DNA from: Tolypothrix sp. PCC 7910
GTDB lineage: Bacteria > Cyanobacteriota > Cyanobacteriia > Cyanobacteriales > Nostocaceae
Reading direction: 5' to 3'
DNA length: 64,000 bases
Assembly (NCBI RefSeq): GCF_011769525.1
Contig: NZ_CP050440.1
Location: forward strand, 5,519,501-5,583,500
A program made the translations under genes and the position numbers. Each line of letters starts with the position of its first letter. Positions within the stretch are counted from its first letter, which is position 1. A model generated the notes under the pieces. That model was given only the letters and a program-made list of their open reading frames with translations, ran no database searches and had not been told where the DNA came from. Shown here piece after piece: positions 1 to 64,000 of the stretch.

Positions 1-340
<340 letters not shown>

Positions 341-354
341 TTAATAACCAATAA

Positions 355-377
355 CCCTCAGATTTTCCATCTGAGGG
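355..377 (+). terminator. Hairpin downstream of thiC
   Basis: The arms CCCTCAGAT (355-363) and ATCTGAGGG (369-377) form a perfect 9-bp stem with a 5-base loop, 14 bases after the thiC stop. A T-run appears only at 395-400, so this is a weak intrinsic terminator or a processing hairpin. It lies between convergent genes and could serve both. Confidence 0.6.
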
Positions 378-408
378 TCTACAAGAAAGCAAACTTTTTT
401 GGGCTAAT

Positions 409-663
409 TTATTTTTTGTAGAATCTGTTATCACCAAAATAGCATACAGGTTCATATCCTCCATTTCTCACATACGCTGATCTATCGCCACATTGATATC
501 CTCTTGGATCTACATCGTAAGGACAATAGCAATAACCAACATACTGATATGGTTGTCTTACAGGACTATAAGGATTTATGTGTGTGTAGCGAAGAGACGA
601 ATTTTTAGAATTTATAGTCACAAATAAAATTAAAAATACTGTGAGCCAAATAAACTTTTGCAT
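409..663 (-). CDS. Small secreted Tyr/Cys-rich protein, unknown function
   Basis: The gene encodes 84 residues. The first 18 or so (MQKFIWLTVFLILFVTINS) form a hydrophobic signal sequence. The mature part is short, rich in Tyr, Pro and Gly, and holds four Cys in the pattern CYC...C...C, which suggests disulfides outside the cytoplasm. It is followed 21 bases upstream (on the minus strand) by another exported protein gene, so the two may be co-transcribed. I do not recognise a family. Confidence 0.6.
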   Translation of the reverse strand: MQKFIWLTVFLILFVTINSKNSSLRYTHINPYSPVRQPYQYVGYCYCPYDVDPRGYQCGDRSAYVRNGGYEPVCYFGDNRFYKK

Positions 664-684
664 ACTTCTAATCTATCATCACGA

Positions 685-1113
685 TTACCTGCATAAAGTT
701 TGATAAACATTACCAAATGGTGTATTAGGTTCAGCAAAAAATGTCCTACCTTGGAACTCATCAGTTAAATCAAGATTGGGTTCTGTAAAACTATCTCTAT
801 ATCCAATTGCTGTAGTTATTTGCCAGTAGCCAGTTTTGCAATCCATAACATGACTGGCTATTGTACGTCTTACATCTCCAAAGCCTGCAAACATATTAAT
901 TGTTTCTGTCTGAAAGTAAACAAATTTTCCTCTATATCCAACTGATGTAGATTCCAGGTATATTCCATCATCCGAAATGGGGATTTTCTCTGCTAATGCT
1001 GCTACAGGATTAATAAGAACAGGAGCAATTAATAAAGTAAATAATTTAGCTGAAAAGCTAGTAAATTTTACTATTACATATACATAGATATTGGATTTTT
1101 GTTGTAATAGCAT
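685..1113 (-). CDS. Small exported protein, unknown function
   Basis: The longest frame begins at 1185 (166 aa), but the internal ATG at 1111-1113 gives a better protein of 142 residues. From there the N-terminus (MLLQQKSNIYVYVIVKFTS...) runs into a hydrophobic segment ending in PVAALA, a likely signal peptidase site. The mature part has two Cys, one near the middle and one near the C-terminus (TLCR), and Gly/Tyr/Phe-rich strands compatible with a small beta protein. It sits just upstream of the small secreted protein at 409-663. No family is recognised; start choice is uncertain. Confidence 0.55.
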   Translation of the reverse strand: MLLQQKSNIYVYVIVKFTSFSAKLFTLLIAPVLINPVAALAEKIPISDDGIYLESTSVGYRGKFVYFQTETINMFAGFGDVRRTIASHVMDCKTGYWQITTAIGYRDSFTEPNLDLTDEFQGRTFFAEPNTPFGNVYQTLCR

Positions 1114-1352
1114 AGTGAAATATTGAAAGTACTCCAGGTGAAGTTTCTTAAATATACAAATATATAAAATTACACCTTTTATCACATCATGACCTGCTGT
1201 TGGGAGATGTGGCTTCCGAGCTATTACAGTTATTTACTAATTTTTTATTTACGTTAATTTGGGGATAATTACTGAAATTATAGTAAAAAGCTTAGTTTGA
1301 TTTGATGAAATATATTTGTTTACAGAAATTAATAGTAATAATTGCAATATTA

Positions 1353-1415
1353 AAGAATGCGATCGCACTCTTTATCAGCTAATTACCAACAAAGCAATTT
1401 TGCGATCGCATTCTT
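1353..1415. repeat. HIP1-containing inverted repeat downstream of pyrE
   Basis: Two perfect 15-base inverted arms, AAGAATGCGATCGCA at 1353-1367 and its complement at 1401-1415, flank a 33-base AT-rich spacer. Each arm carries a HIP1 octamer GCGATCGC. The element begins 11 bases beyond the pyrE stop and could act as its terminator or mRNA-end structure. The rest of the 1186-1425 spacer is AT-rich without other clear signals. Confidence 0.75.
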
Positions 1416-1425
1416 GATTACCTGA

Positions 1426-2046
1426 CTAATTTCCTAATTCCCGATACCGCTTTTGAATATCCTCAATTGAGAACAACGCTTCAAACTTTAACCCGGCTGA
1501 CTGATATAACTCAGCACCTCCCTGCAGACGGTCTACTAGTGCAATTACTTGGTCAACGGTATAACCTGCTTCTTTGAGACGGTCAACTGCTTTGAGCGCA
1601 GATTGTCCAGTCGTGACAACATCTTCTAAAACTACAATTTTTGCACCTTCTGGCAAACTAGGCCCTTCAATATAAGCCCGCGTTCCATAACCTTTGGCTT
1701 CTTTACGTATAATCAGCGCTGGAATTGGTCGGTTTTCATAGACAGAAACTACACTAACTGCGGTCACGATGGGGTCAGCACCCAAGGTTAAACCAGCTAC
1801 AGCTTGGGTATCTACAGGTAATAAAGGAAACAGTAAACGTCCTACAGATAAAGCGCCTTGGGGATGTAGTGTTACCTGCGTCTTGTTAACGTAATAAGAA
1901 CTACGTAACCCAGAAGAAAGCACAAAATCACCCTCTTGATAAGCAAGTTGACAGAATAAATCTAGTAAATTGTGGCGCAGGGTGGTCAAATCAGCAGTAG
2001 CTGCCCAAATATTAGATGGGTTAGCGGTTTCAGTAGAATAAGTCAT
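1426..2046 (-). CDS. pyrE: Orotate phosphoribosyltransferase
   Basis: The 206-residue protein transfers ribose phosphate from PRPP to orotate to make OMP in UMP synthesis (cytoplasmic). The PRPP-binding loop VVLEDVVTTGQSA lies near residues 137-149, and the N-terminal LSSGLRSSYYVNK stretch matches the OPRTase substrate region. Length is normal for bacterial PyrE with a short extra N-terminus. A dihydroorotase-type gene is in the window (39422-40741) but unlinked. Confidence 0.96.
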   Translation of the reverse strand: MTYSTETANPSNIWAATADLTTLRHNLLDLFCQLAYQEGDFVLSSGLRSSYYVNKTQVTLHPQGALSVGRLLFPLLPVDTQAVAGLTLGADPIVTAVSVVSVYENRPIPALIIRKEAKGYGTRAYIEGPSLPEGAKIVVLEDVVTTGQSALKAVDRLKEAGYTVDQVIALVDRLQGGAELYQSAGLKFEALFSIEDIQKRYRELGN

Positions 2047-2147
2047 TACAAGACGTTATAAATTGTGCTACACCAAAGGTTGAACTCATCAGAGTTCTGA
2101 ATTTAAGCATAAATTAAGATTCGCGCAAAAATTGAGGAGTAAGGAAT

Positions 2148-2576
2148 ATGGGTATAAAATTTCAGACCCCAAGTGTTTTTTTACTACTGCTAGCTACTAG
2201 TATTGCTGTTCCCTCTGTAGCTAGTGCTCAAACAGCAACACCTAATTATGAAACGCCAAGTGAGGCACTGGAGCGAGCTTACTTCCGCCATGATCCTAAT
2301 TTCTATCAAAATCGTAGCTTACAACGTCAAGTAGATTCCCTTGTCGGTGCTGGCTCCTTTGGCAATTCCTTCCCAGAAAATGAAATTGCCCGTGATGGTG
2401 AATTGATCAATAGTGTTTATCGAGATATGTTAAACCAACAAGCTACTAACGATCCTTACCTTCGTACCCCAGATTTACCCAACCCATACGGTACATCGCT
2501 ACTGTTGTCTCCTCGTGCAAATGCCGAGCAGCTCAAAGTGGGGACTGAGTTTCGTTTCGAGACTTCAACAAGGTAA
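2148..2576 (+). CDS. Exported protein of unknown function
   Basis: The 142-residue product starts at an ATG preceded by GAGGAGTAAGGA, a good ribosome binding site. Residues 1-27 are a signal peptide ending in VASAQ. The mature part is polar and Asn/Pro/Arg-rich with no Cys and no motif I recognise; it contains SEALERAYFRHDPNFYQ followed by a predicted helical stretch. It is divergent from pyrE with about 100 bases between. A conserved cyanobacterial periplasmic protein is the likely class, inferred only from composition. Confidence 0.75.
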   Translation: MGIKFQTPSVFLLLLATSIAVPSVASAQTATPNYETPSEALERAYFRHDPNFYQNRSLQRQVDSLVGAGSFGNSFPENEIARDGELINSVYRDMLNQQATNDPYLRTPDLPNPYGTSLLLSPRANAEQLKVGTEFRFETSTR

Positions 2577-2721
2577 GAATGCTGAGTGCTGAGTGATAGG
2601 TAGTTATTAGTTAGTTAAAACTTAGCTATGAGATTATGGTAGTTTTTCTAGCTCCTAGTCCTTAGTCCCTAGCCTCTAGTCCCTTAGTAGCTTAGCACTC
2701 ACAACTTAGTCTTAAATTAAA

Positions 2722-2794
2722 TCCAGGGTGCAGGAGTTGAACCTGCCTTGGGCGAATTATGAGTTCGCTGCCTCAACCGCTCGGCCAACCCTGG
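2722..2794 (-). tRNA. tRNA with CAU anticodon, probably tRNA-Ile2
   Basis: The minus strand gives a 73-nt cloverleaf: acceptor CCAGGGT/ACCCTGG, discriminator A, anticodon arm GCGAA-CTCATAA-TTCGC with anticodon CAU, and T-arm GCAGG-TTCAACT-CCTGC. The D-arm (GGCCGAGCGGTTGAGGC) and the loop context ACTCATAATT resemble plastid trnI-CAU, so lysidine-modified tRNA-Ile reading AUA is the best call. Elongator tRNA-Met is the alternative, but a second CAU tRNA at 44528-44601 fits that role better. Confidence 0.9.
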
Positions 2795-3117
2795 TCGATT
2801 TTTAATTGTAGCGTGATTTTGGTAGCTCGTGTACCCTCGAAAATAGTTTAGCAGATTTTTTTGCTACATAATTTTGATTATGGAATAGTGCAGACTAATA
2901 TTGATTAAGTTCTTTTAAGGATTGAGGTCAACAGAAGGCTGAAGCATGAAGTATAAAGTATGAGATTACTTTAATCATCAAGGCAAGGGGTAAAACGACT
3001 TGTAGACGATATAGAGTTCTTACTCGCTCAGAAAATCCTTTAAACTTGTGATTTCTTTAGTCAACAGCTTCAATCGGTTTAAATAAAAGAGAATTATTCT
3101 GCAATAGCCTGTCAGCG
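2795..3117. other. Spacer upstream of an exported protein gene
   Basis: This is AT-rich, with no ORF, tRNA or strong hairpin that I can support. It probably holds the promoters of the leftward tRNA and the rightward gene at 3118. Confidence 0.5.
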
Positions 3118-3819
3118 ATGAAACTAAATTCCACTGTACTTCTAACGTTAATTTTGTTAACCCTGATGTTAGGGGCAGGTTCTGTAAGCGCGTTTTGGGG
3201 GTTTACTCTAGGGAGTTCAGCACTTAAAGGGGTAACAACACCAGATGGTCGTCCTACAACCAAATTTACCAGTGCTAAGTCCTCTAACTCGCAACAAGGA
3301 ACCTTAGCGTTATTAAGAGAAGAAGAGATACTAAAAATTGTTAAAGCCAGAATTGAGGGTAAGACCAAAGCTGCTAAATCGGAAAAATTAGAGGAAGATG
3401 ATGAAGAAACCAATAATAGTAAACAGAAGCCAGAGGAAAAACCTCAGGAAGTAGCTGAAGAAAAACTCCAGCAAGGGTTTCCCATTAATGCTGAAAACAA
3501 AGGCGTAACTCTCTCTGTTCAATCTGCTCGCTATTCAGGTGGAGATCTACTACTGAAGGTGAAGATGCAGAATAAAGGCGCTGATTCTGTGCGCTTTTTG
3601 TATAGTTTTTTGGATGTCACCGATGACAAAGGTCGAACTCTCAGTGCTAGTACAGAGGGTTTACCAGCAGAATTACCAGCAAATGGCCCTGCCTTCTCAG
3701 GCACAGTGAGTATTCCTACTGCTCTACTTGATGATGTCAAAAAGGTTTCACTGGCGTTAACAGATTACCCTGCTCAACAATTAAAGCTAGAAGTGTTAGA
3801 TATCCCTGTAGCAAAATAG
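3118..3819 (+). CDS. Exported acidic protein with C-terminal beta domain
   Basis: The product has 233 residues. An N-terminal signal or anchor segment (MKLNSTVLLTLILLTLMLGAGSVSA) is followed by a charged, Glu/Lys-rich linker around residues 65-120, likely helical and disordered. Residues about 125-230 form a beta-rich domain (GVTLSVQSARYSGGDLLLKVKMQNKG...SVRFLYSFLDVTDDKGR) that resembles DUF4352-type immunoglobulin-like domains found outside the membrane. Function is unknown. The start at ATG 3118 is the only one that keeps the signal sequence. Confidence 0.75.
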   Translation: MKLNSTVLLTLILLTLMLGAGSVSAFWGFTLGSSALKGVTTPDGRPTTKFTSAKSSNSQQGTLALLREEEILKIVKARIEGKTKAAKSEKLEEDDEETNNSKQKPEEKPQEVAEEKLQQGFPINAENKGVTLSVQSARYSGGDLLLKVKMQNKGADSVRFLYSFLDVTDDKGRTLSASTEGLPAELPANGPAFSGTVSIPTALLDDVKKVSLALTDYPAQQLKLEVLDIPVAK

Positions 3820-4099
3820 GCGAGACAATTTTGATATAGAGAATTTGAGGTTGGAATTGGCGAGGAAAAATCCAGTGAGTTGTTAAGAAAAGTTTGCTCT
3901 GTCAAGGAGAAATCGCAGTAGGGTGTGACAAGTTGTTAGACAACAGAACTGCGAAGGCTAACTAAGAAAATTTGCTTTCATAAAAACCCAGTTAAACAGA
4001 CTTCTGTAGGTGTAACTGGGGTAGTTGGGTACCAGGGATGGCGAAAATCGCAACCACTATCCCCAATTCCCGAATCTCAAATTCTCAATTTAAGAGTGG

Positions 4100-5479
4100 G
4101 TGCGTAGTTGTACACGAGCTTTAGCAGTGAGTGGTTTTCCTAGCTTAATTTGGACAGATGTGGGGCTGCGATTGTTATCAGTGCTGCTACTGATTGCCAT
4201 CAATGCTTTTTTTGTCACAGCTGAATTTTCAATGGTGACAGTGCGGCGATCGCGTATCCATCAGTTAGTCCAAGCTGGTGACATTCCTGCGATCGCGGTG
4301 GAAATGTTACAACGTAGTATTGATCGACTGCTATCTACCACCCAGTTAGGCATTACTCTTTCTAGTTTGGCGCTGGGATGGATTGGCGAAAGCTCGATAG
4401 TTGTTTTGGTAGATGCATGGCTCAAATCCTGGCCTTTACCTGAACGTATGAGTTTGTTGGTTGCTCATTCGCTATCTGTCCCCATCACATTTTTTTTAAT
4501 AGCCTATCTGCAAATCGTTTTAGGAGAACTTTGCCCCAAATCGGTAGCGATGCTGTATTCAGAACATCTCTCAAGATTTTTGGGGCCTTCCGTCAAAGCG
4601 ATCGTGCGTTTTTTCAGTCCCTTCATTTGGATTCTCAACCAATCAAACCGTTGGCTGTTAAGACTCTTTGGGATTGAATACACAGGTCAAGGCTGGAGAC
4701 CACCTGTTACTCCAGAGGAATTGCAGCTGATTATCTCTACAGAACGGGAATCAACTGGTTTACAAAATTCAGAACGCGAACTGCTCAATAACGTTTTTGA
4801 ATTTGGGGATGTGATGGCGCAAGAGGTAATGATTCCGCGTACCAGTATTGTAGCTTTGCCCAGAGACGCTACTCTTCAAAGATTACTCAAGGAAATGGCT
4901 TCTACTGGTCACTCTCGCTATCCCATCATGGGCGAATCTTTAGACGACATTCGCGGCATTATTTACTTTAAAGATTTAGCACAACCTTTGGCGGTGGGAA
5001 AATTGACTTTAGAATCACCCATCCAACCGTGGATACGTCCAGCGCGCTTTGTCCCAGAACATACCGCATTAAGTGAACTATTACCCATGATGCGGCAAGA
5101 AAAGCCAGCGATGGTCATGGTAGTGAATGAATTTGGCGGTATTGTCGGACTAGTAACGCTGCAAGATGTAGTAGCGGAAATTATTGGTAGTGCGGGGGTA
5201 CTTGATAGCGCTGAAGATTTGCTCATTCAAATGTTAAATGAGCAGACATTTCTAGTACAAGCACAAATCAACTTGGAAGACCTTAACCAAGTTTTAGATT
5301 TGAATTTGCCTTTAACTAAGGAATATCAAACACTAGGAGGCTTTTTGCTCTACCATCTCCAAAAAATTCCCGCCAAAGGTGAAACTTTCTTATTTGAGAA
5401 TCTCGAATTTACGATAGTTTCCGTCATTGGCCCCCGCTTACACCAAGTCCAACTCCGGCGCTTGCAAGAGGGTAGGTGA
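4100..5479 (+). CDS. CNNM/CBS-domain membrane protein of the CorC/HlyC family
   Basis: The 459-residue protein has an N-terminal CNNM transmembrane domain with several hydrophobic segments (about residues 20-200, opening with the family signature NAFFVTAEFSMVTVRRSR), a CBS pair (about 240-370, with PRTSIVALPRDATLQRLLKEM and GIIYFKDL) and a C-terminal CorC_HlyC domain (about 380-455). Family members are linked to Mg2+/Co2+ efflux or membrane integrity. The start is a GTG at 4100 with little Shine-Dalgarno support; GTG at 4127 is equally possible. The name hemolysin often attached to this family is not functional evidence. Confidence 0.9.
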   Translation: MRSCTRALAVSGFPSLIWTDVGLRLLSVLLLIAINAFFVTAEFSMVTVRRSRIHQLVQAGDIPAIAVEMLQRSIDRLLSTTQLGITLSSLALGWIGESSIVVLVDAWLKSWPLPERMSLLVAHSLSVPITFFLIAYLQIVLGELCPKSVAMLYSEHLSRFLGPSVKAIVRFFSPFIWILNQSNRWLLRLFGIEYTGQGWRPPVTPEELQLIISTERESTGLQNSERELLNNVFEFGDVMAQEVMIPRTSIVALPRDATLQRLLKEMASTGHSRYPIMGESLDDIRGIIYFKDLAQPLAVGKLTLESPIQPWIRPARFVPEHTALSELLPMMRQEKPAMVMVVNEFGGIVGLVTLQDVVAEIIGSAGVLDSAEDLLIQMLNEQTFLVQAQINLEDLNQVLDLNLPLTKEYQTLGGFLLYHLQKIPAKGETFLFENLEFTIVSVIGPRLHQVQLRRLQEGR

Positions 5480-5617
5480 ATTGGGCATTGGTAATAGGTA
5501 ATTGGTAATGGGTAATTGGTAATTGGTGTTTGTCATTAATTATTTCTCCCCCTGCTCCCTGCCCCCTGCCCCGTTGCTTTTCCCAGTCCCCAATCCCCAA
5601 TCCCCAGTCCCCAATCC
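5480..5617. repeat. Heptanucleotide-type repeats between genes
   Basis: The spacer between two convergent genes is made of degenerate 7-mers: GGTAATT/GGTAATG units at about 5488-5528 and CCCCAAT/CCCCAGT units at about 5580-5617. These are short tandem repeats typical of heterocystous cyanobacteria; they carry no coding sense. Confidence 0.75.
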
Positions 5618-6292
5618 CTAAACATAAGGAACTGGGTCTTGCAAGCCTAATTCAGCAAAAGCTGCTAGCCTGAGGCGGCAAGAATCGCATACTCCGCAGG
5701 CAACATCCGCACCAGCGTAACAAGACCAAGTAAGTTCCCAAGGAACCCCTAGTTGATTACCCAACTGGATAATCTCGGTTTTTTTTAAGTTAATTAGGGG
5801 AGCCGCGATAGTAATCGGTTTTCCTTCTCTTCCTTGCTTAGTTCCCAGGCGAAAAACTTCCTGCATCGCTTGGATATAATCAGGGCGACAATCAGGATAA
5901 CCAGAATAATCTAAGGCATTCACACCGATGTAAACACATTCAGCGGCGATCGCTTCGGCGTAGGCTAGGGCAAAGCTTAAAAAGATGGTATTCCGGGCTG
6001 GTACATAGGTGACAGGAATATTTTGCGACATCTCATCCAGAGAACGTTCTTCTGGTAAATCAATACCATCGTCTGTCAAGGCAGAACCACCCCATTGCCG
6101 TAGGTCAAAATTCACAACCTGATGTTTAGCCGCCCCAGCTTTTTGCGCCACTAACATGGCTGAACGTAACTCTCGCTGATGTCGCTGCCGATAATCAAAG
6201 GAAAGGGCGTGACACTCATAACCATCCGCTTTGGCTTGGTAGAGAATTGTGGAAGAGTCTAATCCTCCCGATAACAGAATTACAGCTTTCAT
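5618..6292 (-). CDS. queC: 7-cyano-7-deazaguanine synthase QueC
   Basis: The 224-residue enzyme uses ATP to convert 7-carboxy-7-deazaguanine to preQ0, the precursor of queuosine in tRNA. The N-terminal PP-loop SGGLDSS is at residues 8-14. The C-terminal zinc site is formed by the Cys cluster in CYAGADVACGVCDSCR. Length and motifs are complete. The gene is divergent from an oxidoreductase gene across a 565-base spacer and does not sit with other queuosine genes here. Confidence 0.96.
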   Translation of the reverse strand: MKAVILLSGGLDSSTILYQAKADGYECHALSFDYRQRHQRELRSAMLVAQKAGAAKHQVVNFDLRQWGGSALTDDGIDLPEERSLDEMSQNIPVTYVPARNTIFLSFALAYAEAIAAECVYIGVNALDYSGYPDCRPDYIQAMQEVFRLGTKQGREGKPITIAAPLINLKKTEIIQLGNQLGVPWELTWSCYAGADVACGVCDSCRLRLAAFAELGLQDPVPYV

Positions 6293-6857
6293 CGTGGGTT
6301 AAATTTTGAGATTTTCAATCACTAACTCTGATTGCTGGAGCCTTTGGACTTCTATTGGCGATCGCATCTCTCTTACGCCCTAAAAATTCAAAGGCCAATA
6401 TCTACACCAGTGTGCTGAAAAATGCACTTCACAATCTGCAATAGTTGCAGATAATTATGTAAAAATTATTAAAGTGTATCATTGGTGATCTTTATCAGTA
6501 GATTTTTTAAATTTTTCTTCAGGCAAAGTCTCAGTGCGGTACTTTCGTTTTTTCGTAATTTTACTGACAAAAAATTATTAACTTCTAATTATCAATCTCT
6601 GATTGATGCAAATAATTATTACCTTTAGGTATTACTTAGATTATTAAGTTAATAAAAAGACATCAGATATTTTATGTAATGTGTAAAAAATCTATCAATG
6701 GGGGACTGATTATACAAAAGATACTCAGATTGCGGGAACCCATAACAAACTTTGAAATTCTTCATAAATAGAACCTCTATGTTACCATCTGGATGGTTTT
6801 AGACGGATCGTCACTGGCAGTTAAGTATAAAGGCCAACGACCGTAGCGTCTCTAAAT
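6293..6857. other. Divergent promoter region queC / oxidoreductase
   Basis: This 565-base spacer is strongly AT-rich in its middle and has no convincing ORF. Promoters for both flanking genes should lie here. A HIP1-like octamer site (GGCGATCGCATC) sits near 6358. I find no strong hairpin or known operator. Confidence 0.5.
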
Positions 6858-6881
6858 TTGGTGGTTGAGGAGAGAATCATA

Positions 6882-7964
6882 GTGCAGGATAGCATGTCAG
6901 TAGCAGAACCAAATCTATATACACAGCGCAACCAACCACGGCCAATTCGCATAGGCGTAATTGGGGTGGGTAACATGGGGCAACATCACACCAGAGTCCT
7001 GAGTTCAATGAAAGATGTTGAACTGGTAGGTGTTTCAGATATTAATGTCGAGCGAGGATTAGAAACCGCTAGCAAATATAAGGTCAAATTTTTTGAAGAT
7101 TATTGCGATCTTTTGCCCCATGTGGAGGCAGTTTGTATTGCTGTTCCCACCCGCCTACATTACGCTGTGGGCATTAACTGTTTGTTAGCGGGAATTCACG
7201 TTTTAATTGAAAAACCAATTGCCGCAAGTATTTCCGAAGCAGAATCCTTAGTTAATGCTGCTGCTGAATCGCAGTGTATTCTCCAAGTAGGTCACATCGA
7301 GCGCTTCAACCCAGCATTTCGCGAGCTGAGCAAAGTCTTAAAAACTGAGGAATTGCTTGCTCTAGAAGCCCATCGCATGAGTCCTTATTCAGACCGCGCT
7401 AACGATGTTTCTGTTGTCTTGGATTTAATGATCCATGACATTGACCTACTTCTAGAATTAGCTGCTTCCCCTGTAGTTAAATTAACTGCTAGCGGTACTC
7501 GTGCCCTAGATTCTGGTTATTTAGATTACGTTACTGCTACCTTAGGATTTGCTAATGGGATTGTAGCTACTTTAACTGCCAGCAAAGTTACCCATAGGAA
7601 AATTCGTCGGATTGTTGCCCATTGCAAAAATTCATTCACTGAGGCAGATTTTCTTAAAAATGAAATTTTAATTCATCGGCAAACAAATACCAACTCTTTA
7701 AACGATCATCGGCAAGTACTTTATCGCCAAGATGGTGTAATTGAGAAAGTGTATACAACTAATATTCAACCTCTTAGTGCAGAGTTAGAACATTTTGTGA
7801 ACTGTGTACACGGAGGCAATCAACCTTCTGTTGGTGGAGAACAAGCTCTTAAAGCTTTAAGATTAGCCAGTTTAATTGAGCAGATGGCTTTGGAAGAGCG
7901 AGTTTGGAACCCATTAGATTGGCAATCGGAACCCAGAGTGCAATCACTCACCCCAACAGTCTAA
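6882..7964 (+). CDS. Gfo/Idh/MocA family NAD(P)-dependent oxidoreductase
   Basis: The N-terminal Rossmann fold shows the nucleotide loop GVIGVGNMG and the family EKP motif (VLIEKPIAAS) that holds the catalytic Lys; the C-terminal half is the family's substrate domain. The frame is open from TTG 6858, but GTG at 6882 is the better start because GAGGAGAG lies about 9 bases upstream; ATG 6894 is a further choice. The product is then 360 residues. Substrate is probably a sugar or inositol derivative but cannot be told from sequence. Confidence 0.9.
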   Translation: MQDSMSVAEPNLYTQRNQPRPIRIGVIGVGNMGQHHTRVLSSMKDVELVGVSDINVERGLETASKYKVKFFEDYCDLLPHVEAVCIAVPTRLHYAVGINCLLAGIHVLIEKPIAASISEAESLVNAAAESQCILQVGHIERFNPAFRELSKVLKTEELLALEAHRMSPYSDRANDVSVVLDLMIHDIDLLLELAASPVVKLTASGTRALDSGYLDYVTATLGFANGIVATLTASKVTHRKIRRIVAHCKNSFTEADFLKNEILIHRQTNTNSLNDHRQVLYRQDGVIEKVYTTNIQPLSAELEHFVNCVHGGNQPSVGGEQALKALRLASLIEQMALEERVWNPLDWQSEPRVQSLTPTV

Positions 7965-7986
7965 AAAGAAATCAAAAGTCAAAAGT

Positions 7987-8019
7987 CAAAAGTCGAAAGA
8001 TTTTTGACTTTTGTTTTTT
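7987..8019 (+). terminator. Intrinsic terminator after the Gfo/Idh gene
   Basis: The arms CAAAAGTC (7987-7994) and GACTTTTG (8006-8013) pair perfectly around an 11-base loop and are followed by six T (8014-8019). It lies 23 bases after the stop. The left arm belongs to a short AAAAGTC tandem repeat. Confidence 0.75.
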
Positions 8020-8554
8020 GTCTTCACTTTCACTCTTTTAACTCGGTTGCAAGTGAAATTTTTAGTTTTAATGCAACTAAGTTTAACTGGCTCCAGCCAG
8101 GGGAATTCCAACTAAAAAAATACTCTATTGCTGTGTATGCAGAGGAGGTATAGAAAGCAGAGGAAGTAGAGGAGAAAGAATTTGACACTATGAAAATTAG
8201 ATAATTTATTTTCTGAATTCCTCAGCAAAAATCATCAAATTTAGGCTTATACAACTGACATATATATTTTTTTGATTGTTTCTCAGAATTTAAAGTTCAA
8301 AATCTAAAGTCCCATAATTTTGGACTCTTTACCCTTGAATACAACTTAAGGCGCGAGCTAATCCTTAAACATCTTAGTGGTAAGGCCGCCTTTAAGGAAG
8401 TGAGGCAAAGCTAACACGTAGCAAACAGAAGTTTACAGTAACTGACAAACTTACTGAGAAAGAACATGACAAGTGCTGAAGTTCGGTAAAGTTTAAAAAA
8501 GTTAACGCTAAATTTTGCAATCAGACTGGTGTAGTATTTGCAGGAAGTAACTAA
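8020..8554. other. Non-coding spacer upstream of the DedA gene
   Basis: No ORF or RNA gene is supported. The stretch is AT-rich with a purine-rich segment near 8140-8180 (GAGGAGG...AGAGGAAG) and no strong hairpin. It presumably holds the DedA promoter. Confidence 0.45.
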
Positions 8555-9169
8555 ATGCTTGAATGGATAACTAATACTATCAACTCCCTAGGCTATTGGG
8601 GTATTGCTCTATTAATGTTTTTAGAAAACCTCTTTCCCCCTATTCCTTCAGAGTTGATTATGCCACTGGCAGGATTTACAGCCAGAGCAACACCTGAAAA
8701 ACTAAATATCTTTGGTGTGTTTCTTGCCGGACTTTTCGGTTCTGTACTAGGCGCACTCATCTGGTACTACCCAGGAAAATTTTTAAGCGAAAAGCGCTTG
8801 AAAGCTTTGGCAGATAAACACGGCAAATGGATTGCTATCTCGGGGAAGGATATTACTAAAGCCAATAACTGGTTTCACAAGCAAGGTAATAAAGCTGTAT
8901 TGCTTGGTCGTTTGGTGCCGGGAATTCGTACTTTGATCTCTGTACCGGCAGGAATGAGCAATATGAACTTGCTAAATTTCTTATTTTACACTACCTTGGG
9001 TAGCGCTGCTTGGGTAGGTTTGCTAACATACTCAGGATATTTGTTGGGTAGTCAGTATGAACTTGTGGACAAGTACCTTGCTCCTGTATCAAAAATTGTG
9101 CTTGGGAGCTTGGTTATAGCATTTCTTATTTGGGTATTCAAACGTAAACAAAAAAGTAATAGAAAATGA
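8555..9169 (+). CDS. DedA family membrane protein
   Basis: The product has 204 residues with several hydrophobic segments. It carries the DedA (SNARE-associated/VTT) signatures: FPPIPSELIMPLAG near residues 27-40 and GRLVPGIRTLISVPAGMS near 118-135, with the conserved Arg. DedA proteins are inner-membrane proteins; some move undecaprenyl phosphate or phospholipids across the membrane. The start ATG lies after CAGGAAGTAACTAA, an acceptable ribosome binding site. Confidence 0.93.
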   Translation: MLEWITNTINSLGYWGIALLMFLENLFPPIPSELIMPLAGFTARATPEKLNIFGVFLAGLFGSVLGALIWYYPGKFLSEKRLKALADKHGKWIAISGKDITKANNWFHKQGNKAVLLGRLVPGIRTLISVPAGMSNMNLLNFLFYTTLGSAAWVGLLTYSGYLLGSQYELVDKYLAPVSKIVLGSLVIAFLIWVFKRKQKSNRK

Positions 9170-9380
9170 CATACACAAGCGTTTGTCCACAAAATTAGGT
9201 TTTAAAGATGCCTAAAATTGGCCTACACTATCCCAAATAATGCTAAATTCGCGATCGCCTGACTTAATTTTTTGCGTATTTCTAGCTACACTTGACGCAG
9301 CTGGAAATTTTTGGTACCCCCCATTTTTGTAAGATTGAGCAGGATAAGTTTTTACAGTTAAGTTAGGACTAGGAGCTTTT

Positions 9381-10532
9381 ATGACAGACCAACCTTCCGC
9401 TGCCACCCCGATGAATGCCGCTGCTATTCCTATGAATAGAGTGTCAGCATCTACCCCAATCAACGCGACTACTACTCCTAAGCCCAGTACCTCCTATTCA
9501 GGTAAGGCTATTCTTAGCGTTGATTTAGGTAGAACTTCTACTAAAACTTGCGTCAGCCGTGAACCAAACAATGTCGTTTTTGTACCTGCAAACGTCAAAC
9601 AAATGTCCATCGAACAGGTACGTGGTGGTGTGTTTGAAGCGCGTGCTACCGACCCTTTAATGGATTTGTGGTTGGAGTACCAAGGTAGTGGCTATGCTGT
9701 CGGTCAACTGGCAGCAGACTTTGGCGCTAATTTAGGAGTAGGTCAATCAAAAGTAGAGGATGCACTGGTCAAAGTTCTCGCTAGTGCTGGGTATTTTAAA
9801 CTCAAAGACGAGATTTCAGTTGTTCTCGGTCTACCTTTTCTTTCGTTAGAACAATTTGAAAAGGAAAAATCACAACTGATTAGCTTGGTAAGTGGGCCTC
9901 ATGTTCTCAACTTCCGTGGAGAATCTGTATCACTCAACGTTACTAAAGTTTGGGTTATGCCAGAAGGCTACGGTAGCTTGCTCTGGACAGAAGCTCAACC
10001 TCAAAAAGGTGCCACTGTTCCTGACTTTACGAAAATTTCAGTTGCCATTGTCGATATCGGGCATCAAACCATTGATTTGTTGATGGTAGATAACTTCCGC
10101 TTCGCTCGTGGTGCTTCTAAGAGTGAAGATTTCGGGATGAACAAGTTTTATGAACTAGTAGCAGCTGAAATTGAAGGTGCGGATAGTCAATCTCTAGCAC
10201 TAATTTCTGCTGTCAACAAATCTAAAGGCGAAAGATTCTACCGTCCTAAAGGTGCAAGCAAGCCTACCAACCTAGATGATTTTCTCCCCAATCTGACAGA
10301 AATGTTTTCGCGGGAAATTTGTAGTCGCGTCCTTGCATGGTTGCCAGAACGGGTTACAGATGTAATTATCACCGGAGGTGGTGGTCAATTCTTCTGGGAA
10401 GATGTACAACGTCTACTCAAGGAAGCTAAAATTAACGCTTATTTAGCTGCACCTTCCAGACAAGCCAATGCCTTGGGGCAATATATTTATGGAGAGGCGC
10501 AATTATCCGCCGTTCGCTCTTCTAGGGCTTAA
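9381..10532 (+). CDS. ParM/StbA-like actin-family ATPase
   Basis: The 383-residue protein has a disordered Thr/Pro/Ala-rich N-terminus (1-40) and then an actin-fold ATPase: phosphate-1 loop LSVDLGRTSTK (45-55, Asp48), phosphate-2 strand VAIVDIGHQTIDLLMVD, and adenosine motif VIITGGGGQFFW near the C-terminus. These match the ParM/StbA group that forms filaments to segregate DNA. AGGAG lies 7 bases before the ATG. The next gene starts 5 bases after its stop and encodes a ParR-like RHH/coiled-coil protein, so the two form an operon. Whether it segregates DNA or has a cytoskeletal role in the filament is unknown. Confidence 0.85.
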   Translation: MTDQPSAATPMNAAAIPMNRVSASTPINATTTPKPSTSYSGKAILSVDLGRTSTKTCVSREPNNVVFVPANVKQMSIEQVRGGVFEARATDPLMDLWLEYQGSGYAVGQLAADFGANLGVGQSKVEDALVKVLASAGYFKLKDEISVVLGLPFLSLEQFEKEKSQLISLVSGPHVLNFRGESVSLNVTKVWVMPEGYGSLLWTEAQPQKGATVPDFTKISVAIVDIGHQTIDLLMVDNFRFARGASKSEDFGMNKFYELVAAEIEGADSQSLALISAVNKSKGERFYRPKGASKPTNLDDFLPNLTEMFSREICSRVLAWLPERVTDVIITGGGGQFFWEDVQRLLKEAKINAYLAAPSRQANALGQYIYGEAQLSAVRSSRA

Positions 10533-10537
10533 AACTG

Positions 10538-11047
10538 ATGTTCCAATGGTCAAAAAAAGTAGTGAAATCGGTCACGTTCAATCCAGGGGTCGCTGATGAA
10601 AGTTTGTTGGCGCTTGTAGAAAGCTATTTGGAGAAACAAGTCGATAAAACTTTCAGCGACCTGTGTAAAGAAGCTCTATGGCAATCTTTATGTGTACCGG
10701 AATCAGTCAAACCTGTTCCGCAAACAACAACAGCAGCAACAGATGCGGTTGAACAACAAATCGGTAAACTGCAAAATCAACTGGCTGACCTTGAGGAACG
10801 TTTTTTTGCCAAGGAATCTCATCGTCTGGAGGTAATGGAAAGCCAGATTATGCAACTTACTCAACAAGTTGCCCACTTGGCTATCATGGTCGCTGAACGA
10901 CCAGTGATTCAGTATTCATCTCCAACAACATCAGCCTCAGCAACCCCAGTAGTGGAAGTAGTAAATAATACTTATTCTCCACCTCCACCACCTCAAGAGG
11001 TTGATCCCGTAATCAGCCGGCTGAGCCAGTTTCTCGATGATTTTTAA
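10538..11047 (+). CDS. RHH plus coiled-coil partner of the ParM-like protein (ParR-like)
   Basis: The 169-residue protein looks like an adaptor. Residues 9-53 have the ribbon-helix-helix pattern: a strand (VKSVTFNPG), helix A (DESLLALVESYLEK) and helix B (TFSDLCKEALWQSL). Residues about 75-120 form a heptad-type coiled coil (QQIGKLQNQLADLEERFF...MESQIMQLTQQVAHL). Then comes a Pro/Thr-rich linker and a conserved-looking acidic tail (VISRLSQFLDDF). ParR proteins bind centromere repeats through an RHH fold and contact ParM through a C-terminal tail; this layout fits. The assignment is inference from architecture and gene order. Confidence 0.7.
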   Translation: MFQWSKKVVKSVTFNPGVADESLLALVESYLEKQVDKTFSDLCKEALWQSLCVPESVKPVPQTTTAATDAVEQQIGKLQNQLADLEERFFAKESHRLEVMESQIMQLTQQVAHLAIMVAERPVIQYSSPTTSASATPVVEVVNNTYSPPPPPQEVDPVISRLSQFLDDF

Positions 11048-11087
11048 ATTACCATCAGGGTTTTAAGCATCTTGTGCTGTTTTTTAA

Positions 11088-11117
11088 AATCCTTAATAGG
11101 GAAAACTATTAAGGATT
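11088..11117 (+). terminator. Hairpin after the ParM/ParR-like operon
   Basis: The arms AATCCTTAATAG (11088-11099) and CTATTAAGGATT (11106-11117) pair perfectly with loop GGAAAA. It is 40 bases past the operon stop. No U-run follows. The remaining spacer to 11374 is AT-rich without other clear signals. Confidence 0.65.
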
Positions 11118-11374
11118 ATTAATATTTGTATATATTTAAATATTTATCTAAAGATGCGATCACTGCGTTAAAACATTCTCTTGCAGACGTTACATGAAAG
11201 TCTAAGGCAGTTTTTCGCCAACTAAGAATGCCATCTTTTTTCTTAAAGCAAGGAGATGTGTTATTTCCCTATTTATGCTTAGTAGCAATTATACTTAGTA
11301 TTGCCCTAGAATTTTTTACACAGGATACTGTATAAAATAGTAGAATCCGCAGGTAAAAAATTTAGGATACCTCC

Positions 11375-12811
11375 ATGCCAGTTGTAGCGAACTCCATCAA
11401 ATTTGGTACAGACGGGTGGCGAGGCGTGATTGGTGATGAGTTCACCTTTGAACGCCTCGCCTTGGTTGCACCAGTAGCAGCAAAAGTATTATATGATACG
11501 TATTTTCCTAGCGTAGGTAGCCGGACGATCATTGTTGGTTACGATCGCCGATTTATGGCGGAAGACTTTGCCCGTGTTGTAGCCAATGCTGTTACCGCTG
11601 TTGGATTTGATGTGCTACTTAGCGAAACCTATGCACCCACCCCAGCTTTTAGTTGGGCGGCGAAACAACTTAATGCTTTGGGCGCATTGGTAATTACAGC
11701 TAGCCATAATCCTGGCGCATATTTAGGTTTAAAAGTTAAGGGATATTTTGGGGGTTCAGTATCACCCGAAGTTACCAAAGAGATAGAAGCGCTGTTACCG
11801 CAAGGAATACCAACAGTAGATATTCCTGGCAAATTAGATACATTTGATCCTTGGCCCAGCTACACTGCAGGTTTAGAGCAGAAAGTTGATATCGCTAAAC
11901 TTAGAGATGCCATAGCCTCCGGAGAACTGACCGTATTTGCCGATGTTATGCATGGAGCAGCCGCCGGTGGATTAGCTAGATTACTAGGCGATCGCGTCCA
12001 TGAAATCAACAGCAATCGCGATCCTTTATTTGGTGGTGGCGCACCAGAACCCTTGCCTAAATACCTGTCAAAGCTATTTGAGGTAATTAAAATTCATCAC
12101 CAAACCAATAAAACTGGTTTAGCCGTTGGATTAGTGTTTGATGGGGATTGCGATCGCATTGCAGCCGTAGACGGATCAGCTAATTTTTTGAGTTCTCAAG
12201 TACTAATCCCGATATTAATTGACCATTTAACCTTACGGCGCAATTTTAGTGGTGAAATCGTCAAAACAGTCAGCGGTTCTGACTTAATTCCCCTAGTAGC
12301 AAAATTACATAACCTCTCAGTGTTTGAGACAGCAGTTGGTTATAAATACATTGCTGATAGAATGCTAGCTGCAGAGGTATTGTTAGGGGGCGAAGAGTCA
12401 GGTGGAATTGGCTATGGTAGCCATATCCCCGAACGGGATGCGCTGCTATCAGCCTTGTATGTTTTAGAAGCAATTGTAGAATCTGGAAAAGATTTAGGCG
12501 AATATTATCAGGACTTACAACAAAAAGCGAATTTTACATCTGCCTATGATCGCATTGATTTACCCTTAGCTAGCATGGAAGTGCGATCGCGCCTTTTGCA
12601 ACAATTGCAAACCCAGCCTTTAACGGAAATTGCTGGACAACCTGTGATTGACTGTCAAACCATTGACGGCTATAAATTCCGTTTAGCTGACAACAGTTGG
12701 TTGATGATTCGTTTTAGCGGTACTGAACCAGTACTACGTCTATACTGCGAAGCAGCGACACTTGAGCAAGTACATCAAACTCTTGCGTGGGCGAAACACT
12801 GGGCAGAGTAA
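11375..12811 (+). CDS. Phosphoglucomutase/phosphomannomutase family enzyme
   Basis: This 478-residue alpha-D-phosphohexomutase carries the phosphoserine loop TASHNPG (near residues 108-114), the Mg2+ loop FDGDCDRIAAVDG, the sugar-binding loop GGEESGG and the C-terminal phosphate-binding RFSGTEPVLRLY. It interconverts hexose 1- and 6-phosphates, feeding glycogen, sucrose and cell-wall sugar nucleotides. The subgroup (glucose, mannose or both) is not decided by these motifs. All four domains are present. Confidence 0.92.
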   Translation: MPVVANSIKFGTDGWRGVIGDEFTFERLALVAPVAAKVLYDTYFPSVGSRTIIVGYDRRFMAEDFARVVANAVTAVGFDVLLSETYAPTPAFSWAAKQLNALGALVITASHNPGAYLGLKVKGYFGGSVSPEVTKEIEALLPQGIPTVDIPGKLDTFDPWPSYTAGLEQKVDIAKLRDAIASGELTVFADVMHGAAAGGLARLLGDRVHEINSNRDPLFGGGAPEPLPKYLSKLFEVIKIHHQTNKTGLAVGLVFDGDCDRIAAVDGSANFLSSQVLIPILIDHLTLRRNFSGEIVKTVSGSDLIPLVAKLHNLSVFETAVGYKYIADRMLAAEVLLGGEESGGIGYGSHIPERDALLSALYVLEAIVESGKDLGEYYQDLQQKANFTSAYDRIDLPLASMEVRSRLLQQLQTQPLTEIAGQPVIDCQTIDGYKFRLADNSWLMIRFSGTEPVLRLYCEAATLEQVHQTLAWAKHWAE

Positions 12812-12816
12812 AATTA

Positions 12817-12868
12817 GTTTTTAGTCATTTGTCATTTGTCCTTTGTCCTTTGACAAATGACTAAAAAC
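12817..12868 (+). terminator. Long hairpin between mutase gene and rdgB
   Basis: A perfect 17-bp stem (arms 12817-12833 and 12852-12868, GTTTTTAGTCATTTGTC and its complement) encloses an 18-base loop made of repeated ATTTGTC/CTTTGTC 7-mers. It starts 6 bases after the mutase stop, so it can terminate that mRNA; it is built from the same heptamer repeat stock seen elsewhere. Confidence 0.7.
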
Positions 12869-12892
12869 AAATGACAAATAACAAAATTACCC

Positions 12893-13477
12893 ATGACTAA
12901 ACTACTTGTAGTAGCCACAGGAAATCCAGGTAAATTGCGGGAAATGCAAGAATACTTGGTTGAGTCTGGTTGGCAACTAACCCTTAAGCCAGAAGAATTA
13001 GAAATTGAAGAGACAGGCGATACCTTTGCTGCGAATGCTTGTCTTAAAGCTTCCCAGGTTGCCAAAGCTACAAAAAATTGGGCAATTGCTGATGATTCTG
13101 GCTTACAAGTAGATGCGTTAGATGGCGCTCCAGGAGTATACTCTGCACGTTATGGCAAGACTGACTCAGAACGCATTGCTAGGGTATTAAACGAATTAGG
13201 TAGCGAAGTCAATCGTAAAGCGCAATTTGTGTGTGCCGTAGCGATCGCTAATCCCAACGGTGTGATCGTTTTACAATCTGAAGGGGTTTGTCATGGCACA
13301 ATACTCCATGCACCTCGTGGTACTCGTGGGTTTGGCTACGATCCAATTTTTTACGTTCCAGATAAGCAATTAACCTTTGCTGAAATGACACCACAGTTGA
13401 AGCGGTCGATTAGCCATCGAGGAAAGGCTTTTGAATCTTTACTTCCTAGACTTACAGGGATGAGTACTAAATTTTGA
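12893..13477 (+). CDS. rdgB: XTP/dITP diphosphatase (RdgB/HAM1 family)
   Basis: The 194-residue enzyme hydrolyses non-canonical purine nucleoside triphosphates (XTP, ITP, dITP), cleaning the nucleotide pool. Diagnostic parts are the N-terminal VVATGNPGKLREMQ, the catalytic ADDSGLQVDALDGAPGVYSARY, GFGYDPIFYVPD and the C-terminal SHRGKAFE. Length is normal. The start ATG lies 25 bases after the hairpin upstream. Confidence 0.96.
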   Translation: MTKLLVVATGNPGKLREMQEYLVESGWQLTLKPEELEIEETGDTFAANACLKASQVAKATKNWAIADDSGLQVDALDGAPGVYSARYGKTDSERIARVLNELGSEVNRKAQFVCAVAIANPNGVIVLQSEGVCHGTILHAPRGTRGFGYDPIFYVPDKQLTFAEMTPQLKRSISHRGKAFESLLPRLTGMSTKF

Positions 13478-13728
13478 TGTGGATGAATTCGCCACATCTT
13501 ACAATTAAAGTCTTAAATTAGATTTATTTTGTAATTATGGTGTGAAATCCTTAACTAAGTTCTATATTTGCGGCTATCGCGTCAAATTATCAGCTTTGGT
13601 AGTTTACTACTTAGCTATGCCAGTTGCTGCAAAGAGGATGACCTCAACGCCAGTCACCTACAACGGTAAAACTGTTTTCAGTGCTGGCTTTGCAACGTAC
13701 TGGCTTCTAAAAACTGAAGGTTTAAATT

Positions 13729-14405
<677 letters not shown>

Positions 14406-15023
14406 TTAACGACTTTGATGTTCAAAGAAGGGACGCACAACCAAATACCCAGCGGTGAAAGCAGTTAGCATAATTAATAAAATTGAGATTGCTAACCACC
14501 ATCCACTTATTTCCTTGGGTTCTGACTCAGTCGGGCCATAATATCTGACCTCTTCCTCTTCTATTAATATTGTTTCCGGCATCGAGGGTAACATTTCTGT
14601 TACAGGTACAGAGACATAAGTGCGATCGCCTTTAGCGCTGGTAACTTCGGGTTTAGCGGTTGGACGAGGATGTGCAACTTGCTGACGGGGACGTGCTTCC
14701 TTGGCTGGAGGCTGGGTTGCGGCTGCACTTTTCGCTTCAGGGGCTGCTGGGCGATCGCTTGGCTTAGCAGCTGGCGGAGTAGGTACATCCACTAATTTTT
14801 GTAAATGCAATAAAGACTGAACTACTTTAGTAATTTCTTGGCGCAGCAGTTGATTTTCTTGCACTAGTTTGTGATTTTTAGATGTAAGTGCATCTATTTG
14901 TATCTGTGCTGTTTTTAACTCATCCGCCAACTCCCGATATACCGACATAGGTACAGATGGCGGCTGCGCTGGAGCCTTGTCTGCATCTGGATTGTAATAA
15001 ATAGAACTTTTAGTTGTTACCAT
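14406..15023 (-). CDS. Membrane-anchored coiled-coil protein, unknown function
   Basis: The 205-residue product has a coiled-coil region at about residues 25-75 (YRELADELKTAQIQIDALTSKN...QENQLLRQEITK), a Pro/Ala-rich linker (78-130), an acidic stretch, and one transmembrane helix at about 174-196 (WWLAISILLIMLTAFTAGYLVV) near the C-terminus. This predicts a tail-anchored protein with its coiled coil in the cytoplasm. No enzymatic motif is visible. Confidence 0.75.
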   Translation of the reverse strand: MVTTKSSIYYNPDADKAPAQPPSVPMSVYRELADELKTAQIQIDALTSKNHKLVQENQLLRQEITKVVQSLLHLQKLVDVPTPPAAKPSDRPAAPEAKSAAATQPPAKEARPRQQVAHPRPTAKPEVTSAKGDRTYVSVPVTEMLPSMPETILIEEEEVRYYGPTESEPKEISGWWLAISILLIMLTAFTAGYLVVRPFFEHQSR

Positions 15024-15141
15024 TTGTCGCCTGGTATTAAAAATCGAAGTAATTCATTATGTTGTAGAGATAGTATCAGAGATAGTCAACTCTTAAACCA
15101 TGCTGAAGAATAATTGAAAAATTGTTGGATAGAGAAAAAAC

Positions 15142-15210
15142 TGGGTAATGGGTAATGGGTAATGGGTAATGGGTAATGGGTAATGGGTAATGGGTAAGGG
15201 GTAATGGGTA
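15142..15210. repeat. TGGGTAA heptamer tandem array
   Basis: About ten head-to-tail copies of the 7-mer TGGGTAA (one with GGGGTAA) fill the spacer between thiD and the coiled-coil gene. This matches the short tandemly repeated heptanucleotides typical of heterocystous cyanobacteria. Confidence 0.92.
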
Positions 15211-15237
15211 TGTATTATTTCTCCCTCATCTTCCTTG

Positions 15238-16068
15238 TCATTTAGACTCTATTTGAAGCAAAGGGAAAAAATGACCCACAGGGCCTTGTCCTTTGCCAAT
15301 ATCGAGGGAATAAGTGAGTGCAGTTGTAACATAGTTTTTTGCTTGCTGCACTGCTGTTAAAAGGTCTTTATTTTGAGCTAGATTGGCGGCGATCGCAGCT
15401 GATAAAGTACAACCAGTACCGTGGGTATTTTTTGTCTCTACTACTTGGGTAGTTATAGTTTCTAGGTTTTGCCCATCAAACCAGATATCAACACCACGTA
15501 AGTTTCCTTGCATACCTCCACCTTTGACTAAAACTGCCTTTGCACCTAATTTGCGGTGGATGGTTTCGGCGGCTGCTTGCATATCTTCCAGGGAATTAAT
15601 CGCTAAACCACTCATCATTTGGGCTTCATAGCGGTTTGGTGTGACAATAGCAGCTTGGGGTATTAAGGCACTACAAAGAGTTTGTACTGCGTCATCATCA
15701 ATCAATTGTGCCCCTGTACGTGAAACCATTACTGGATCGACTACTAGATTATTGATTTTCCAAACTTCTACTTGTTGAGCAACAGCTAAGATAATCTCCT
15801 TGTTGAGCAACATTCCTGTTTTTGCAGCTTGTACACCAATATCCTCAACCACCGCCTGAATTTGTGCTAATACAGCCTCAACAGGTATAGCATCGACTCG
15901 GGTGACCCCCAAGGTATTTTGCGCTGTGATACAGGTAATAGCACTAGTTCCGTGGACACAGTGAAAAGCAAAAGTCCGTAAATCCGTTTGAATTCCCGCA
16001 CCACCACCGCTATCTGAGCCAGCAATAGTTAAAGCAACAGGTATTTTTGATTTTGTAACAGGGTTCAT
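15238..16068 (-). CDS. thiD: Hydroxymethylpyrimidine/phosphomethylpyrimidine kinase
   Basis: The 276-residue ribokinase-fold enzyme phosphorylates HMP and HMP-P in thiamine synthesis, just after ThiC. Seen are the N-terminal TIAGSDSGGGAGIQTDLRTF, the VDPVMVSRTGAQL loop and the C-terminal anion-hole NTHGTGCTLSAAI with the catalytic Asp region replaced only by normal family variation. It is not operonic with thiC, whose end is about 15 kb away. Confidence 0.96.
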   Translation of the reverse strand: MNPVTKSKIPVALTIAGSDSGGGAGIQTDLRTFAFHCVHGTSAITCITAQNTLGVTRVDAIPVEAVLAQIQAVVEDIGVQAAKTGMLLNKEIILAVAQQVEVWKINNLVVDPVMVSRTGAQLIDDDAVQTLCSALIPQAAIVTPNRYEAQMMSGLAINSLEDMQAAAETIHRKLGAKAVLVKGGGMQGNLRGVDIWFDGQNLETITTQVVETKNTHGTGCTLSAAIAANLAQNKDLLTAVQQAKNYVTTALTYSLDIGKGQGPVGHFFPLLQIESK

Positions 16069-16078
16069 CTAATTTAAA

Positions 16079-16120
16079 GGTCAAGAGTCAAGGGTTAAGG
16101 GTTAAAGGTCAAGAGTTAAG
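16079..16120. repeat. Short heptamer repeats upstream of thiD
   Basis: Repeated 7-mers of the types GGTCAAG, GAGTCAA and GGGTTAA occupy this stretch; CCCATTA units follow at about 16158-16178. They lie between thiD and the next gene. Confidence 0.65.
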
Positions 16121-16174
16121 TATATTTATTTATTGTGAATGATTAAATGTTTTGTTCCCATTACCCATTACCCA

Positions 16175-16591
16175 TTACCTAGAATCTAATTTACTTTGTA
16201 AGAACTTCCCCCATTCTGCTGCTAACGGGATTTCAGTAAAAGGAATTTTGACAGATTTAGCTGGTTCGGGAAAGAGAAATTCTAATTCAATCTGGCGACC
16301 TTTTTCTGGTGGTGAATCTAAATTAAATAATTTGTCATCGACTAAAAGATTGATTGCTTGGACATTATCTAAAGAAAAGGTCTCCAGCTTAATTGGCCCT
16401 TTGGGTGTAGGTTTTCCCCAAGTTATATTGTTATCTTTTTGACCCAATACTGCATAGATATCATACTTTGCCCGTTCAAATTGCTCGGCCCAAGCACGGT
16501 AAGCTTCAACTTTTTGATACTCTTTTGAGCCTTGCCAAGCTAACCAGAAAAACATTGCTAACAGCGGCAACCACAATAGACCATGTTCCAT
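16175..16591 (-). CDS. Membrane-anchored protein of unknown function
   Basis: The 138-residue product begins with one transmembrane helix (LLWLPLLAMFFWLAWQG, residues 5-21) followed by a helical linker and a beta-rich domain (FSLDNVQAINLLVDDKLFNLD...IELEFLFPEPAKSVKIPFTEIPLAAEWG). No Cys and no catalytic motif are visible. Orientation and spacing suggest its own promoter, divergent from the subtilase gene. Confidence 0.75.
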   Translation of the reverse strand: MEHGLLWLPLLAMFFWLAWQGSKEYQKVEAYRAWAEQFERAKYDIYAVLGQKDNNITWGKPTPKGPIKLETFSLDNVQAINLLVDDKLFNLDSPPEKGRQIELEFLFPEPAKSVKIPFTEIPLAAEWGKFLQSKLDSR

Positions 16592-16708
16592 TGTTTCAAA
16601 AGTCCTGAGTGCTAAGTGAAAGTTTTAACTTAAGTGCAAAATACACCAACTAGAGGCACAGATAAGTTATCGTAGTGAGCAACTGGCAAAAAGCGGTGAT
16701 GACTTTAT

Positions 16709-18559
16709 ATGAGAAGGCTTATATTATTTTGCTTGTTTCTCATTGGGCTGGGGGCGGCTGTATTTGGGTTCCTCAATTTTCAGGGACTAGCAGCCAAAGG
16801 TGAGTTTAAGACGATTCTGCTTGATTTTCGTGAAGATATACCTAAAGAGGTAGTAGAGAAAGATTTGCAAGCGATGGCTCAACAATACCAGGTTACACCC
16901 CAACTCGATAATAAATTTTCAGCAAAAGATAATGTATATATTATCGAAGGCGATCGCCAACGGCTGAAAGAACTGCAAAAATCCAAATTCAAGTCGGCTA
17001 CAGAATTTATCGAGCCAAATTATATTTACAAGATTCCCCAACCGGGTAAAGCTGCTTTTTTGGGAGAATTTTTACAACCCAATGAAGATGAAGAGAATGT
17101 AAGTCCTTCATTAACTGGCCCCAATGACCAGTATTACAGTAAGCAGTGGAACTTGCATAATATTGGCATTGAAGGCGCGTGGAGTCAAACCAAGGGCAGT
17201 GGCATTACGGTTGCTGTCATTGACACTGGGATCACTCGCGTGCGCGACTTATATGAAACGAAATTTGTTAAAGGCTACGATTTCGTTAACGATAGAGAAG
17301 AAGCTAAAGACGATAACGGACATGGTACCCATGTTGCAGGTACTATTGCCCAAGCTACCAATAATAAATATGGTGTAGCTGGTATTGCCTACGAAGCCAA
17401 TCTCATGCCCTTGAAGGTATTGAATGATTATGGTGGTGGTACAGTTGCCGATATTGCCGAAGCGATTAAATTTGCTGCTGATAAAGGCGCAGATGTAATT
17501 AATATGAGCTTGGGTGGTGGCGGTGAAAGCCAGTTAATGAAGCAAGCTATTGACTATGCCCACAATAAAGGCGTTGTGATTGTAGCGGCGGCTGGTAACG
17601 AAAATGCTAACGGTGCTAGCTATCCAGCGCGTTATCCCCATGTGATCGGCGTTTCAGCATATGGCCCAGATAGCGAAAAAGCCCCATATTCTAACTTTGG
17701 TGCTGGTGTTGATATTTCTGCCCCTGGTGGTAGCGATGCTGGCAAGATTCTCCAAGAAACCATCAATGAGCAAGGTGAAGGGGTATTTCTTGGCTTCCAA
17801 GGTACCAGTATGGCAGCCCCCCATGTTGCTGGTGTAGCTGCATTAATCAGAGCTAAAGGTATCACAGACCCCGATGAAGTTTTAAAAGTCCTCAAACAAT
17901 CTTCCCGAGTTATCCAAGAAGATGGTTTGAACTACTACGGTGCTGGGCTACTAAATGCTGAAGCAGCCGTTAAACTTGCCACTGAAGGTCAAATTAGCTT
18001 CTCTGATTTCTTCCGTTGGTTAAGGGATAACGGCTATCTCAACCCTGGATTTTGGATTGATGGCGGTGCTGTAGCGCTGTTACCCAAAATTTTGATGGTA
18101 CTGGGTTCTTATCTACTAGCTTGGTTTTTAAGAGTTTACTTTCCTTTCACTTGGAGTTGGTCTTTATCCAGTGGTTTAATTGCTGGTAGTTCAGGATTAT
18201 TCTTCCTCAAGGGAATTTATATCTTTGACCTTCCTCAATGGCCTTTCCGGCTTTTGGGTAGTTCCATCCCCGAATTAGGCAACAGTCTCCAAGGAACTGG
18301 TGATTTAAATCCCTTATTTGCTAGCGTATTGATTCCTATTGTTCTCGTTGCATTACTTTTGGGACATCCTAGCGGCAAATGGTTTGCCATTGGCTCTACC
18401 CTTGGTGTAGCAGCTTGTTTAACAGTCAGTGCCATTTCCGATCCTGCAGTTTGGGGTTTGGGCAGTAGCTACTTAGCTCGCGTTTTCTTGATTGCTAATG
18501 CTCTACTGTGTTATGGATTAGCTCGGTTAGCGTTGAAAAACGAAAGGCAAGTAGCTTAG
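16709..18559 (+). CDS. Subtilisin-like serine protease with C-terminal membrane domain
   Basis: The 616-residue S8 peptidase has a signal/anchor segment (residues 3-23), a prodomain-like region (35-110), and a complete catalytic domain: Asp172 in AVIDTGI, His205 in NGHGTHVAG, oxyanion Asn297 in AAAGNE and Ser367 in GTSMAAPHVAG. Residues about 450-610 hold four or five hydrophobic segments, so the protease is held in the membrane from both ends, with the active site presumably outside the cytoplasm. The partner or substrate is unknown. Start ATG at 16709 preserves the anchor. Confidence 0.92.
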   Translation: MRRLILFCLFLIGLGAAVFGFLNFQGLAAKGEFKTILLDFREDIPKEVVEKDLQAMAQQYQVTPQLDNKFSAKDNVYIIEGDRQRLKELQKSKFKSATEFIEPNYIYKIPQPGKAAFLGEFLQPNEDEENVSPSLTGPNDQYYSKQWNLHNIGIEGAWSQTKGSGITVAVIDTGITRVRDLYETKFVKGYDFVNDREEAKDDNGHGTHVAGTIAQATNNKYGVAGIAYEANLMPLKVLNDYGGGTVADIAEAIKFAADKGADVINMSLGGGGESQLMKQAIDYAHNKGVVIVAAAGNENANGASYPARYPHVIGVSAYGPDSEKAPYSNFGAGVDISAPGGSDAGKILQETINEQGEGVFLGFQGTSMAAPHVAGVAALIRAKGITDPDEVLKVLKQSSRVIQEDGLNYYGAGLLNAEAAVKLATEGQISFSDFFRWLRDNGYLNPGFWIDGGAVALLPKILMVLGSYLLAWFLRVYFPFTWSWSLSSGLIAGSSGLFFLKGIYIFDLPQWPFRLLGSSIPELGNSLQGTGDLNPLFASVLIPIVLVALLLGHPSGKWFAIGSTLGVAACLTVSAISDPAVWGLGSSYLARVFLIANALLCYGLARLALKNERQVA

Positions 18560-18712
18560 TTAATTAGCTGATATGCAGTAGAGAAAATATTCTCTTATTC
18601 AGGCTCAAGGAGGATGAGAAAAAGGGGATAAACAATTCAAAATTCACAATTATCCCCTATTTCCTCCGAGCAAATACCAAACACCCAACACCAAATAACA
18701 ATCAGCAATTAT

Positions 18713-18946
18713 ATGAGTACTACAGTTACAGGCACTATAGAACACCGCGACATTGGTATGGGCGCTTGGGCGCTAGTTACCGATGAAGGCGTTACTTATG
18801 AACTTCCTAGAAGTGTAGATAAAAAATTATTAAAAGCAGGACAAAAAGCCAAGGTTACAGGCAAGGTACGTGAAGATATCATGACTACTGCCATGATTGG
18901 CCCTGTCCTAGAAGTAAAATCTTTTGATGTAATTAGTTCTGATTAG
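18713..18946 (+). CDS. Small conserved protein, possible OB-like fold
   Basis: The 77-residue protein (MSTTVTGTIEHRDIGMGAWALVTDEG...) has an alternating strand pattern with the phrases GQKAKVTGKVREDIMT and IGPVLEVKSFDV, reminiscent of small OB-type beta barrels. Function is unknown. Its 3' end overlaps the convergent thioredoxin-like gene by 14 bases. Confidence 0.75.
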   Translation: MSTTVTGTIEHRDIGMGAWALVTDEGVTYELPRSVDKKLLKAGQKAKVTGKVREDIMTTAMIGPVLEVKSFDVISSD

Positions 18947-19256
18947 CTGCAGACGCTAAAACTTCTTGTAAACGGCTTCTAAATTCACCTTTGGGATGCC
19001 CTCCTTTAACCTCACCAATAATCTGAAACTCTCCTTCAGGAGAATCACAGAGAATGTAGGTAGGCCATCCCATTTCTGATTTATCGGGATACTGAGTTAA
19101 CAAAATCTTGCGATACTTGCGATAAGTAGCTGTATCCTGCATTTTGACATCAATGAATTGCAAACCGAGTTCTTCAACTACCTTTTGGTCATAAAATGAC
19201 ATTTTGTGGCAAATGCCGCATTCTTCCGAAGAGAACTTAATTACTGCTAAATTCAT
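18933..19256 (-). CDS. Thioredoxin-family protein
   Basis: The 107-residue protein has a thioredoxin-like fold with active-site CGIC (residues 13-16, in EECGICHKMS) and the cis-Pro segment GWPTYILCD. The CxxC supports a thiol-disulfide or thiol-handling role in the cytoplasm (no signal peptide). It is shorter at the C-terminus than TrxA and has a non-classical active site, so it is not a standard thioredoxin. Confidence 0.85.
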   Translation of the reverse strand: MNLAVIKFSSEECGICHKMSFYDQKVVEELGLQFIDVKMQDTATYRKYRKILLTQYPDKSEMGWPTYILCDSPEGEFQIIGEVKGGHPKGEFRSRLQEVLASAANQN

Positions 19257-19642
19257 TTGACTGTGCGACTATTTGGATATAGGCAAATTATTCTAGCAGA
19301 AAATGTTGAATCTTGGCAGCATGGTGCGGCAAATAGTAATAAATACTAGCCTTGCTCAAGCTAAATTCTGGAAAAATAATTAAAAATTATGCCAATTTGG
19401 CAGAGATATTGTGGAATAACAATATGTACCAGCCTAATAACCCCTAAAAAGGTAGAAATTTAGTCAGGGAAAGGCATAACGAGTATCGAAAAATAATGAT
19501 AAGATAGATGTAATTAACGGTGACAGCAAGATAAGCGATCGCTAAGACACAATATCAGAAATTTAATTTCATAGCGCATTTTTTGTGCTATAATATATGC
19601 CTCGTCAATTATCAGTGGGCAGCTAGAGGCAAATTATCTCCT
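19257..19642. promoter_or_regulatory. Region upstream of the NsiR1-like array
   Basis: This 386-base non-coding stretch precedes unit 1. A good -10 box TATAAT is at 19589-19594, but there is no TCCGGA at the position (about 19600) where the unit spacing predicts one. Unit 1 may therefore use another promoter or be a founder copy without HetR/DIF control. One HIP1 octamer is at about 19535. Confidence 0.5.
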
Positions 19643-19645
19643 CAA

Positions 19646-19715
19646 AAAACCCCTAGTATGAATGAGCCTACCAGGGGAGTTAGTTATCAGGGTGCGTCTA
19701 CCAATTTATTGTTCT
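19646..19715 (+). ncRNA. nsiR1: NsiR1-like unit 1
   Basis: First unit; the conserved block reads GGGTGCGTCTACC (one change from the other copies). The hairpin left arm is disturbed (CCCCTAGTATG). No TCCGGA lies upstream; ends are estimated from sequence only. Confidence 0.65.
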
Positions 19716-19780
19716 AAATTAAAATGCAATCTTCCGGAGAAATTTTGATAAAGGGAGATTGTTGTTTTTTCAATAATAAA

Positions 19781-19848
19781 AAACCCTAGTAGGTATGAGC
19801 CTACCAGGGGAGTTAGTTATCAGGGTGCATCTACCATTTAATTGTTCT
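19781..19848 (+). ncRNA. nsiR1: NsiR1-like unit 2
   Basis: Hairpin CCCTAGTAGG...CCTACCAGGG followed by the full conserved block. TCCGGA is at 19733-19738. Confidence 0.8.
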
Positions 19849-19904
19849 AGAAGACATTGCGATGCTCCGGATAAATTTTTGACATGATCGCTTGTTGAAA
19901 AATA

Positions 19905-19974
19905 AAAACCCCGGTAAGTGTTAGCCTACCAGGGGAGTTAGTTATCAGGGTGCATCTACCATTTAATTCTTCTT
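19905..19974 (+). ncRNA. nsiR1: NsiR1-like unit 3
   Basis: Hairpin CCCCGGTAAG...CCTACCAGGGG and full conserved block; TCCGGA upstream at 19866-19871. Confidence 0.8.
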
Positions 19975-20033
19975 GTGCAGCTACCCTTATCCGGATCATT
20001 TTTGACGCGATCGCTAATTATGGTTAAAAAATA

Positions 20034-20103
20034 AAAAACTCCACCGATTGTCATTAACCAGAGGAGTGAGTTATCAGGGTGCATCTACCATTTAATTCTT
20101 CTT
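20034..20103 (+). ncRNA. nsiR1: NsiR1-like unit 4
   Basis: Hairpin CTCCACCG...CAGAGGAG is weaker than in other copies; the conserved block is intact. TCCGGA is at 19990-19995. The unit is almost identical to unit 5 including its promoter, marking a recent 129-base duplication. Confidence 0.78.
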
Positions 20104-20162
20104 GTGCAGCTACCCTTATCCGGATCATTTTTGACGCGATCGCTAATTATGGTTAAAAAATA

Positions 20163-20232
20163 AAAAACTCCACCGATTGTCATTAACCAGAGGAGTGAGT
20201 TATCAGGGTGCATCTACCACTTAACTCTTCTT
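20163..20232 (+). ncRNA. nsiR1: NsiR1-like unit 5
   Basis: Near-identical to unit 4; TCCGGA at 20119-20124. The spacer before it includes a HIP1 octamer. Confidence 0.78.
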
Positions 20233-20291
20233 GTGCAGCTACCTGTATCCGGATCATTTTTGACGCGATCGCTAATTAGGGCTAAAAAATA

Positions 20292-20361
20292 AAAAACCCC
20301 CGCCGATTTTAATAATCAGGGGAGTGAGTTATCAGGGTGCATCTACCATTTAATTCTTCTT
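20292..20361 (+). ncRNA. nsiR1: NsiR1-like unit 6
   Basis: Hairpin arms CCCC(C)GCCGAT and ATCAGGGGAG with the conserved block intact; TCCGGA at 20248-20253. Confidence 0.78.
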
Positions 20362-20421
20362 GTGCAGCTACCTGTATCCGGATAAATTTTTAACTTTGTG
20401 GGTGGCTATTACCTAAACACA

Positions 20422-20491
20422 AAAAACCCCCAGTGGTGGCAGCCAACTAGGGGAGTGGATTATCAGGGTGCATCTACCATTTAAATCTTCT
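20422..20491 (+). ncRNA. nsiR1: NsiR1-like unit 7
   Basis: Hairpin CCCCCAGTGG...CCAACTAGGGG; conserved block intact; TCCGGA at 20377-20382. Confidence 0.8.
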
Positions 20492-20551
20492 GAGTGCAAG
20501 CACCATAATCCGGATAAATTTTTCCTAGAGGTGTATTAGTGTTTACAACAA

Positions 20552-20623
20552 AAAAATCCCCTAGTGGGTACCAACCAGCTAGGGGAGTTAGTTATCAGGG
20601 TGCATCTACCATTTAATTGTTCT
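20552..20623 (+). ncRNA. nsiR1: NsiR1-like unit 8
   Basis: Strong hairpin CCCCTAGTGGG...CAGCTAGGGG; conserved block intact; TCCGGA at 20509-20514. Confidence 0.8.
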
Positions 20624-20683
20624 AGAAGAAATAAGTAAGCTCCGGATAAAATTGTCACAATAGTGGCGAGCTATTTTTTCAAA

Positions 20684-20754
20684 AAAAACCCCCAGTAAGT
20701 GTTAGCCTACCAGGGGAGTTAGTTATCAGGGTGCATCTACCACTTAATTGTTCT
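20684..20754 (+). ncRNA. nsiR1: NsiR1-like unit 9
   Basis: Conserved block intact (CCACTT variant after it); TCCGGA at 20641-20646. Very close to unit 10, repeat length 131. Confidence 0.8.
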
Positions 20755-20814
20755 AGAAGAAATAAGTAAGCTCCGGATGAAATTGTCACAATAGTGGCGG
20801 TCTATTTTTTCAAA

Positions 20815-20885
20815 AAAAACCCCCAGTAAGTGTTAGCCTACCAGGGGAGTTAGTTATCAGGGTGCATCTACCATTTAATTGTTCT
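20815..20885 (+). ncRNA. nsiR1: NsiR1-like unit 10
   Basis: Near-identical to unit 9; TCCGGA at 20772-20777. Confidence 0.8.
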
Positions 20886-20953
20886 CTAGATAACAAGCCT
20901 CATCCGGATAAAATTCACTATGTATTAACTTTATTGTGATTTGCAAAGCCGAA

Positions 20954-21024
20954 AAAAAACCCCGGTAAGCATTAGCCTACCAGGGGAGTTAGTTATCAGG
21001 GTGCATCTACCACTTAATTGTTCT
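20954..21024 (+). ncRNA. nsiR1: NsiR1-like unit 11
   Basis: Hairpin CCCCGGTAAG...CCTACCAGGGG as in unit 3; conserved block intact; TCCGGA at 20903-20908. Confidence 0.8.
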
Positions 21025-21081
21025 TAGGCGAACCGTCAAGCTCCGGATAAATTTACTAAAATGTGTATTTTAGTTGTGTGT

Positions 21082-21165
21082 CAAAACCAACCCAGAGGAT
21101 GCTAGTCAACGAACCACAGAAAAGGAGTTTGATTTACCACATTCTCCAGTAAAGAATGCTTGTGT
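21082..21165 (+). pseudogene. Degenerate NsiR1-like unit 12
   Basis: A TCCGGA at 21042-21047 drives a unit position in which only traces remain: AACCAACCCAGAGG in the hairpin region and GATTTACCAC where the CATCTACC block should be. The following motif has decayed to TGTCGGAA (about 21163). The 244-base gap between the last two exact TCCGGA sites equals two normal unit lengths. Confidence 0.6.
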
Positions 21166-21196
21166 CGGAATAAGTTAAGTTGATTCACCAACATAA

Positions 21197-21268
21197 AAAA
21201 ATCCCCTAATGGGCATTCGCCAATTAGGGGAGTCGAAGATCAAGGTGCATCTACCAATAAACTGTTCT
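21197..21268 (+). ncRNA. nsiR1: NsiR1-like unit 13
   Basis: Strong hairpin with CCCCTAAT and ATTAGGGG arms; block reads GATCAAGGTGCATCTACC. Its own upstream TCCGGA is decayed, so expression may be weak or come from read-through. Confidence 0.65.
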
Positions 21269-21285
21269 ACCCAGATGTCAACCAA

Positions 21286-21291
21286 TCCGGA
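21286..21291 (+). promoter_or_regulatory. Last TCCGGA (DIF-type) motif, 258 bases before hetF
   Basis: An exact TCCGGA lies at 21286-21291. By analogy with the other units a start site is expected about 30-35 bases downstream (near 21320-21330). No further TCCGGA precedes hetF, so this motif could drive transcription through unit 14 into hetF. Confidence 0.6.
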
Positions 21292-21324
21292 TAAAGTTGT
21301 AAAAGCCTAAGGGACTGCCAACTG

Positions 21325-21412
21325 AAAAAATATCCTATCGCCGTCTTGGCAGAGGATAGGGGAGAGAAAGACAAAACTTATCTGAGTAAATTGGATAATT
21401 TGTTTTCTAAAA
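21325..21412 (+). ncRNA. Divergent unit 14 / possible hetF leader
   Basis: After the last TCCGGA there is a hairpin TATCCT...AGGATA(GGGGAG), matching the NsiR1 hairpin by position and by the trailing GGGGAG, but the conserved TATCAGGGTGCATCTACC block is replaced. It may be a diverged unit now serving as the 5' leader of hetF. Confidence 0.5.
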
Positions 21413-21457
21413 GTCCCTGAAAAAAGCAAAATAACGAGCATTCAGAAACATTCAGTG

Positions 21458-21470
21458 GGAAGATGCATCT
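21458..21470 (+). promoter_or_regulatory. Candidate NsiR1 target site in the hetF leader
   Basis: The leader sequence GGAAGATGCATCT can pair in antiparallel with the invariant NsiR1 block GGGUGCAUCUACC at 12 of 13 positions (two of them G-U, one A-A mismatch). It ends 79 bases before the hetF start codon. This is sequence complementarity only. Confidence 0.5.
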
Positions 21471-21548
21471 AAGGTATCAGAAGAAGCGAAAAATCGACTT
21501 GAAACTTTCGCGTTTCAAACCTGATTTAGGAGGCGAAGAGGAGAAGTT

Positions 21549-24041
21549 GTGACCCAGGAATTTCACATTTCCGTAACCCCAGTAGGGCAAAATGACTACT
21601 TGGTGCGGACGGAACAAGTCGCGCCTGGGGTGCCATTAGCAGAAGAATTGGTGACTTGGCCTGTAGCTGATTGGTTAGCCGCTGCTGGGCATTTGATGAA
21701 CGATCCGTTGATGTCAGTGTTGCAAGGAGATGCGATCGCCTTTGGCGGACTTGAAAGCGACATTGCCAGAAACTCAGTCAATTTAGTAGCGTTGGGTCAG
21801 CAACTATATAATGCACTGTTTCAAGGCACTCTCAGAGATAGTTGGATTACAGCACAAGGTATCGCCCAAAATCACCAGCAGGTGTTGCGTTTACGTTTGG
21901 GGTTGAAAGATACTAGGTTAGCGCGGCTACCTTGGGAAGTCATGCATGCAGGCGATCGCCCTCTCGCCACCGGGCCCTATGTCGCTTTTTCTCGGTACCA
22001 AAGTGGAATTCTGCCAGCATCTCGGTTGCCATCAAAAAACATACCACAACCCTTAGAAGAAGGTGGTATCAAAGTATTAATGGTAATTGCCTCACCTACA
22101 GATCAAGTCCGCCTAGATTTGCTCAAGCATGAGGCTATTAAATTACAAGCTGAACTGCACCGTTATATACCACGCCCTGCGGAAGGTGGCAATTATCTGC
22201 CCGATATTGAACTTACCTTACTAGACCAACCAGGGCGAGAAGAATTAACGCAAGCCCTAGAACAAGGGCGATATCATGTTCTACACTACTCCGGTCATAG
22301 CAACCTTGGCGCTAACGGTGGTGAAATTTATTTAGTTAGTAGCAGAACTGGCTTGACGGAAACCTTAAGTGGTGATGATCTCGCAGGTTTGCTTGTCAAT
22401 AATAATATCCAAATGGCAGTATTTAACTCCTGTTTGGGAGCATACAGCGCTAACAGCGATACCGCTGAAGAAACTGGAGAACGCAATCTCACAGAAAGCT
22501 TAGTTAAACGCGGAATTAGAAGCGTTTTAGCAATGTCAGAACGTATTCCTGATGAAGTAGCGCTGACATTGACACAATTGTTTTACCGCAACCTCAATCA
22601 AGGATATCCTGTAGATTTGTGTGTGAGTCGGGTACGCCAAGGATTAATATCTGCCTACGGTTCTCACCACATGTACTGGGCGTTACCAATTTTATATCTC
22701 CAACCGGAATTTGACGGTTTTCTCAGCCCAGAAATTCCTGAGAGTGCAGAAGCGCTCAATGAGTATAATCCAGCTTTAAGGGCAAATCCTGCAGCGATGT
22801 ACTCTGATGTCGCAGATGAGGCTGATATGTCTTTAATGGAGGACATGATCCCTTCTGGTTTAGCCCGTGACTCTTCAGGGCTAGACTGGCTCGGTGAAGA
22901 TACTTGGGGTGATCTAGTTGATGAAATAGAGTACGATGATGACCCAAGCTACGCAGAAGATTCTGCACTAGTTTCAGATTTGTTTCGCCAACTAGATAGC
23001 CAGAAAGGAACTTCTGAGCAATCATCTTCCATGACGGCGGAACTTGTGCCCCAGTTGAATGACAATAGTCTCCGGGGAAGACAATTTTCTCAAGAATTGA
23101 CTGCGTCAGATCAAGAAGCCAGCTTTTGGGAAGAAGAACCGGAAACATCAAATGAATCATCTACGAGTTTTGATGGTAATTGGAATAATAATTCTTATGG
23201 ACGCTCACAACCATATTCGCCAAAACGCCGCCAGCGTCGGCAGATTGGGCCGATTGTAGGAATCGTAGGAGCAAGTGCGATCGCAGTTGTTGTGGGTGTC
23301 AATTTGTGGCAAAATCATCAAGCAAAAAAATTACCTCCCATACCACCAATTCCTATTCAGTCGATTACCGCCCAACCTCCTGTAGATTTAAAGAAGGCTG
23401 CAACTGGAATTGTCACTGCTACCGCTACGGAAAAATTAAGCCAAGGTGACTTACAAGCAGGGCTAGAGGCTGTAGAAGAATTACTTAACCGTGGCGCGCT
23501 CCCACCCGCCCAAGCAGCGTTACAACTTGTACCGCCGAAGCAAGCTGATAATCCATCTGTCAACTTTTTTAAAGGAAGATTAGCTTGGCAATCTGTGCAG
23601 ATAAAAGATAAAAAATACAGTATTGATGATGCTCGCCGTTATTGGGAAAGTGCTGTAAAAGCAGATCCAGAATCGTTTTTATATAATAATGCTTTGGGAT
23701 TTGCTTATTATGCAGAAGATAACTTAAATAGAGCCAATGACTCTTGGTTTAAAGCTTTAAATTTAGCACTTAAGCAACAAGCAACTACTAAAAATACTAC
23801 ATCTAAAGATGCTTTAACTTCTTATGCGGGATTGGCTTTAGGGCTTTATAAATCTGCATATAATCAACCATCTGAAAAACAATATCAATATATGAATGAA
23901 GCGCTAAAATTGCGCCAAATGGTCATTAAGGACGATCCGATAGATTTCCAAGTAGATAAATTAAGCCAAAATTGGCTATGGACAGAAAAGGCTATTGCCG
24001 ATTGGCGATCGCTCCTGCAAGAAAAAGCCCAGAAACCATAA
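21549..24041 (+). CDS. hetF: Heterocyst differentiation protein HetF (CHAT protease-like)
   Basis: The 830-residue protein has an N-terminal CHAT (caspase-like) domain with the dyad His250 (HYSGHSN) and Cys295 (FNSCLGA), an acidic disordered middle (about 410-560), one transmembrane helix (about 566-588, IVGIVGASAIAVVVGVNLW) and a C-terminal TPR-like region (630-820). HetF is needed for heterocyst formation and for proper HetR behaviour in Nostoc. The start is GTG at 21549, with GAGGAG 6 bases and AGGAGG further upstream; no ATG fits as well. The NsiR1 array immediately upstream is the same arrangement as in strain 7120. Confidence 0.93.
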   Translation: MTQEFHISVTPVGQNDYLVRTEQVAPGVPLAEELVTWPVADWLAAAGHLMNDPLMSVLQGDAIAFGGLESDIARNSVNLVALGQQLYNALFQGTLRDSWITAQGIAQNHQQVLRLRLGLKDTRLARLPWEVMHAGDRPLATGPYVAFSRYQSGILPASRLPSKNIPQPLEEGGIKVLMVIASPTDQVRLDLLKHEAIKLQAELHRYIPRPAEGGNYLPDIELTLLDQPGREELTQALEQGRYHVLHYSGHSNLGANGGEIYLVSSRTGLTETLSGDDLAGLLVNNNIQMAVFNSCLGAYSANSDTAEETGERNLTESLVKRGIRSVLAMSERIPDEVALTLTQLFYRNLNQGYPVDLCVSRVRQGLISAYGSHHMYWALPILYLQPEFDGFLSPEIPESAEALNEYNPALRANPAAMYSDVADEADMSLMEDMIPSGLARDSSGLDWLGEDTWGDLVDEIEYDDDPSYAEDSALVSDLFRQLDSQKGTSEQSSSMTAELVPQLNDNSLRGRQFSQELTASDQEASFWEEEPETSNESSTSFDGNWNNNSYGRSQPYSPKRRQRRQIGPIVGIVGASAIAVVVGVNLWQNHQAKKLPPIPPIPIQSITAQPPVDLKKAATGIVTATATEKLSQGDLQAGLEAVEELLNRGALPPAQAALQLVPPKQADNPSVNFFKGRLAWQSVQIKDKKYSIDDARRYWESAVKADPESFLYNNALGFAYYAEDNLNRANDSWFKALNLALKQQATTKNTTSKDALTSYAGLALGLYKSAYNQPSEKQYQYMNEALKLRQMVIKDDPIDFQVDKLSQNWLWTEKAIADWRSLLQEKAQKP

Positions 24042-24138
24042 AAGGGAACAGGGAAGAAGAACTGACATATTGACTTTTACTTTCACAAATGAAATAGGAA
24101 TGCTATAGAGTTAAGAAAATAATAATATAGCTATTATT

Positions 24139-25122
24139 TTGCGAAATACTAAACCGATTATCATCGCGCATCGAGGGGCTAGCGGCTATCGTCCCGAACA
24201 TACATTAGCGGCTTATGAGTTAGCAATTGATTTAGGTGCTGACTATATTGAACCTGATTTAGTTGCGACTAAAGACGGGATATTAATTGCACGTCACGAA
24301 AATGAAATTTCGGAAACGACTGATGTTGCTAGCCATGCAGAATTTGCTCAATGCCAAACTACTAAAATAATTGATGGGGAAAGCAAAACAGGCTGGTTTA
24401 CCGAAGACTTTACCCTAGCCGAACTCAAAACACTACGGGCAAAAGAGCGAATTCCCGAAGTGCGATCGCAAAATACAAACTATGATGGTTTATTTGAAAT
24501 TCCTACACTGCAAGAAATCATTGATTTAGCTAAAGCTAAAAGTATTGCAGCTAATCGTACTATTGGTATTTATCCAGAAACAAAGCACCCAAGTTATTTT
24601 CAATCGATTGGTTTATCCTTAGAAGAACCGCTACTTAAAACTTTAAAAGCTAACGGTTATCAAGGTGCAAATGCACCCGTTTTTATTCAGTCTTTTGAAG
24701 TTAGCAACCTCAAATATTTATCAACAAAAACTGATTTACCTTTGGTGCAATTAATTAATAATACTGGTAAACCTTATGATTTTATCGTTAATGGCAATGA
24801 GCGCACATATAGCGATTTAATTACAGCTTCAGGTTTAAGAGAAATTGCAGAATATGCACAGGCGATAGGAATTCATAAAAATCTCCTTGTTCCTAGAGAT
24901 ACTACAGGTAAATTACTACCGCCTACATACTTAGTTAGAGATGCTCATGTAGCTTCTTTGCTGGTTCATGTTTGGACTTTTCGCAATGAAGATGTATTTT
25001 TACCTCTAGACTTTCTAGGTAATCCAAAACAAGAATATGAGCTATTTTTTAGCTTAGGAATTGATGGTGTTTTTAGTGATTTTCCTGATATAGCTTATAA
25101 AATTTTGGATTTTGGATTTTAG
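24139..25122 (+). CDS. Glycerophosphodiester phosphodiesterase
   Basis: The 327-residue GDPD hydrolyses glycerophosphodiesters to glycerol 3-phosphate and an alcohol. The catalytic TIM-barrel motifs are present: HRGASGYRPEHT near the N-terminus, the metal ligands IEPDLVATKDG and the His in ARHENEI. The GlpQ-like length is normal but there is no signal peptide. A stop lies in frame 9 codons upstream, so TTG at 24139 is the only reasonable start; ATT codons precede it. A lost N-terminal signal cannot be excluded. Confidence 0.9.
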   Translation: MRNTKPIIIAHRGASGYRPEHTLAAYELAIDLGADYIEPDLVATKDGILIARHENEISETTDVASHAEFAQCQTTKIIDGESKTGWFTEDFTLAELKTLRAKERIPEVRSQNTNYDGLFEIPTLQEIIDLAKAKSIAANRTIGIYPETKHPSYFQSIGLSLEEPLLKTLKANGYQGANAPVFIQSFEVSNLKYLSTKTDLPLVQLINNTGKPYDFIVNGNERTYSDLITASGLREIAEYAQAIGIHKNLLVPRDTTGKLLPPTYLVRDAHVASLLVHVWTFRNEDVFLPLDFLGNPKQEYELFFSLGIDGVFSDFPDIAYKILDFGF

Positions 25123-25162
25123 ATTGCAAATTTCCAGTATATGGATGATGTGGTATTTTTTC

Positions 25163-26125
25163 CTAATGCCAAGAGCGATAAAATGTACTCTCTTGCCAAA
25201 TTTGGGCAGTAAGTTGCTCAATTTCTGCTAATTTTTGCTGATTTAAAGGTTGAAAAGAACGTGCTGCTTGAATATTTTCTTCTAACTGTTGCACGCTATC
25301 AGCTGGAATTACACAACAGTTAACACCTGGCTGAGACAAAGTATATCCTAAAGCTTGATTGATATTTTTTAAACCACCTGCTTGAAATAACTTGCCATAT
25401 GCAGGAACTTTCATGGCAATTACACCTATATTTTTTTGTTTTGCTAATGGCAGAATTGCTGGAATAAATGATTGTGGATGATGATTTTCTACTGCATTTA
25501 CTGGGATCAGTGTTGTGTGAAATGGAAAACGACGTAATCCTTCCGCAATAATCTGTGTATTATGGTGTCCGGTAATACCGACAAACCGCACAATTTTTTG
25601 CTGCATTGCTTCTTCTAAAGCTTTACTTGCACCAGATTTACTAAATATTTTGTCCAGTTCATCGGCAAAAGAAACATGATGCAGCTGCCATAAATCTAGG
25701 TAATTAGTATTCAGGCGTTTTAGCGAACTTTCTAATTCTCGCCAGGCTCCATCTCTATCTCTTTTATCAGTTTTACTTGCTAAAAAAACTTTTGCGCGGT
25801 GACTTGGTAGCACTTTACCCAAATGAATTTCACTAGCGTCATAGCTACTGGCTGTATCAAAGTAACGAATGCCGAGTTCGAGTGCTTTTTCAATAATCGC
25901 CACAGCTTCCCGTTCGCGATCGCTTTTGTCTAGTGGCGTATTTGTACCTGCCCCCCCCAATCCAAGAATGGGGACTTTCACGCCTGTGTTTCCTAGAAGG
26001 CGTTCTGGCATTTTTGCTGATGGTGTTTGAGATATGTTAGGAGTCAACGCATCAGCTTGTACAATGCCGCTAGCTACAGCAACAGTAGTAAGCAAGAAAC
26101 TTCGCCTTGTCTTTTTTCCTTTCAT
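25163..26125 (-). CDS. Tat-type exported aldo/keto reductase
   Basis: The 320-residue protein starts with a twin-arginine signal (KKTRRSFLLTTVAVASGIVQADA), so export in folded form is likely. The aldo/keto reductase barrel follows with the catalytic tetrad visible as Asp and Tyr in FDTASSYDASE, Lys in FLASKTDKRD and His in LWQLHHVSF; the cofactor region near VNCCVIPADSVQQLEEN is present. Substrate unknown. Confidence 0.88.
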   Translation of the reverse strand: MKGKKTRRSFLLTTVAVASGIVQADALTPNISQTPSAKMPERLLGNTGVKVPILGLGGAGTNTPLDKSDREREAVAIIEKALELGIRYFDTASSYDASEIHLGKVLPSHRAKVFLASKTDKRDRDGAWRELESSLKRLNTNYLDLWQLHHVSFADELDKIFSKSGASKALEEAMQQKIVRFVGITGHHNTQIIAEGLRRFPFHTTLIPVNAVENHHPQSFIPAILPLAKQKNIGVIAMKVPAYGKLFQAGGLKNINQALGYTLSQPGVNCCVIPADSVQQLEENIQAARSFQPLNQQKLAEIEQLTAQIWQESTFYRSWH

Positions 26126-26197
26126 TGCTGAATTTCAGGATAAAGTTTGGTTGCGAATCATAAAAATTAAAAAATCTTGGCAACACATCAATAATTT

Positions 26198-26225
26198 GTA
26201 AGGGCGTAAGGCTTTGCGCCTCTAC
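26198..26225. repeat. Imperfect GTAAGGGCG palindrome
   Basis: GTAAGGGCGTAAGG and GCGCCTCTAC form an imperfect hairpin similar in type to the short palindromes scattered in Nostocales genomes. It lies between the reductase and TetR genes. Confidence 0.4.
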
Positions 26226-26333
26226 TCATGTATTTGTTGCATTATTTTTTAAACTTGTATTACTAGCCCAAATAATGCTGTCTGCTGTCTCAGTTTTTCT
26301 GTGTTTAGACTATTTTCATCTTACTGAGTATTG

Positions 26334-26921
26334 TCACGGACTGCAAAACTCCTCGATTACTTGCGCCTTCACCTCATCCAAAGGAAAAGTATTGGGATAG
26401 GTAGAAAACATCAGCATGATGCCTTGTAAGGTTGAGGAAAAATAGATAGATCGCTTGCGTGGATTTGCTACCCCCAGCTTTGTGAACATTTCCGTCTGCA
26501 CCTCAAATTGCTTTTCTTGCTCATCCATTAACCTCTGGCTGTATTTTGCTACAACTGGATCGAGTCTGGGTTGGGTAAACAGGTTGAGGTAGAAACGGAA
26601 AACTTCCGGTTTTCGGCGGACATCTTCTAAAGCACCTTCGGCAATGTGCCGGATTTGTTCAGCAGGTGTCGGTTTTGCAGCCGCGGCTTCCATGACAAAC
26701 AATAAATCGTGGAGTCGCATATCAACCAGTGCCGCCATCAAATCTTCTTTGCCTTTGAAATAATGATAAAGAAGTCCCTTGGATATCTTCGCCGTTTTTG
26801 CAACGTCGTCAATTGAGGTGGCGTGATAGCCTTTGCTGAAAAAAAGCTCCATCGCCGCTTTCAAGATTTGCTCTTTGGTAGCCTGACGGATACGTTCATT
26901 TTCTGCTGGGGTGCGGGGCAT
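26334..26921 (-). CDS. TetR family transcriptional regulator
   Basis: The 195-residue repressor-type protein has an N-terminal TetR helix-turn-helix (residues about 15-60, ILKAAMELFFSKGYHATSIDDVAKTAKISKGLLYHYFKGKEDL) and a ligand-binding helical domain. It follows the hydrolase gene by 9 bases on the same strand, so the two are co-transcribed. It probably represses its own operon through the palindrome at 27779-27796. The inducer is unknown. Confidence 0.92.
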   Translation of the reverse strand: MPRTPAENERIRQATKEQILKAAMELFFSKGYHATSIDDVAKTAKISKGLLYHYFKGKEDLMAALVDMRLHDLLFVMEAAAAKPTPAEQIRHIAEGALEDVRRKPEVFRFYLNLFTQPRLDPVVAKYSQRLMDEQEKQFEVQTEMFTKLGVANPRKRSIYFSSTLQGIMLMFSTYPNTFPLDEVKAQVIEEFCSP

Positions 26922-26930
26922 CTTTGATTA

Positions 26931-27686
26931 TTACTCGCTCAAAAAATCGCTAATCAGGTTAGTTACCTCTGCCGGATGTGTCAGCGTCGGTAGATGATCC
27001 GCGCCTTCAATCTCTGCAAAGCGAATATCAGGAACCTGTTTAAACAACTCTACTATGCGGAAGAGGTCTTCACTGTCCTTTGTACCAATCATAAATAAGG
27101 TCTTGGTTTTGAGTTCGTGCAATCTGGAAATTGCAGGTGGTTGGGGCCAGACTTGCTCGAAGCTTTGCCACTCAAAGTAGCGCTCTATATTGTGCTTAAA
27201 CATTTGATAGAGCAAATCGCGCTGGGGGCTGGCTACGGTGGTTTGGTAGATTGAGTGTTCCAAATTTAGCTTAACCATTTTCTCCACATCTGGAGCTGCG
27301 GCTCTAATTTCCTCAAACCACTGCTGCAATTGGGGCGAGAATTCAAAGCCTGTTAATCCCGGAGCTACTAACACCAGTTTGGAGACTCTCTGAGGATAGG
27401 TTAAGGCAAAATCAGTGGCGATTTCACCACCTATGGAATGCCCTACGAGAATAACTTGATAAATGCCCAGATGATCGAGGAGTTTTCTTAAATCTTCAAC
27501 ATAATTTGCGGGTTCCAGTGGCGGTGGTGACTTTCCCGCACCGCGTCCATCAAAGGTGATTACCTGATATTTCTTGGCTAATTCTGGGGCGATAAATAGC
27601 CAATCACGTAAATCTGCACCACCACTATGAATGAGAGCGATCGCATCGCCCTTTCCTTGGATTTCGTAATGTAGATCCATTTGCAA
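26931..27686 (-). CDS. Alpha/beta hydrolase
   Basis: The 251-residue hydrolase shows the nucleophile elbow VGHSIGGE (Ser near residue 98), the oxyanion region HSGGADLRDW, an acid residue in MIGTKDSED and the catalytic His in GADHLPTLTHP. AGGAGG lies 8 bases before the ATG. It is the first gene of the TetR operon. The class (esterase, lactonase or dehalogenase-like) is not determined. Confidence 0.9.
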   Translation of the reverse strand: MQMDLHYEIQGKGDAIALIHSGGADLRDWLFIAPELAKKYQVITFDGRGAGKSPPPLEPANYVEDLRKLLDHLGIYQVILVGHSIGGEIATDFALTYPQRVSKLVLVAPGLTGFEFSPQLQQWFEEIRAAAPDVEKMVKLNLEHSIYQTTVASPQRDLLYQMFKHNIERYFEWQSFEQVWPQPPAISRLHELKTKTLFMIGTKDSEDLFRIVELFKQVPDIRFAEIEGADHLPTLTHPAEVTNLISDFLSE

Positions 27687-27778
27687 ATCCTCCTTGTAGC
27701 CGCCAATTGCAGCCCTATATGAGGTGATGGCGTTTTTTTAGTGAATGCGATCGCCACCACTATCTTCAATATATTTTA

Positions 27779-27796
27779 TGACTGACCATACAGTCA
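27779..27796 (-). promoter_or_regulatory. Candidate TetR operator
   Basis: The palindrome TGACTG-ACCATA-CAGTCA lies 93 bases upstream of the hydrolase start. It has the size and TGAC/GTCA form of known TetR-family operators and is the only such element in the promoter region of the operon. Confidence 0.55.
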
Positions 27797-28059
27797 ATAA
27801 TAAAATCACACAAAAATAGCCCTCCGTAAAATAGGAGGGTCAAGGACTTTCAAATAAAAAATATCCCATTACTTTTAAAGCTGGGGAAGTTAAGGGAGAA
27901 AAGGGGACAAGCAATTCAAAATTCGTATTGTAAAGTTTGCTCAACGGGGGGAACCCCCGCACGCAACTTTCCGCAAAATTCAGAAATTTATTTAAGTTTT
28001 GACTCTTGACTCTTGACTTTTGACTCTTGACTCAGAATTCAGCACTCAACACTCACAAC
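27797..28059. other. Spacer with hairpin and 7-mer repeats
   Basis: A small hairpin CCCTCC (27820-27825) with GGAGGG (27834-27839) is present, followed by GACTCTT/GACTTTT 7-mers at about 27998-28032. No gene is seen. Confidence 0.55.
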
Positions 28060-28728
28060 TTAAATATTGAGTCCTGATTTTTGCTCACGGTTGATCAAAA
28101 TGCCTCTCAAGCCAGCAGCTTTGGCACCTTGATAGTCTTCTTCTGGGCTGTCGCCTATGTGCCATGCTGCCTCTGGGGGACACTTATGTTTTTCTAAGGC
28201 TATAGCAAAAATTTGCGGATCGGGTTTAGCGGCGCGTGCTTCAGTAGAAATCGTGATGGACGCAAAAAAGTCCCTGAGTCCTAAACTTTGCAGAACTGAA
28301 TAAATGCGGGAATCGAAATTAGACAATACTCCTAATTCGATTCCCATCCGTCGCCAGTTAATCAAAGCTGGAAGAACATCAGGATAGACAAACCACGGTT
28401 CAGCAGTACCAAAGTGGATATAAAGTTCACTAAAAAAAGCCGAAAAGTCAGAAAATTGCTTGAGAACGCCTGCGCTTTCAAAAGTATTGAGGGCAATTAT
28501 TCGCCACCAATCAAATTCGCGCTGGAGAATGTCTTGGTTGTCTGCATCAGGAAATATCGGCGGTGGTGCGGCTTTAAAGCTTTCGATAAATGTTTTATTT
28601 AATGTATCAGCGGAAACTTCCACATCAAATTCCTGGGCTAGCTTACTATAAACTTCGCCCACACTACCTTTGACCCCGATGAGTGTGCCTACAGCATCTA
28701 AAAAAATAACTTTCGGTCGTTCCATCAA
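28060..28728 (-). CDS. HAD-IA family hydrolase
   Basis: The 222-residue protein has HAD motif I IFLDAVGTL (residues 8-16), motif II LSNFD, motif III Lys in ARAAKPDP and motif IV GDSPEEDYQGA. The second Asp of motif I, the usual general acid of phosphatases, is Val, as in HDHD3-like members, so activity may differ from a standard phosphatase. A helical cap sits between motifs I and II. Confidence 0.88.
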   Translation of the reverse strand: MMERPKVIFLDAVGTLIGVKGSVGEVYSKLAQEFDVEVSADTLNKTFIESFKAAPPPIFPDADNQDILQREFDWWRIIALNTFESAGVLKQFSDFSAFFSELYIHFGTAEPWFVYPDVLPALINWRRMGIELGVLSNFDSRIYSVLQSLGLRDFFASITISTEARAAKPDPQIFAIALEKHKCPPEAAWHIGDSPEEDYQGAKAAGLRGILINREQKSGLNI

Positions 28729-28807
28729 ACTGTTATGCTTTTGAGTCCTGGATTTGAGATTATGCCTGATTGAGCTTCAGTGCATAGTTATATTTACGCA
28801 CTATTTG

Positions 28808-30001
28808 CTACTTAGAAAGCGTTTCTATAATAGGACGTACTAGCCAATTAAAACCAACTCTGAGTTGATGATCGAAAGTAGGCAACCGATACAGATAGGC
28901 AAGACGACGTGCTAAATATGCCAATGGCCCGTCCAGTTTGATTCCTAAACCAGTGAGGCTAGCATTGTCTACTCCCAGCGCCAGCATTTCTCCTAGCTTT
29001 TGATATTGGAAAGGAAGTAAAGGACGATTTGTCAGGGAAGCCCAGATATTCCAAGCAGTATAATCAGCTTGTTGAAAAGCAGCTTGAGCCGTAGCAGGGA
29101 CTTGCTGACCTTGAGCATCAACACAGTCTAATAAATCTCCCAAAGCAAAGATTTCTGGGTGGTCTAGAACTTGTAGAGTAGCTGTAGCTGTAATTTGACC
29201 GCGTTGATTTTGCTTGAGAGGTAGGGATCTAACTACGGGAGTGACTCGTGTTCCTACAGTCCAAATCACCAAATCTACAGGAATCGTATCAATTTGATTT
29301 TTATACTCTAAGGAAATAGTATCTTGGGCAATAGAATCAACATTGGTTTCTAAATCAATAAATACACCCCTCGCTTCCAAGGCTTTCTTTGCGGCTTCGC
29401 GGTTAAAATCTGGGGAAGTTCGCAAAATTTGGTCGCTAAGTTCTATCAACCGGAAGCGTCCTCTTTCTCCTAGTCTGTCGGCTAACTTACAGGCTAACTC
29501 TACACCGCTGTAACCTGCGCCCACAATGGCAACTCGAATCTTATCAGCATCAGATTCTTCTAAAACTCGCAAGCGTTCTTCTAAACGGTACACATCAGGG
29601 ATAGTGCGGAAGGGGAATGCATAGGATGTTGCACCGGGAACCAAATCTAGGGGTGTTTCTCCACCCAGCGCCAGCACTAATCTGTCGTAGGCGATTTCCG
29701 GCCCATCTTGTAAATGTACTCGTTGCTGGTCGATATCAATGCCAGACACCACAGCTTGATAAAAGCGTATACCTGTGCCTTGTAATAATTCTGCAAACGG
29801 TGGGGCGATTTCCCAAGTTTGGAGTTCGCCAGTCAGCAATTCGTAGAGTAGGGGAGAAAACAAAAAGCGATCGCTTTGATCTACCAGGACAATTTCGGGT
29901 TTTTGCGTAGACTCCCAAGGTAACTGGCTCAAGCGTAAGGCAGTATAGAGACCACCAAAGCCTCCACCCAGGATCACAATTCTATTAGTTCGTTGAGTCA
30001 T
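28808..30001 (-). CDS. ndbA: Type II NADH dehydrogenase-like flavoprotein
   Basis: The 397-residue FAD/NAD(P)-dependent oxidoreductase has the FAD loop VILGGGFGGLYTALRL at residues 9-24, the NAD loop VAIVGAGYSGVELACKL near 158-174 and the second FAD segment IFALGDLLDC. This is the NDH-2 plan: NAD(P)H to quinone electron transfer without proton pumping, at the membrane surface. The precise paralogue letter is uncertain since cyanobacteria carry several. Confidence 0.85.
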   Translation of the reverse strand: MTQRTNRIVILGGGFGGLYTALRLSQLPWESTQKPEIVLVDQSDRFLFSPLLYELLTGELQTWEIAPPFAELLQGTGIRFYQAVVSGIDIDQQRVHLQDGPEIAYDRLVLALGGETPLDLVPGATSYAFPFRTIPDVYRLEERLRVLEESDADKIRVAIVGAGYSGVELACKLADRLGERGRFRLIELSDQILRTSPDFNREAAKKALEARGVFIDLETNVDSIAQDTISLEYKNQIDTIPVDLVIWTVGTRVTPVVRSLPLKQNQRGQITATATLQVLDHPEIFALGDLLDCVDAQGQQVPATAQAAFQQADYTAWNIWASLTNRPLLPFQYQKLGEMLALGVDNASLTGLGIKLDGPLAYLARRLAYLYRLPTFDHQLRVGFNWLVRPIIETLSK

Positions 30002-30187
30002 TTGTTATTAGGGAATATCCATCCCAATTGGGCAACTAACATTCAGTGTAATGATTTATTTCCGCCTATTGCATGGGAACAATAAACTTAGGCCAACTAA
30101 GCCTGCTCAATTTACTAAGATCACCTGGTAATGTTTCCAGCTGAGTTGAAAAACAGCAATACTGTGAAATGGTAGTGCCAAACTTAG

Positions 30188-31888
30188 ATGACTCCAATCA
30201 ATTTCCGTAAGTTAGTCACCCAAAAAGAATTTCTAGCCATCCTCAATCACCTGGAAAGGGAGATGGGCACTACTATCTGCATTGAAGATATTAAGGGCAC
30301 GCCACTAATCGGTATTAAAAGTGATGTCAGCGTATCTAGATACCCAGTGCTACTGCTAGAAGAAGTAATTGGTTGGGTAGTTGGTGACCAAAAAAGCGCT
30401 AGTATTGCTACGCTCATTTCCTACCTAGCACAACAGCAATCCGATAAAAAGTCATTAGCTAAGGAATTGTTAGAAAAGTATCAAGAAATAGACTTATTTC
30501 AAGACCTTTCTACACAAGTTACCGCCAGCTTAGATGTGCAAGAAATTGCCCGGCTGGTGATTGAAGAAGCGAGAAAATGTATTCCTTCGAGCTGTGGTGC
30601 AATTTTATGGTTGGATGAAAAAACTGGTTGGCTGAAAATTCTGTGGGAATATGGCGAACTTAGTTCATGGCCAGAACCTCTCAAGCTGGGTCAAGGAATC
30701 ATCGGTACAATTCTGCGATCGCGTAAAGGTGAGATAGTCAACAATTTGTTTGCAGATCCTAGATTTGTGGAGATGGAACCTAAGGTTAGCTCTCTGATTT
30801 GCGTACCCCTATTGTCTAAAAAGCAGCTAACTGGGGCAATAGTCATGTGTAATCAGATTCCCACAACTTACTCTACTAAAGATGGGAAACTGCTCAGTAT
30901 TTTGGCATTGCAAGCAGCAGGTGCAATTGAAAAAGCACTGCTTTACGAGCAAAGCTGTAGTGCTGCACAAGTCGCTCAAGAACAGGCGCAGCAACTCCAG
31001 CTGACTCTGTTTGAACTTCAGCAAACACAGAGAAAGCTGATTCAAAGTGAGAAAATGTCTTCTCTAGGTAATTTGGTTGCAGAAGTTGCTCACGACATTA
31101 ACAACCCCATTAACTATGTCAGTGGTAACCTCGGCCATATTCAACAATCTACGCAAGAAATTTTAGATTTATTGCAACTTTATCAACATCACTATCCCAA
31201 GCCAGCCACAGAAATTCAAACTGTCATCGAAAGTCTAGATTTGGAGTTTGTCATCGAAGATTTGACAAAAATGTTGTCCTCCATGATTGTAGGAGTTGGG
31301 CGAATGCGCCAACTGGCCTTGACTCTAAGAAACTTTTCTCGCATAGATCAGGTGGAGATGAAGCTAGTGGACATTCATGAAGGAATCGACAGTACCTTGC
31401 TCATCTTGCAAGGCCGATTCAAGCCTAGAGAAAGAAACTTAGGTATTCAGATTATCAAAGAGTACGGTGATATTCCCTTGGTTGAAGGCTACGCTAATCA
31501 GCTAAACCAGGTATTTATGAATTTAATTGCCAATGCGATCGATGCTTTAGAGGAGTCAATGATCAGTTGTCCATGGCCAGCTATGGTGGCGAAAATACCT
31601 GAGAATTACCAAATTCGCATTTCTACTGAGATAGTTAACTCTAATTGGCTAAAAATTCAAATTGCTGATAATGGCCCAGGTATTCCAGAAAATATTCAAG
31701 AGCGATTATTTGAGCCGTTTTTTACTACTAAACCTATTGGTAAAGGTACTGGATTAGGTCTATCTATCAGCTACCAAATTATCGAAAAACATGGTGGTTT
31801 CTTGCGTTGTATATCTCAGATGGGAGAAGGCACTACCTTCAGCATAGAAATTCCGGTGATCCACAATGATGAAAGTGCTACTGACTAA
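30188..31888 (+). CDS. GAF-domain sensor histidine kinase
   Basis: The 566-residue kinase is soluble. It has an unassigned N-terminus (1-95), a GAF domain (about 105-255), a coiled-coil linker rich in Gln (260-290), the phospho-acceptor His302 in VAEVAHDINNP, and the ATPase boxes N (NQVFMNLIANAIDAL), G1 (IADNGPGIP) and G2 (GKGTGLGLSI). The His context matches the HisKA-type kinases common in Nostocales. It has no receiver domain; the CheY-like gene 560 bases downstream is a candidate partner. Confidence 0.93.
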   Translation: MTPINFRKLVTQKEFLAILNHLEREMGTTICIEDIKGTPLIGIKSDVSVSRYPVLLLEEVIGWVVGDQKSASIATLISYLAQQQSDKKSLAKELLEKYQEIDLFQDLSTQVTASLDVQEIARLVIEEARKCIPSSCGAILWLDEKTGWLKILWEYGELSSWPEPLKLGQGIIGTILRSRKGEIVNNLFADPRFVEMEPKVSSLICVPLLSKKQLTGAIVMCNQIPTTYSTKDGKLLSILALQAAGAIEKALLYEQSCSAAQVAQEQAQQLQLTLFELQQTQRKLIQSEKMSSLGNLVAEVAHDINNPINYVSGNLGHIQQSTQEILDLLQLYQHHYPKPATEIQTVIESLDLEFVIEDLTKMLSSMIVGVGRMRQLALTLRNFSRIDQVEMKLVDIHEGIDSTLLILQGRFKPRERNLGIQIIKEYGDIPLVEGYANQLNQVFMNLIANAIDALEESMISCPWPAMVAKIPENYQIRISTEIVNSNWLKIQIADNGPGIPENIQERLFEPFFTTKPIGKGTGLGLSISYQIIEKHGGFLRCISQMGEGTTFSIEIPVIHNDESATD

Positions 31889-32448
31889 AATCTAACAATC
31901 AGTTTATGAATATTTTATTAGCTAATTTAAGTTGAGAAAAAAGGTAATAAATAGGAATTGTTGCTCCATTATGTATTAATAATTTTTCATCAATCGACGA
32001 TTATTATTAAATTAAATTATTGCATTATCAATTTTTCTTTATTCCCTACTTAAAAATACCCCAATGCAAACATCTCCTTTCTACATGGTTTCCACATTGC
32101 TAATAAAATACCTGTTCTATTAGTTAAGTAATAATGTACTTAATAGCGCAATAGTTTTTAGGATATTGCTAGATATCGTAGGCTGCAAAATAGAAGTTTT
32201 AGTAGTAAATAAAAACTCCTAGACCTTAAAAATACTGACAGACATCTTACATACAGAGGTATACAATGTTATTGGCAGTTTTGTAAGTAACGCCAAAATT
32301 AAAATATAGCTAACAAGTAATCAAAGGAGGATGATGGTTGAAATCTGATTATTTAATTATTCAACACGAGAAAAAATAATTACCCAACGATCAGCTAAAT
32401 ATTTATTGGTTCTTGTATTAAGAAGTTATCAGGAAGAATTTATTTTAT
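31889..32448. other. AT-rich spacer between kinase and response regulator
   Basis: No gene is seen in 560 bases. AAAGGAGG at 32323-32330 is followed directly by ATGATGGTTGAAATCTGA; the spacing is too short for normal initiation, so a leader peptide is not claimed. Confidence 0.5.
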
Positions 32449-32859
32449 ATGAACAAGAAGCTATTAATTGTTGATGATGACGCTAGTATGCGTTTGCTGA
32501 TGGAGGAAGTTCTTGAGAGCTTGGAAGATGAAGAGGTAGAATTATTGACTGCTAAAAATGGTGAAGAAGCATTAGAAATTATTCAAGCAGAAAAGCCAAA
32601 ACTAGTCTTTTTGGATATAATTATGCCAAAAATGGATGGTTTAGAAGTTTGTAATACTGTTAAGAATAAACTAGCAATACCAGATATTTACATTGTGATG
32701 CTTACCGCAAATGGGCAGGAATTTGATAAACAACAAGGTATTGATGTTGGTGCAGATTTATATATAACCAAACCTTTCCGTCCCAACATGGTACTAAAAA
32801 TTTCTAGAGAGGTACTTGGTTTACCAGTTGCTATGGAATTGGCAAAAGACGGTTTGTGA
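32449..32859 (+). CDS. CheY-like single-domain response regulator
   Basis: The 136-residue protein is a stand-alone receiver domain: acidic triad Asp9-Asp11, phospho-acceptor Asp56 (LVFLDIIMP), Thr85 region and Lys108 (ITKPF). There is no output domain, so it acts by protein contact. The nearest kinase is at 30188-31888. Confidence 0.93.
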   Translation: MNKKLLIVDDDASMRLLMEEVLESLEDEEVELLTAKNGEEALEIIQAEKPKLVFLDIIMPKMDGLEVCNTVKNKLAIPDIYIVMLTANGQEFDKQQGIDVGADLYITKPFRPNMVLKISREVLGLPVAMELAKDGL

Positions 32860-32902
32860 CTTAGACAAACCGCCAGGAATTTAATCTTTAGCAAAAAGGT
32901 AA

Positions 32903-33148
32903 TTAGTTACCTCCAGTGGTAATAGCCTTATTGTGTATGGGAGGATCTTCTGGTTTTCTCTGCCATTGGCCTCCGTTACCTGGTTGGTATTCATTCTTTA
33001 CACTATTCCAAGCAACTTCACGCGCTGCATTTTCGCTCATACCGTCTTTTTGAGCAGCATTAAAGGCTGTAAAAAAAATCTGTTGGGCGTGTTCAGGAAG
33101 TTGTTCTCTGATATCTTGTGGTAGTTCGTCTATCTGCTGATAAGCCAT
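32903..33148 (-). CDS. ChaB family protein
   Basis: The 81-residue protein matches the small ChaB family: IDELPQDIREQLPEHAQQIFFTAFNAA then AAREVAWNSVKNEYQ. ChaB is named from E. coli, where it is linked to the ChaA cation antiporter, but its role is not well defined. It is convergent with the response regulator. Confidence 0.88.
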   Translation of the reverse strand: MAYQQIDELPQDIREQLPEHAQQIFFTAFNAAQKDGMSENAAREVAWNSVKNEYQPGNGGQWQRKPEDPPIHNKAITTGGN

Positions 33149-33498
33149 AAACCTACTCCAGTTATGTTTACTTTAGGTTTATGTTAAAAACTGAACAATC
33201 ATATTTCCTCTGCTAACAGAGATATACAAATACTATACTTTTGGCTGAGTCAGACGATTTTCAAATCAACCCTTCAATATATAGAAAGCAAAGTTTATTG
33301 TTGAAAACATCTCAAGTATTTGTGGGATGCTTGAAGACGGAGTCCATAACCTATAACTTGAAGTTTTTGGTGTAAGCCATACGTATATTTTATGATAGCT
33401 TGTCGGTAAATTAATAAGCATTTAAATTACTTAATTATTGCGTGTAAACTATCAATGAATAAAAGATTGATATTATTAATAGTGGCAAATATGCTTTT
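33149..33498. other. Spacer upstream of chaB-like gene
   Basis: An AT-rich 350-base stretch between two leftward genes. No ORF, hairpin or repeat that I can support. Confidence 0.45.
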
Positions 33499-35178
33499 TT
33501 ATAAAATGATGTTGTCTTGCCATTTATCTATCATCTTTGCACTAACACCTGGAACTTTTTCTAAATCCTTTAAGGATGTAAACTTTTGCTGTTGACGAGC
33601 GAGAATTATTCGTTGTGCTAATTTTTTACCAACTCCAGGTAGAGTTGCTAATTCTTCCAAACTAGAGGTATTGAGATTGATTTTGGTAAGTATTTTATTG
33701 GCACTAGATGTCGGAGATTTAATTTGCGGACATTGTTTAACTTCGGCTGCAATTTTTTGTTGAATTGTAGGCGGTAAACCGAGTTTTACCTTAGTATAAA
33801 GACGGGCAAATTCACGTACATAATGGGCAGCAACTTTAGGACTTTCAATTACTAATAGGGTTTCGTCGTTACCATTATTAGCGGCTTCTGACCAATTATG
33901 GGAACCTGTAATGACTGTCTTACCATCAATTACAGCAAATTTGTGATGCAATAAATCGCCTTTTGGTAAAGTCGGTACGCCAACAGTAGTAATGGGATTT
34001 TTCCAAGGGTGGTTATCTACTTCATATTTACAATCTTCAGCTAGTGCAAATCCCATCATATCTAAGCCTTCGCTGTAAGAACGATAGGCAAATTGTGGCT
34101 CAATTAAAGCTCGAATATTGACATTTTGTTGATGGCGATTTTCCAGAATATTAGCTAGTTGTTGATCGGAAAATACAAACAATGCCATATCGACATATTT
34201 TGTAGATGATTCTAATGTATTCCCTATTAAACCGTTGGTACTCTGACTCCAAGGTTGAGTGGGTGAAGTTGGCGAAAACTGTACAGTAATTTTAGTTTCA
34301 CCTAAAGTAATAGTTTTTGGCGATCGCACTGGTTTTTGTAAACCAAATCGGCTATCTGGCTTACCACCTGGGCCATCACCCCACATGGTGTTAAACTCTT
34401 CTGTAAATAAAGCTGCTAGTTCTGGACTCTCAATTTTTAAGAAGTTATTGGCATTGCCTAAACTACTAGGATTACTGTAGTCGCCAAAAACATCGCTCAA
34501 AGTGAAATTCGCCGAAGTAACAATCACAATGCTATTATCTACAATCACAAATTTGTGATGCATTAAACTACTACCTGCTGTGCCATCGGCTTTGTCATCT
34601 ATTAAAGGAACTTTGGCATTTTGTAAGATAATTAAAGCATCTCTCTGATTAATTTCTTCAGGACTGAGTTGATTATCCTGGTTAATATCTATAAATTTAC
34701 GAAATTCTTGATAGCGTTCTTGTTCTCTTTTTTCTAACTTGCTAATTTCCTCGCTGGTGAAGCTACTCCAAGGACGACTATAAGTATTTTCTAAAATTAA
34801 TCTGACTTTGACTCCAGCTTTTTGTCTGTCTACTAATGCTTGAGCTACTTTTGGTAAACGTAACTCTTGAACGGCGACATCGACAGTAGATTTCGCTTGA
34901 GAAATTGTATCGACAATCTGCTGTTCTAAATTATCTCCCAAACGGACTTGCTGACGATAAGGTTCGGTAAATTCTGAGGACTCGGAATGGTTAAAGTAAA
35001 CCTGCACTAATGGATCTTGCGGTAGTGGTGCGGGAAGTTTATTGAATGAATGAACTTTTTGACAACCAGCAAGAGCCAGAATCAGCAAGCAAATACAATA
35101 ATTATAGGAACGAGAGAAACAAAACACAGGAATTTGGCTAGATATGCTTTCAAGGTGAATAGATAATATTATTCCCAC
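33499..35178 (-). CDS. Lipoprotein with two PLD motifs, an EF-hand insert and a C-terminal HhH domain
   Basis: The 559-residue protein begins with a signal peptide and lipobox LAGC (Cys39). The phospholipase D fold carries two HKD motifs: His207/Lys209/Asp214 (HHKFVIVD) and His411/Lys413/Asp418 (HHKFAVID). Between residues 164 and 175 a canonical 12-residue EF-hand loop (DINQDNQLSPEE) is inserted in the first half. Residues 499-559 are a ComEA-like double helix-hairpin-helix (LATLPGVGKKLAQRI, LEKVPGVSAKM), which in relatives binds DNA. An exported DNA-acting nuclease is a reasonable inference; lipid hydrolysis is the alternative. Confidence 0.88.
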   Translation of the reverse strand: MGIILSIHLESISSQIPVFCFSRSYNYCICLLILALAGCQKVHSFNKLPAPLPQDPLVQVYFNHSESSEFTEPYRQQVRLGDNLEQQIVDTISQAKSTVDVAVQELRLPKVAQALVDRQKAGVKVRLILENTYSRPWSSFTSEEISKLEKREQERYQEFRKFIDINQDNQLSPEEINQRDALIILQNAKVPLIDDKADGTAGSSLMHHKFVIVDNSIVIVTSANFTLSDVFGDYSNPSSLGNANNFLKIESPELAALFTEEFNTMWGDGPGGKPDSRFGLQKPVRSPKTITLGETKITVQFSPTSPTQPWSQSTNGLIGNTLESSTKYVDMALFVFSDQQLANILENRHQQNVNIRALIEPQFAYRSYSEGLDMMGFALAEDCKYEVDNHPWKNPITTVGVPTLPKGDLLHHKFAVIDGKTVITGSHNWSEAANNGNDETLLVIESPKVAAHYVREFARLYTKVKLGLPPTIQQKIAAEVKQCPQIKSPTSSANKILTKINLNTSSLEELATLPGVGKKLAQRIILARQQQKFTSLKDLEKVPGVSAKMIDKWQDNIIL

Positions 35179-35272
35179 AATTGAGTATGTCCCGTGCTTA
35201 CAAAGACACTAACGAAAGCTTTTGCTAAGATTGGTTACATAATTTAATATTTTGTTTTTAATTTAGACATTT

Positions 35273-36577
35273 ATGCAGACTGTTCTCAAATCAAGTCAAG
35301 AACAAGTCACTCGATTGTTTTCTAATTTGGAATTTGATGGCAATCAGTTAAGTCATCAACCAGGTAGCGTGTTGGGAAGTACGGCGCTGATTGCTGGAAC
35401 TACGGTTGGTGCAGGAATTTTGGCATTACCTGCGGTGACTTTACCCTCTGGGGTTGTACCATCAACAGTCTTGCTGGTTGGTGTATGGTTATACACCCTA
35501 ATCTCAGGATTATTAATTGCTGAAGCTACCGTCAATACTATGCGTGTTGCTGGCCGTCCCAGTGTGGGAATGTTAGCAATGGTTGAGAACACGCTAGGTG
35601 TTGTGGGTGGGCGCATTGCTGGTGGGACTTACTTGTTGCTACACTATGCCCTCTTGGTAGCATACACTACCCAAGGCGGTGAGATTTTAGGTTCTGCGAT
35701 CGCCAATTTATTGGGCATACCACACCAATTACCTGCATGGATTGGCACAATAGTTTTCACCCTGATATTTGGTGGGATTATGTATCTGGGGCGAGAAAAG
35801 TTTGTGGAAAAACTCAATAGCGTATTTGTCGCTATTGTCCTAGTATCGTTTCTCGGATTATTGCTGCTAGCTGGCGAACAGGTGAAAACCACACAATTAT
35901 TATTTCAAAATTGGAGTGCTTTAGGTAGCGCCGTTTCTGTCATGGCTGTAGCGTTGTTTTATCATAACGTCGTGCCAGTAGTGGTGACGCAGCTAGAAGG
36001 CGACACTCGCAAAATTCGGCAGTCTATTGTGATTGGTTCTCTGATTCCCTTAATTATGTTCTTGGCTTGGAATGCGGTAATTTTAGGCAGCGTCAATCCC
36101 GAGATCCTTCAGAAGACTGTGGATGGTAGAACTATATTTGACCCTTTGCAAATTCTGCGCTCTGGTAGTGCTGGAGAATGGTTAGGCGTACTAGTTTCGA
36201 TTTTTTCAGAATTTGCGATCGCCACATCATTTATTGGATTTGTCTATGGCTTGCTAGATTTCTTGCAAGAAATTTTCTTTGTTACCCAAGTGCAATTTTC
36301 TAGCCGTCTACCGCTTTATTCGGTGATTCTTTTACCTGCTATGAGTTTAGGAGCAATTAATCCCAAAATTTTCTTTACTGCTCTAGATTATGTCGGCACA
36401 TTCAACATTACAGTTTTAGCGGGCATAATTCCCGCGCTGATGACTTGGAAGCAACGCCACAATTTAGAACATTCTCATAAAATTCACCAACCACTCGTCC
36501 CTGGCGGGAAGGTGACACTAATAGCGATGATTGGGATTGCATTAGCTATTATTGGCAAGGAAATTTGGGCGCTGTAA
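35273..36577 (+). CDS. Aromatic amino acid permease-type transporter
   Basis: The 434-residue membrane protein has about 11 hydrophobic segments and the N-terminal GTTVGAGILALPAVTLPSG signature of the Trp/Tyr permease family (HAAAP, in the APC superfamily). It likely imports tryptophan or tyrosine by cation symport. The first 30 residues are a soluble extension. Confidence 0.88.
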   Translation: MQTVLKSSQEQVTRLFSNLEFDGNQLSHQPGSVLGSTALIAGTTVGAGILALPAVTLPSGVVPSTVLLVGVWLYTLISGLLIAEATVNTMRVAGRPSVGMLAMVENTLGVVGGRIAGGTYLLLHYALLVAYTTQGGEILGSAIANLLGIPHQLPAWIGTIVFTLIFGGIMYLGREKFVEKLNSVFVAIVLVSFLGLLLLAGEQVKTTQLLFQNWSALGSAVSVMAVALFYHNVVPVVVTQLEGDTRKIRQSIVIGSLIPLIMFLAWNAVILGSVNPEILQKTVDGRTIFDPLQILRSGSAGEWLGVLVSIFSEFAIATSFIGFVYGLLDFLQEIFFVTQVQFSSRLPLYSVILLPAMSLGAINPKIFFTALDYVGTFNITVLAGIIPALMTWKQRHNLEHSHKIHQPLVPGGKVTLIAMIGIALAIIGKEIWAL

Positions 36578-36584
36578 AGTTCTG

Positions 36585-36630
36585 AGTTGCAACAGACGCG
36601 ATTAATCGCGTCTGTACAAGAGTGCTGAGT
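36585..36630. repeat. 24-bp perfect palindrome, dispersed repeat copy A
   Basis: The core at 36592-36615 is ACAGACGCGATT followed by its exact complement. The wider element, AGTTGC before and ACAAGA plus TGCTGAGT after, recurs in inverted orientation at 61421-61466. Here it lies between two convergent gene ends, so it can serve as a bidirectional terminator. Confidence 0.85.
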
Positions 36631-36638
36631 AAAAAATG

Positions 36639-38999
36639 CTAGCTTCTAGTTCTTGGTGCTACTAAGCTTGCTACCACATCAGCTAAGTGTGTTGCCTCTA
36701 GCGGTTTGGGGATGTGCATTTGGTAGCCGGAAGCGATCGCCTTCATTTTATCTTCTTCGCGGGCAAAGGCTGTCACTGCTATAGCTGGAATATGCACATC
36801 TACCTCACTTTCCCAGTCTCGGACTTTGCGGATAAAATCGTAGCCGTCTTCTAGCGGCATACCGATATCGCAAAGAATGACGGCGGGTTTCCAGTCAAAT
36901 ACTTTGTTGAGTGCTTGTGCAGCAGAGGCGCAAGTGCATACTTCTGCCCCCTGTTGCATGAGTATTGCAGAAACTAAATCGCGTGCGTCAGGTTCGTCAT
37001 CAACCACCAACACCCGCACATCCTTGAGTTTGTAAGAGTTTTTATAAGTGCCATTCGTAGATGCGATCGCTGGAATGCTAATGCTTTCCTGACGGGCCAT
37101 CACAGGAAGTTGAATAGTGAAAGTTGCCCCCTTACCTTCTCCATCACTATTAGCTTGCACTGTCCCACCGTGAAGCTCAACCAAATGGCGGACAATCGCT
37201 AAACCCAAGCCTAAGCCACCATACTCCCTGGTTGTTGAGCCGTCGGCTTGGCGGAAGCGCTCAAATACGTATGGCAGAAATTCCGCCTTGATACCTACAC
37301 CAGTGTCACGCACGTTCACTTCAACAAATGAGTCAGCTTGCTGAAGCTGCACTTCCACCAATCCACCGTGAGGCGTGAATTTAACTGCATTGGAGAGGAG
37401 ATTCCATACTACCTGCTGAAGTCGATTTTGGTCTCCTAAAACAGGTTCGACATTGGCTAGTTGTACTTGTAAATCGATATTTTTGACTTCCGCAGCGTGG
37501 CCCACCGAATCCATAGCACTAATAATCACAGTGGCTAAGTTGAGTGGCTGTGTTTCCAGACGGAGTTTTCCCAGGATAATCCGCGATGTATCGAGGAGGT
37601 CATTTACCAGTTGTGCTTGAGCTTTGGCATTTCGCTCGATAGTAGCGATCGCATTTTTGGTCTTTTCTTGATCAAGCTTCCCGCCACGTAACAACTGGGC
37701 CCAGCCGAAGATGGCGTTGAGAGGGGTTCTGAGTTCGTGGGAGACGGTAATTAAGAACTCATCTTTAAGACGGTTAGCGGCCTCTGCTTCAGCTCGCGCT
37801 GCTTCGACCTGCTTTAAATGTTCGTCTCTCTCACGCTCCCGTTGTGACAGTAGATTAGCTGAAAAGTCTAAGGCCTCGCCTAATAATGCCACTTCCTGAA
37901 TAGTTGAGGCACTGATGCGCGGATATTCACCTTTAGCAAGCGCTTCTGCTGCCGTTGCTGCCTCAGTGATGCCTTGAGAAATCCATTGTGAGAGCACCAG
38001 TCCACCTACACTGCTTACCAAGAGCAAGGCCAAACCAGAGCCAACTACTAGCCACATTGCACGACGAGCTGGACTTTCAATTACATCAACTGCAACGACA
38101 ACGGCAGTTGTCCAGTTAGAGAAATTAGCCCGTTTGAAAGCAACATACACATGCGCTCCTTCCAAGGTAGTCTCGCGGTAAACACCCTCATTTTTTGCCG
38201 CGATTCGCTTGAGAAAAGACGGGGTACCTGGTTTACCCACAAAGCGCTCAGGATGAAGAGTCCGAGCCACAACAATTCCATGACCATCAATGACAGTACG
38301 CGTCCATTCCCCATCAATATGTGGCTGGTTCTTGATAGTGTGAGTGAGCGATTCTGAGGAGATGAGGGCAGTAAGCACATATCTTAGTTTGCCGTTCCGC
38401 ACTACTGGAACGCGCACGGGGAATGCCCATTGCCGCTTTAAATGTGCAAAAGCCAAATAACCGACAGTTGGCTGCTGTGTTTCGACAACACGCTGTACAC
38501 TTTCAGGCTCATTTGCTAAAGGGAGTGAGGTGCCGAAAAGACGAAAGGTATTAAAAACTTGGCGTTTGTCTGGCGTGAGTAAGATCACACCCAACCAAGT
38601 TGGTTGCGTTTGTACTGTACGCTGTGCCTCATTATAAAAGGCTTTTAAATTAGCTTGGTCGAGTCTGTCAGATGCTGCCAGTGCTTGAAGTGTTCTAGTT
38701 GTGCTAGAAACCTCTCGCTCCACATCTTGAGTGAGATTGCGTGCTGCAAGCAACAAGCGGCGTTCTGAAGACGCACGCTCATTAAAAGAGAGCCTTTGTA
38801 CAACAGCGACAGCAAAAATGACAACTGGGAGTAATGCCCCAGCCACAAGCAAAACAATGTGCCACTTTAGAGCCAGCTTGCGTCCACCGAAAGCATTTAA
38901 GCTGTAATTTTTACTTGTTTTACGCAACCTGACTCCCAAAATGGAGGGAAATTTGGTTTTATTTGTTTTTGTCACGCTCTTTTGCTGACAGCACACCAA
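36639..38999 (-). CDS. Membrane hybrid histidine kinase
   Basis: The 786-residue kinase has a transmembrane helix (about 47-68), an extracytoplasmic sensor region of Cache type (about 70-310), a second transmembrane helix (about 313-338), a HAMP-like linker, the HisKA box with His421 (VSHELRTPLN), the ATPase boxes NLLSNAVKF, DTGVGI and GGLGLGLAI, and a C-terminal receiver with Asp711. It is a complete hybrid with internal phosphorelay to the receiver; no Hpt or output domain is present. The start may be one of several Met codons. Confidence 0.92.
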   Translation of the reverse strand: MVCCQQKSVTKTNKTKFPSILGVRLRKTSKNYSLNAFGGRKLALKWHIVLLVAGALLPVVIFAVAVVQRLSFNERASSERRLLLAARNLTQDVEREVSSTTRTLQALAASDRLDQANLKAFYNEAQRTVQTQPTWLGVILLTPDKRQVFNTFRLFGTSLPLANEPESVQRVVETQQPTVGYLAFAHLKRQWAFPVRVPVVRNGKLRYVLTALISSESLTHTIKNQPHIDGEWTRTVIDGHGIVVARTLHPERFVGKPGTPSFLKRIAAKNEGVYRETTLEGAHVYVAFKRANFSNWTTAVVVAVDVIESPARRAMWLVVGSGLALLLVSSVGGLVLSQWISQGITEAATAAEALAKGEYPRISASTIQEVALLGEALDFSANLLSQRERERDEHLKQVEAARAEAEAANRLKDEFLITVSHELRTPLNAIFGWAQLLRGGKLDQEKTKNAIATIERNAKAQAQLVNDLLDTSRIILGKLRLETQPLNLATVIISAMDSVGHAAEVKNIDLQVQLANVEPVLGDQNRLQQVVWNLLSNAVKFTPHGGLVEVQLQQADSFVEVNVRDTGVGIKAEFLPYVFERFRQADGSTTREYGGLGLGLAIVRHLVELHGGTVQANSDGEGKGATFTIQLPVMARQESISIPAIASTNGTYKNSYKLKDVRVLVVDDEPDARDLVSAILMQQGAEVCTCASAAQALNKVFDWKPAVILCDIGMPLEDGYDFIRKVRDWESEVDVHIPAIAVTAFAREEDKMKAIASGYQMHIPKPLEATHLADVVASLVAPRTRS

Positions 39000-39421
39000 G
39001 TGATTTGTGTGTTGTCATCATTGGAATTATAACTATCTATAAATTTTGTCATCGTGGCAATCATCAAATATTTTCTCTGAAGGCATTCTTTGCCGCTTAA
39101 GCATACATTTAAGCGGCAGTAAAAGTATATTAGACTCAGTGTTCAGCACTTTACTCTATCGCTCTAGCTATTACTCTATTTGCGGCACTTTTAGCTCAAA
39201 TAAGCTGCCGGAAATTTTAAACTATTTTGCGATAGTTTTAGTCAGCCATTTTAGCAAGGTAAATTATTAGCTAAATCAGCTTTTGAAGTCAAAAATACAG
39301 ATATTTACCTTGAAAATCCCGTTAATTTACTTCAACAGAAATCTTATTTTCCCCTTGTCCCCAGTCCCCATTACCCCTTATCCCCACTCCCTCCGGTCGT
39401 GGGGGCCCCGAGTTCCCCAAC
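39000..39421. other. Spacer with CCCC-type repeats
   Basis: No gene is seen in 422 bases. CCCCAGT/CCCCATT/CCCCTTA 7-mer repeats occupy about 39352-39392; the rest is AT-rich. Confidence 0.5.
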
Positions 39422-40741
39422 CTATACAAAAGTTAACGCTTGACCGCGAACTTCTGTATTTAACTTGCCTTTGTCATAGACAATTTCGCCCCCAACAATA
39501 GTAGTAACAGCCCATCCAGTCAGATCCCAGCCTTCAAAAGGACTCCAACCGCACTTGGTTAATAATTCTTCGCGTCGAACTGGGCGGTAAGTATTTAAAT
39601 CTACCAAGACTAAATCAGCATCATATCCAGGGGCGATCGCACCTTTGTTGGGAATACCATAAGCTTCAGCCACAGCTTTGGACATCCACTGCACTACTTG
39701 GGCAACGGTACATTTCCCCTCCATCGCTGCGGTTAACATCACAGCTAGGGAAGTTTCTACTCCAGGCATACCAGAGGGGGTGTTGGGATATTCCTGGGCT
39801 TTTTCTGCTAAGGTGTGGGGTGCGTGGTCTGTAGCGATAAAATCAATTACACCATCGCGTAAAGCTTGCCACAGAACTTCATTATCGTGGGGCGATCGCA
39901 AAGGTGGATTCATCTGTGCTAAAGTGCCAATCTTTGCATAAGCACTGGTATTTAACACTAAATGCTGTGGTGTCACCTCTGCAGTTACCCAGCTAGGTTT
40001 GTCTTGACGCAGCAAATCGGCTTCTTCCGCAGTGGACATATGCAGAATATGCAGCCGCCGTTGGTATTTTTTAGAAAGTTTTAATGCCAGCTTTGTTGCT
40101 AATAGTGCGGCTTCATTATCTTGAATTTGCGAATGAATTGCTGGGTCGTGAATTCCTGCAAATTCTTGCCGCCGTTGGTTAATTCTAGCTTGGTCTTCAG
40201 CATGAACCGCAATTAAGCGATCGCCCTGAGCAAAGATTCCCTCTAGGGCAGCTTCTTGGTCAACTAATAACTGACCATGCATTGACCCCATAAAAATTTT
40301 AATTCCTGGTGTCGGCTTGGCAGTCAGTAAATCGGGCAAATTCTCTGCCGTTGCCCCAATAAAAAAGCCATAATTAACTAAGCACTTAGTGGAGGCACGA
40401 TGTAACTTATCGTCTAAAGCTGCTTGATTAGTTGTAAGCGGACGTGTGTTCGGCATTTCTAAAAAGGAAGTTACTCCCCCTTTAGCGCAAGCACAACTAG
40501 CGGTAAACAAGTCTTCCTTGTGTTCCAGTCCTGGTTCACGGAAATGTACTTGCGGATCGATGACTCCTGGCAACAAAGTTAACCCAGCTGCGTCAATTTC
40601 TTTAGTGGGAGTGGGTGTAGAGATTTCTGGTGCAACTTCGACAATTTGGCGATCGCGCGTCAGCACATCCCCAACCATCAATTCACCATTAGGTAGAATG
40701 ATACGGGCGCGGCGAATCAGTAAACTTTTGGGAGATGACAT
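39422..40741 (-). CDS. pyrC: Dihydroorotase-type amidohydrolase
   Basis: The 439-residue TIM-barrel metal enzyme has the DHOase signatures: GVIDPQVHFREPG, a Lys in GIKIFMGSMHG (carboxylated Lys position), VHAED, HILHMSTAEE and FIATDHAPHT. The metal-binding HxH is QxH here, a variant known in some DHOase-annotated groups. It would make or open dihydroorotate in UMP synthesis, but as cyanobacteria may hold more than one DHOase-like gene, the physiological role is less than certain. Confidence 0.85.
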   Translation of the reverse strand: MSSPKSLLIRRARIILPNGELMVGDVLTRDRQIVEVAPEISTPTPTKEIDAAGLTLLPGVIDPQVHFREPGLEHKEDLFTASCACAKGGVTSFLEMPNTRPLTTNQAALDDKLHRASTKCLVNYGFFIGATAENLPDLLTAKPTPGIKIFMGSMHGQLLVDQEAALEGIFAQGDRLIAVHAEDQARINQRRQEFAGIHDPAIHSQIQDNEAALLATKLALKLSKKYQRRLHILHMSTAEEADLLRQDKPSWVTAEVTPQHLVLNTSAYAKIGTLAQMNPPLRSPHDNEVLWQALRDGVIDFIATDHAPHTLAEKAQEYPNTPSGMPGVETSLAVMLTAAMEGKCTVAQVVQWMSKAVAEAYGIPNKGAIAPGYDADLVLVDLNTYRPVRREELLTKCGWSPFEGWDLTGWAVTTIVGGEIVYDKGKLNTEVRGQALTFV

Positions 40742-40983
40742 GGAGTTAACAATATTAAGACAGAGGACTATACATAACAGAGAACTATCTTTTTAGGTTA
40801 AACTTGGTTGCACTCTTAAGAGTCAATTTTTGCCGCAGGTGAGAAAAAAGTTTATTTTTACCTATGTATGTAATTGTAAATCTGGCAACATAACTAGAAC
40901 ATCTAAGTTCTCCTGTTAAGATTCAAAAATATAGTTCCCCTTGGCGAGTTAAGTAGCTGCATCTTTTTTACTTCAGTAATTTC

Positions 40984-41625
40984 ATGCAAAATCAAGTGTC
41001 TGATAAAAATTCTAGTCAACAACCCGATCATTCTTGGATTGCAGAGCTAGGTAGAACGGTCGTATTAAGTATAGTTCTAGCCCTAGGTATTCGTACTTTT
41101 GTTGCCGAAGCTCGCTGGATTCCTTCTGGTTCAATGGAACCCACTTTGCATGGGACTCCCAACCAGTGGGAGGCAGACAAGATCATTGTGGATAAATTGA
41201 AGTACAAGTTTTCCGATCCGCAGCGAGGGGACATTGTGGTCTTTTCGCCTACAGATGAGTTACAAAAAGAACAATACCACGATGCTTTTATTAAACGTGT
41301 AATTGGCTTGCCTGGAGAAAAAGTTGAATTGAGAAACGGCAAAGTCTTCATTAACAATAAACCTCTGCCAGAAGAGAAGTACCTGAGTAACCAACAACGT
41401 ACAGTAATTGACGTTTGCACATCTGGACAGCAACCACCATTTTTAGCACAGTCTCAGACTATACCCCAAAACGCATACTTAGTACTGGGTGATAACCGTA
41501 ACAGTAGCTACGATAGCCGTTGCTGGGGCGTAGTTCCTCGCCAAAATATCATTGGTCGTGCTGTGCTGCGTTTTTGGCCTTTAAATCACGTTGGCGGTAT
41601 CGATAAGTCACCGCTATATCCATAA
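40984..41625 (+). CDS. lepB: Signal peptidase I
   Basis: The 213-residue protease has one N-terminal transmembrane helix (about 25-42), the nucleophile Ser50 in PSGSMEPTL and the general base Lys104 in FIKRVIGLPGE, plus the GDNRNSSYDSR box. It removes signal peptides at the periplasmic or lumenal face. One-helix topology and the length are typical for cyanobacterial LepB paralogues. Confidence 0.95.
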   Translation: MQNQVSDKNSSQQPDHSWIAELGRTVVLSIVLALGIRTFVAEARWIPSGSMEPTLHGTPNQWEADKIIVDKLKYKFSDPQRGDIVVFSPTDELQKEQYHDAFIKRVIGLPGEKVELRNGKVFINNKPLPEEKYLSNQQRTVIDVCTSGQQPPFLAQSQTIPQNAYLVLGDNRNSSYDSRCWGVVPRQNIIGRAVLRFWPLNHVGGIDKSPLYP

Positions 41626-41880
41626 AATTCCATAGCTAGGATTTCAGTCCTGATTTTCACATTTTTGTTTGTTCAGCACTGCCAAATCTTTAGTCAAAGC
41701 CTGATTCTTAACTTGTTAGCAGTAGCTACCTAGTACTACAAGAAAGATTTCAATATTCAAAATCAATACAGCTTAAGCATTTCGTTGATTGAGAATGGAT
41801 GATTTATTAATGCCTTGTTGTACTAGGTTTATTGATACTTGGTCAGATATTACAGCATATTTCAATTAAATTGAGAACAT

Positions 41881-41913
41881 AGTAGGGGCACAGCAATAGG
41901 TTGTGCCCCTACT
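41881..41913. repeat. AGTAGGGGCACA palindrome
   Basis: AGTAGGGGCACA (41881-41892) and its complement (41902-41913) pair perfectly around a 9-base loop. It lies 38 bases beyond the 3' end of the tmRNA-like gene. It resembles dispersed palindromes in Nostocales; no U-run on either side. Confidence 0.75.
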
Positions 41914-41951
41914 ATTATCCATACTTCACTTCTTTGCAATCTGCTATTAAG

Positions 41952-42032
41952 TGGAGCCGTCGGGAATTGAACCCGAATCCTGCAACTGTCCGTTTGTTGG
42001 TTTCAGAGCAGTCGAACACCAATCGCGGCCCC
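41952..42032 (-). ncRNA. tmRNA-like RNA lacking a tag reading frame
   Basis: On the minus strand an 81-nt element has a 7-bp acceptor stem GGGGCCG/CGGCTCC, a T-arm TCGGG-TTCAATT-CCCGA and discriminator A. Pair 3-70 is G-U, the alanine identity element. The 5' part GGGGCCGCGATTGGTGTTCGAC...GAAACC aligns with the tmRNA 5' end and its D-analogue, not with a tRNA D-arm, and no anticodon arm fits. The middle folds as TCTG/CAGG plus CAAC/GTTG closed by a 9-base loop, like a shortened P2 helix. The mRNA-like part and pseudoknots are absent. Either an ssrA remnant or a new small RNA; no CCA is fully encoded. Confidence 0.55.
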
Positions 42033-42258
42033 AAAATTTGTATTGCCGATGATAATTTATATACCAGGGTTTAAATAGGTTTATTACCTTTATATTACAT
42101 TTGTAATATAAAAACTACATTATGTCAATAGGATACTACTGAAGTTGTTGAACAAATTTATCTCTAATGGCTTTGATTGCCTGAAGTTAATTTTGTTAGC
42201 GTGGTGATATAAGGTTTATTGTTCCTCAGCAATTAGCTAAGAGACACAGGGGTATAAC

Positions 42259-43134
42259 ATGGCTAATTTAAAACTGCGTCGCACCCAAAATGTCAACGGC
42301 GATTTTTATGTAGATACTAGCTGTATTGATTGTGATACCTGTCGCTGGATGGCTCCTGAAGTATTTTATCGTGCTGATGAACAGTCGGCAGTTTATCAGC
42401 AACCGACAAATGCGACAGAAAGATTAACCTCACTGCAAGCACTTTTAGCCTGTCCTACTAGCTCTATTGGTACAGTTGAAAAGCCACAAGATATTAAAAT
42501 TGCCCAAGAAACATTTCCGATTTTAGTTGAGGAAAATGTTTACCATTGTGGCTATCATTCGGAAAAATCTTATGCCGCCGCTAGCTATTTTATTCAACAT
42601 CCTGAAGGCAATATTTTAGTAGATTCGCCTCGATTCACACCGCCTTTGGTCAAGCGTTTAGAAGAGATGGGCGGAATTCGTTATATGTATTTAACTCACA
42701 GAGATGATATTGCCGATCATCAAAAGTTTGCAGAGTATTTTCAATGTCAACGCATTCTGCACGCTGATGATATTTCGGCGGATACTCGCAATGTAGAAAT
42801 ACAATTAACTGGGGTAGAACCATTTACTTTAACTGAGGATATATTAATTATTCCAGTTCCCGGTCACTCAAAAGGGCATACAGTTCTACTCTATAAAAAT
42901 AAGTTTCTGTTTACTGGTGACCATCTTGCTTGGTCAGAAAACTTGTATCAATTGAATGCATTTCGTGATTTCTGTTGGTATTCCTGGACAGAGCAAATTA
43001 AATCAATGCGGAAATTAGCTAATTACTCATTTGAGTGGGTTTTACCAGGTCATGGACGGCGATTTCACGCTGATGTTGAAACTATGCACCAGCAAATGCA
43101 CAAGTGTATTGAGTTGATGGAAGTAGTTAAATAA
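42259..43134 (+). CDS. Ferredoxin-metallo-beta-lactamase fusion
   Basis: The 291-residue protein has an N-terminal single-cluster ferredoxin module (Cys22, Cys25, Cys28 and Cys65-Pro; CIDCDTC) and a C-terminal metallo-beta-lactamase fold (about 95-285) with THRDDIADH, VPGHSKGH and FTGDH. The usual HxHxDH is altered to HRDDIADH. It may be a redox-linked hydrolase or oxygen/NO-type sensor enzyme, but no substrate can be assigned. Plants and cyanobacteria share this fusion. Confidence 0.88.
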   Translation: MANLKLRRTQNVNGDFYVDTSCIDCDTCRWMAPEVFYRADEQSAVYQQPTNATERLTSLQALLACPTSSIGTVEKPQDIKIAQETFPILVEENVYHCGYHSEKSYAAASYFIQHPEGNILVDSPRFTPPLVKRLEEMGGIRYMYLTHRDDIADHQKFAEYFQCQRILHADDISADTRNVEIQLTGVEPFTLTEDILIIPVPGHSKGHTVLLYKNKFLFTGDHLAWSENLYQLNAFRDFCWYSWTEQIKSMRKLANYSFEWVLPGHGRRFHADVETMHQQMHKCIELMEVVK

Positions 43135-43388
43135 ATAATTACTACTTTGTAACTCTTAATTTGTGATTCGTAGTTTTCTCTCCATCTTAAGGTAATTAAT
43201 AATAATCCAATTACCTATTACCAATTACCAAATTTCTCGCCTTACTCTCTAGTGTCACTAGGAAGCAGTTTCAAAATTGTCGATTTGTATTGAATTTAGC
43301 TGAAAACCTTTCTAAATGAGGAGGATTTTACAGCTTGATTGCGAGACAGTGAGTGGAAATGTCATCCAAAACTAGTGAAAGGTAGATT

Positions 43389-44423
43389 ATGAAAGCAACT
43401 GTGTATTATGGAATCGGTGATGTGCGGGTGGAAAACGTTCCCGATCCGCAAATTCAAAAACCAACAGATGCGATCGTACGCATTACTCATGCTTGTATCT
43501 GTGGATCGGATCTGTGGTTTTATCAAGGTAAAGACCAATGGCAACCAGGATGGCGTACTGGACACGAATGGATGGGTATTGTCGAAGAAGTGGGATCAGA
43601 GGTGCGAAATGTTAAGCGGGGCGATCGCGTTTTAGCTCCGTTTGCTTTTTCTGATGGTGCTTGTGAATTTTGCGGTAAAAATATCCAAACTTCTTGCGTA
43701 CAGGGCGGTTTTTGGGGCGGCACAAATGATGGCGGACAAGCCGAAGCCGTTCGCGCTCAGTTTGCTGATGGCACGCTGGTGAAGATTCCTGATGCTGTGG
43801 AAAATGATGAGGCCATGCTCAAGAGGATTTTACCGCTAACAGATGTAATGGCAACAGGACACCATGCTGCAGTATCAGCAGATGTGAAACCAGGAAGTAC
43901 AGTAGCGGTAATTGGTGATGGAGCCGTGGGGTTGTGCGGGGTGTTAGCTGCTCACCGATTGGGAGCCGCCAGGATTATAATGCTTGGTCGCCATGAGAAT
44001 CGGCTGGCGATCGCACGTAAATTTGGCGCAACAGATTTTGTCACCAGTCGGGACGAACCAGCTATTCAAGAAGTGCAAGAAATGACAAAAGGCGGAGCCG
44101 AATCAGTTCTGGAATGCGTTGGTACAGAGTCCTCAATGAAAACAGCGATCGCTATTACTCGTCCTGGTGGAGCAATTGGGTATGTAGGAGTTCCTCATGG
44201 TAGCGAGACAATTAATTTGTCCAGGATGTTTATGTCCAACATCACATTGCGAGGTGGTGTTGCCCCTGCACGTGCTTATATTCCAGAGCTTTTGATTGAT
44301 GTCCTGGCTGACAAAATTGATCCCTCTCTAGTCCTTGACTTGACAGTCGATATCAATGGCGTTCCCGATGGCTATCAGGCTATGAACGATCGCAAAGCAA
44401 TCAAAGTCATGGTGAGTGTTTAG
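43389..44423 (+). CDS. Zinc-dependent alcohol dehydrogenase family protein
   Basis: The 344-residue medium-chain dehydrogenase has the catalytic zinc ligands in CICGSDLW and GHEWMGIVEEVG, a Cys lobe CEFCGKNIQTSC for structural zinc, and the NAD loop VIGDGAVGLCGV. AAAGGTAG precedes the ATG. Substrate unknown. Confidence 0.92.
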   Translation: MKATVYYGIGDVRVENVPDPQIQKPTDAIVRITHACICGSDLWFYQGKDQWQPGWRTGHEWMGIVEEVGSEVRNVKRGDRVLAPFAFSDGACEFCGKNIQTSCVQGGFWGGTNDGGQAEAVRAQFADGTLVKIPDAVENDEAMLKRILPLTDVMATGHHAAVSADVKPGSTVAVIGDGAVGLCGVLAAHRLGAARIIMLGRHENRLAIARKFGATDFVTSRDEPAIQEVQEMTKGGAESVLECVGTESSMKTAIAITRPGGAIGYVGVPHGSETINLSRMFMSNITLRGGVAPARAYIPELLIDVLADKIDPSLVLDLTVDINGVPDGYQAMNDRKAIKVMVSV

Positions 44424-44527
44424 CGATCGCAGCTTTTAAAGAATCCCGATCATAAGTTATCTCCACTGCTCCAGAGTAATGGATTCAGTGGGGAAATCAC
44501 AGCAATTTAGTTAAATTAATTTTTTAG

Positions 44528-44601
44528 TGGCTCAGGTCTGATTTGAACAGACGACCCCAGGCTTATGAGTCCCGTGCTCTAACCTACTGAGCTACTGAGC
44601 C
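44528..44601 (-). tRNA. tRNA-Met (CAU), elongator
   Basis: The minus strand gives a 74-nt cloverleaf: acceptor GGCTCAG/CTGAGCC, discriminator A, D-arm GCTCAGTAGGTTAGAGC, anticodon loop CTCATAA and T-arm GTCTG-TTCAAAT-CAGAC. Three features, a matched first base pair, a D-loop unlike trnI-CAU and a discriminator A, fit elongator Met. Confidence 0.95.
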
Positions 44602-44704
44602 TTGCTTTATCCAATGATTCCTAAATATAGCAGAAAAACTTCATAATTACTAGCCCCATTGAAAATTAATTTTCTGTTTGGGGTTAGTGAATGGCTGTAC
44701 AGCA

Positions 44705-44729
44705 AAAGAGGGAGTTTAACTCCCTCTTT
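44705..44729 (-). terminator. Terminator of the LysM-M23 gene
   Basis: Arms AAAGAGGGAG (44705-44714) and CTCCCTCTTT (44720-44729) form a 10-bp stem with a 5-base loop, 36 bases past the stop of the leftward peptidase gene. Confidence 0.75.
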
Positions 44730-44765
44730 GAAAAAGGCAAGAATTGAATTCTAGACAGCCAGAAA

Positions 44766-47093
44766 TTATATCCGGTTAGCCAATAAAGTAATGGGGTTAA
44801 CTGCGCCCTTACCTGTGGGATGAATTTCAAAATGGCTGTGTGGCCCAGTGCTAAAACCAGTACTACCCATAAGAGCAATTGTGTCTCCTTGACGTACTTG
44901 CTGACCTGGCTGCACTAGAATCTTGCTGTTATGACCATAGCGAGTCATGCTGCCGTCAGGATGACGGATATCTACGAGGTTACCGTAGCCACCATTGTTC
45001 CAGCCTGCTTTTTCAATCACACCATCAGCAGACGCATAAACTGGTGTACCTGTGGAGTTGGCAACATCAATTCCTTTGTGCATTCTTCCCCAGCGCCAGC
45101 CGTAGCCAGAGGTAAGGACACCTTTAGCGGGCCAAATGTAAGCTACAGATGAGGAGGATGGAGGAGGAATAGCTTCGTCAAGAGGTTTGGGTAGATATTG
45201 GTCTACGGCTGACAAAGGCGGCAAACTTGGAGAAACGGTAGTTCCCCGCATCTTGCCTAAAGAATCGGAAGCATTAACGCCTCTAGGAGGTGTAGCAATC
45301 CGAGATGCAGGTAGTTTGCGAGCTGGTGCTTGGTTGTAGAAGAACTCAGGATTTACTGGCTCGTTAGTTGGTTGAGTTGCACGGAACAGAGGCTTCACTG
45401 GTTGGAAGTTAACCGTTCCTCTAGGTGACGGCACAGGAATCTGTACTGCACTCCGTGAGAAAGTGGGGCTAGTAGCCAAATTATTGATATTAGCTACAGG
45501 AAGCACTGCTGCAGGCTGATTATTTTCGCTAACTACTGGTACAACCACTCCAGCTTGTTGAGCGCGATATTTCTCCCGCAATCTTTGGATTTCTGCTTGT
45601 AAGCTCTGAAGGCGCTCATTACTCTTAGCGCTTGCAAGCTTCTGTGGTTTTTGATTTTGCAATTCTGCAAATATTTTGGGTACCGGAGCATCACCACCCA
45701 TACCATAAGAACTACCAGGAGTGGGGGCTGTTTCCGCAGCCACAGTATTTGCGGGGATTTGATTGTTCGCTGTTGCTGGTGTTGGTACAGCGACACTGTT
45801 ATTGTTAGCAACAACTGGTAACTGTGGTGTTACAGGTAAAGTAACACTGTTATTGTTAGCAACAACTGGTAACTGTGGTGCCACAGGTACAGTTGGGCTG
45901 ACAATAGCTGTATTCACAGGAGATGGCAATACTTTGGGGGTAGCCACTTCAGCCTGCTCTACAGTGGGGTTAATTGCTAACTTGGATGGGTTAGCTGCAC
46001 TGCTGTTCACCCCAGTAGATGGCACAACCAATTTTTGACTGATTTGCAGTTGATTGGGATTGCTCAGATGGTTAGATTTGGCTAATTCTGAGACAGATGT
46101 ACCGTACTTACTAGCGATCGCAGCTAGTGTATCTCCTGGCTTAACTTCGTAAGCCACAGCATTTGATGGTGCAGCAGCTTTGAGCGTAGCTGGTACAGGT
46201 GTAGCAACGGGAGCTGTATTAGCTTTTGCCTGTTTTAGCTTTGCTATCAAGCTTGCTTGACTAGCATTTATGCTGGTTGGTGACTGCTCTGTTGTAATTT
46301 TGCTTGCGTTGATTTGTGGCGCTTTTTCAACTACAGATGTTGGTTCAGCCAACCCCTTGTTAACTTCTGATAAATTCTGGGTCTCCTCAGACCGCAACTC
46401 CGCCAGACTTTCTTTTAAACGGTTCGATTTTTCTTGTAAGCGATTCAGCGCAAATTCTTGCTGTGCTTTCAACTGAGCAGCAACTTCACTATCCACACCT
46501 TTAGTGTCTGTTACTGCTGTCAAGGATGTATTGGGTGAGCTAACTGCACTATTACCAATAGAAAGTTTTTGTACTTCAGGTAGTTTGTTGGTTGTTTGTA
46601 AACCATTTACTACTTGAGACTGTTGGTAGAGAGATGTTTTATAAGTTGTTGTAGCTTTAGCAGTTGCTTCTGATGCTGGAAATGGCAAAGACATCCCACT
46701 GGCCGCAACCTGTAGTTTAGCTTCAAGCCCAGGCACTTGTGAAATTGCTGTTGGTTCCACAATCACAGGATTTTCCGGAACGCTCACTAGGGAGACGGTT
46801 TGGTTTTCCAGCGTTGTGGGAGCAAATTTCATCTCAGTGTCAGGAGCAGCAGGAATCGTTGAGGCTGCCTTTTGGCTGCCTACAGGAGCCGCTGCTTGGG
46901 CTTGATCGCTTTGCCGAGTCACCAAGAGGCTGGTTGCTCCCATAGATAGGGCCAAGCCGATCATGGCGGCTTGTGTCCGCGCCCGGCGGTTGGCTCCAGA
47001 ATTTACAATGTTTGATGGTTCCACCGGGACACCTTCACTGCTGGGAGTATTGTTCAGCACAGCCTTTACTCTCTTTTTCAATGCTCGTTTCAA
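44766..47093 (-). CDS. LysM and M23 peptidase-domain cell-wall protein
   Basis: The 775-residue protein has an N-terminal anchor (about 35-60), a long Pro/Ala/Val-rich low-complexity region, one LysM domain (about 318-362, YEVKPGDTLAAIASKYGTS) and a C-terminal M23 peptidase (about 665-775) with HKGIDVANSTGT and GPHSHFEIHP. These bind and cut peptidoglycan outside the membrane. A 54-base direct duplication (about 45791-45898) repeats TPQLPVVANNNS in the linker. Upstream are tandem CRP-like sites and a long leader. Confidence 0.93.
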   Translation of the reverse strand: MKRALKKRVKAVLNNTPSSEGVPVEPSNIVNSGANRRARTQAAMIGLALSMGATSLLVTRQSDQAQAAAPVGSQKAASTIPAAPDTEMKFAPTTLENQTVSLVSVPENPVIVEPTAISQVPGLEAKLQVAASGMSLPFPASEATAKATTTYKTSLYQQSQVVNGLQTTNKLPEVQKLSIGNSAVSSPNTSLTAVTDTKGVDSEVAAQLKAQQEFALNRLQEKSNRLKESLAELRSEETQNLSEVNKGLAEPTSVVEKAPQINASKITTEQSPTSINASQASLIAKLKQAKANTAPVATPVPATLKAAAPSNAVAYEVKPGDTLAAIASKYGTSVSELAKSNHLSNPNQLQISQKLVVPSTGVNSSAANPSKLAINPTVEQAEVATPKVLPSPVNTAIVSPTVPVAPQLPVVANNNSVTLPVTPQLPVVANNNSVAVPTPATANNQIPANTVAAETAPTPGSSYGMGGDAPVPKIFAELQNQKPQKLASAKSNERLQSLQAEIQRLREKYRAQQAGVVVPVVSENNQPAAVLPVANINNLATSPTFSRSAVQIPVPSPRGTVNFQPVKPLFRATQPTNEPVNPEFFYNQAPARKLPASRIATPPRGVNASDSLGKMRGTTVSPSLPPLSAVDQYLPKPLDEAIPPPSSSSVAYIWPAKGVLTSGYGWRWGRMHKGIDVANSTGTPVYASADGVIEKAGWNNGGYGNLVDIRHPDGSMTRYGHNSKILVQPGQQVRQGDTIALMGSTGFSTGPHSHFEIHPTGKGAVNPITLLANRI

Positions 47094-47157
47094 AGACGAC
47101 CTCCTAAATGTTCACTAGCGCTTAACTGACCTTGATTTTTTCAGTCTGATACTAGTC

Positions 47158-47196
47158 AATGATTTAGATCACATCCAAAGATTGATCAAGATCACA
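47158..47196 (-). promoter_or_regulatory. Two tandem CRP-like sites in the M23 gene promoter
   Basis: Read leftward, TGTGATCTTGATCAAT (47196-47181) and TGTGATCTAAATCATT (47173-47158) are spaced 23 bases, about two helical turns. Each fits TGTGA-N6-TCA, five plus three positions of the cyanobacterial CRP consensus TGTGA-N6-TCACA. They lie about 65-105 bases before the start codon. Confidence 0.5.
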
Positions 47197-47815
47197 CCCA
47201 CCAGAGATACTTACGCAAGATTAACCTGCTTCTCTGATTTAGACAAGTTCACACCTATTAGCAAAACTTTAAAATTGCTGTGCTGACTTGTCCGCTCCGT
47301 TCCTCACACCTTTAGGATTTTTTGCTGTTTGCAGCTGTCTGCGCTTGCTTTGCTAAATTAACCGGGGCTGGACAAACATATATACTGTGCCATTTCCACT
47401 GGTTGCGATCAGCAATTAATTCGCTACGACTTCTAGAAAAGCAAATCTCCTGCTGTAGATATCTTCAAGAGATTTCAATCCAATCCGTCTACCCAACACG
47501 AGACTTTACGTTGATTATTCCCTAAAAGACAACCGTATTATCTCGCAGCTACTTTTGCGCTCCTGTTTTATCTTGATTAAGCACAAAAAGTTCAAATGCC
47601 TCATAGGACTAGCTTTTGACGATTTTGTTCCCAAGATTAAGATAATTGAAGTTCATCAAAATCTATCATTCATTTGCGGAATCGTCGCTACTTTTCGATA
47701 CAAATTTCTTATATAAGCTCACCTACATTCGTAAGTATTGTTTACCGAGCTTGAAAAAAGCTTTCAGAATCAAGTATATCCATTCACTTTATTGAAGCTG
47801 TAACAATGGATATAT
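47197..47815 (-). promoter_or_regulatory. Long structured leader of the M23 gene
   Basis: This non-coding region probably holds the promoter and a structured 5' leader. Read leftward, GACAAGT with ACTTGTC enclose AGCAA...TTGCT, then CAGAGA...TCTCTG; the phrase GGTGTGA is repeated three times. I could not match it to the c-di-AMP (ydaO) riboswitch consensus, which regulates many cell-wall hydrolases. Confidence 0.4.
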
Positions 47816-47924
47816 TTGACCAAATTTGGGGGAAAAGGGATTGGGCATTGGGGAGATGAGGGAGGTGAGGGGGATAAGGGAGAAATCATTTTTAACTTTT
47901 GCCCCATGCCCAATGCCCAATGCC
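47816..47924. repeat. G-rich and CCCAATG 7-mer repeats
   Basis: Degenerate GGGGAGA/GGGAGGT units and four CCCAATG/CCCCATG units fill the spacer downstream of trmL. Confidence 0.6.
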
Positions 47925-48386
47925 CTAATGTAAATATCCTAATTGGCGGCGGGCTTCAAATAAGCTTACAGCAACACTTACAGAAAGATTTAAGCTGCGA
48001 ACATTGGGTTGTGCCATAGGAATATAGAGAGTTTCATCACAGGCTGACAAAGCTGTGGGCGGTAATCCTGTGGTTTCGCTACCAAATAACAGCCAGTCAT
48101 TATCTTGAAACTGAAATTGAGCATAGTTGGAACTGCCACGTACAGAGAAGCCCAAACATCTACCGCCACGTTGCTGATGTACGGTTTTAAAGTCTTCTAG
48201 GGTCTGATGATAGTTAAGTTGGACATAGGGCCAGTAGTCTAAACCTGCTCTTTTGAGGTAGCGATCGCTAATTTCAAACCCCAAAGGCCCTACCAAATGT
48301 AATTCTGTACCCGTAGCAGCACAAGTACGCGCAATATTGCCTGTATTCGGCGGAATTTGAGGATTAACTAAAACTACCTGGGGCAT
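47925..48386 (-). CDS. trmL: tRNA (cytidine(34)-2'-O)-methyltransferase
   Basis: The 153-residue SPOUT enzyme methylates the wobble ribose of tRNA-Leu isoacceptors. Signatures are NPQIPPNTGNIARTCAATG at the N-terminus, LFGSETTGLP and the C-terminal knot MAQPNVRSLNLSVSVAVS. Complete and of normal length. Confidence 0.95.
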   Translation of the reverse strand: MPQVVLVNPQIPPNTGNIARTCAATGTELHLVGPLGFEISDRYLKRAGLDYWPYVQLNYHQTLEDFKTVHQQRGGRCLGFSVRGSSNYAQFQFQDNDWLLFGSETTGLPPTALSACDETLYIPMAQPNVRSLNLSVSVAVSLFEARRQLGYLH

Positions 48387-48718
48387 TTTTCATTGGTAAA
48401 AATGTAGTAGAAACAACAATGTATCAATTCGACATATTTTACCAATCTATGTTGATTATCTATAGGTTTTCTTAATAATTGTGAAGCTAATTCTATTGAT
48501 TAGTTTTTTAAAACATAAAAAATAAACTCTTAAAAGCAAATCTAAGAGTATTCATAAGATAAAACAATCAATTATTAAATTTTTGTGAGCAACTAGTGCC
48601 ATCATGCAAAAATCAAATTACTGAGATTTTTTCCCTGAGGCGCTAGTTGTTCGTGTTCCTGGGGTCTCCCAAGTATTCAAAAAAATCTATCATTTGTAAC
48701 TGGGGAGGGGATGGGGTG
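48387..48718. other. Spacer between trmL and gshA
   Basis: AT-rich and without an ORF. It should contain the trmL promoter (leftward). No strong hairpin is seen. Confidence 0.45.
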
Positions 48719-49858
48719 TTACGCCACTGAGGGGGAACACAATTTATCTTCTAATTCAATTTCCCGTTCTTTAGCAGTAACAATTGCTTGGGTAATGACA
48801 CGTTGAGCATCAACCCCAACTGCGTGCAATTGTAGCCACTGTTGGGCTTCATTACCTTCGCGCAAAATTTTCTGTAAAGGTGAAAGGAAACAATTAAATC
48901 CTCGTTCTTTAGCGATCGCCCAAAGTTCTTCATACATTTGAGCGATCCAATCTCTAGCAAGAATAGTTTTGCCATCTTGCCAATGTGTCAGCTGAGCATC
49001 CAAACTATTTGCTGCAGCGGCTGCTTCATTGTTAGCAGTGACAGCAATTAGTTCTTCGGGGGTAAAGGTGCTTTGGGTTAACGGATCGATGTGGGTGTTT
49101 TCTATTATCTGCAACAAACGAGCTTCCAGCAACGCGGTAATTGCGAGTAAAGCGATAGGATCTGTGACTAAATCGCAAATTCGCAGTTCTAGGCGATTTA
49201 AATCATAAGGACGGCGATCGCCATTAGGACGCACTGATGTCCACAAATGGCGGACATTTTGCATGGTTCCAGCAGCTAGCTGTTGTTCTACCCATTGAAT
49301 ATGATCGGCATGGCTAGCAAATAGAGGTACATGGCTAGGAGTTTGGGGGAAGAGTCCCCAACGGGTGGAGTGATAGCCAGTAGCTTTACCATCAATAAAG
49401 GGCGATGAGGCACTGAGAGCGAGGAATAAAGGTGCTTCGGTGCGAATGACGCGACAAGCCCGCATTAAGACATCTGGATCGCTAATGCCTACATTAATAT
49501 GTACGCTAGCGGTCACTACTTTTGTGCCGTAGGTGTTCTCAATATAGTCATGATAAGGATTTTTGGGGTCAGAACGGAAGAAGCGATCGCTCCTACCCAA
49601 AGACAGCGTACTACCTGGAATTAAGGTATAGTCTCCAAGCTGCTGGAGGTATTTTCGTAGTTCTTGGCGAGGACGTACTAGCGCACACAATAGCTGCTCA
49701 AAACTTTGTAAAGGTTTCGTGACATATTCAACGTTGCGGCTATCTGGCTCTCGCATAAAACTTGGCATAGCCTCAACTATTTTGTCAGAGAGACCGACGA
49801 TTTCACCTTGAGGCGTGCCCGTATACATTTCAATTTCAAAGCCTTTTAATAACCTCAC
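48719..49858 (-). CDS. gshA: Glutamate-cysteine ligase, cyanobacterial type
   Basis: The 379-residue ATP-dependent enzyme makes gamma-glutamylcysteine, the first step to glutathione. It starts with MRLLKGFEIEMYTG (the family's catalytic Glu/Glu segment), has SVHINVGISDP for metal and substrate and RPNGDRRPYDLNRLELRICD. This is the cyanobacterial GshA group rather than the E. coli one. Confidence 0.92.
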   Translation of the reverse strand: MRLLKGFEIEMYTGTPQGEIVGLSDKIVEAMPSFMREPDSRNVEYVTKPLQSFEQLLCALVRPRQELRKYLQQLGDYTLIPGSTLSLGRSDRFFRSDPKNPYHDYIENTYGTKVVTASVHINVGISDPDVLMRACRVIRTEAPLFLALSASSPFIDGKATGYHSTRWGLFPQTPSHVPLFASHADHIQWVEQQLAAGTMQNVRHLWTSVRPNGDRRPYDLNRLELRICDLVTDPIALLAITALLEARLLQIIENTHIDPLTQSTFTPEELIAVTANNEAAAAANSLDAQLTHWQDGKTILARDWIAQMYEELWAIAKERGFNCFLSPLQKILREGNEAQQWLQLHAVGVDAQRVITQAIVTAKEREIELEDKLCSPSVA

Positions 49859-50316
49859 CTTTTTCTCCTCGGCTCTCCTAGCCTATAAATTGTATCGAAC
49901 ACGACGATTTTATGCATGGATGTAGCAGTTCAGTCCAATTCAGATTTTTTACCCAGAAACTAAGAACCACAAGCATTTCACCTGTTTGCCCAGAAAGCAG
50001 CAATACTGAAGGCATAAATAATTTATGCCCTTAGTATTAGTGATTCATAATTAATATTTTTGTGAGATCCATTCTGCCGATAGACCTCATGAGCAGCCTT
50101 CTGCATTAGGCAGCACGTAACAATTAAGCTTATTATTCCCAGGCGATCGCTTATATAGGATGAACACCAATTTTGTTTAAAGGCAAATAATTACCCCATA
50201 TTGATATATTCCCATAAAGTTAGTACCGTTTTGCTTCAGAAAATAGTATTGATAAAACCCAATTCACGCAGAGGTTTTGGGGCTTTAACTTGTTATAAAG
50301 TTGTGAAATCTTGTAT
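49859..50316. other. Spacer downstream of the helicase-PLD operon
   Basis: No gene in 458 bases. AT-rich with one HIP1 octamer near 50143; it carries the gshA promoter and the operon's 3' end. No clear terminator hairpin. Confidence 0.45.
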
Positions 50317-52209
50317 TTACTCCTTGACTTTTTTCCTCGTCTTCTTTTCTGTTGGTACTTTTTTTATTTTTGTTGCTGGTTCCTTTTTAGAAGGTTGCTG
50401 AGGTAAAGTCTGTTGCGAGATAAAATCATCGACTGAATCATTTTCTTGAGCAATCTGAAGACGAAGCAATTCTGACCATACTTCATTATTAAGTAAATTG
50501 ACAGCAGTGTCACGGTTGTGTGTGGCGATCGCATTAATAAATTGACGTAATCCCTGCTGCAATGAATCAATGAAGGGTGCTTCTAGTGTTACCTGACTCA
50601 GCAATGAAAGTGCTAATTTAAAACTTACTAAATCATCAGATAAGTTTTTTGCATTTAACCTTGGTAGGAAAATATTTAGCCACACAGGAAGCAATTCTAG
50701 CCAGTTATTTTTCTCTATTTCGTTCAGTGCTATATTTTCCATTCCCATAGCACTCCATAGATACAGAGAATCTCTAGCTAATTGAGTGTCACGATTTTCT
50801 AAAGCCTTTATCCATAATTGTTGAGCATGGTTATGGAAACGCTGGGTGAGAAACTCATAAGCTTCATTCACTTGCTGGGAAATTGTCACGTGATAAACGG
50901 AATCACCTAATGGTATTTGCTCGCCACTATAATCAAGCCATTGGTAAGAACTACAAAGATAAATTTCTCTATCAACTATTACTTCTTTAATATGCGAATC
51001 TGCTAATTCTGCCAACTGTATATAAGGTAAGCCCTCAGGTATTTTAATGGCTTGGATTGTTTCTGGAATTTCGGTTTGAGGCGATATTCCATAGCCAATT
51101 AAAATGGAAACTCCGCGCTTAGCTGCTTGCTCTAATACCTCTAAAATTTCTTTATTGGCAATTACCTGATTTACTAAAGGTGAATATATAATTATCTGAA
51201 ATTTTGCAGCATTGAGAATTTCTAAAAATGTCTGATTAATATGGCGCTCTCTTAACTGTATTACATTACCTGAACCGCTAGATTTTTGGCTTTTTGTGCT
51301 AGGCTTGATATTACTTTCTAAAGCTTGCTGCCGAATTTTATTGAATCTAGATTCTATTTCTTTATTTTTATGATTAAGAGTCGCTTCTATCTCAAAATTG
51401 CTGGCTGTGTTTAATGATTTGCAAACTTCAGCTAAAGATATTTTCCCTTCAGATAGCAGGGTATCTAGCCATTGTGAACTAGAATCTAAAATTTCCTTTC
51501 CGCGCTGTAGTTGAATACTGATTTTGTCTTGATTAGCATCATAAACCACAAATATTGAGATTTTGCGCCAAATAATTTGCGGATTTTGTAATACCCTAAA
51601 AGCTGTGACAATCTTCCCGGCTTCAGGTACATGAAGCGCTACCTCTGAAGCTTGGAGGCTCGTTTGTATTTGCTCTAAAGTTAAGGAAAATATTTCTTGA
51701 TTTGGCAAATTGACATTTAAAAAGTTTGCCAAATTAGGCAGATTAAGATTTATCTCACTTAATGGTTCACTCTGAAAGATAATATTGTTACTCAACGCAT
51801 CTGTAATTGCATAAACTTGTGCAGCATAAGGGGGTTGTGGTACAGAACCTTTTTCATAAAATAAGCGCCCTTGTTCTGTAACTGTAATTGGCGATTTGGG
51901 TGCAAGAGTTTGTAACCTTTGCAAAGTTTTAATTTTACTTTCCACAAATATGATATCCAACCCCAAAATAGATGCTAATTCTTTAGCTGTTGGTGGCGGA
52001 TCAAATTCTATTCCAGCGCGAATGATAAACTCTTCTAATATATTTAAAGGACGAGCTTCTGTGATGGTTAATTCTACATTTGTTTGCTGCAAAGCATAAC
52101 GCAATTGACGAGCAAATAAAACTGATAAATGAGAATTTTGGGTTGTAATTTCTTCGGCTAAATTCTTAAGACTGTCATCTATGGGTTTATTTGAGGATGT
52201 GAGAAACAT
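50317..52209 (-). CDS. PLD-fold nuclease-like protein, partner of the helicase
   Basis: The frame is open from 52245, but ATG at 52207-52209 is the better start because GGAGG lies 8 bases upstream; the product then has 630 residues. It overlaps the helicase gene end by 23 bases, so translation is coupled. Visible parts: a winged-helix-like segment (about residues 65-125), a PLD domain (about 320-430) with one HKD motif (SHIKEVIVD, His406/Lys408/Asp413), helical repeats and a Lys-rich C-terminal tail. One HKD suggests a dimeric nuclease. Function inferred from the operon: it acts with the helicase on nucleic acid. Confidence 0.8.
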
Positions 52210-55200
52210 CAACAAAACCTCCATGATGACTAACAACATTAGCAACTTCTGAGTACATATTGCCGACTTTACCAGGTTGCTTGGTAAATAAATCGTGACA
52301 GCCTACAATTACTAGCAATTCTTGAGCGCGAGAAAAAGCGACATTTACCCGTTCTGATTTTTTCGCAAATCCTACATCTCCTTTATTATTGTTGCGAACC
52401 ATGCTCACAATTACAACGGGGCGTTCCATACCCTGAAATCTATCAACTGTACCAGTACGAATTTGCAGTGAGGGGAAAAGTTCTGGTTGTAAGCGTTCAT
52501 CAATTTTTCTGAGTTGAGCGCCATAAAATGTAATTACAGCAATTTCTTTTTTGGGTTCACCACAGGCGACTTTTGCAGCCCAAGTATTTTCAAATTGCTG
52601 ACATAAAGCTTCAATCACATCTATTTCCTGAAGGTTAAATAAAGAAGTGCCTTCACGCTGTTCTTGAAATGCATTTTCTCTGGGCATTTTAACCCAAAGT
52701 AAATGGTGTTGAGGTTGAACTATTTCCCCAGCTAAATCATGAGCGCGTTTAATATCTGGCTGCGAAATTCCACATTCCAATTTACCCTCATAAAATTGAT
52801 TGATTGCACCCATAATATTGGGGTGCATTCGATATTGAGTAGTTAACATTTGTTTAATGCTTTGATCCGCATCTTCAAATTGGCTTTTGAAGAGAGACTC
52901 TTCTAAAAATTGCAATTCTTCTCTGCTACTGCCAATTTCTTGGACAACTTCTTCTAAAGTACTAGTATCGAGCATTGGCGGTAATTGTCGATGATCGCCC
53001 ACCATGACTAATTTTCTACCCTTTAAAGCAGGAATCAGCAATTCTGGTGGCGTACATTTACTAACTTCATCAACAATCACCACATCAAAGCACTGAAATT
53101 CTTCGGAAAAATCACGATTTGCGGCTTGTACGCAGGTGATACCGACGACGTTAGCATTATCTAAATATACCTGTCTTAAATCGTGGCGATCGCGTTCTGA
53201 TGGGTTGCGTACTTTTTCAATCCAATCTTGAATAAAATTACCATAGCGATTGAGGTAAACTTCATCTTGAGTGAGTTGCTCTTGTAAAGTATCAAATTGA
53301 GATTTAATGCTGCGTAAAAATTCTATATTATATAAATCAATACTAGGACTTTGAATTTTAAATTTATCAGCTATCCCTTGCCATTCTATCTGCCACCAGT
53401 TGCGCTCTAATAATAAAGTCTCTGATAATTCTGGTTGTGTTTGTTCGGATATTTTATCTAATTTTAGTTTTAAAGTCTCAAGCTGTTGTTGAACAATTGT
53501 TGTTTCTTCTTGTAAGATTGATAGCTGCTCAATTAAAGAAAATTTGATATTTTCTAAGACAGCAAATGGCTCTAGAGATGTAATTAAATTTTCTAGCTGA
53601 CTTAGCTGAGTTATCCAAGCATGGACGTGCTTAGAAAATTCCTGTGGATGCTCCCAAATTTTAGCTTGGGTTGTGAGATATTGGTCAACTAGAGTACGTA
53701 GTTGCTGAGGAATGTTTGGCTGTTGGTTGATTTCTTGCAAAGTATTAATTGCTCTTGCCAGTTTCACATTAGCATCTTGTCTAGCTGTTTCTATCTGATT
53801 TTGAATGTTAAATATTTGCTGAGATGCAGTTTCATGATTGTGCAGTTCATTTAACTGTTGTTGCAGATGTTGTAAATGCTGTTCTATTTCAGTTTTGACT
53901 TTAAAAACGCATTGACGCGCATTGCTAAGGATGCTTTCTATAAGTTCTTGGGTAATTTTAGTGAGAGTTGCTTCACTATTATTGGCTTCCCATAATGCGC
54001 CATAGTTTTGTTGAATTCTATTCAAGAAAAGTTGAGTAGCATCAACTATAGTTTTTCGCTGATTTTGCGTTAAATATTGATAGTTATTAACCTGTTGAGC
54101 AATTTCTTGCCATTGAGTTTGATCGCTCGTTTTCAAAACCAAAGGAATTTTGCTAAAATTCTGCTGGAGAAAATAGCTAAAACTATGCTGTCTACCTTTT
54201 CTATCAGTATATTCTCCCTCGATTTCGTAAGCGATCGCCTTTGCTAATAAATCCCAGTCTGGTAGATTAACGGTGTAATTACTGGGCATCAATGATATTT
54301 TTAAAGAATTAGCCAGCATCACCAATCCTGGCGGCAATTGCATTAGCTCTAAGGTTAAAGGTTGATTAGTCTGCCGAGCATTATTTAGAATTTCCGATAA
54401 ACGCGTAGTAACTGTGGCTTTCCATTCCTTGACAGCAGCGATAACAGACTCAAGTTCCTGCTTGCGATTTTCCCAATTTTGAATAGTTTGCTGTAGGCTG
54501 TGCTGTTTACTAAAAAATTGCTGATTATCTTTTTGTAACTGTTGTAAATTGCTGGAATGCTGTTTAAAAACCTGAACTGCGGCTGCAACTTCTAACATCG
54601 CTACAGTTGCACTTTGAGCATAAATTAATGCAGTTTTAAAATCAGGGATTCCCTTCGCGACAGTGTCACGTAACCAAACAGCCAATCCAAAAGCGCCACA
54701 TTGAGGGCGAATAAATCCAAGTTTATCAGTTAAGTTAATAGCTTTAGCGACATTTACCAAAAAGTCTTTAACTAAAGTATTACCTTCAGTATATGGGCGT
54801 AAATGTGGTAAAAAGTTAGTAATTTCTGGTGCTTCCCAATTAACTATTGATGGCGAATCTAAAAGATTTTCTAAACCAGAAATTAATGTTTCAATTTCAG
54901 TCTTTTTAGCTAATGCATCCTGATAAAGTGCTTCTTGCTGTTGCAAATTAACTGTTAATTTAGATCTTTTTTGAGTTAATTCTTCCTGATTTACTTGAAA
55001 TTCCTCCTCTGCTTGGATATACGTAGTAAATCTGGGATATGATGCCAATAATTGACGATAATTTTCTAAATTCTGGTGGCGATTACTGAGACGAGTTTCG
55101 CAGTCACTAGCAGTATTATCTAACCATGTGCCAATAACTTGGTCTTCTAAAAAAGGCTGTCCTTCTTCGCCTACTTTCTCAGCACGTCCCTTACGTATTG

Positions 55201-56692
55201 CCCGAATTACAGGGTTATGAACTAATCTACTCAGGGCGTTATCTACTGCTAAATTCGCTTGGGAAGCAATCAAAGTCCGCCCACCTCGCAAAGCAACTTG
55301 ATAGCAAATCTCAGCAATTACAGTTGTTTTACCTGTACCAGGTGGCCCCTGAATTAAAACTAAATCTTCGGCGGAAAGTACTGTTTCTACTGCTGCTTTT
55401 TGACCGGGATTAGCAGATGATAATAATAAATCTTCTACTGATAATTCTACAGTTTGATGAACAGGTCGAGCCTGAGCAGCATCAAATAAGAAATTCCCTA
55501 AATAAGGATTTTGTGTGCGTCCATTATTTAAATCATCTAAAGCTTTTTTCTTGCGCTGAATTTGTTTAATGTCACCAACTGCTTCAAAACATAAAAATCC
55601 AGTATCAGGAAGTTGATAACGTTCGCTGGTGATATAATCAGCAAAATCGCGTTCTATCCTAACGCTAATGATGCGATTTTTGATATCAATTTCTTCAATG
55701 GAACCTAATAAGCGACTTTGTTGCCAATTTCTGCCATTGGGTGCAGTTTCAAATAATTTCAAATCTTCGTTTTTTGCTTTCCTTACCCGTTCCCAAAAGT
55801 TTTCGATATCCAACAGATTTTCAGGTGAACCATCCAGGGTAGCTGAGTTGACATCAATTTGAAAACTGATACGTCTTTTAAAGTTATAGTTATGCTTACG
55901 GTAAGGTACACAAAATTGACGCGCTTGAGCAATTTTCTCTTCAATCTGTAGAAAGGCTTTCCATGCTTTTAGTTGTTCTTCTGTAGGTACAAAGTCACCA
56001 CAAATAGGTGTGTTTGCTATATGTGCAAATACTGTTGAGGGAATACCGATATGATGCTCATGGTTAGGCAGAAGCCGCAAGCGCAATGGTACAGCATAAG
56101 CATCATTATTTCCCCGTGCAATTGGGAGTAAATAAGCAGATAAAATTCTTAAACCTTCGTAGCCATTTGGGTGTACTGCAGCTTTAAATCCTAAAGTTTT
56201 GCCTAACTTTTGCAGTCTCAGAGGTAACTTACTATGCTCAGAATCAGTGGCAATAATTAATTCCCAAATTTCTTCTTTGGCTGCTCTTCCTGCACCTTTG
56301 CGACGCAAATAAAACTGACAAGGATTTTGTCCAACGCATTCCCACATTAATTCATGGGCGTATTCTCGACGTTCGCTAAAATCGGGATATTCTGCGACTG
56401 CATCCGCGCCTGCTAAATGCCGGATTAAACTATCAATCGTTGAATTTACGAACATATAGCCCCAATCTTCTGAGGCCATTTTCATTTTTAAGGAACTAGT
56501 TTTGCGAGTAGTAGCAACTTTAGTAACTGCTGGTTTAGCAGCTTTGCGAACACGTTCTGCTTCAAATTCTGAAATAGTGCTACTAGGGCTTTTAGCGACA
56601 ATATTGAGTTGTTGGCATATGACTAATAGCTTTTTGCTATCTACATTTATTTCCTTTGAAAGTTCGTAAATTCTAACTTTTGTTTTGTTCAT
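52187..56692 (-). CDS. Large UPF1-like SF1 helicase with IF2_N domain
   Basis: The 1501-residue protein has an N-terminal IF2_N-like domain (residues 4-52, [27 protein letters not shown]), otherwise known from translation initiation factor IF-2, then an unassigned region, Walker A GPPGTGKT (449-456, Lys455), Walker B VIVDEVSK (Asp1208-Glu1209), QLPP box, [18 protein letters not shown] and [12 protein letters not shown]. The ATPase halves are split by a roughly 750-residue insert rich in Gln/Leu coiled coils. This is the COG1112/AAA_11-AAA_12 helicase class. It heads a two-gene operon with a PLD-fold protein, an arrangement seen in defence systems such as Mokosh. Confidence 0.9.
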
Positions 56693-56956
56693 CCAGTAAT
56701 CTTCTGTAATATTTGATATTTATGAGAATAGAACTATTGCTAAAGCTAAAGATGATGTCCGCAAAATTTCTCTCAAACTCTTATTCTTTTGTTACTTTTG
56801 TGTGCGTCGTAGTTTATTTTTGATAAAATGCATAGAGTTTTGAAGTATAAAAATTTCACGCACAGAAGCACAGACGCAGAGAGCAAGACGGAGATTTTAA
56901 AGTTGTAGATAAGGGTGTGTGATTGTTCATCCTAGAGTTGAGTAATGACTATAAAT

Positions 56957-57889
56957 TTATAGTTTATATTGTCTGTACACTTCACTAGCAGCACGATGTA
57001 CTAAAGAATGTCGCCAAACCAGCGATGACAAATCGTCGGCGTAACCGCCACCAATAACACAGGCGACGGGATAACCAGCGCTAACACAAGTACTCAAAAC
57101 CTGCATTTCGCGCCGGAATATCCCAGTATCGGTTAAAGCTAATTTTCCCAGGCGATCGCCGATATGTGGATCGACACCTGCGTCATAAAAAACGATATCT
57201 GGCTTTACCTCTGACAATAAATCAGGTAGATACTTTGCTAAAGTTTGCAAGTAGGCATCATCTTCCATCCCTTCTAGTAAAGGTACATCTAAATCGCTAG
57301 TTTGCTTAGTACCGGGAAAATTCACTTCACAATGCATCGAAAATGTGAACACGCTGTCATCATCTTGGAAGATAAAAGCCGTACCATCACCTTGATGCAC
57401 ATCTAAATCCACTATTAAGATTTTTTGAGCCAGTCCGAGTTTTTGTAAAACGCGAGATGCGATCGCTAAATCATTGAAAATACAAAAACCAGATCCATAA
57501 CTGGGAAAAGCATGATGAGTTCCACCAGCCGTATTGCAAGCTAAACCCTGACTCAGTGCTAGTTGGGCAGTCAGTATTGTACCACCGACCGCTACACAGG
57601 TACGATTAGCCAATGCTGGACTCCACGGTAAACCAATACGCCGTTGTGCTTTAGAATCTAAAGTTCCTTCACAGTAAGCTCGAACATAATCACCAGTATG
57701 AACCAACTCAATCAATTCTGCTGAAGGATGCACAGGCGTATGAAATTGCTCAATTTGCGCTACCCCATCAGCTATTAACAATTCGTATAATTGCTGAAAC
57801 TTCGCCATCGGAAACCGATGTCCCTCCGGTAGCGGCGCAACGTAATCTGGATGATAAATAATCGGTAAATCCACAGTGGGGTTTGTCAT
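56957..57889 (-). CDS. Histone deacetylase-family protein (acetoin utilisation/deacetylase)
   Basis: The frame runs from 58048, but its first 50 codons only translate a heptamer repeat (GTGDWGL...). ATG at 57887-57889 (MTNPTVDLP) gives a normal 310-residue HDAC-like enzyme. Metal and catalytic parts: [29 protein letters not shown] and YDAGVDPH. It deacetylates an unknown small molecule or protein; bacterial substrates include acetylpolyamines. Confidence 0.88.
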
Positions 57890-57944
57890 TTGGCATTTGT
57901 CATTTGTCATTTGGTGTTTGGTGTTTGTCATTAAATTATTTCCT

Positions 57945-58048
57945 CCCCAATCCCCAGTCCCTAATCCCCAGTCCCCAGTTCCCAATCCCCAGTCCCCAGT
58001 CCCCAGTCCCCAATCCCCAGTCCCCAGTTCCCAATCCCCAATCCCCAA
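57945..58048. repeat. CCCCAGT heptamer array
   Basis: About 14 head-to-tail 7-mers, mostly CCCCAGT and CCCCAAT with TTCCCAAT variants, lie upstream of the HDAC-like gene and create a false N-terminal extension of its frame. Confidence 0.92.
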
Positions 58049-58098
58049 CAGTTGTCTACACTAAGAAGTGACAATGAAAACATAGTAAGGAAGCCTGC

Positions 58099-58638
58099 GT
58101 GCTTGATTTGTATCCGATGATGCAACTAAAAACTGTATGGCAACTAGGTAGCAATAATCCAGAAAATCACCATCACCTAGCTACCATTCGCCAATGGTGG
58201 GCAAGTCTCAATAGCAAAAAAGTTACTTGGCAACAGAGAATAATTACTGAGAATAGTGAAGTCGATCAATTAGATTGGGAACCCAAGCGGTTTGATGAAG
58301 CATTTGCGATCGCCAACCCAGATATTCGTGGTATTACACTCTATTGGCGTAAACCTGACTCTTCTGTTGAGCGTAACACCACGCCACATCAACTAATACT
58401 TGATAGCCTCAACCAATATTTATATATTTTTCCTAAGTCACAAAAAGAACTAGTTATCCGTGTAGGTTTTCCATCGATTGTTTATGAAACAATTTCACTA
58501 ACAAATCCCCAATATTTATATAATTCATCTGGTGAAAACTACATTCTTACTTTGCAGGATGCATCGCAACAGCTAGAAGTCAAAGTTAGCATGAGTCCAG
58601 AAAATCTCAAACAGCTACTTCGGCAACTCACAAGGTAA
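58099..58638 (+). CDS. Protein of unknown function
   Basis: The 179-residue product (GTG start at 58099; ATG at 58117 possible) is soluble, Asn/Gln/Leu-rich and lacks Cys. It has phrases such as [24 protein letters not shown] and a beta-rich C-half. I recognise no family. It lies upstream of mscS on the same strand. Confidence 0.7.
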
Positions 58639-58704
58639 AATTAAGCCAACATACGTTACCCTTACTGAGTAACCTAATCTTAAATACTTCATTTCAATTT
58701 GATT

Positions 58705-59730
58705 ATGATGCAATGGATTCTGCCAGTTGTATTTGTTCTTGCTGGCTTACTAGCAGGAATAATTGCGGAGAAATTTTTCTTCAAAAAGTTGAAAACATTT
58801 GTTCTCAAGACAAAACTTCCAGGAAGCGAAATTATATTTCTCTCATTGCATCGCATGACATTTATTTGGTTTGTGCTGGCAGGATTTTCTGCAGCAGTTC
58901 TTAGCGCTCCGATCAAACCAGATATTGCCACTGTCCTACATAAAATAGTCACTATAGTTATACTTTACTCAGTCACAATAGTTTTAGCTAGATTGACTGC
59001 TGGTTTTGTCAATTTATTTATTACTAGATCTGAAGGAGTTTCAGCATCACTCATTTCTAATATTGCTAAGACTGCTGTTTTCGTTTTAGGTTCGCTAATT
59101 CTTTTACAAACAGTCGGTGTAGAAATTACCCCAATAATTACAACTTTAGGTATTAGTGGTTTAGCAGTCGGTTTAGCTCTCAAAGATACACTAGAGAATT
59201 TATTTGCAGGCTTTTATCTGCTAATTTCTAAGCAAGTTAGAACTGGAGATTATGTCAAACTAGCGGATAGCCATGAAGGATATGTGATAGATATTTCTTG
59301 GCGCAATACAACTATTAGGGAACTTTCAAATAACGTTATCATTGTACCTAACTGTAAGTTATCTTCAGCAATTTTTATTAACTACCATCTGCCAGTTAAA
59401 GAAATTACTCTTACTCTTAATGTCGGAGTTGATTACGAGAGCGATTTAGAACAGGTAGAAACGGTAACAGTAGAAGTTGCTAAAGAAGTGATGGCAGAAA
59501 TAGCACCAGAGTTAATCGCTAATGAACCATATATCAGATTCCACAGTTTTGGAGATTTTAGTATAGATTTTACTCTTTATATGCGTGTCAATGAATTCTT
59601 TGACCAAAGAATTGGTAGACATTTATTTATTAAAAAATTACATAAGCGATATCAGCAAGAAGGAATTAAAATTCCTTTTCCTGCTAGAGAATTGTTTATA
59701 CCCGAAAATGCTGCCAAAGTTGGACAATAA
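58705..59730 (+). CDS. Mechanosensitive ion channel, MscS family
   Basis: The frame is open from TTG 58699; the first ATG codons at 58705 and 58708 are likelier starts. The product of about 341 residues has N-terminal membrane helices, the pore-lining TM3 (VEITPIITTLGISGLAVGLALKDTLENLFAGF) and the cytoplasmic beta domain starting VRTGDYVKL and DISWRNTTIREL. It opens on membrane tension in osmotic down-shock. Confidence 0.93.
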   Translation: MMQWILPVVFVLAGLLAGIIAEKFFFKKLKTFVLKTKLPGSEIIFLSLHRMTFIWFVLAGFSAAVLSAPIKPDIATVLHKIVTIVILYSVTIVLARLTAGFVNLFITRSEGVSASLISNIAKTAVFVLGSLILLQTVGVEITPIITTLGISGLAVGLALKDTLENLFAGFYLLISKQVRTGDYVKLADSHEGYVIDISWRNTTIRELSNNVIIVPNCKLSSAIFINYHLPVKEITLTLNVGVDYESDLEQVETVTVEVAKEVMAEIAPELIANEPYIRFHSFGDFSIDFTLYMRVNEFFDQRIGRHLFIKKLHKRYQQEGIKIPFPARELFIPENAAKVGQ

Positions 59731-59814
59731 ACACTTTGCAATATTATTGGAGTTGTAATATTTTTGTGCTCGTGCGGTATTTACAACAATATAATGTCTT
59801 TATTCCTACATTGG

Positions 59815-59853
59815 AACCTCGAATTTTTCAGGATGTCTCAAAAATTCGAGGTT
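59815..59853 (+). terminator. Terminator-like hairpin after mscS
   Basis: AACCTCGAATTTTT (59815-59828) and its complement (59840-59853) form a perfect 14-bp stem with an 11-base loop, 85 bases past the stop, followed by TTTT. The rest of the 59731-60071 spacer has no gene that I can see. Confidence 0.75.
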
Positions 59854-60071
59854 TTAGCATTTATGACAGCAGACAAAATTTATAATAGATAAAGCATTTA
59901 TCAAATGAATCTTAGTTAGGCTGTGTTACAGCTATGAAAAGATTGGTGACTTAGAGTTAATGAGATTGAGCCGTAACGCATCATCCATGCGGCTTTATAA
60001 ATAACCTCTAATTAACAAAGGCTAAAATTCCTACAACTGCTAACATTCCTATCAAAGGAGAACCAATAACC

Positions 60072-60719
60072 TTGAATACTCAACTAACCCTTAAAGAACA
60101 ATTCCTAGCTAAGCTTGATAAAATTCAAAAGCACAGTGATGCTTCTCATGTCACCAATTTAGAGATAGACGAAAATACTGCCACAGAAATTGAGCAATTA
60201 ACAAAGGAACTCGAAAGTATTAATCCCAATCCTAAACCTCTGCTAAATGCCATTTCTCTACTGAATGGAACTTGGTTACTGAAATACTCCACTGCTAGAG
60301 AAATTCGGGCTTTAGCTTCTCTACCATTGGGGTTAAAAGTAGGTAAAGTATACCAAGTAATTAATGTTGCCAATAAATCATTTTTCAATATAGCTTTTGT
60401 GCAACATCCTCTGAGAATAATATCAGGCTTCGTGAAAGTTGCAGCTAGCTTTGAGCCTGTCCAAGAAGATTTATCGAATCTACTGGACAAACGTATCCAA
60501 GTCAATTTTGAAAAACGCTACTTATCAATTGAAAAAATTCTGGGCATTAACACACCTCAACTTAACCCATTTAAAGTTGTTCCAGCTAGTAATCCTAAAG
60601 GACGAGTTCCTAGCCTAGATATTACTTATTTAGATGAAACTTTAAGAATTGGGCGTGGTGGAGATGGTAGTTTATTTATTCTGACTAAATCTCAAGATTT
60701 ACCCGATAAATTTAGATAA
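60072..60719 (+). CDS. PAP/fibrillin family protein
   Basis: The 215-residue protein matches the plastid lipid-associated protein (fibrillin) family: an N-terminal helix, ISLLNGTWLLKYSTAREIRAL, GKVYQVINVANKSFFNIA and the C-terminal LDITYLDETLRIGRGGDGSLFILTK. These lipocalin-like proteins act at thylakoids. Start is TTG at 60072 with AAAGGAG 12 bases upstream; no ATG fits. Confidence 0.9.
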   Translation: MNTQLTLKEQFLAKLDKIQKHSDASHVTNLEIDENTATEIEQLTKELESINPNPKPLLNAISLLNGTWLLKYSTAREIRALASLPLGLKVGKVYQVINVANKSFFNIAFVQHPLRIISGFVKVAASFEPVQEDLSNLLDKRIQVNFEKRYLSIEKILGINTPQLNPFKVVPASNPKGRVPSLDITYLDETLRIGRGGDGSLFILTKSQDLPDKFR

Positions 60720-60742
60720 ATTTTGAATTGAATTCATAATTC

Positions 60743-61300
60743 TTACTCAAGCGTTAACCAACTAAAAACTTGCTCAACGCTTAAAGATAAATCTAGATTA
60801 CTAAGAACAGGTAGCAAATCTTTACCTGTTAGCATTTCAACTCTTTGATTTGGAAATATAGTTAAAATACTCGCTTCTTCTGGAAAAATTAGCCACCCTA
60901 ATTCTGTGCCATTTTGAGAACAGTGGAGTAAGTTACGCAGAACTTTAGCTTGACTTTGCTCTGGAGAGAGGATTTCTATTGCCCAATCAGGATGAGTTTC
61001 AAAACGGTTAGCAATTCTGCCAGATGGTTCACGAGGAATGCGTTCCCAACGAAATACCACAATATCAGGAACTATAGCTGCACCGCCAAAAATACAACGC
61101 AGTTCGGGAAAAGCTAGGGCAATTTTTTGAGGTTTAGCTATTTGGTTAATTCTTTCACAGAGTTCTACTTGTAGTAGGCTATGTTCTCCTTGAGGCATAA
61201 CTTTTTGACTCACTTTTCCATCGATGTACTCTGAGGCAGGTTTGGTTTCTGGTAATTGGAGAAATTCTTCTAAGGTGATGGATTTGACTAGTGTACTCAT
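60743..61300 (-). CDS. Uma2 family endonuclease-like protein
   Basis: From ATG 61300 (MSTLVKSITLEEFLQLPE) the product has 185 residues; the frame extends to 61327. It is a DUF820/Uma2 protein with a PD-(D/E)xK nuclease fold: EYIDGKVSQK, VPDIVVFRWERI and WAIEILSPEQS. The family is greatly expanded in filamentous cyanobacteria; its role is not established. Confidence 0.92.
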   Translation of the reverse strand: MSTLVKSITLEEFLQLPETKPASEYIDGKVSQKVMPQGEHSLLQVELCERINQIAKPQKIALAFPELRCIFGGAAIVPDIVVFRWERIPREPSGRIANRFETHPDWAIEILSPEQSQAKVLRNLLHCSQNGTELGWLIFPEEASILTIFPNQRVEMLTGKDLLPVLSNLDLSLSVEQVFSWLTLE

Positions 61301-61420
61301 CGTTTTTCTTGCCAAATTCTCTAACATTTATTTTTCGTAATTCGTAATTACAAAATACTGGCAGAATCTAAGTTGAGAGGTTTGTATGTTTTGCAGAATT
61401 TTCATAAATTAAATTACTCA

Positions 61421-61466
61421 ACTCAGCAATCTTGTACAGACGCGATTAATCGCGTCTGTTGCAACT
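61421..61466. repeat. 24-bp palindrome, dispersed repeat copy B
   Basis: An inverted copy of the element at 36585-36630, identical over the 24-bp palindrome and for 5-6 bases on each side. It lies 13 bases past the stop of the leftward binding-protein gene, so it may serve as its terminator. Confidence 0.85.
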
Positions 61467-61478
61467 TATTACTCAGCA

Positions 61479-62882
61479 CTACAATGGCATAAAGTCATAC
61501 CCAGTCGCAGATTTATTGCTAGGTTGAATTTTTACTAAAACTGCTGTGCCATTGCGATCGCCTGATGGTAAAAATTGGATTTTACCTGTAGCACCATTCG
61601 CAACTAGGCTGGGACTATGCAGTGCTTTTTCTAAGCCATCGCGGGTGCTATCTTGTTGTAAACCTTTGGCGATCGCAATTGTCGCATCATAAGCTGTGGC
61701 GGTTCGCCAATTCACATTTCCGCCCCAAAGTTTCACCGCATTCTGTGGAAAAGGATTACCTGGAATTGCTTGGGGATGCCAAGGTATAGCTAAAACTAAG
61801 CCACTTACATCGCTTTTGCCTACTTGTAGCGTTTGAAATGTGTACAGCGTGGGGCTAGCAAACAGTGTTAATTTACCGTTATTTGCCGCTGCTAGGTCTA
61901 AAGCTTTGTTAATTCTATCGACATGAGGCGCTAAAACTAAGCTATCTGCACCACTGCTAATGAATTGGGAAATCAAGGCGCTGGGATTAAAATCAGCCGC
62001 AGCAACATCGCAATTTGTGGGGTTTATCTTACCGCCTCCAGCAACTATACCTTTGATAAACTCATCCTTGAAAGATTGAGTATCGATTGATTTTGAGTCT
62101 GCACAAATAGCAATATTGTTTTTACGCGCCGTTTTAATGGTGTAATTAGCCAGGCTAGCAGCAAATGAGCCATTACTAGGAACAGTACGAAATATATAAT
62201 TACCAATACCAGAGAGATTTTGTGCTGTGCTGCTGGGAGAAATCATCACTAATCCCCCCTCTTGGTAAATTGGTGCAGCCGCAATAGAAGCATTACTAGA
62301 GTTATGTCCGACTACAGCTAGAATGCTAGGATCTTGGACAAATTGCTTGGCAATCTGTTGAGCTTGGTTAGCCTCATTATCATCGTTAGCGATCGCCACC
62401 TGCAAAAGTTTACCCTTGATACCACCGCTACGATTGACTTCATCTTGAGCCTGGGCTACACCTCGGAGAATTTCTTTTGCCACATCTAAATTCCCGCCGA
62501 TAGGTACACTCACGGCAATTTTCAGGGAATTAGTATTTTTTGTCTGTGAATTATTTAAATAAATTAAGCTTTCTGGATCGTTGCGGTGTTTTTGCAGCGA
62601 TGATTTTAACTTGGTGCTAGCAGTAGCAAAATCGCCTTTCGCAAAAGCTTGTACTCCTGCTTCTTTATCAGCACTCGTATCAGCAGCCACTAAAATTTTC
62701 CCACCTAAACTGATTCGCTGTGATTGAGAACCTCCGTTAATTGGTTGCGAACTATTCCCAGGTATTAAGGAAGTCAAACTGTTACCGGAAAATTGATTCC
62801 ACAACCACAAGCCCAAACCTAATACACCAGTAGTACACAGCAGAGATAAAATTAGCAGCTTAGTTTCTTTCTGAGAATTCAT
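61479..62882 (-). CDS. Branched-chain amino acid ABC-type periplasmic binding protein
   Basis: The 467-residue protein has an N-terminal anchor (about 8-28), a TPR-like stretch (75-110, GDFATASTKLKSSLQKHRNDPESLIYL) and a type-I periplasmic binding domain (about 122-460, Leu/Ile/Val-binding class: IAVSVPIGGNLDVAKEILRGVAQAQDEVN and VVGHNSSNASIAAAPIY). No permease or ATPase genes lie nearby, so it may serve as a sensor or work with a distant transporter. Confidence 0.85.
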   Translation of the reverse strand: MNSQKETKLLILSLLCTTGVLGLGLWLWNQFSGNSLTSLIPGNSSQPINGGSQSQRISLGGKILVAADTSADKEAGVQAFAKGDFATASTKLKSSLQKHRNDPESLIYLNNSQTKNTNSLKIAVSVPIGGNLDVAKEILRGVAQAQDEVNRSGGIKGKLLQVAIANDDNEANQAQQIAKQFVQDPSILAVVGHNSSNASIAAAPIYQEGGLVMISPSSTAQNLSGIGNYIFRTVPSNGSFAASLANYTIKTARKNNIAICADSKSIDTQSFKDEFIKGIVAGGGKINPTNCDVAAADFNPSALISQFISSGADSLVLAPHVDRINKALDLAAANNGKLTLFASPTLYTFQTLQVGKSDVSGLVLAIPWHPQAIPGNPFPQNAVKLWGGNVNWRTATAYDATIAIAKGLQQDSTRDGLEKALHSPSLVANGATGKIQFLPSGDRNGTAVLVKIQPSNKSATGYDFMPL

Positions 62883-62992
62883 AAGTTATTGATATAGATT
62901 GCTCGGTAGAGTTGGTATTTTCTCTACTAACTACAATCAAAACGAAGAGAATAGGCAAACCCTGTAACTCAATAACAGCTTACCGCGATCGC

Positions 62993-63090
62993 GGGGGTTG
63001 GGGACTGGGGATTAGGGACTGGGGACTGGGGATTAGGAAGAAACACCAATTACCAATTACCAATTACCCATTCCCAATTGCCCATTGTTA
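62993..63090. repeat. GGGGACT/GGGGATT and CAATTAC heptamer repeats
   Basis: Two heptamer arrays, GGGGACT/GGGGATT (about 63000-63035) and CAATTAC/CCATTCC (about 63048-63086), fill the spacer upstream of argB. Confidence 0.85.
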
Positions 63091-63149
63091 CCAGTTCCAA
63101 AGTCTTCTACACTGACTGCATAGGTTTTAAGTCTTAAAAGCTCCTCATA

Positions 63150-64000
63150 ATGGTCAACGATACTGAGTACATTAGGCAAACTGAAGCCACTCGTGTACAG
63201 GTGCTTAGCGAAGCTCTGCCTTATATTCAACAGTTCGCCGGACGTACTGTTGTTGTCAAATATGGCGGTGCGGCGATGAAAGATAGCACCCTCAAAGATC
63301 AGGTGATCCGCGATATTGTATTCTTATCCTGCGTCGGCTTGCGCCCGATTTTAGTCCACGGTGGCGGCCCGGAAATTAACAGTTGGTTAGATAAGCTGGG
63401 AATTGAAGCGCAATTTAAGAATGGTTTGCGAGTCACTGATGCGCCCACAATGGATGTGGTGGAAATGGTATTAGTGGGTCGAGTTAATAAGGAAATTGTT
63501 GAACTGATTAACCAAGCTGGCGGTTTGGCTGTGGGACTCTGCGGTAAAGATGGTAATCTCATCACAGCCCGTCCCCAAGGCCAAGAAGGTATCGGCTTTG
63601 TTGGGGAAGTCAGTAATGTCAATATCAAAATTTTAGAAACTCTAGCTAGCAATGGCTATATTCCCGTTGTGTCTAGTGTCGCCGCCGACGAGACAGGACA
63701 AGCTTATAACATAAACGCTGATACCGTTGCTGGGGAAATAGCAGCAGCTTTAGGTGCAGAAAAGTTAATTTTACTGACTGACACCAGAGGTATTTTAAAA
63801 GATTACAAAGATCCGTCTACTTTGATCCCCAAAGTGGATATACCCGAAGCGAGAGATTTAATCGCCACGGGTGTAGTTAGCGGAGGGATGATTCCGAAGG
63901 TCAATTGCTGTGTGCGATCGCTCGCTCAAGGAGTCAAGGCTGCACATATCATTGATGGTCGCATTCCCCACGCTTTGCTGTTGGAAATCTTTACTGATGT
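63150..64000 (+). CDS. argB: N-acetylglutamate kinase, 3' end cut by the window
   Basis: ATG at 63150 opens a frame that runs to the window end (283 codons plus 2 bases; complete ArgB is about 297-300). The kinase phosphorylates N-acetylglutamate in arginine synthesis. Motifs: [39 protein letters not shown] and [10 protein letters not shown]. The N-terminal helix extension typical of hexameric, arginine-inhibited NAGK is present. In cyanobacteria it is activated by PII, encoded here at 13729-14067. Confidence 0.97.

Follow-up and report, generated by a model that had tools for sequence, protein, structure and literature searches.

A 64,000-nucleotide stretch of the Tolypothrix sp. PCC 7910 chromosome (hereafter the window) encodes, on its minus strand, a very large UPF1-like helicase (gene A) that begins with a translation-factor domain, followed by a putative phospholipase D (PLD)-fold protein (gene B). 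The initial annotation of this DNA proposed either a defence system or an RNA/DNA quality-control module. We asked what kind of machine the A-B pair is, and whether it behaves in its host family like a mobile defence system or like a resident component of the cell.

Organization of the A-B locus

The features of the locus are collected in Table 1. Both genes lie where the initial annotation had placed them, and its description of A as a 1501-residue UPF1-like helicase agrees with Pfam matches to AAA_11 (E = 4.5e-39) and AAA_12 (E = 1.9e-48). The nearest solved structures include SMUBP-2, UPF1, DNA2, and SEN1. The Walker A motif is unchanged in 23 of 23 aligned A sequences. The insert between the helicase halves, earlier put at 750 residues, is shorter by our measure (Table 1). 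A fold search with residues 1-431 returned IF2 and otherwise weak matches only, to UPF1, SEN1, and ZNFX1. The Pfam scan of A contained no kinase domain, and a search of phage records gave four matches, each covering 20-25% of A and confined to the helicase half.

Table 1. Features of the A-B locus and its flanks (positions in the window)
Feature	Position	Strand	Basis or remark
GCS2 glutamate-cysteine ligase-like gene (PF04107), site marker downstream of B	48719..49858	-	
Gene B from ATG: adaptor, PLD, and C-terminal helical domain	50317..52209	-	
B C-terminal helical domain (BC)	50410..50862	-	retained in some relatives without PLD
B PLD domain	50881..51243	-	HxKx4D intact at 50971-50994
SSYQ in B PLD, where many relatives have GSHN	50941-50952	-	
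B adaptor (BN), constant part, winged-helix-like	51376..52209	-	
Gene A, UPF1-like SF1 helicase, 1501 aa	52187..56692	-	ORF, Pfam, solved-structure relatives
Second helicase half, A residues 1165-1475	52268..53200	-	DEVSK, QYRMH, SRAQEL motifs
L/Q/E-rich insert separating the helicase halves, A residues 536-1164 (~629 residues)	53201..55087	-	
Walker A GPPGTGKT, A residue 449	55325..55348	-	sequence motif
Conserved pre-helicase region, A residues 75-420	55433..56470	-	outside any Pfam family
IF2_N domain, A residues 5-50, copy of host infB 5' end	56543..56680	-	Pfam, DNA comparison
Histone-deacetylase-fold gene (PF00850), site marker upstream of A	56957..58048	-	

The open frame of B begins at a TTG (52245), and its ATG at 52209, which has a GGAGG 8 nt upstream, gives the 23-nt overlap with A that had been reported. 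The Pfam family PLDc_2 matched B below its cut-off (19.5 versus 27 bits). A structure model of moderate quality (pLDDT 71, pTM 0.43) was matched by Foldseek to PLD enzymes, NucT (E = 1.4e-4) and Zucchini (E = 5.2e-4) being two of them, which supports the earlier assignment of a single-HKD PLD fold to B. The modelled secondary structure of the adaptor is compatible with a winged helix.

The HKD motif of PLD proteins consists of HxKx4D together with a GSxN part. In a pattern search of the 38 B frames that show a PLD signal (one of them a fragment), 34 have HxKx4D and 16 of those also have GSxN. By its sequence the motif in the window is partly degenerate, with HxKx4D kept and GSxN changed, and because of this change the PLD domain of the window may be weakened. 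Three of the compared pairs contain the window copy; in these the domain has a dN/dS of 0.21-0.23, so it may be in full use there.

The IF2_N domain of A is related to the host infB gene

The IF2_N domain that the initial annotation had seen in A proved significant, at 35.1 bits against a curated Pfam cut-off of 25.3 (40.4 bits in a scan of the genome). IF2_N occurs at three places in this genome: twice in one 1051-residue frame, which from its sequence we took to be infB, and once in A. The N-terminus of A shares 35 of its first 50 residues with host IF-2, and comparison of two 440-nt stretches of DNA showed 77.6% identity between A and infB over 143 nt (E = 6e-22). The bit scores and this DNA identity rule out a chance match. 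The DNA similarity starts only 3 nt before the ATG; no sign was found that the infB leader had been captured along with the tag. These comparisons support the view that A acquired IF2_N by copying of the 5' end of infB.

The tag is patchily distributed. In four of eight chosen relatives IF2_N occurs a third time, in A; the other four are limited to the two infB copies. IF2_N is present in 26 of 79 full-length cyanobacterial A loci and absent from 53; one locus (L062) has, by eye, an apparent IF2_N stub, as if the domain had been lost. Four other loci (L063, L064, L077, L079) have in its place an N-terminal extension of about 230 residues that appears beta-helix-like by eye. Where IF2_N is present, its dN/dS was 0-0.29 in 10 of 10 pairs, a rough estimate since the domain has 50 codons. 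Given this patchy presence and these dN/dS values, the domain is, judged from sequence, optional yet constrained where it occurs. A single capture is favoured. The tag of one genome (G030) is closer to its own infB (43 of 51 residues) than to other tags, and a second capture or gene conversion may therefore have taken place there.

The A-B pair occupies a fixed site in much of its family

To describe the distribution of the pair we used genomes drawn evenly from larger groups (194 cyanobacteria and 119 genomes of the window's family). Gene B was found in 24 of the 194 cyanobacterial genomes, and this A in the same 24. Four further genomes of that survey matched the A search through other helicases, which have a kinase motif in three (G081, G087, G179) and lack it in the fourth (G063). 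The initial annotation had allowed for a housekeeping pair universally conserved at one site: the distribution rules out universality, whereas a fixed, mainly vertically inherited site, occupied in much of the family, is what we observed.

Within the family, A is present in 68 of 119 genomes and absent from 51. The co-occurrence of the two genes, which had been put forward as a check, is complete: B is present in all 68 A-positive genomes, also where A and B are unlinked. Further B matches came from G062, where A is reduced to its end, and from G081, through a Mokosh-type B. B is the next gene after A in 62 of 79 loci. The two genes are distant on one contig in G119, G208, and G244 and elsewhere lie on different contigs, both being retained. 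Decayed copies also occur, with A broken in G242, G204, and G218.

At 51 of the 79 A loci the fetched region contains the deacetylase-like or the GCS2 gene, and at 41 it contains both, some regions stopping at contig ends. We checked for empty sites in the GCS2 region of 20 of the 51 A-negative family genomes. In 8 of these the two neighbours adjoin without A-B, in 3 the deacetylase gene is broken or turned, and in 9 no such gene is seen at that place. Distances between A sequences correlated with those between the two neighbour genes (r = 0.70, n = 40, 0 of 2000 permutations), and the fixed-site copies all fall in one clade (support 100) that includes a moved subgroup. The correlation and the single clade support one arrival of A-B at this site followed by mainly vertical descent with losses; the trees are quick or FastTree trees in which several rows have long branches and same-genus rows are not independent. 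Thus, as far as sequence can tell, A-B is not mobile in one clade of the window's family, where the pair sits between the deacetylase-like and GCS2 genes. Mobile defence islands do not typically have such a fixed, mainly vertically inherited site.

The PLD domain is repeatedly absent while helicase and adaptor are conserved

The adaptor-PLD protein is present in 36 and missing from 33 of the 69 B-bearing family genomes (G081 dropped). Among the 33, G229 has a PLD frame without adaptor at another place, next to a partial A, and 8 genomes have the adaptor joined directly to the C-terminal helical domain. PLD-less B is the next gene at 32 loci. No remnant of the PLD or C-terminal domain was detected at 28 of them at E = 1e-3; the C-terminal domain is kept at 3 and a 19-residue piece at 1. 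The starred branches of the A tree force at least nine changes of PLD state among 76 labelled rows, a count that by itself does not separate loss from gain (traits were counted on 77 of 79 rows, with L062 and L080 left out, and one more row had no PLD label). It could be argued that short B genes are assembly errors; however, this is unlikely as they occur in whole clades and their adaptors are constrained.

To estimate selection we calculated dN/dS from 23 chosen pairs, some of which share rows. Values were 0.01-0.13 for the helicase and 0.13-0.34 for the adaptor, the latter being 0.13-0.31 in 11 of 11 PLD-less pairs and 0.14-0.34 in 12 of 12 pairs with PLD. The PLD domain itself gave 0.17-1.53 in 12 pairs, the highest value depending on a dS of 0.03. 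In all 33 PLD-less genomes A is free of stops. These data support continued purifying selection on helicase and adaptor despite PLD loss, and recurrent loss or partial degradation of the predicted PLD effector in this branch. By the same sequence evidence PLD is dispensable to the helicase-adaptor module.

The same adaptor carries DarT in relatives outside the fixed site

On pC052_C, a predicted conjugative plasmid of Nostoc sp. C052, A and B lie within a BREX operon (L272). B here has DarT behind the adaptor (residues 1-270, E = 1e-54), and an ADP-ribosylglycohydrolase gene comes next. We scanned four adaptor proteins with odd long frames (L272, L275, L277, L278), and DarT scored above the Pfam cut-off in all four. 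L275, from G257, lies between PglX and an ADP-ribosylglycohydrolase gene, with PglZ after it. In two stretches (L272:9016-15764 and L275:7346-14477), helicase, adaptor-DarT, and ADP-ribosylglycohydrolase thus lie together inside BREX operons, flanked by PglX and PglZ. The gene next to L278 is not an ADP-ribosylglycohydrolase, and A is only a fragment at L277. The tree includes three DarT-associated A copies, which group in a single clade separate from the fixed-site one. Aulosira laxa and Cyanobacterium sp. HL-69 have plasmid copies with PLD; that of HL-69 adjoins restriction and toxin-antitoxin genes. These arrangements support a B composed of a constant adaptor and a putative exchangeable effector, namely a PLD nuclease, a DarT ADP-ribosyltransferase, or none.

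Outside the window, the neighbour genes given to PADLOC were picked by hand. Near copies outside the fixed site, 5 of 10 such genes matched PADLOC families (PglZ, PglX, a GajB-like helicase, a PDC-M16A match, and a PD-T4-6-type kinase), while none of the five scanned near L278, L213, L219, L222, and L080 did; near Bacilli and Ruminococcus copies the figure was 1 of 10. The kinase gene (L059:5036-6562, in G189) adjoins A-B divergently and matches PD-T4-6 end to end (E = 3.5e-188). In the window, 9 of 10 scanned neighbours had no PADLOC match, and the tenth, a Uma2-type putative restriction endonuclease gene (60743-61327), matched weakly and only the PADLOC candidate PDC-S03.

Relationship to Bacilli pairs, Mokosh, and CnuH/CnuE

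We scanned for wider kin among the best 80 of 414 relatives and built a helicase-core tree from 89 of 91 candidate rows, with kinases marked by sequence motif. Among those best 80, cyanobacterial A has its nearest clade in a Bacilli/Ruminococcus group; the branch uniting the two is supported at 85 and is not starred. When non-cyanobacterial loci were examined, 17 had an A that matched the A1 profile at E < 1e-150. Sixteen of them are Bacillota loci with a B of 244-305 aa directly after A, and in the remaining one, from Ruminococcus, A is fused to a piece of the adaptor. Helicase and a short piece of the B adaptor form one chain at L101:9356-12835 (Ruminococcus). The unnamed Bacilli pair (16 loci among L081-L108) is homologous to A over profile columns 98-1489 (hhalign 4e-143) and to the cyanobacterial B adaptor (hhalign 2.4e-6, probability 89). 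It differs in that its B is too short for PLD in all 16 loci and in that its A shows no IF2_N counterpart, as seen in the alignment rather than a Pfam scan. Adjoining the A/Bacilli group in the tree is a separate helicase operon (L092, L093, and L094, with L096, L098, and L102 in part), whose partners are of ~730-840, 375, 612, and 190-205 aa.

In Mokosh type I systems a kinase domain is fused to the helicase, in agreement with the MkoA profiles. The likeness to Mokosh claimed in the initial annotation was borne out by PADLOC matches of A to MkoA (1.5e-117) and of B to MkoB (1e-22). Like A-B, type I combines an MkoA-like helicase with a separate single-HKD PLD protein that has a homologous adaptor; adaptor and PLD of B align with the kinase-type Mokosh B (hhalign 8.9e-18). 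A-B differs in having no kinase in A, a separate helicase clade, and a dispensable PLD. The best MkoA stretch in A covers profile positions 721-1096 of 1112, whereas kinase-type proteins match over nearly the full length. Kinase-bearing MkoA proteins lie elsewhere in the tree, apart from A and the Bacilli pairs (a quick tree with modest support), and G030 and G121 hold a kinase-type pair and an A-B pair at separate loci. The type II profile, MkoC, matches both A (5.8e-31) and B (2.6e-9), but MkoC is one chain and A-B is two genes.

Although the initial annotation had considered the tagged helicase to lie outside known classes, UPF1-like helicases followed by a gene for a winged-helix protein with an effector are already described as a class in PMC11090510. 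There, the CoCoNuT helicase CnuH carries an SmpB-like N-terminal domain, and binding of the adaptor by the helicase insert is suggested for CnuH/CnuE from models. CnuH and A are alike in being UPF1-like helicases in which a long insert follows Walker A, and each is succeeded by a gene for a protein with an exchangeable effector, of winged-helix type in CnuE and compatible with that fold in the model of B. Both have a translation-related N-terminal fusion, SmpB-like in CnuH and IF2_N in A. A-B is unlike that class in its fixed vertical site and recurrent effector loss, and some A-B relatives have a DarT effector, whereas "ADP-ribosyl" appears nowhere in the text of PMC11090510. CoCoNuT proper is not indicated, as none of 10 window neighbours scanned is a McrB/McrC homologue by Pfam. 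From these sequence comparisons, the closest described class is that of UPF1-like helicase plus winged-helix-effector operons (CnuH/CnuE relatives; Mokosh). Further related literature comprises PMC12839542, PMC11291487, PMC10952713, and PMC12278908. In the titles and abstract openings of open-licence papers, among the matches listed, the A-B pair, its IF2_N, and the DarT variant are undescribed.

Likely role of the pair

We consider A-B to be one branch of a modular defence-type machine, settled on the chromosome and often deprived of its effector by loss, and give this reading a probability of roughly 0.55. It draws on the MkoA and MkoB matches, the exchange of PLD for DarT, the BREX and plasmid copies, and the co-occurrence of A and B, as well as on the PADLOC neighbours outside the fixed site, the recurrent absence of PLD with helicase and adaptor under constraint, the short B of the Bacilli pairs, the fixed site with its correlated distances, and the helicase class already described. 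Defence genes seldom descend vertically at one fixed site; this, the near-absence of PADLOC matches around the window, their scarcity near the Bacilli and Ruminococcus copies and near L278, L213, L219, L222, and L080, and the dN/dS of the window's PLD count against it. Under such a mechanism, A would use ATP to travel on RNA or single-stranded DNA and would sense an abnormal substrate. Its long insert would hold the B adaptor, which would position an effector that acts once triggered, and IF2_N would gather A on initiating ribosomes or their mRNA. Ancestrally, the machine most likely protected cells from phages or plasmids, and this branch may now perform part of that task without cutting.

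It could be speculated that A is instead a small bacterial UPF1 for host RNA and translation surveillance, brought to initiating ribosomes by IF2_N, which clears or remodels faulty complexes and for which the nuclease is optional. The infB-derived tag with its low dN/dS, the mainly vertical descent at one site, and the dispensable nuclease are consistent with this. However, it is rather unlikely, as most A loci lack the tag and L062 seems to have lost it, 51 of 119 family genomes have no A and the site is cleanly empty in 8 of 20 examined, and relatives are located within BREX operons or on plasmids, where some of them have a toxin-like effector. A further possibility is a domesticated defence helicase, effector-free in many genomes, that the infB-derived tag would bring to initiating ribosomes as a UPF1-like surveillance factor. 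We hold this to be unlikely. A genome-maintenance helicase acting in replication-transcription conflicts, at R-loops, or in repair would suit the nearest solved structures (SMUBP-2, DNA2, SEN1), but it appears quite improbable because no recognised repair gene was among the 10 window neighbours scanned and because DarT exchange in BREX operons suits defence better. Finally, a true Mokosh type I system, in spite of the profile matches and the aligning B proteins, has scarcely any probability left: the missing kinase and the grouping of A with the Bacilli pairs rule out that identity, and the partial MkoA match and the genomes that hold both kinds argue in the same direction.

What is new here is the non-mobile site with vertical descent, the dispensable PLD, and the replacement of PLD by DarT in four relatives. 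One adaptor bears PLD, DarT, or nothing behind the same kind of helicase. With the IF2_N copied from infB, this helicase class has a further N-terminal fusion of translation-related origin alongside the SmpB-like domain reported for CoCoNuT CnuH (PMC11090510). In the window's family, the helicase-adaptor core outlives its effector at a core chromosomal site. The nuclease-free action of such a helicase is thus now directly testable, as is a route by which a defence machine may become a resident component of the cell.
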